A stretch of DNA of 21,413 nt, taken from the IMG/VR virus record IMGVR_UViG_3300013005_000197, positions 1 to 21,413 of that record; one strand, written 5' to 3'. The translations under genes and the position numbers were made by a program. This document shows positions 1 to 21,413 of the stretch, one piece after another. The notes under the pieces were generated by a model. That model searched no databases. It saw only the letters and a program-made list of their open reading frames with translations, and had not been told where the DNA came from. The DNA comes from a virus. How positions within the stretch are numbered: the first letter of the stretch is position 1; each line of letters opens with the position of its first letter.

Positions 1-180
1 ACTCATGTCAGACAGCAATAGGAAGAACTGTTTGTCTGCTGGAGCCATACCAGACATAGGCTGAGTCACAAACACTACCGAGTACATAGACAGAGTAGCC
101 ATCATGCCAAGAATTGCACAGAACGTAATACCGATAGCAAACTTGAGATAAGCGTTAAGTTGTTCTTCATTTAAATTCAT
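1..180 (-). CDS. Small membrane protein, possible holin (partial, cut by left edge)
   Basis: An open frame starts at ATG 180 and runs 60 codons to the window edge without a stop, so the C-terminus is missing. The N-terminus is polar (begins MNLNEEQLNAYLKF). One clear membrane segment follows at about residues 14-40, then a short polar loop and a second hydrophobic stretch beginning near residue 50 (FFLLLSDMS). The start codon overlaps the stop of the upstream lipoprotein gene as ATGA, so the two are translationally coupled. Position next to endolysin and lipoprotein genes, small size and probable two-helix topology suggest a holin or other lysis membrane protein. I recall similar short proteins in aquatic podoviruses, but they are generally uncharacterised. 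The coding call is firm; the role is inferred from context. Confidence 0.7.
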   Translation of the reverse strand, partial: MNLNEEQLNAYLKFAIGITFCAILGMMATLSMYSVVFVTQPMSGMAPADKQFFLLLSDMS

Positions 181-365
181 TGCTTTACCTTCTCAGGTTG
201 GGTTACATCTTCAGGACAGGTTCCAGTTGCAGTGCAGATAGGAGGCTTACATTCTTTAGTCTCCCAATTAGCCGGGGATTGGCAGGGATACCTAAATCTA
301 TCCTCACACGCCACCAAGCACATGGAGAGCATGAGCATAATGTTTCTTACGGTCTTCGAGTCCAA
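177..365 (-). CDS. Cys-rich small lipoprotein in the lysis cassette
   Basis: This is a 62-residue protein. Residues 1-19 form a lipoprotein signal peptide with a basic n-region (K4, R7), a hydrophobic core and a lipobox LVAC, giving a lipidated Cys20. The mature part is about 43 residues and contains four more cysteines (28, 39, 44, 50) and several prolines, with motifs such as RFRYPCQ and KPPIC. It would be anchored in a membrane, probably the outer membrane facing the periplasm, and may be disulphide-bonded. The first 62 nt overlap the 3' end of the endolysin gene in another frame, reminiscent of the compact Rz/Rz1 spanin arrangement. I keep the upstream ATG because starts at residues 10 or 12 would remove the basic n-region. 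It could be an outer-membrane spanin subunit; a superinfection-exclusion lipoprotein is an alternative. The family is conserved in aquatic phages but has no proven role that I know of. Confidence 0.8.
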   Translation of the reverse strand: MDSKTVRNIMLMLSMCLVACEDRFRYPCQSPANWETKECKPPICTATGTCPEDVTQPEKVKQ

Positions 366-945
366 TGGTTCCTCCGTTAATGCGCTTAGTCATAGTCAAA
401 ATGTCACCAGCATCAGCCAGTTTATTCAGGCTAGCTGTTTCCCAGTACCAGCAAGCACTCTGAGCAGCACCTTCAAAGGTCTGCATATACTCTGAGGCTT
501 CTTCAGGAGTAATTCCAAGGGATGAGGCGAACCAGAAGTAATTATCCTTCCCGGTAACCTGAATGAGACCTCGACCTTTGTATCGAGCGCCATCACCACT
601 AGCTTCATTGCCATTGCCCATACGGTTAGCGTAAACACGGTTAGCAATCTTGTCGGGTTGACGAGCGTAAGCATTAGCTGTGGCTTGGTCAGGAAAGTAT
701 TTAGCAAAGGTCTTCATTAGACCAGCAGCACTGTAGTTCAGGTTCTCTGTCAGCCAAACAAAGCCACCAGACTCATGACCACATTGAGCCATAAACGCAG
801 CAATACGCTTAGGAGTATTGATTTCGTACTCCTCAGCCAATGATTTACCAGATAGCTCAGTCTGCTTACCAAACAATGCGTCGTACCACTGTTTAGGATA
901 CTTAGTGTTTGGCACTAACTGAGTAAATTGCTGCATAGTAATCAA
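304..945 (-). CDS. Endolysin, glycoside hydrolase family 19 (chitinase-like) fold
   Basis: This 213-residue protein probably cleaves the glycan strands of host peptidoglycan at the end of infection. It matches the GH19 lysozyme-like fold. The first catalytic region is AAFMAQCGHESGGF with Glu58 as likely acid. The ENLNY segment with Glu67 is a candidate second acidic residue. The Y-KGRGLIQVTG-NY block at about 122-134 lines the substrate cleft. Length is typical of single-domain phage GH19 endolysins, and there is no separate cell-wall-binding domain or signal peptide, so release by a holin is expected. The start is TTG at 945: an AGGGG element lies 6 nt upstream and TTG overlaps the previous stop (TTGA). 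The next ATG at 936 would be about 15 nt from that site. The 3' end overlaps the lipoprotein gene. Confidence 0.92.
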   Translation of the reverse strand: MITMQQFTQLVPNTKYPKQWYDALFGKQTELSGKSLAEEYEINTPKRIAAFMAQCGHESGGFVWLTENLNYSAAGLMKTFAKYFPDQATANAYARQPDKIANRVYANRMGNGNEASGDGARYKGRGLIQVTGKDNYFWFASSLGITPEEASEYMQTFEGAAQSACWYWETASLNKLADAGDILTMTKRINGGTIGLEDRKKHYAHALHVLGGV

Positions 946-1196
946 GGCTCACCCCTTATTCGCTCGTTAATAATCTGCTTGCGTAACTCTCTAATAGCCC
1001 GGATTTCCATCTCTACAGCCACACGAGCATTGTTTAGATCCATGTACATCACCCCAAGCACAGGGAGTACAACGACAAACGTCAAAGCCATTACTAGTAC
1101 ACATAAGACGAGAGCAAACGATACGTCAGACTCTCCCTTAGAAGATGTAGGACGCCTAGGAACCACACTACGACGAAAAGGATTGCGCCAAACCAT
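942..1196 (-). CDS. One-helix membrane protein with charged helical C-terminus (spanin- or holin-like)
   Basis: This is an 84-residue protein. A basic N-terminus (VWRNPFRRSVVPRR) is followed by a single strong membrane segment at about residues 26-51. A charged helix-forming tail of about 33 residues (MDLNNARVAVEMEIRAIREL onward) comes after it. By the positive-inside rule the N-terminus is cytoplasmic and the tail periplasmic, the topology of inner-membrane spanin (Rz) subunits. It overlaps the 3' end of the 230-residue gene by 103 nt in a different frame, and its stop overlaps the endolysin TTG start by 4 nt. The Shine-Dalgarno sequence is weak, so expression may depend on coupling. It lies directly before the endolysin, unlike lambda Rz, which follows it. 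A holin is the main alternative. The coding call rests on the clear membrane topology and the tight junction with the endolysin. Confidence 0.7.
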   Translation of the reverse strand: MVWRNPFRRSVVPRRPTSSKGESDVSFALVLCVLVMALTFVVVLPVLGVMYMDLNNARVAVEMEIRAIRELRKQIINERIRGEP

Positions 1197-1786
1197 GTTG
1201 CGTATTCTTGCCTTATCCTTGCTGCTCTACGTCTTCTAGCAGCGTCAATCTGTAGCTTTGCAGTTTCACGTTTATGAGCCTCATCTTGCTCAATAACGAT
1301 CTGCTTCCACATCTTCTCGTATCTGCTCCACAAGTCACCTAACTCAGCCGGTGCTTTGTAGACCATTGTTTCGCGCAGTTCCGCAAACATCGCATCTAAT
1401 CTTGACCGGATGATGACACGCATTAAAGCCCGTTTGCCAACCGAATCTGCACCCGTATAAACCTGTGTTGCCTCTGCTTCCTGCTGGATAAAGACCTTGC
1501 CGATCTTGTCGTACTCATCCATCAGCACACCAAGATCATTGCCAATCTTAATGAAGACATCATTAGGATCAGCCTTGCCTATCTCCTGAACCCTAGCTAC
1601 TTCTTCGTTGTACTGAATCTTCTGAGCGTTAGTGGGATTCGGTATCTTTTGGAACTGCGTCTTTAGATCGTCTAGTACGTCCTTGACTTCACCAGCAGCG
1701 CCCTTGATGTCCTTGTATAGCTGACATCCCTTCTTTACAGCCGCAACAGCAGCATTAGCAGCAGCTAGGAGAGTTAGCGGATCAAT
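1094..1786 (-). CDS. Membrane-anchored hypothetical protein with apparent ATT start
   Basis: The frame stays open from a stop at 1787-1789 down to 1094. It contains no ATG, and its first GTG (1528) lies deep inside a continuous protein-like sequence. Reading from ATT at 1786 gives 230 residues beginning (M)IDPLTLLAAANAAVAAVKK, a typical phage N-terminus. An AGGA element lies 7 nt upstream of this ATT, overlapping the stop of the preceding gene. The N-terminus has a short Ala-rich hydrophobic stretch and the middle is charged and helical, with an Arg/Lys-rich run near residue 190. A membrane segment near the C-terminus (about 201-217) includes FGAILFVVVWFLGVLHLL. Proteins with similar N-termini occur in marine phages without assigned function. 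A role in lysis is suggested only by location. The start codon is inferred, but the upstream extension looks genuinely coding. Confidence 0.75.
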   Translation of the reverse strand: MDPLTLLAAANAAVAAVKKGCQLYKDIKGAAGEVKDVLDDLKTQFQKIPNPTNAQKIQYNEEVARVQEIGKADPNDVFIKIGNDLGVLMDEYDKIGKVFIQQEAEATQVYTGADSVGKRALMRVIIRSRLDAMFAELRETMVYKAPAELGDLWSRYEKMWKQIVIEQDEAHKRETAKLQIDAARRRRAARIRQEYATWFGAILFVVVWFLGVLHLLRESLTYRLLSSYVY

Positions 1787-1795
1787 TTATTGTTC

Positions 1796-1981
1796 CTACT
1801 TAGGTAAGGAGCCGTTACCAGCCATCCAGAACATTAGACCCAATGCAGCAGCACCGACGATCCAGAATATCTTTTTAACGACAGAACGACCGACTTCTTC
1901 ATAGATCTTTTTAAAAGCTACTTCAGCGGCACGTTCCGCTATAGCTTCAATCTGGTCATCAGAAAGAGGCATCTTTTCCAT
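1796..1981 (-). CDS. Small one-helix membrane protein (holin candidate)
   Basis: This 61-residue protein has an acidic helical N-terminus (MPLSDDQIEAIAERAAEVAF), a basic juxtamembrane region (RSVVKK) and a single membrane segment of about 20 residues (IFWIVGAAALGLMFWMAG). It ends in a short GNGSLPK tail. I place the start at ATG 1981, two bases after the fibre gene stop, with a GGA element about 10 nt upstream. An in-frame GTG at 2002 would add seven residues but has no better ribosome site and would overlap the upstream gene. Its position between the tail fibre and the lysis genes fits a holin or antiholin; similar small proteins in aquatic podoviruses are unassigned. The stop codon TAG forms part of the Shine-Dalgarno element of the next gene. 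Confidence 0.75.
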   Translation of the reverse strand: MEKMPLSDDQIEAIAERAAEVAFKKIYEEVGRSVVKKIFWIVGAAALGLMFWMAGNGSLPK

Positions 1982-1983
1982 GA

Positions 1984-2721
1984 TTAGACAGTCCTTTTCC
2001 ACATACGGACTACGATATATGGCTGCAAGTTAGCGTTAGTGCCAGAGGAGCCTGTTGACGCAACAGTAATATTGGCTGTTCCAGATTCTGTTGTTGCTAC
2101 AGTTCCGCCAGCTGGAGCCGCTGCTGGAGTATTAGTACTTCCGCCAACTGCACCACCGGCGGGTTGTCTTGGACTGTCTATTGAATGTGTATGTCCTGAA
2201 TCCGTAGCAGTGTGAGTATGGCTTACTACAATCGCATCAGCAGAACCGCCTGTTTCTTCAGCCGTATCAAATGCTGCATTACCAGCATCTAGGCCAACCA
2301 TAACACGACCAGCACCAAAGGCTACCCAAGTACCAAAGCCAAGCAACGTAGCAGGGTTAGTGCTGCTAGAAGCATTAATATAGATAGATCCGACCGGATA
2401 AGCCGCTGCTAATGCTGCCTGAACAAACGCTGTAGTAGCTACTTTAGTTGTGCTATCACCAAACGTAGCAGTTGGAGCAGTAGCAGAGCCAGCAATAGCC
2501 ACAGTGCTAGAGAATACAGCAGCACCAGTACAAGTAAACGCACCACCTACCGTAAAGTTATCGCCATCAGTACCTACCTGCTGGTCTTTAAGCTGTGCCA
2601 TTAACTCACGAATAGCGTTATTAATGCCAGACGGAGCGCAACCCTCTGCTATGTTAATACCCGCGATGTCAGTGTTATTTGCAGCAGTAGCGCTATATTC
2701 GCTAATCTTGTTCTTTGCCAT
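1984..2721 (-). CDS. Tail fibre / collar-type protein with His-x-His motif
   Basis: This 245-residue structural protein is likely involved in host recognition at the tail. The N-terminal 50 residues contain the module SGINNAIRELMAQLKD, often found at the virion-attachment end of phage fibres. A Thr/Ala/Val-rich shaft follows. The segment YPVGSIYINASSSTNPATLL, continuing into FGTWVAFGAGRVMVG (about 108-143), matches the conserved receptor-domain entry of collar and baseplate-wedge-type fibres. Next is SHTHTATDSGHTHS (about 167-180), an HxH pattern that binds metal ions along the trimer axis in T4 gp12-like fibres. The Gly/Ala/Thr-rich region ends in NLQPYIVVRMWKR, a common C-terminus of this class. 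It is the last structural gene before the lysis cassette. Host range cannot be judged from sequence. Confidence 0.88.
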   Translation of the reverse strand: MAKNKISEYSATAANNTDIAGINIAEGCAPSGINNAIRELMAQLKDQQVGTDGDNFTVGGAFTCTGAAVFSSTVAIAGSATAPTATFGDSTTKVATTAFVQAALAAAYPVGSIYINASSSTNPATLLGFGTWVAFGAGRVMVGLDAGNAAFDTAEETGGSADAIVVSHTHTATDSGHTHSIDSPRQPAGGAVGGSTNTPAAAPAGGTVATTESGTANITVASTGSSGTNANLQPYIVVRMWKRTV

Positions 2722-2723
2722 GA

Positions 2724-4325
2724 TTATCTACCCATCAATAGGTTAATTTCTTCCTGAGTAACAGGCTCTTGTTGTGGAGCAAGAAGGCTACGAGTAATAA
2801 CAGGAGCTTTGCCAGAAATAGCTGTTCTAGGCTGTCTACCAAGACGCAACATATTTTCTAATTCTTGAAATCTTTGTAAGCCTTGAGAAGTAGCTAGTTT
2901 CCTTGCTCCAGCACCAACAATAGCAGGAGCAGCCATACCAAGCGCACCTAACTCAGTTCCTAATGCTTGTTGACCAAGGAAGAATCCACCAGCAGCAGGA
3001 ATGACGCTAGTAGGAGCAAGTTTCCCAACATACCTAAAGAAGTTTTGCATATTGCCGCCTTTAGCAGCATCAACAATTGCAGCTTGTTCTGTCTTGCTAA
3101 ACTGACGCATCAACTTTTCATTAGCAGCTAGATTAGTCAATCTGCTACGCAATGCTTGTTCCATGCCAGACTGTGTGAAGTTAGTCTCTGCACGAAGATC
3201 CGCAACGTCAAAAATACTTTCAAGTATTTGAGATTTCTTACCTTTTTTCCATAGTTCTCTAGCATCTTTCAATGCCTCAATAGCTTTCTTATCCTGAACC
3301 CTAAATTGATTAGGACTAGCATTTTCAACAAAGCCATCAATTTTTTGAATTAACTGTCCACCAAAGTTTCTATCAGCAGGATCTGAACTCATTGCAGCGA
3401 TAAGAGCAACACGACGAAGACGCTCAAGCTCACTCATTGAGATAGGCTGACCAGAAGCACTCTCAAGGCGTTTTAATGCAGCCTCAGCTTTAGGAGTCAA
3501 AGTAGGATCAACACCTTCTCTACGAAGCTCTAATGCTGTTTTATTGGCAAAACTTTCAAATTCGTTTTTCTTAAACGCTACGCCAGACTTGTCTGCAATA
3601 TCATATAACTTGCTAGCAGTTTGTTTTAGCTCTTGAGTCGTTGGAATAAAGTCAACATCTCTAGGCTTTAATCCAACAGAAAATGGAGCGCCAGCAGCCA
3701 TACCAGCAGCCATACCAGCTACAGGGCCGTATCTTTCTCCAATTACTTGTGATGCTGCAACAGACGGCAAAGTAGCAGTTATTTGTCTGCCCGGTTGTTG
3801 CGCCATTTGTTCAGCAATGCCACGTCCCATTTCTGTAGTAGCTGTTTTAGCTACAGATGGCAATGTTGATAACTGAGTACCAACCCCACCTAATGCACTG
3901 CCACCAGCCTGTATAACTCGTTCACCAGTTGTTTGAGGAACAGGAAAACCAGCCTCAGTTAAAAGATTTTCAACTCCAGCAGAAGGCGATGGAATTTGAT
4001 AATTTTGAGGCAATACAACATTAAGACCTTGAGTAGCCATTTCAGCTAAAGGTAATGCAATTGACCCTGCCAAAGCACCAGCAGGATTAAAACCCGTAGC
4101 TAAAAAACCAAGACCAGCACCAGTAGCAACCGGAGCTAATCCCCTAGCTGCTAACCCAGTTCCACGCTGCAAATCTTGCCCAACAGTTGTTTGTTGAGCA
4201 GTAGGCTCAGGAGCAGAAGGCTGTTGCTGCCTATTCAGCTCTTGCAAACCTTGGGCAGATACTTTGTCTAGTTGACCAGACTTAATGTATTTAAGGTCTT
4301 GAGTTGAGATTTTAGATAAGTCCAT
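2724..4325 (-). CDS. Probable internal virion / DNA-ejection protein
   Basis: This 533-residue protein starts MDLSKISTQDLKYIKSGQLD, a short N-terminal module I recognise from aquatic podovirus structural proteins. A Gln/Pro linker follows, then long Ala/Gly-rich hydrophobic stretches (about residues 58-105 and 190-215) and a charged, helical central domain (about 220-400). A further hydrophobic Gly/Ala-rich segment lies at about 430-475, and the C-terminus is basic and Pro-rich. Several potential membrane-inserting helices in a soluble-size virion protein are typical of ejection proteins that form a conduit across the envelope. The start overlaps the previous stop as TAATG, with GAGG 6 nt upstream. 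Identification as an ejection protein is inferred from composition and from its position after other such genes; no catalytic motif was recognised. Confidence 0.75.
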   Translation of the reverse strand: MDLSKISTQDLKYIKSGQLDKVSAQGLQELNRQQQPSAPEPTAQQTTVGQDLQRGTGLAARGLAPVATGAGLGFLATGFNPAGALAGSIALPLAEMATQGLNVVLPQNYQIPSPSAGVENLLTEAGFPVPQTTGERVIQAGGSALGGVGTQLSTLPSVAKTATTEMGRGIAEQMAQQPGRQITATLPSVAASQVIGERYGPVAGMAAGMAAGAPFSVGLKPRDVDFIPTTQELKQTASKLYDIADKSGVAFKKNEFESFANKTALELRREGVDPTLTPKAEAALKRLESASGQPISMSELERLRRVALIAAMSSDPADRNFGGQLIQKIDGFVENASPNQFRVQDKKAIEALKDARELWKKGKKSQILESIFDVADLRAETNFTQSGMEQALRSRLTNLAANEKLMRQFSKTEQAAIVDAAKGGNMQNFFRYVGKLAPTSVIPAAGGFFLGQQALGTELGALGMAAPAIVGAGARKLATSQGLQRFQELENMLRLGRQPRTAISGKAPVITRSLLAPQQEPVTQEEINLLMGR

Positions 4326-6013
4326 TATTGACCTCGTTTTCTCAATTCTTCACTAACAGCATCTTCTAGCGTATTGCCACCACCCAACTCATAAAAATCA
4401 GCTAACTCAGCAGTATCTTTGCGCTTACGCAATCTCTTAAGATTTTCATTATGAGTTGATATTTTTCTATTTGCCACTTTCTCAAGCGCACCCATCAAAG
4501 CAACAACTTCTTTTGCGGTAAATTGAGCAAAGTTACCAGCAGATGCACGAGCAATAAGGCCTCGTTCAAAGTCAGTAATTGCACCTTGACCAGCCATTGA
4601 TTTAGCTGCTTCCAACTCAAGACTTGCAAGACCTTGCATTGCTTGAGATGTTCTAGCTAATTTATCTTCAATAGAACCAGATGCAATACCAAGTGATGAG
4701 GCAAGCCTATCAATGTAAATATTGGAGCTTGATAATGGACCAGAATAAACACCTTCTTTAATCAAAGGCTTAATATTCTGAATAGTAGAAATCGTACTTT
4801 GTGCAGCTAACGCATTTTCATACGTTTTTTGAACTCCAGCAGCAACACCTCTACCAAACTCCTCAGCAAACTTCTTTTCACCAACATTAACAGTTGTGAT
4901 GTTTCTGCCAGCAATACGCAGTTCTTTTTCTTGCTTAACTAAGCGCTTCTGAATTTCAGCAATTTGTGCTGGCGTATAGTTTGCAGGATCAACTCCCGGC
5001 GCAACATCTTGCCCAATACGATAAGCTTCATTCTGGAAATTATTTTGAGCGCGTTTAAAATCAAGTTCTTTTGCTCGATAATCGTTAATATCTTTTTGTA
5101 TAGCCTGAACTCTCTGAGCATACTGATCTGGAGTAATTTCACCAGTGGAAGCAATACTCATCAAGTTATCAATAGCTGGTCTAAATTGCTCTGGTGCAGA
5201 TGCTCTAAATGAACTTAAGTCACCACTAATATCAGATACAGAAGCCTTAGTTATTTCTTTATTGATTGCTTCAAGACGTTTTAAGTTTTGGTCAACAATC
5301 TTCCCTGCTCGCTCATTACCAGCAAACTGAGGATTAGAATAAGTATTAATTATTTGTTCAATTCTTTGCTTTTCAGCTAGTCTTGCGTCATATGCACTTG
5401 GTTTTGCACTTGCCACTACTGGTGGTAAAACCCGTTCTTGTCCTGCTTGTCCTGTAGTAGGAACTGGCTGAACTTGTGGCTGAACTTGTGGCTGAACTTG
5501 TGGTGCATTAACTTGTTGTTGAGCTGCTGGCTGATTCAAAGTTTGACCAGCTTGCTGCAATGGCAACAACTCAGAATAAAGTTTCAAAGCATCGCCCGGA
5601 TTAGCTCTAATGTAAGCAACTTTAAGCGGATCGTTAGCAATCTCTGGAGATTTCAGCAAATTCTCAATAGCACCTTGCTGTGCCATATACTGTTGACGCT
5701 CAATCAACGCCTTTTGTTGTGCTAACTGAGTCTGTGCAATCTGTTGCTGTGTAACGTAATTCTTAATACCCTGTTCGTAAGCACCACCAGCAGCACCAAA
5801 GCCACCAGCCAATGCACCTAAGATGTTCTCAGCAGCAGAACGACGTGGGCCAGTACGGCTCATGCCTTGAGCTAGTGCCAGACCAGCACCTAGCAAGCCC
5901 TGAACATTAGCCCGGTTCTGCAAGTTCTGAGTTTCTTCAGCACCAAGCAATCCCTGCAAATAGCTAGGAGCCGCTTGACCAAAGACATTAGGAATGTAAT
6001 CTGAAAGTGCCAT
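4325..6013 (-). CDS. Probable internal virion / DNA-ejection protein with Gln-rich coiled coil
   Basis: This 562-residue protein has a hydrophobic Gly/Ala-rich N-terminal part (about residues 38-80, including GLLGAGLALAQGMSRTG). A Gln-rich coiled coil follows (about 88-115), then a Pro/Gln linker carrying a triple PQVQ repeat (about 171-182), and a long helical domain. The C-terminal third holds SMAGQGAITDFERGLIARAS (about 478-497), a motif I associate with phage internal structural proteins. There is no signal peptide or enzymatic motif. The start at 6013 has AGGG 6 nt upstream and overlaps the closing codons of the preceding gene's region. Together with its neighbours it forms a block of Ala/Gly/Gln-rich proteins as seen for P22 gp7/gp20/gp16 or T7 core proteins. 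Homology to any of these is not shown here; the role is inferred. Confidence 0.78.
   Translation of the reverse strand: MALSDYIPNVFGQAAPSYLQGLLGAEETQNLQNRANVQGLLGAGLALAQGMSRTGPRRSAAENILGALAGGFGAAGGAYEQGIKNYVTQQQIAQTQLAQQKALIERQQYMAQQGAIENLLKSPEIANDPLKVAYIRANPGDALKLYSELLPLQQAGQTLNQPAAQQQVNAPQVQPQVQPQVQPVPTTGQAGQERVLPPVVASAKPSAYDARLAEKQRIEQIINTYSNPQFAGNERAGKIVDQNLKRLEAINKEITKASVSDISGDLSSFRASAPEQFRPAIDNLMSIASTGEITPDQYAQRVQAIQKDINDYRAKELDFKRAQNNFQNEAYRIGQDVAPGVDPANYTPAQIAEIQKRLVKQEKELRIAGRNITTVNVGEKKFAEEFGRGVAAGVQKTYENALAAQSTISTIQNIKPLIKEGVYSGPLSSSNIYIDRLASSLGIASGSIEDKLARTSQAMQGLASLELEAAKSMAGQGAITDFERGLIARASAGNFAQFTAKEVVALMGALEKVANRKISTHNENLKRLRKRKDTAELADFYELGGGNTLEDAVSEELRKRGQ
5466..5503. repeat. 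12-bp in-frame tandem repeat, three copies
   Basis: The 12-base unit GGCTGAACTTGT is repeated three times without mismatch, plus two extra bases. On the minus strand it encodes the PQVQ repeats of the linker in the 562-residue structural protein. Because the unit is a multiple of three, copy-number changes keep the frame and only alter linker length. Confidence 0.9.
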
Positions 6014-6016
6014 ATA

Positions 6017-6649
6017 TCACCCTAATAGGGAAATTGGTTGTGGTCTAAGAACTGTGCTTTGCTGTGGATTTAGCAGACTCATGTAATCACCACCTTGAAT
6101 CTGACCACGACTTACTTGACCAGCAGGAGCCATACGAGCTTCAGGCTGTTGCAATGCTTGCTGTGCAGTCTGAGCAGCCATTTGCGTAAGGTATGGGTTA
6201 TTTTGAGCGTATTTGCTAATCTGACCTGCACCAGAACCAACTTGCTCTAGAAAAGACGGAGCCATTGAAGATGACTGGATATTAGGATTGAGCATTGACT
6301 CCAAAGTGCCAAAGGATCTCTCTACCGCAACATTTGATGAAGGTGTATATACAGCAGGATTAGCAAATATTCCAGCAGGAGCAGATTGACTAGCGCCAAT
6401 TACAGTGGTTGGATTAACACCAGCAGCATTAGCAAACATAGTATTTGCACCAGTAGATGCACCAGCACCAGTTAATGCACCACCACTACCAGCTACCTGA
6501 GTTGCACCAGTACCTAGAATACTCGGCATCAAAGCACTACCACCATAACCAAGAGCGCCACCAAGCAATGCACCTTGCAATGGGTTATCACGATTAGTTA
6601 GCCCACCGATAGCGGAACCAATCAACATTGGAGTAGCAGCAGCACCCAT
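6017..6649 (-). CDS. Gly/Ala-rich structural protein, probable ejection component
   Basis: This is a 210-residue protein. The N-terminal half is a low-complexity Gly/Ala/Leu-rich segment with at least two potential membrane-inserting stretches, including MLIGSAIGGL and ALLGGALGYGGSALMPSILG. A Gln-rich, polar C-terminal half ends QPISLLG. A Gln-rich stretch near residues 150-175 may be helical. The start at 6649 overlaps the upstream stop as TAATG. A strong GGAGG 6 nt before it lies inside the last codons of the upstream gene, so coupling is likely. Size and composition resemble small internal virion proteins such as P22 gp7-type ejection proteins, but I see no specific family signature. Its place in the run of four similar genes supports a virion role. 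Confidence 0.7.
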   Translation of the reverse strand: MGAAATPMLIGSAIGGLTNRDNPLQGALLGGALGYGGSALMPSILGTGATQVAGSGGALTGAGASTGANTMFANAAGVNPTTVIGASQSAPAGIFANPAVYTPSSNVAVERSFGTLESMLNPNIQSSSMAPSFLEQVGSGAGQISKYAQNNPYLTQMAAQTAQQALQQPEARMAPAGQVSRGQIQGGDYMSLLNPQQSTVLRPQPISLLG

Positions 6650-7383
6650 TATTTACCTCCCGACGGAGTAGCTTGTTGAACAGTCTGACTTCCCTGAGGA
6701 ACACTGCTAAACAAGTTAGCAAATTGGCTAAGTTTCTGTTGAGGCAAGTTTTGCTCAAAGTTAAAGCGGTTAATTGCGTCTTGCAGTTCAGCAGAGGAAT
6801 ACTGTTCTTGTGCCTGACCTGTTGACAAGAGTCTTTGAATATCAGCATAGTCAGTAGCCGCCATTGCAGGAGCAGCTTGAGCCGCTTGCATCTGTCTAGC
6901 ACGTTCAGCTTCAGCCGATCCGTAAGCCAATTGACCACCTTGTTCAGCCAAGGCACGAGCAAATATGTCTTGCGCCATAGCTTCTTGTTCAGCTTGAGCA
7001 GCAGAACCATAACGACCCAGTGAGGAAGCCTTAGATTGAAGGTTTTGGACATTCTCAGTAAAGACATTGCCAGCCTGACGATTAACGCCAGCCAAAGCAC
7101 CCTCTAGGAATGGATTAACGCCTCGTCCTTGAATCGTAGCTAATTGCTCTTGCTGTGCTGAACGAACCAGCGGAGAACCCGCCATAGCCCGTTCCTGAGC
7201 CATATTAAGGGCTGATTGAGTAGCCTGAGACGGAGAAACGTAGGTTTGTCCGGGAAAGAAGCTAGGCGTACCAGACTCATAAAGGCGCTTGCCTTCTTCT
7301 AGTCCATAGGTAACATACGGCTTGATGTCTGGATCAATGCTCGTAGTCGTTGTGCTTGTTTGATTCCCGCCTCGGCTACCCAT
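6649..7383 (-). CDS. Conserved podovirus structural protein (internal virion / DNA-transfer type)
   Basis: This 244-residue protein begins MGSRGGNQTSTTTTSIDPDI. It contains GTPSFFPGQTYVSPSQATQ (about 38-56), then a long helical, Ala/Gln-rich region with NPFLEGALAG and LGRYGSAAQAEQEA (about 88-135). The end is NRFNFEQNLPQQKLSQFANL (about 207-226). This order of motifs is familiar from many short-tailed phages, where the gene lies just after tail-hub genes and is annotated as structural or DNA-transfer protein. The GAGGTGTAA end of the preceding gene provides the Shine-Dalgarno sequence for its ATG at 7383. No enzyme motif or true membrane helix is present. A virion location is likely; the exact position (core or ejection complex) is inferred. 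Confidence 0.78.
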   Translation of the reverse strand: MGSRGGNQTSTTTTSIDPDIKPYVTYGLEEGKRLYESGTPSFFPGQTYVSPSQATQSALNMAQERAMAGSPLVRSAQQEQLATIQGRGVNPFLEGALAGVNRQAGNVFTENVQNLQSKASSLGRYGSAAQAEQEAMAQDIFARALAEQGGQLAYGSAEAERARQMQAAQAAPAMAATDYADIQRLLSTGQAQEQYSSAELQDAINRFNFEQNLPQQKLSQFANLFSSVPQGSQTVQQATPSGGK

Positions 7384-7384
7384 A

Positions 7385-7783
7385 TTACACCTCGCAAATC
7401 CATTGTTTAGGACGGAAACCGAGTTGTTTCGCCCTACGTTGCCATCCTTGACGATGACTAGAGAAAGTTAGATATTTGACATTACCTTGACGGCAGATGT
7501 CTTTTATGTATTTTAATCCAGATTCAACAATTTGATAATTATTTTCTAACGTCCAAGCAGCCCATAGGTGCATTGTTTCGCCCATAGGTTGCAGGATAAA
7601 GAAGCCTACAAAATGATTATTTTCTAAAATTATCCACAGCATTGCCTTTTGGTTAAAGCAGTCTGTGTACACATCTTCTGGTATCCAATTCTCCGGGCTT
7701 CGTGTTTTGATTTTGTCCAAACCGGGGCGAACACTAGGCCACCAGTCCCTAAGTTTATCTACAGGTATGTACCTAAACTCCAT
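7385..7783 (-). CDS. GNAT-like acyltransferase-fold protein
   Basis: This 132-residue protein has the size and strand-helix order of a minimal GNAT domain. It has an N-terminal strand and helix (FRYIPVDKLRDWWPSVRPGL), the paired strands AMLWIILENNHFVGFFILQP (about 47-66) and a strand MHLWAAW (about 71-77). A helix with YIKDICRQG follows, and the terminal HRQGWQRRAKQLGFRP (about 109-124) resembles the helix and loop near the C-terminus of GNAT enzymes. The classical acetyl-CoA loop (Q/R-x-x-G-x-G/A) is not clear, so activity is uncertain. It starts at ATG 7783 overlapping the previous stop (TAATG) with only a weak GGTGG element. Lone GNAT-like genes occur inside structural operons of several podoviruses, where they may act in morphogenesis or modify a virion or host protein; no substrate can be inferred. 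Confidence 0.68.
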   Translation of the reverse strand: MEFRYIPVDKLRDWWPSVRPGLDKIKTRSPENWIPEDVYTDCFNQKAMLWIILENNHFVGFFILQPMGETMHLWAAWTLENNYQIVESGLKYIKDICRQGNVKYLTFSSHRQGWQRRAKQLGFRPKQWICEV

Positions 7784-8571
7784 TAGCCCACCACAATGTA
7801 ACCATAGGTTTTATCTGCCGTATTGTTTGACCAATGCGTAAGCGTAGCACTTCCTTGTTGCTGAGATGAAACATATACATTATAAGTTGCAGATGGAGCA
7901 ACATAAGTCATAGTAACAATTGCGCTAGGAACTGCTGGACGAGTAGGAGATGTACTCGTATCAAAATGCTCTATAGAAACACCTGTATCTGTAACCCGCC
8001 ACATAACTTCAACGTAATCATTTGCTTGAAGCTCAACGAAAAAGTTAAGCGCAGCAATTAAGTGACTAGGATCACCGCCACTCTTTCTCGCTGGTAGATG
8101 AAACCGGCTATTAGAATTAGCAATGTTTGTACCGTTTTTACGGAACCATACATCTACGTCTTGACCATCGTTAGTCGTATTCTTAAACTGAATAGAAAAT
8201 TGCAGGTTGTAAATACCGTAGTTTCGGACATTTATTCTTGAGCTATTGGAAACATAAATCCCATTGCTGTAATCAGTAGTATTTAACGTAATTGCATAGG
8301 CTGTGGTGGTATTGGCAGCAGTCTGGTCTGTAGTGTCCTGAAACGCTCCGTAAGGCGTAGAATCAGCTTCGGCAGCATTAGATACAGGAACCAAGAATAT
8401 CAGGCTGTCAAAGCCTATACGCTCGTCGTAGAGGGTAGTTGTCGTGGCATTCCCTGTGGCTAACGTAATCCGACCCGTATTATTGGTCTTTCCGTCCATA
8501 ACCCCACGAACCACCTCAGAAACCTGACGAGGATCTCCTCCAAATGGCGGTAATGTACGAAACTGAGTCAT
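7783..8571 (-). CDS. Beta-sandwich (C1q-like) virion fibre protein
   Basis: This is a 262-residue beta-rich protein. The N-terminus FRTLPPFGGDPRQVSEVVRG is a short helix-containing anchor seen in phage fibre proteins. The strand-rich body includes NVRNYGIYNLQFSIQFKN, then DVDVWFRKNGTNI, an AALNFFVELQANDYVEVMWR segment and later TMTYVAPSATYNVYV. The order 'strand - DVDVWFRKNG - HLPA - AALNFFVEL - NDYVEVMW' matches C1q/TNF-like jelly-roll domains used as trimeric head domains. It is probably a trimeric head or tail fibre that contacts host surface or decorates the particle. The start overlaps the gp10-like stop as ATGA, with AGGG 6 nt upstream. The fold assignment comes from pattern reading, not alignment. 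Confidence 0.75.
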   Translation of the reverse strand: MTQFRTLPPFGGDPRQVSEVVRGVMDGKTNNTGRITLATGNATTTTLYDERIGFDSLIFLVPVSNAAEADSTPYGAFQDTTDQTAANTTTAYAITLNTTDYSNGIYVSNSSRINVRNYGIYNLQFSIQFKNTTNDGQDVDVWFRKNGTNIANSNSRFHLPARKSGGDPSHLIAALNFFVELQANDYVEVMWRVTDTGVSIEHFDTSTSPTRPAVPSAIVTMTYVAPSATYNVYVSSQQQGSATLTHWSNNTADKTYGYIVVG

Positions 8572-9986
8572 CGGTTACCCTGTTTAACAACGTCAAACTC
8601 TAAGCCAACAGCAGTTTTCCAGCTAGATCCAGTAGGAGTCAGTCTTAGTCGATGATATTCACCGTTAGACCGCAAGCTCACACGGTTTTCTGCGTCAGGA
8701 GACACATCTGAGCCAAATTCCACTTGTTCAGCAAGATTATCCCGGCTAGAAACAGCGATAGAACCGCTACCATTGTCCACAATAGGCTTGGCAAGCATGA
8801 CCGTAGACCTACCTACATCAATATCACCCGTTGATATGTTCGCAGTCTTAGGCTGGCCTGAAAAAGTAATGATCTTCTGACCGCTAACACCAGCAAATAG
8901 TATTTGTCCACCAGCAAATACCCGTGAATCCAATGGAATATCAAGCGCATCAATGCTTGAGTTGTAGTTATCTACCTGTTCTAACGTAGCGGAAGGTGTT
9001 AATACATAGGCAATTGACGTTGCTGTGGTATCTGCGTATGACCATTTGTTAAGGTCAATCGAGTACATCAGCATACTATTACCGCCAAACGTATTATTAA
9101 ACTTCCATATTATTAACTTAGTAACAGGATTAACCGTAGCACTCATTCCAGTAAATATCTCACCCGGAATAGCGTTATCAAAGAACCAACGGTTTACCTT
9201 TTCGCTACCTATATTCTTGGTTGACTGACCATCACAGACATAAAATCCATCGTCTGCAAGGAAATACGTTAGGTTGCCGTATTGAGCGATAGATCCGTTA
9301 GAAATACAGCCCAAAGACCGTGAGATAGCGTCAAACTGGAAGAAGAACGGTGAGCCTGTATAGGTCATCCGGTAGATAGCACGTTCCAAGAAGATCAGAC
9401 CGTACTCACCACCAGCTATACCAGTAATGTCACCACCGTCAGGAAGAATCTGTGTATCAGACTGAGATGCAGAACCCGGTGTCCAGTCTGTCTCGTCATT
9501 TATGTCCGACCAGTAGACCTTGCTAGTATCAGTTCCGTCGTTAGCAGCAACCACAAAGTCACGCACAACAGTTACAAATTTAGCAGTAGGAGCAGCAGCA
9601 GCTAGGTCAGCAAAGTTCGTGGACGAATTAAGTGTCCATGCTTGCAACTTGTCCTGACCATTAGCCAGAATCATCTTTGCGCCAAACTGAGTTACATCCC
9701 ATCCCTCAACTGCTGTATAACCCGTAGTCGTAGCAGCATCCAAGCTAGCATCAGAGCTATCAAACTTATAAATCTGGGTTGTACTAGCTGCAAACAATGT
9801 ACTAACGCTGTCAAACTTACCAGCAAAGGTAATGATTAGATCAGCACCAGCAGCGTCAGAGTAATCAGCCTCGCCTTTAACTGGGGCATATCCATTAGCA
9901 ACTGGATAACAGTTCTTTGCGTCTGTTACTGCACCTGTTACGCCGGGTTGATCTGGCAACCACTCACCAAACAGAATCTTTTGCAT
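8568..9986 (-). CDS. Tail-hub / packaged-DNA stabilisation protein, P22 gp10-like
   Basis: This is a 472-residue protein that begins MQKILFGEWLPDQPG. It has repeated beta-strand segments and characteristic pieces KVYWSDINDETDW (about 164-176), GGEYGLIFLERAIYRMTYTG (about 199-218) and YFLADDGFYVCDG (about 247-259). These are typical of the gp10 family of short-tailed phages, which close the portal channel after DNA packaging and carry the tail needle or fibres. I choose ATG 9986 because it overlaps the upstream stop as TAATG and has GAGG 5 nt upstream. An in-frame TTG at 10001 adds five residues without a better site. It lies between a giant repeat protein and a fibre protein, consistent with a tail hub. 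Assignment to gp10 is by motif memory; the strand-rich (propeller-like) nature is visible in the sequence. Confidence 0.85.
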   Translation of the reverse strand: MQKILFGEWLPDQPGVTGAVTDAKNCYPVANGYAPVKGEADYSDAAGADLIITFAGKFDSVSTLFAASTTQIYKFDSSDASLDAATTTGYTAVEGWDVTQFGAKMILANGQDKLQAWTLNSSTNFADLAAAAPTAKFVTVVRDFVVAANDGTDTSKVYWSDINDETDWTPGSASQSDTQILPDGGDITGIAGGEYGLIFLERAIYRMTYTGSPFFFQFDAISRSLGCISNGSIAQYGNLTYFLADDGFYVCDGQSTKNIGSEKVNRWFFDNAIPGEIFTGMSATVNPVTKLIIWKFNNTFGGNSMLMYSIDLNKWSYADTTATSIAYVLTPSATLEQVDNYNSSIDALDIPLDSRVFAGGQILFAGVSGQKIITFSGQPKTANISTGDIDVGRSTVMLAKPIVDNGSGSIAVSSRDNLAEQVEFGSDVSPDAENRVSLRSNGEYHRLRLTPTGSSWKTAVGLEFDVVKQGNR

Positions 9987-12900
9987 TACTGCCTCAACCA
10001 AGTATTAGAAGATTGTGATGCTGGTTGCCATGTATCAGCAGAAGGAGAAATATCATCCCACGTTGACGTTACGACAGAAGAATCACCCCACTCCTCGCCA
10101 ATAATTTGACCATCAGCAGAGATTGTTGCATTGCCTGTAATTATAGGCGCACTATCAAATGTAGCATTAGCATAAGCAGAAACAGCCGCATTAGCAGCAA
10201 TAGCAGCATTACCCGATGCAGTAAAGTTAGGCGCAGCAGTTACTACAGCAGAGCCAGTAACACTGCCAGAACCAACCCTTATACGTATCCCTGTTGCCGT
10301 AACCGTTGCATCGCAGTTAATACTACCCTGACCCATTAACAATCGAGTTGCGACAGCCGTAACCGTTGCACTAGCATTTACGCTACCTTGGAATAACCTT
10401 ACCCTTGAAGCAATGGCAGATACATCTGCTAATGCAATTACAGCAGCACTAGCATCAACGTAAGTACCAGAAATAAAAGACCAGCCAAGGTTATTACCGG
10501 AGTCTACGTTTCCGTTAGTTGTGGTAGCTTGCCAAGTAGCACCGCCGGTAGCATTACTATCTTGAATATCCAAGAACGACACAGATACCGTGCCTGATGA
10601 CTTAGACAGTGTGAACCGCGTGGCTGGAGTAGAGCTACGGATTGAAACCAAATTGCCGGATGTGCCGGACAAGGTAAACGCATTAACCGTTGTGGTTGTA
10701 CTAGCAGGGAATGTGATCTGATTAGCTGTCGGCACTGTTTCAGTAATATCGTTAAAAGTATTTGCGCCAGTAATTGTCAACGTACCCGCACCGCCTTGAT
10801 TCAATGTGCAGTTGTATGTTGATCCACCACCATCAAACGTCTTGGCAGTTGCAGCAGTCATGGAAATTGTGCCTGTGCCGGTTCCTGCTGTCGTAGTAAA
10901 TCCTGTTGGAACATTGTTGTACCAAGCGGTACTAGTTGCAGCAGAACAAACTACAGTTCCACCGTTAAACGTCAAATTTTTTGTTCCGGTAAAAGTCACA
11001 ACTGCTGACGTATTGGTTAAAGTAAAACCTGCTAAATCTAATGTTCCATTTATAAGTGACAGTTGAGCATTTTGCCCCGCGCCAGCAAGTGTTGTTGTAA
11101 TCCCAGAACCATCTATTAATAATGCATCAATCGCTTTTCCCGTGTACGTTAGTGTTCCATTACCCACCGTTGTAAAGTCTGTGCTTGTGTAAGTACCACC
11201 AGAAGCAAGCGTAAACCCGTGACAGCTAATATTTTGGGCACCGGGGTTGGACGTTGATCCAGTGAAGTTGATTTGTCTAAAGCTTCCGGTAAACGTTGGT
11301 ACAGACGCACCAGACGTTAGGTTGATATTAAGCCTATTGCTTGCTGTTGCTCCTGCCGTTCCACCAAAGTTAAATGTTCTTGTAACAGACATTGCTGCGC
11401 TAATGTTTGATGTACCCGTAAACGTAAAGTTTGTGGCAGTTGCCATCGAAAGAACTGTTGATGCGGCTGTTGTCGTTGTTAAAGTAATGCCGCCCGTTGA
11501 GCCAAATGCAATGCTTCTTGTATTGGAATTGCTTGACGAAAAAAGAGCGGTTGACAGCGTATTGTTAAACAAGTCAACAGTGCCATTAGTGAGCGTTGTT
11601 GTTCTTGTATTTCCTGTTGTCAAGGCATCTTGAAGCTGCCATGTGCCTCCTACTCCGTTAAACGTAATAAGGAAGTCCATCGTTTTACCATTACTGGTAA
11701 TAGTCTTAGTTCCGCTTGTGGCAGCAAATGTTAAAGTGTTACTGGATGTAGTAAGCGTCATGCCAGTTGAAAGCGTTAAGTTTCCGTAAATAATTACACT
11801 TGATCCTATTGCTTGCCACGTACCAGCATACCCAGTAAAATCTACGTTTCTTGCAGCGTAAGTAGAAACGCTTAAAAATGTCAAAGCATAAGTACCGCCA
11901 GTAAAATTAAAACTAATACTATTTGCTTCAGATACAGAACCGGGAGTTACTGTTATCGCAGTTGACCCAGTTGAAGTGACATTAACTACTTGAGTTCCTG
12001 TAGTAGTTAGTCCAGTAGCAGTCTGACTATTCCACACCGTACCTGTTCCAGTACAGCTAATATTTCCAGTGCCAAATGCAATAGTTCTTGTGTCGGAATT
12101 GTTTGAGTTAAATAAACCTGTAGTAAGCGTCAGGTTGTTTAGGTCTAACGTACCTTGCGTTAGTGTGGTTGTAAGTGTCGAACCAAGTGTTAAGTTGTTT
12201 GTAAGCAGTTGAACTCCACCACCGGGGGCATCAATCGTTACTGGCTGAGTAAATGTTTTACCGCCAGAGTTAAGCGTCTTTGTTGATCTGTTGGAAAACG
12301 TATAACCACCAGAGCTAGTACCAGTAGGCGTTACGCCTGATCCGTAAGTAAAGTTTCCGTAAAATGTTGGGGCTGTAGTTCCCGATGCAAGCGTCATTGC
12401 ATTAGTACGGGTTGACGTATCAAGCGTACAAATATTCCAATCAGCATTAATTGTAATGGTAGCTGACGTATTTAACCCAGTATTTTCAATAATTACCGTA
12501 TCTTGAGCTAACGGAAAATTCGAAGCGGCAACAGATCCGCCCGAACTTAAAGCCCAAGCCGTAGAACTCCAGCTACCTCCTGCCGCCAAGTTCCAATACT
12601 TATCAACACCAGCACTAAACGTAATATTACTGTTGCCATTGCAATCACCCAAGCGGGTGCCAGACAACGTGCCATGCGCCCCGGCTATTGTGATGTCTCT
12701 AAAGTCAACATCCGTTGTGGCAGCAATAGCCGCGCAAGTTAGGATGCGTGCCGTCCCTGTTGTGCTGGAACGAATAAACGTCCTTTGGGTTGCGTTCGCG
12801 CCATTGACATTAAAAGTGCCGGTAACTGTTTGGGCAGCAAAAAACTGAATTTGGATTATTCCCTGAGTAGCCGGAATAGGAAGAGTAAGATTATTAAACG

Positions 12901-13645
12901 TATTTGCACCAGAAATATTTCTAGTGTTGCTTGCTGTCGAAGTGGACGTAAAAGCCACGTCGTAATAAGCCAGGCCGCCGCCACTAAACGCAGAGAAGGA
13001 TTGAGTAAGGTTTATAGTTGATGTCCCAGCAGCTAACGTTGCGTTAGTGCTGGTTGTCATAGTCCAATTAGCGCTTACTGTAATTGTTGATCCATTAAGA
13101 TTTATAGTTCTTGTATTTGAGTTTGACGAGCTAAATGTACCAGCAGTAACCGCATAATTACTTACTGAGGTATCAAATGTGCCGTTGGTAAGTGTTAATG
13201 TGTTACCGCCGCAACTAAACGCAGAGCCAAGTGTCCATGCTCCACCAACGCCATTAAACGTAACTCCCGCACCAAAAGCAACGCCATTAGTTGTTACTGT
13301 TTTGCCCGTAGTCGTGGCGTTAAATGTCGTGGTGCCTGTGTAGGTACGGGTGAAGTTTGTCGCAGGGAAAGATAAAGAACCACTAACAGTCAAGCCAATG
13401 CTTGATCCAGCTAGTGTCATCGCGCCATCAAGACCGCTGATTGTGATGTCGTTACAAACCCTTGGAGAGTTTGCCATTGTGACCGTAAACGCACCAGTAG
13501 CTACGTTTGAGTTAGCATCAAAGAATACGTTATCAGCAGCCGTAGGAACAGAAGCGCCGCCAAGACCTCCGCTAGTCTCTGACCAATTAACAGTATTGGT
13601 GCTACTCCATGACCCAGTGCCTAGAACCCAATAACGATCTGCCAT
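9986..13645 (-). CDS. Giant repetitive beta-solenoid-like virion protein (adhesin or tail fibre)
   Basis: This 1219-residue, Thr/Ser/Asn/Gly-rich protein makes up 17% of the window. It has no signal peptide. A domain beginning YWVLGTGSWSST (about residue 5) recurs at about 349 as YWNLAAGGSWSST. A second module recurs about four times (near 150, 494, 682 and 862) with the core TLTNGTxDLxNxTL followed by SSSNSNTRxIxFG. Short strands separated by turns suggest a right-handed beta-helix or solenoid. From about 1066 to 1180 there are roughly 20-residue repeats of the type GSVxxSATVTAxxxRxxxG. The last 36 residues (about 1184-1219) carry spaced tryptophans (EEWGD, STWDD, DTWQP, NTWLRQ). The start ATG 13645 has GAGGA 7 nt upstream. 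Its place before the tail hub supports a virion fibre or decoration protein, probably trimeric and host-binding. I recall related proteins from aquatic phage genomes, without assigned function. Confidence 0.85.
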   Translation of the reverse strand: MADRYWVLGTGSWSSTNTVNWSETSGGLGGASVPTAADNVFFDANSNVATGAFTVTMANSPRVCNDITISGLDGAMTLAGSSIGLTVSGSLSFPATNFTRTYTGTTTFNATTTGKTVTTNGVAFGAGVTFNGVGGAWTLGSAFSCGGNTLTLTNGTFDTSVSNYAVTAGTFSSSNSNTRTINLNGSTITVSANWTMTTSTNATLAAGTSTINLTQSFSAFSGGGLAYYDVAFTSTSTASNTRNISGANTFNNLTLPIPATQGIIQIQFFAAQTVTGTFNVNGANATQRTFIRSSTTGTARILTCAAIAATTDVDFRDITIAGAHGTLSGTRLGDCNGNSNITFSAGVDKYWNLAAGGSWSSTAWALSSGGSVAASNFPLAQDTVIIENTGLNTSATITINADWNICTLDTSTRTNAMTLASGTTAPTFYGNFTYGSGVTPTGTSSGGYTFSNRSTKTLNSGGKTFTQPVTIDAPGGGVQLLTNNLTLGSTLTTTLTQGTLDLNNLTLTTGLFNSNNSDTRTIAFGTGNISCTGTGTVWNSQTATGLTTTGTQVVNVTSTGSTAITVTPGSVSEANSISFNFTGGTYALTFLSVSTYAARNVDFTGYAGTWQAIGSSVIIYGNLTLSTGMTLTTSSNTLTFAATSGTKTITSNGKTMDFLITFNGVGGTWQLQDALTTGNTRTTTLTNGTVDLFNNTLSTALFSSSNSNTRSIAFGSTGGITLTTTTAASTVLSMATATNFTFTGTSNISAAMSVTRTFNFGGTAGATASNRLNINLTSGASVPTFTGSFRQINFTGSTSNPGAQNISCHGFTLASGGTYTSTDFTTVGNGTLTYTGKAIDALLIDGSGITTTLAGAGQNAQLSLINGTLDLAGFTLTNTSAVVTFTGTKNLTFNGGTVVCSAATSTAWYNNVPTGFTTTAGTGTGTISMTAATAKTFDGGGSTYNCTLNQGGAGTLTITGANTFNDITETVPTANQITFPASTTTTVNAFTLSGTSGNLVSIRSSTPATRFTLSKSSGTVSVSFLDIQDSNATGGATWQATTTNGNVDSGNNLGWSFISGTYVDASAAVIALADVSAIASRVRLFQGSVNASATVTAVATRLLMGQGSINCDATVTATGIRIRVGSGSVTGSAVVTAAPNFTASGNAAIAANAAVSAYANATFDSAPIITGNATISADGQIIGEEWGDSSVVTSTWDDISPSADTWQPASQSSNTWLRQ
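10105..10450. repeat. About 60-bp imperfect coding repeats (C-terminal region of the giant protein)
   Basis: These are successive imperfect repeats of about 20 codons. The clearest DNA trace is the 15-mer GCCGTAACCGTTGCA, present at 10296-10310 and again at 10356-10370, exactly 60 bases apart. At protein level the units read GSVNASATVTAVATRLLMGQ, GSINCDATVTATGIRIRVGS and GSVTGSAVVTA, with weaker copies on both sides. Bounds are approximate. Confidence 0.8.
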
Positions 13646-13648
13646 TTA

Positions 13649-13807
13649 TCATTCCTCTGATGGTGCAGTGATAACGGCTATCCAGTTATCTAACCGCTGC
13701 TGTTTCATCGCATCAATTTCAGACTCAGTAAACGTATGATCTTCTGGCAAATGCAGTGCATCGCAGAACTTTCCATACTGAGTATCAAAAGAGAAATCTA
13801 TTTTCAT
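13649..13807 (-). CDS. Small acidic conserved phage protein, 52 residues
   Basis: This short gene reads from ATG 13807 to TGA 13649. The protein begins MKIDFSFDTQYGKFCDALHL and ends IAVITAPSEE, is acidic overall, and contains EIDAMKQQRLDNWIAVI (about residues 30-46), a probable amphipathic helix. It has no membrane segment or known catalytic motif. The start overlaps the stop of the preceding structural gene as TAATG. Its last codons, reading GAGGAA TGA, supply the Shine-Dalgarno element for the giant protein 7 nt downstream. Without this gene the 161-nt gap would be the largest in an otherwise gapless cluster. I recall similarly sized proteins with a related sequence next to this type of structural gene in aquatic phages. 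It may be an assembly factor or chaperone for the giant protein; that is inference. Confidence 0.8.
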   Translation of the reverse strand: MKIDFSFDTQYGKFCDALHLPEDHTFTESEIDAMKQQRLDNWIAVITAPSEE

Positions 13808-14193
13808 TATGCCAACGTGACAGAAAGATTGCCTGAAGTAATGCGGAAAATATCACCAGAAGAAATAGCTTTAGATGTATCCAATGCTGTGTGATACAGA
13901 AGGTTACCGCTAGTAGCAGCATCTAAAATGCCAATCCAGCCTACGGTTCCCCATGATCCTGTGGCTTCTGGGAACTCAACCGAAGCACTGTTGGTACTAA
14001 CGCCATTACTGGGAGCGCCAAAAGTAACAGCAGTACGAGCATAAGAACCACCAGAGACTTCTGTACCAGTATTAGCATCAGTAGGATCAGATGTATAAAG
14101 ACCAACGTAAACAGTAGCAACGCTTGTGTAGCTGGTGTTACGGAGAGTAGCGTTAATCAGCGCATTCTCAAGATAGTTTGACATTTCTGCCAT
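13807..14193 (-). CDS. Conserved small virion structural protein
   Basis: This is a 128-residue beta-rich protein. It has a helical N-terminus (MSNYLENALINATLRN), then TVYVGLYTSDPTDANTGTEV, continuing into GGSYART (about 27-54). Next come TFGAPSNGVSTNSASVEFPE (about 57-76), GSWGTVGWIGILDAATSGNL (about 79-98) and a C-terminal strand ITSGNLSVTLA. This motif order defines a conserved structural protein of many short-tailed and siphovirus-like aquatic phages, probably a tail or fibre-base component. The start is ATG 14193 with GAGG 6 nt upstream; the ATG three codons later has no comparable site. It lies between the head-tail adaptor and the giant repeat protein, so it may link the fibre to the tail. 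No enzymatic motif is seen. Confidence 0.8.
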   Translation of the reverse strand: MAEMSNYLENALINATLRNTSYTSVATVYVGLYTSDPTDANTGTEVSGGSYARTAVTFGAPSNGVSTNSASVEFPEATGSWGTVGWIGILDAATSGNLLYHTALDTSKAISSGDIFRITSGNLSVTLA

Positions 14194-14196
14194 GAT

Positions 14197-14817
14197 TTAC
14201 CTCACGTTATAAGACATAGACATAGGCTGACCGCTGTACTCACTTGACTGGTCAGATGTAGAAATAGACGCTATAGAACGGTCATACAACGATGCCCAAA
14301 CCTGAAGCCTAGCGTCATTCATTAGATACGGTTCAGCCTCACCCAAGGCAGCATACAGCAGCGCATCAGGGCAGTTAGCCAAGAATACATTACTAGGATT
14401 GCTGTCACTTAACAGCGCAGGCTTGGCGTAATACAGCATCTGAGCCGTGTAGACAGCGTCAGGGATAGGTGAGAATTGCAGCTCTGAAGCCAATACCGTG
14501 TAGGTAGTAGGCAGACCAGATTGAGTAGATCTAGTGTTAGCGTAGAAGGCGTTAGGAGCCTCGTAAGACAGAGAAGCAATAGGATTCGTGTTTAAATGAA
14601 TATCCCGCATCTCTAAGAAGTCTGTAGGCAGACCAACCGTAGATGTGCCACCAGTCGTATTAGCCGTAGCAACAACCAACATCTGACGGATTCTCAGATC
14701 TCGACGTAAACGCACCTCAGCCAGACGAATGAATGTAGGAATACTAGAATTGAGATCGCTACGTGCCAGATAATCGGCTATCGTGTCTTTTAATCCGCTG
14801 TAGCTATCAAAATCCAT
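14197..14817 (-). CDS. Head-tail adaptor (connector) protein
   Basis: This is a 206-residue protein. The N-terminal helical part, SYSGLKDTIADYLARSDLNS followed by IPTFIRLAEVRLRRDLRIRQ (about 6-45), is the typical beginning of podovirus adaptor proteins that dock under the portal. A strand-containing centre includes VGLPTDFLEMRDIHLNTNP (about 61-79) and LQFSPIPDAVYTAQMLYYAK (about 113-132). A C-terminal helical region includes CPDALLYAALGEAEPYLMND (about 148-167). The same layout is found in P22 gp4- or T7 gp11-type connectors. It has AAGGA 8 nt before ATG 14817 and begins two bases after the glycosyltransferase-like gene. Order within the cluster (portal, scaffold, capsid, adaptor, tail hub) supports the call. 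Confidence 0.8.
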   Translation of the reverse strand: MDFDSYSGLKDTIADYLARSDLNSSIPTFIRLAEVRLRRDLRIRQMLVVATANTTGGTSTVGLPTDFLEMRDIHLNTNPIASLSYEAPNAFYANTRSTQSGLPTTYTVLASELQFSPIPDAVYTAQMLYYAKPALLSDSNPSNVFLANCPDALLYAALGEAEPYLMNDARLQVWASLYDRSIASISTSDQSSEYSGQPMSMSYNVR

Positions 14818-14819
14818 GA

Positions 14820-15500
14820 CTATTTTCCTTTATTGTGCGCCTCTATAGCGCCATCCTCTACGTCATCCCATCGATACTCATACGTACCAATGTGACCAAT
14901 ATGCTTAGATAAACTATGATCTACGTAAGTCTGAATGCCAGCATCCAAGGCTTTGATGCAGAAATGTACATCCTCACCAATGATGCCCTTAGATCCCCAA
15001 CCCACATCAAACCAAGGCTTAGGAACCTTCTCAAAGACTTCCTTACGGATCATCACAACACCGAAACCAACCGCTGTAACAGGCTCTATGCCCTCTTTAT
15101 CCATTGAATCTATCTTATGCCAAGCGTGACGAATAATCTTGCCATCGTCATCCTTCTCGATCTGTAGATTCAACGCAGTCGGTAGTGTCGGCTTACGTCT
15201 TGTTACTGCATTAACTCCAACAATCGGCACATCACGGCTTAACAAAATATCAATAGTGTCAGACGGAAACCGCATATCAGAGTCAATAAACAGAATCGCA
15301 TCACATCCTTCAGCCAGAGCAGCATCTACTAGCTTCTCTCTCTGATCGAATATCAGCGTTCCTGCCATCGTATAGAGCTTTAGCCCGTTGCCATCCTTAG
15401 AGCATCTATGCCTTGAATCCCTGCCAACCATCTTGGCAAAGTCAAAAGCAAACGATGTGTGAACTTCATCCCTAGCTGGTACGCAAGCACCTACGATCAT
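14820..15500 (-). CDS. Glycosyltransferase-like (GT-A fold) protein in the structural operon
   Basis: This is a 226-residue protein. The N-terminal strand IVGACVPARDEVH resembles the nucleotide-sugar strand of GT-A enzymes. ALAEGCDAILFIDSDMRFPS (about 61-80) carries a DxD-type metal-binding motif at Asp73-Ser-Asp75. GVNAVTRRKPTLP and VTAVGFGVVMIRKEVFE (about 141-157) match the acceptor-side region. IIGEDVHFCIKALDAG (about 173-188) contains the acidic catalytic-base position. His200 or His203 could be the third metal ligand. It is soluble, without membrane helices, so a cytoplasmic reaction is expected. It starts ATGA-overlapping the 98-residue gene. It probably transfers a sugar to a virion protein or to another phage or host target, but neither donor nor acceptor can be read from sequence. 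Such genes occur in virion modules of some aquatic phages. Confidence 0.82.
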   Translation of the reverse strand: MIVGACVPARDEVHTSFAFDFAKMVGRDSRHRCSKDGNGLKLYTMAGTLIFDQREKLVDAALAEGCDAILFIDSDMRFPSDTIDILLSRDVPIVGVNAVTRRKPTLPTALNLQIEKDDDGKIIRHAWHKIDSMDKEGIEPVTAVGFGVVMIRKEVFEKVPKPWFDVGWGSKGIIGEDVHFCIKALDAGIQTYVDHSLSKHIGHIGTYEYRWDDVEDGAIEAHNKGK

Positions 15501-15793
15501 ACTGTCCCCCTATAGACTTTCCATTGTGCATTATCGGAACTATTAAGCCAACTCGCAAAAGCCGCATCATCTACTATTGCAAAGCCCTTCATTATTCCCT
15601 TCTTGTTCAAGTCATCAATGACCGTAAAAGGAATACGAGCTATATGGTGCAATTCATTAAGATTTCCGGTTCTTTGCTTGTCTGCCTCCAGAAGTTGCTT
15701 GTTACTCTCAAGTATCTCAGTAACATCCTGTTTAGTCTCGATGATAATACCGCCATCACCGTCCGCATGTACAACCTGTTGTCTATAGTCCAT
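15497..15793 (-). CDS. Conserved hypothetical protein next to the major capsid gene
   Basis: This is a 98-residue protein. The N-terminus carries VVHADGDGGIIIETKQDVTE (about 7-26), then a charged helix (ILESNKQLLEADKQR). NELHHIARIPFTVIDDLNKK (about 46-65) is followed by a C-terminal region with DDAAFASWLNSSDNAQWKVY (about 75-94). The pattern 'H-x-x-RIP-x-x-V-(I/V)' followed by a small C-terminal motif ending in x-W-(K/R)-x-x is one I recall for a family commonly placed right after the capsid gene of podoviruses, where it has no established function. It has no membrane segment. ATG 15793 has GAGG 4 nt upstream and lies just downstream of the capsid terminator. It may be a head-completion or accessory protein; that is inference from position. 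Confidence 0.75.
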   Translation of the reverse strand: MDYRQQVVHADGDGGIIIETKQDVTEILESNKQLLEADKQRTGNLNELHHIARIPFTVIDDLNKKGIMKGFAIVDDAAFASWLNSSDNAQWKVYRGTV

Positions 15794-15804
15794 AAATCCT
15801 CATA

Positions 15805-15834
15805 GAAAAGCCCCCAACCATAAGGTCAGGGGCT
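15805..15834 (-). terminator. Rho-independent terminator after the major capsid gene
   Basis: On the minus strand an 11-bp stem (AGCCCCTGACC / GGTTGGGGGCT, two G-T pairs) closes a four-base loop TTAT. It is followed by TTTTC. It starts 6 nt after the capsid stop codon. The stem is GC-rich and the U-run short, so termination may be partial, which would lower transcription of downstream genes relative to the capsid. Confidence 0.85.
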
Positions 15835-15840
15835 ATCTCA

Positions 15841-16788
15841 TTACAGCGACATATTCAAGTCAGCAACGATACCGTGTGCGGCTTCGTTCTTAACTTCCAG
15901 CGTAACTTCGACCAGAACCTGAGTCTTGTCAGCATCGCCAGCTTTCGCCAGTTCGATAGTCTGGAAAGGACGCAGATAGGCCAGAGCAGCGTACTCAGGA
16001 TCAAGCACCAGAGCATCGCGGGTACGCATAAAGCGGTTAGGAACAACCGACATATTGCCGAAGTCAGACACGTAGATGTCAGCAGCGCCAATGATTGTCG
16101 AAGGCTTTGCACCTGTAACGTTAAAACGAGTCTCGCCGATACCAGTGAAGCTAGAAACCTTCTGCTTACCAGATGGACCAACCATCAGAACCTTAGGCGA
16201 ACCACCCGAAGTAAACACTTCAGCCACGACTTCTTTCAGCAGGGCTTCGGTAAAGGTACGGGTATTACCGTCAGTACGAGTCGACACACCGATAGTCGTA
16301 GGATCGCCACCGTTAGTTTGAACAGACGAGTTGGTCTTGATCCAAGACAACAGCGAACCCATCTTACGAGCAGACGAGTTGCTTGAACCAACCGAACGAC
16401 CTTGATTCGACAGCAGGATGGTTTCCAGATCGCGCTTCAGTTCTTGCGAAGCCTTAGCCAACTGGTAAGCCTTTTCCGACTTACGACCAGCTTTGTTCAC
16501 TGCATCCAAAGTGCCAGAGACTTTGATAGTCTTTTGCAGGATCTGGGTGTAGTTACCAAGACGGGTAGTAGGTGACAGGGTTGCGTCCGAAGCGTCAGCA
16601 CCTTCAACAGCAGCGTTATTGGTAGTAGCGGCTGCAAGGCTGTCGGTCTGCCACTCGTGGTAAACAGCCGTAGCTTTGGTCTTGCCAATCGAAGACATGA
16701 ATGGAGTCTCGGTAGGCGAGATGTCATAGATTACGTCGGTCAAATCTTCGCGCTGACCGATTGCGTCGTAGGCGTTATAAATTGCCAT
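15841..16788 (-). CDS. Major capsid protein, DUF5309 / SU10-type
   Basis: This 315-residue protein forms the shell of the head. The N-terminus MAIYNAYDAIGQREDLTDVI is followed by YDISPTETPFMSSIGKTKAT (about 21-40) and HEWQTDSLAAATTNNAAVEG (about 44-63). Next is RLGNYTQILQKTIKVSGT (about 76-93), then a long charged helix, the usual spine-helix position of an HK97-type fold (ELKRDLETILLSNQG, about 115-129). The ending is VEVTLEVKNEAAHGIVADLN. This layout matches the DUF5309/SU10 major head protein family in order and length. ATG 16788 has AAGGA 7 nt upstream. It lies directly after the scaffold gene (11-nt gap) and is followed by a terminator. Codon choice in this gene appears more even and GC-richer than in neighbours, consistent with high expression. 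Confidence 0.93.
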   Translation of the reverse strand: MAIYNAYDAIGQREDLTDVIYDISPTETPFMSSIGKTKATAVYHEWQTDSLAAATTNNAAVEGADASDATLSPTTRLGNYTQILQKTIKVSGTLDAVNKAGRKSEKAYQLAKASQELKRDLETILLSNQGRSVGSSNSSARKMGSLLSWIKTNSSVQTNGGDPTTIGVSTRTDGNTRTFTEALLKEVVAEVFTSGGSPKVLMVGPSGKQKVSSFTGIGETRFNVTGAKPSTIIGAADIYVSDFGNMSVVPNRFMRTRDALVLDPEYAALAYLRPFQTIELAKAGDADKTQVLVEVTLEVKNEAAHGIVADLNMSL

Positions 16789-16799
16789 GATTCAATCCT

Positions 16800-17771
16800 T
16801 TATAAAAAGCGTTCAAACACATTAGCCGCATCCCTAATACTTCCACTGGATTTAGCCCGTGACTTAAGTTTCCTAATTTCCTCAGAATTACTATCTTTCG
16901 GCTTAGATACTCCCGGCTTGATAGCCTTGGGAGCCTCTGAAACCTTCTTAGTAATCCCCGGCTTTGCAGACTGTAACTTGTCGTACTGCATCGCCTTGTA
17001 TAACGTCAGAACGGCTCGTGAATCAAATACGTTAGCCAGTTCTTCATCAGAGAATCCCATCTGCTTACCGTATGTGCGAATGTCCTTACGGATTACTTCG
17101 CCCTTAGACGGATCAGCAAACTCAGGTAACACAGCAACTAGCTTCTCAGATTCAGCGGCTATCATTTGCTTCATCTGTTGCTGCCTGTCGTATTCTTGCT
17201 GCTGAGAGATCATCTCTCGTTGAGCGCGAACCTGTGCTAACTGCTTTTCCTTCTGAGACAATTCTGCGACCTTTACGGCATAACCGATAGGGTCAGTCTC
17301 TTTCAGGTAATCCAAATCCTCTGCTTGTTGCGGCTGGTTCAACATCTGCTCGATGATCCCCAACTGCTGCGCGTATTGATCGCGCAATGCCTTGGCTTCT
17401 TGAACTGCATGACGTTCGGCCTCAACCGCCTTGCGTTCCTCAGCTACGGCTTGCGATTTCTTGGTGTAATCAGTGCCAAGTTGATAAGACTTGATAAGCT
17501 CATCAAGGGTTACCTCTTTGTCTTCGCCAGCGGCTTTGACACGATACTTCTGAGGTTCCTCTTGCTCACCATCGTCATCTTCTTGTTCTACCTCTGACTC
17601 GTCATAAGACTCATCAGATTCGGCCTCGCTTTCGTTAGCTTCTGAAGCGGATTCTGGTTGTTCCTGTTCGGAGCCATCTTCTCGATTCATCATGCTCAAG
17701 AAAGCGTTAGCTGCACCTTCTACCGTCAACTCTCCACTTCCCTCAGGAGTCGTGTTTGGAGTATCGCTCAT
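16800..17771 (-). CDS. Capsid scaffolding protein
   Basis: This 323-residue, highly charged protein acts as an internal scaffold around which the capsid shell assembles. Residues about 31-72 form a very acidic stretch rich in Glu, Asp and Ser. A Gln/Glu/Lys/Arg-rich coiled coil spans roughly 105-210. The C-terminal end is basic (IRKLKSRAKSSGS) and finishes RDAANVFERFL, a probable capsid-binding helix. Another copy of the motif, as EGAANAFLSMM, is seen near the N-terminus (18-28). The domain order, size and position between portal and capsid are the classic pattern for podovirus scaffolds. Nothing resembles a protease. The start is ATG 17771 with AGGA about 10 nt upstream, next to a hairpin and TATAAT element. 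Confidence 0.88.
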   Translation of the reverse strand: MSDTPNTTPEGSGELTVEGAANAFLSMMNREDGSEQEQPESASEANESEAESDESYDESEVEQEDDDGEQEEPQKYRVKAAGEDKEVTLDELIKSYQLGTDYTKKSQAVAEERKAVEAERHAVQEAKALRDQYAQQLGIIEQMLNQPQQAEDLDYLKETDPIGYAVKVAELSQKEKQLAQVRAQREMISQQQEYDRQQQMKQMIAAESEKLVAVLPEFADPSKGEVIRKDIRTYGKQMGFSDEELANVFDSRAVLTLYKAMQYDKLQSAKPGITKKVSEAPKAIKPGVSKPKDSNSEEIRKLKSRAKSSGSIRDAANVFERFL

Positions 17772-17787
17772 GTATGTTGTTTCCTAA

Positions 17788-17820
17788 ATTATATCGGGAA
17801 CCGCCCGATTCGGGTTACAA
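17788..17820 (-). promoter_or_regulatory. Hairpin and TATAAT element upstream of the scaffold gene
   Basis: The 43-nt gap before the scaffold gene holds, on the minus strand, a perfect 6-bp stem ATCGGG/CCCGAT around CGGTT (17793-17809). A TATAAT (17788-17793) overlaps the stem's end. There is no good -35 at 17 nt; the nearest candidate, TTGTAA (17815-17820), is 21 nt away. It could be a weak promoter or an mRNA structure influencing scaffold translation. Confidence 0.35.
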
Positions 17821-18045
17821 AATCTTAATCCTTTTTTCGTCCATCATCTTCTGAGCAGCCATGCTTTCAAGGTGAGCTTCAATTGATTCCAGTACTCTAA
17901 TACGTGCGTAAGCCTCTTCACGGATCTCTATCTCCCCATAGTTACTACTTACGATTTTATTAAGCTCAGTTCCTCTGAGATTTTCCATCATCTCTTGGAA
18001 CATTGGCTCTCTAAGTAGGTTAAGCGCCCATTGTGCTTTATCCAC
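17815..18045 (-). CDS. Small helical protein coupled to the portal gene (function unknown)
   Basis: This 76-residue protein starts at GTG 18045, which overlaps the portal stop by 8 nt, with GGGAG 8 nt upstream. It is mostly helical and amphipathic: WALNLLREPMFQEMMENLRG (about 6-25), then EIEIREEAYARIRVLESIEA (about 38-57), ending in a basic tail RIKIL. There is no membrane segment, signal or metal-binding motif. No alternative ATG gives a reasonable protein. Its position between portal and scaffold and its size resemble small head-assembly proteins; terminase small subunits, also short and helical, are usually upstream of the large subunit and so are less likely here. A role in head assembly or packaging is inferred from neighbours only. 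Confidence 0.72.
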   Translation of the reverse strand: MDKAQWALNLLREPMFQEMMENLRGTELNKIVSSNYGEIEIREEAYARIRVLESIEAHLESMAAQKMMDEKRIKIL

Positions 18046-20140
18046 CTGTCAGGCTCCCTAGTTCTTTAATCGCCTTCAAGACAATCTCAGCCTGTTTATT
18101 ACGGCTATCCTCATCAGCCAAGTCCATTGCCAAGATTGCTTGCAATTGCTGGACTGCTAACTGCGCTTCTTTAATGCGAATGTCAGCCTGATCCTTCTGG
18201 TTCTTCATCTGCATCTCTATACCCTTACGAGTATATTCAGCCTCTAGGTTCTGACGCTCCAGATCCAACTTAGCAGCATCAATCTGCGCCTTAGCCTGTG
18301 TCTTCTCACGCTCTACCTGCGCCAACAACTGCGCCACTTCTGCCTGTTGATCTGGCGCAGGTGGCTGTGGCTGCGACAACTGCGCATCCATCTCAGGCGT
18401 AATCTCGTTCATGAAAGCATTAGCATCTTTGAAACCTGCTGCCTCAATGAACTTTGCTAACGTGTTACGGTATTGACCAACAGAAACAAGCGGATTAGAT
18501 GGGCCATAAGCCTGAATAATCTGCTCCTGCTTGGCAAGAACCATCTGAAGCATCGTTAGCTTCTGATCCCGGTCACCTGAACCCAGACCAACATTAACGG
18601 ATACATCGTACTCATTAGCCCATGTGCGAGGATCAAACTGCACGTATTTACCTCTCATACGGACAATCTTCGGCTTATCCTGATACTTGCCCAACAGATG
18701 CAGAATGCCTCTAAACAAGCTCTTAACGCCAGTCTCAGCAAAGATACGGGCAATCAACTCCAGCTTGCCAGAGTTAGACTTCATCATTGCAGCAACAGCA
18801 GCCGCTGTTACGTTAGACAGAATATCCGGATCAAGACCTTGTTGCGCGTCGCTAACACCAGTACGCTTAGCCTGTACCGCATCCATGTATTCCAGCATTG
18901 GCATAGCCTGACCAAAGGTAGACTGAACCTGCAATGGAACCAGAGCGTTAGGATTCTTCAGACGGACAATACCGCCGGGAGTAGCGTTAAGCAGGTCATC
19001 CAAGTTCACCTGACCATCTACAGCGCCAACCCGATTGTTATTCGTTAGGTAGAGATTATCGAGAGACTGACGAGTAATAGTGGACTTGATAAGCTGGATG
19101 TCCATAGTCCTATCTGCCAGAGACTGACCGAAGAACTTGTGCGGAATTGGGATAGGGCAGATGCTATGGAACGGAACATAGTCGCAGTCTTCATCTTCTA
19201 GTATTTCCGATCCGCAATAAACAATCCTACGCAACTCAGCGATACCATCATCGTTCTCGTCAATGCGTATATAGCACTCGTATACCTCAACCGTCTGCAT
19301 AGAATGGTCAAGGGACTGCGTCTGATCTGGCTGTTCTCCGTTATCAAAACGAGCAACACGCTCGGCAGAGAAACTTAGATCGTCATAAGAAGGTAGCTCA
19401 TTTACGATGTCTTTGTCGTAGCCCATTGCAATCAATTCTGACCGCTGCATGAGCTTGCGATGAGCTACAAAAGGGGAGTCCTCGATTGTCCTAGCCGCCT
19501 TGGAAATCAGGAACTCCTCCGGAGGTACGTTCTCAATCCGTACAGAACCACTCTTGTTTGTACGCTTAACCGTAACGTCATACGATGGAGCCATTATCGG
19601 CATTCCCATCATATCTACGCCAGCAGGAACCATCTCAACCTTCTGGCTTACAACGGTAAGAGACTCGTCAGACAGCAGCATGACCAACTCATCTTCAGTC
19701 AGGCTCTGGTATTTCTCTTTAATAACATCTTCTTTAGCATCCCAATACGACTTAACGACACCAACCTTTTCAAGCAGGGCATCCTTAAACCAGTTATGCA
19801 GGATCAATAGACCTTCGTTCTCACGGTAGAACACCCAATTGCAGTAGTCAGTAGCCTGTTTAGCAGACTCCTCATCTTCAGCAGTCTTAGGCTCAAAGTA
19901 GACAATATCCTCTGTTGTCGTAAAGACGCGGATAAGTTGTGGCAATGCACCATCGATAGCCTCAGCTACCTCGCCAGTGACGATCTGGCTGCGACCTTCT
20001 ACCTCGTTACCATACGGATTGCGGAGATAGTAATCTAGCGCCTTACGACGCTCCTCAACGGTTTCTGTCTCAATGTATCCGATAGAGTCATCAATCTCAG
20101 ATTCGACGATGCTCTTGATCTGGCCTTCATCCATCTTCAT
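18038..20140 (-). CDS. Portal protein, SU10/P22-like
   Basis: This 700-residue protein forms the dodecameric portal ring through which DNA is packaged and ejected. The N-terminus (residues 1-60) holds SIGYIETETVEERRKALDYY, continuing into LRNPYGNEVEGRSQIVTGEV. EAIDGALPQLIRVFTTTEDI (about 60-79) and CNWVFYRENEGLLILHNWFK (about 99-118) are typical of podovirus portals. A wing domain follows with DDLLNATPGGIVRLKNPNAL (about 374-393), and a TGVSDAQQGLD region lies at about 430. The C-terminal 120 residues are Gln/Pro-rich, then a long coiled coil (about 590-685), a possible barrel or crown. ATG 20140 has AGGG 6 nt upstream; the second ATG two codons later is less well placed. It follows the terminase gene after a 27-nt gap. 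Confidence 0.93.
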   Translation of the reverse strand: MKMDEGQIKSIVESEIDDSIGYIETETVEERRKALDYYLRNPYGNEVEGRSQIVTGEVAEAIDGALPQLIRVFTTTEDIVYFEPKTAEDEESAKQATDYCNWVFYRENEGLLILHNWFKDALLEKVGVVKSYWDAKEDVIKEKYQSLTEDELVMLLSDESLTVVSQKVEMVPAGVDMMGMPIMAPSYDVTVKRTNKSGSVRIENVPPEEFLISKAARTIEDSPFVAHRKLMQRSELIAMGYDKDIVNELPSYDDLSFSAERVARFDNGEQPDQTQSLDHSMQTVEVYECYIRIDENDDGIAELRRIVYCGSEILEDEDCDYVPFHSICPIPIPHKFFGQSLADRTMDIQLIKSTITRQSLDNLYLTNNNRVGAVDGQVNLDDLLNATPGGIVRLKNPNALVPLQVQSTFGQAMPMLEYMDAVQAKRTGVSDAQQGLDPDILSNVTAAAVAAMMKSNSGKLELIARIFAETGVKSLFRGILHLLGKYQDKPKIVRMRGKYVQFDPRTWANEYDVSVNVGLGSGDRDQKLTMLQMVLAKQEQIIQAYGPSNPLVSVGQYRNTLAKFIEAAGFKDANAFMNEITPEMDAQLSQPQPPAPDQQAEVAQLLAQVEREKTQAKAQIDAAKLDLERQNLEAEYTRKGIEMQMKNQKDQADIRIKEAQLAVQQLQAILAMDLADEDSRNKQAEIVLKAIKELGSLTGG

Positions 20141-20166
20141 AGCAAGCCCTTACAGGAATTTTGCTT

Positions 20167-20197
20167 ATTATACAACCCATTTTGCGTTAATAGGCAA
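20167..20197 (-). promoter_or_regulatory. Possible weak promoter before the portal gene
   Basis: A TATAAT (20167-20172, minus strand) overlaps the terminase stop codon. TTGCCT (20192-20197), four of six matches to a -35, lies 19 nt upstream. Spacing is longer than optimal and TATAAT also occurs by chance inside genes here, so this is only a candidate. It would drive the portal and downstream head genes. Confidence 0.3.
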
Positions 20198-21413
20198 GTC
20201 TGAAGACCACGAACTATCGCTCTCGTCAAGCCCTATTGCTAGGTATCTGAAGGCATCTGAGTAATGGCTAGACCAATCGTGCAAGGGCTTGTCGTAGAAG
20301 ACCTGCTGCTTCTCGTTATATTCCCTACGGTAGTTGCGTATAGCATCTAGTCCCGGCTTAGTCTTGTGGTCAAACCAACAACGTGGGAGCAAGCGTCTGA
20401 CAGCTTGTATTCCATCGGCTACAGACAGTCTAGGAGCAACCGTAATCTCTAAGCCAGCCTCGTTAAGAACCTCCTTACGGCTCTTGCCAGTGCCTAGCTC
20501 CCTTACCTCCACATCGTGCGGGAGTATCTGTGCAAAGCCTTCGTACTTGTTTTCCCTGAGCCACGATACATACCAGTCCAGACCGACTCCGTGATTCTCG
20601 ATGCAGTCGATAAGCCGCACTTCTTTGCCAGCCAACTGAGCCACCCATAGACAAGTAGAGTCACCCATACCAAGATCCCAAGCAACAAAAGACTTGCAAA
20701 GGTCATCCCGGTCAATAGTCGTGATCCTAGACTTGGCCTCGAGATCGTTAATAATCTGACCATAGTAACTACCCTCAACCGCTGCGTTAAAGGAACATTC
20801 AAACTCTTGCTGGTACTTGTCTTCGCCCATTTCTTTACGGGCATCCCAAAGTTCCTTTTCCTGAAGAATCCCTGTCTCGCTGGCTCTGAACTCAAGTAAC
20901 GCCCATCCTTCCGCTGTCTGTGCCCTATCCCTAAAGTCAGCAAAGTGGTTCTTACCCTTAGGCGTACCAATAAAGAGACACCACGTAGGAGCATCGTCTG
21001 TATTCCTATCGGCTAACGCTGGCCTGATGACCTCGTTCCAGATCTTAGGGTTTTGATCTCCGATCTCATCCAGTACAACACCATCAAAGTATTGACCACG
21101 CAAGCTATCAGCGTTATCAGAACCATAAAGACTAATCCTTCTTCCCCAGAAGTCAACCCGTAGCTCAGAGATGTTTGCAGTAGCTCCCAAAGGACGAGTG
21201 AACTCCAGCAGATAGTCCCAAGCGACACGCTTAGATTGAGCGTAAGTAGGAGCAATATAGGCAAATCGTGGGTTTGGTTTCTTGCACTCAATGGCGGCCT
21301 TTATGAGATGGTTAATGGCAGATACAGTTTTGCCCATACGACGATGAGCCACTACCACCGTAAACCTGTGGTTATCTACTGCCTCATGGATCTTTAGCTG
21401 CTGATCCCTTGGC
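20168..21413 (-). CDS. terL: Terminase large subunit (TerL), N-terminus cut by right edge
   Basis: This is the ATPase-nuclease motor that packages DNA into the prohead. The frame stays open to the right edge, giving 414 residues; only a short N-terminal part is missing. Numbering from the edge, the Walker A-like motif is VVAHRRMGKT (R24-T29; the RRxGKT form common in phage terminases). Walker B is GVVLDE (Asp115, Glu116), with coupling motif IGTPKG (148-153). The nuclease domain begins with FVAWDLGMGDST (Asp246, a metal ligand) and ends with HYSDAFRYLA (Asp386, second ligand). The protein ends at TAA 20168. No small terminase gene is in the window; it would be expected upstream, beyond the right edge. 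The 27-nt gap to the portal gene contains the portal ribosome-binding site. Confidence 0.95.
   Translation of the reverse strand, partial: PRDQQLKIHEAVDNHRFTVVVAHRRMGKTVSAINHLIKAAIECKKPNPRFAYIAPTYAQSKRVAWDYLLEFTRPLGATANISELRVDFWGRRISLYGSDNADSLRGQYFDGVVLDEIGDQNPKIWNEVIRPALADRNTDDAPTWCLFIGTPKGKNHFADFRDRAQTAEGWALLEFRASETGILQEKELWDARKEMGEDKYQQEFECSFNAAVEGSYYGQIINDLEAKSRITTIDRDDLCKSFVAWDLGMGDSTCLWVAQLAGKEVRLIDCIENHGVGLDWYVSWLRENKYEGFAQILPHDVEVRELGTGKSRKEVLNEAGLEITVAPRLSVADGIQAVRRLLPRCWFDHKTKPGLDAIRNYRREYNEKQQVFYDKPLHDWSSHYSDAFRYLAIGLDESDSSWSSDLPINAKWVV

Follow-up and report, generated by a model that had tools for sequence, protein, structure and literature searches.

A phage lysis cassette headed by a conserved membrane-protein gene pair, with comparative evidence for AUU initiation

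Introduction

The Rz/Rz1 pair of phage lambda is the described system closest to the end of the locus reported here. Relatives of our phage resemble lambda in that a proline-rich lipoprotein frame lies inside an Rz-like i-spanin gene (PHROG 312 / PHROG 456), 3' of the endolysin and the holin candidates; they differ in that the pair is set off from the endolysin by genes for a cysteine-rich lipoprotein (CysLP), a two-helix protein (tm2) and a small protein named KKVC after its motif, and in that it lies outside the window, by which we mean the whole stretch of DNA analysed, an IMG/VR record of 21,413 bases. The endolysin is matched along its full length by GH19 phage enzymes (PHROG 181), with 44–58% identity to annotated enzymes of Vibrio, Pseudomonas and other phages, and nothing notable distinguishes it from them. 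The place of tm2 is held in other members of the phage group by proteins like GTA_holin_3TM (PF11351 / PHROG 3427), from which tm2 differs in having two helices, in lacking profile homology and in belonging with PHROG 25359.

A further comparison concerns initiation. Besides infC, pcnB is a gene that starts at AUU. Both infC (AUU) and Streptomyces sigR (GTC) carry non-canonical start codons that are discriminated against by IF3 (PMC5472188). The start of p230, a gene at the head of our cassette, is of the same kind, with an ordinary start unavailable. Unlike these genes, p230 belongs to a phage family that counts hundreds of members, in which AUU with a Shine-Dalgarno sequence alternates with GUG without one; IF3 control would apply here by analogy only. 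In the literature searched we found no phage gene with an AUU start.

Results

A lysis cassette at the cut end of the window

The cassette lies at the low end of the window, where the record is cut, and all of its genes are on the minus strand; terminase, portal, scaffold and head proteins are encoded elsewhere in the window. Before the cassette stands a tail fibre/baseplate protein with a Gp10_C domain (1984..2721; PF21939, E 3.3e-26, and PHROG tail families), then a small one-helix protein (1796..2002) of 68 aa from a GTG at 2002, or 61 aa from an ATG at 1981. The latter occupies a variable slot and is present in only 7 loci of the comparison table. Different phages fill the interval from the last tail gene to p230 with unrelated small proteins (for example p111 and p90), several of them with one helix, or leave it empty.

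The next gene, p230 (1094..1786), encodes 230 aa of an uncharacterised family, predicted to be cytoplasmic and all-helical with one C-terminal membrane helix. Its start codon is ATT (1784..1786), immediately preceded by an in-frame TAA, with a Shine-Dalgarno-like AGGA 7 nt further 5' (1794..1797). The 3' end of p230 overlaps the 5' end of p84 by 103 nt (1094..1196). Synonymous difference in p230 is 0.30 in the overlapped codons 197–223 compared with 0.43–0.55 elsewhere, and because the drop falls exactly at the overlap, this is real dual coding and no chance open frame. The p84 product (942..1196; 84 aa), constant partner of p230, has a predicted N-in membrane helix and a short periplasmic helix. 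The endolysin gene follows from a TTG start (304..945); the protein matches PHROG 181 over its whole length (E 1.8e-72) and falls just below the cut-off for PF00182 (22.6 bits against 25.5). Overlapping it by 62 nt (304–365) is CysLP (177..365), which also starts at TTG and encodes a 62-aa lipoprotein with lipobox LVAC and four conserved cysteines besides the lipidated one. Coupled to CysLP through ATGA is tm2 (1..180), a holin candidate with two helices, probably N-in/C-in, of which 60 codons precede the window end (PHROG 25359, E 1.7e-5).

This gene order is kept in dozens of relatives. The genes, both overlaps, the TTG start of the endolysin and the ATGA coupling had all been recognized in a first-pass annotation, and its reading of the region as a lysis cassette is supported by the endolysin in the window and, in relatives, by Rz/Rz1 and a slot of holin type. 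That p230 starts at ATT was only implicit there, in that a length of 230 residues requires it.

Spanin genes of close relatives beyond the window end

The first-pass annotation had also considered that p84 and CysLP might be an inner/outer spanin pair flanking the endolysin in an unusual order. The closest relatives do not support this. One locus (L003) is 95.45% identical to the window over 2,066 nt, up to the window's last base. Past that point it encodes a complete tm2 of 133 aa (7613–8014), a secreted KKVC protein of 54 aa (8011–8175) and then Rz/Rz1: an Rz of 156 aa (8172–8642) and, nested in another frame, an Rz1 that is a proline-rich lipoprotein of 80 aa (8392–8634). A second locus (L005) also has a complete tm2 of 133 aa, and its spanin pair matches the Rz-like spanins of PHROG 312 (E 6.2e-12), PHROG 456 (E 3e-4) and, above cut-off, PF10721 / DUF2514. 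With i- and o-spanin profiles matched in L005, the o-spanin frame within the i-spanin gene in both loci, and a lipobox, this phage group has lambda-like embedded spanins. The record ends in tm2, and the window phage's own Rz/Rz1 probably lies just past the cut. The order appeared unusual because the window is truncated.

The KKVC protein is 54–58 aa long, secreted, carries a KKVC/HKKLDGTKVP motif and precedes Rz in most loci where GH19 comes first. In the public annotation of MW202462 (L162) the p230 homologue (4998–5690) is started downstream, at 5025, and the nested Rz/Rz1 (6499–6990 / 6665–6901) are missing.

CysLP and tm2 alternate with holin-like proteins

We classified 180 loci that differ from one another in the last 200 nt of p230 and for which at least 2.3 kb of downstream sequence is available. 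CysLP was found in 99 of the 180, and tm2, GH19 and Rz/Rz1 accompany it in 99 of 99. The order is GH19-CysLP-tm2-KKVC-Rz-Rz1 in 91 loci, and CysLP-tm2-Rz-Rz1-GH19 in 8, MW202462 among them. Another 79 loci lack CysLP and tm2 and instead encode a GTA_holin_3TM-like or similar multi-helix protein, together with GH19, GH108 or a phage lysozyme. The two arrangements are mutually exclusive (99 versus 79) with one exception, in which tm2 occurs together with a holin-like protein (L178); one locus has neither (L174). Rz/Rz1 are present in 40 of 80 loci with a holin-like protein.

Only some of the alternative proteins in the slot match a holin profile, namely PF11351 in L074 (E 2.9e-10) and PHROG 3427 in L012 (E 3.9e-6). 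Several of the alternatives (phrog_6637 and phrog_1544 types) are themselves merely holin-like, and the types in L053, L163 and L179 match only families of unknown function. In a further locus (L073) the holin-like frame appears broken or contains undetermined bases (XX) around +1463 to +1809 relative to the p230 start, possibly an assembly artefact. The tm2 protein itself matches no holin profile, only PHROG 25359, whose function is unknown; hydropathy scanning and inspection of its sequence show a strong hydrophobic segment and a weaker one, as fits a small cassette protein of one to three helices. Since CysLP and tm2 are swapped as a unit for GTA_holin-like proteins, tm2 is likely the holin, as exclusivity, position and two-helix topology together indicate. 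The first-pass annotation had not chosen among up to four membrane proteins; the multi-helix one is now the candidate.

In 60 of the 180 loci p84 occurs without CysLP, so that the partner of CysLP is probably tm2 and not p84. By eye, p84 can also be seen in several loci that the profile missed (L179 and others). CysLP has the conserved pattern C-(x)-R-Y-x-C-Q-x-P-x-N-W-x(4)-C-x-x-P-x-C-x(4-6)-C and gave no family match in Pfam and PHROG profile searches. Only p230 and p84 keep their place at the cassette head while endolysin and holin slot change; the endolysin downstream of this constant pair may be of GH19, GH108 or phage-lysozyme type.

The start codon of p230

In the window, the first in-frame ATG, GTG or TTG of p230 is a GTG at codon 87. 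Of 80 relatives, 42 have GTG at the aligned first codon, 35 ATT and 3 ATG. Pattern scans returned at least 119 stretches with ATT, 107 with ATG or GTG, and 29 with ATG or a codon other than ATT and GTG; as the ATT number is a lower bound and the GTG count complete, the share of ATT is if anything an undercount. Among the matches listed, 217 distinct 5' ends start with ATT (118), GTG (80), ATC (12), TTG (3), ATG (2) and ATA (2), and no ATT, ATC or ATA member of this set has an ordinary in-frame start upstream. In the same matches a stop codon directly precedes ATT in 65 of 118 members, and a Shine-Dalgarno core of at least four bases is present in 108 of 118 ATT members versus 3 of 80 GTG members. 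Within the ATT class, codons 2–14 differ by 0.010 at nonsynonymous and 0.55 at synonymous sites, which indicates that they are translated. Coding in p230 thus begins at AUU where an ordinary start is absent. A distant clade of 39 relatives has 31 GTG, 7 ATT and 1 ATA; one of its ATT members carries ATG directly before the ATT.

Other genes of the same loci served as controls. ATG starts were counted in 66 of 67 p84, 38 of 43 GH19, 11 of 11 tm2, 34 of 34 KKVC, 17 of 17 GH108 and 48 of 55 Rz genes, Rz1 starts at GTG in 31 of 31, and ATT starts none of these control genes; the counts leave out CysLP and tm68, whose query sequences do not begin at the start codon.

On a tree of 207 p230 sequences the start switches between the AUH (AUU, AUC or AUA) and NUG classes at least 36 times. 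Presence of the Shine-Dalgarno sequence follows start class: about 21 of 29 independent pairs change in step and 0.7 in the opposite sense (median p 6e-6). AUH starts stand behind 36 unrelated clusters of upstream ORFs, so a single upstream module cannot explain them. Upstream modules do recombine at the junction, and changes of start class therefore need not be point mutations; the association of start and Shine-Dalgarno sequence may come in part from recombinational exchange of whole upstream modules. Comparative genomics demonstrates, at the level of sequence, that p230 is translated from AUU, and the pattern is suggestive of selection that keeps initiation weak or regulated; our favoured reading is selection against strong initiation of p230.

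We considered a decoy out-of-frame start (ATG overlapping the GTG, TTG overlapping the ATT), but such a frame lacks a conserved stop, and the idea was rejected. Gene callers restricted to ATG, GTG and TTG truncate p230 (to 144 aa in the window) or lose it.

The p230 and p84 proteins

When the p230 sequence was searched against Pfam, the PHROGs and PDB, chance matches alone were obtained. An AlphaFold2 model is all-helical (pLDDT 75, pTM 0.52); the relatives of this model that Foldseek returned from BFVD are all uncharacterised viral proteins, and PDB yielded none at E<=0.001. The p230/p84 pair is conserved down to about 20% identity. Judged from these comparisons it is a widespread gene pair, not previously described, with an unusual initiation rule; its tie to lysis is one of position alone. 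A search of genome contigs for the host gave one partial match, to a Chitinophagia MAG contig, which is too little to name a host.

Discussion

We consider it highly probable that the window comes from an aquatic podovirus-like phage and breaks off within its late lysis cassette, and that the cassette comprises p230 (read from AUU), p84, GH19, CysLP and tm2 as holin, then KKVC and Rz/Rz1 beyond the window. By this account the locus holds the leading half of a lysis cassette that is fairly ordinary for a phage. Most likely tm2 would open the inner membrane; the GH19 enzyme, by its family assignment, would cut the wall; and Rz/Rz1, as assigned by family in relatives, would fuse the envelope. CysLP would be an accessory of tm2 rather than an o-spanin, and p230 and p84 would form a constant membrane-anchored pair at the cassette head, whatever holin and endolysin come next.

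The alternative raised by the first-pass annotation is that p84 and CysLP work together as a two-component spanin; this might be in addition to Rz/Rz1. Their predicted topologies would suit it: hydropathy, charge and lipobox make p84 an inner-membrane N-in protein with a coiled periplasmic tail and CysLP an outer-membrane lipoprotein. In MW202462 and loci like it, CysLP lies next to p84 and overlaps it. The combined periplasmic length of two-component spanins goes down to 62 residues, a range that includes the ~77 residues of p84 and CysLP, and length was dropped as an argument against p84 as i-spanin; so, given the T4 case, was the argument from a missing cysteine (both PMC6139136). However, the spanin role is already filled in every CysLP locus, the p84 tail is just ~34 residues long, and the pairing fails in that p84 so often lacks CysLP, which co-varies with tm2; we regard such a pair as very unlikely. 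CysLP might, by analogy, be made late as a receptor-blocking lipoprotein that keeps released phages from inactivation by receptors on debris. The lipoprotein Llp of T5 has this role, and CysLP is small, with four conserved cysteines, and encoded among late genes. Its tie is to tm2 and the holin slot, however, and not to a receptor-binding gene, and with no family match found we think this role unlikely.

For p230 and p84 the alternative carries more weight. They follow directly after tail genes, lack a lysis annotation and have a few weak matches to tail proteins, and it is quite possible, if the less probable reading, that they are virion or host-takeover membrane proteins merely placed between tail and lysis genes. 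Yet across very diverged phages (18–30% identity) they remain beside lysis genes, even as holin, endolysin and spanins are exchanged around them. A different objection is that ATT is no start and that p230 is made from the upstream gene by frameshifting or stop readthrough: in some members (for example L012) the stop before ATT is in frame with that gene. In the window and many others, however, the upstream gene either terminates in a different frame or stops 9–15 nt short of ATT, on which grounds such an origin was rejected in general, and AUH starts retain the Shine-Dalgarno sequence at start spacing behind their unrelated upstream clusters. We judge this origin highly improbable.

With p230 taken as initiated at its aligned first codon, initiation would be kept weak or conditional in two ways: by AUU, AUC or AUA with a Shine-Dalgarno sequence, or by GUG near an upstream stop without one. 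The likely purpose is to have p230 made in small or controlled amounts, for example because it regulates when lysis occurs, although this is speculative. The fuller proposal, that p230/p84 are a widespread membrane module setting lysis timing, with dose held down or coupled to the host's translation state through selected, IF3-discriminated AUU (AUC/AUA) codons, we put forward as a long shot.

The analysis removes a false claim of unusual spanin order and singles out a holin candidate that can be tested. It also brings to light a family of phage genes that hardly ever start with AUG and start most often with the very rare AUU. The start pattern of p230 amounts to a natural experiment on selection for weak initiation, repeated many times over.
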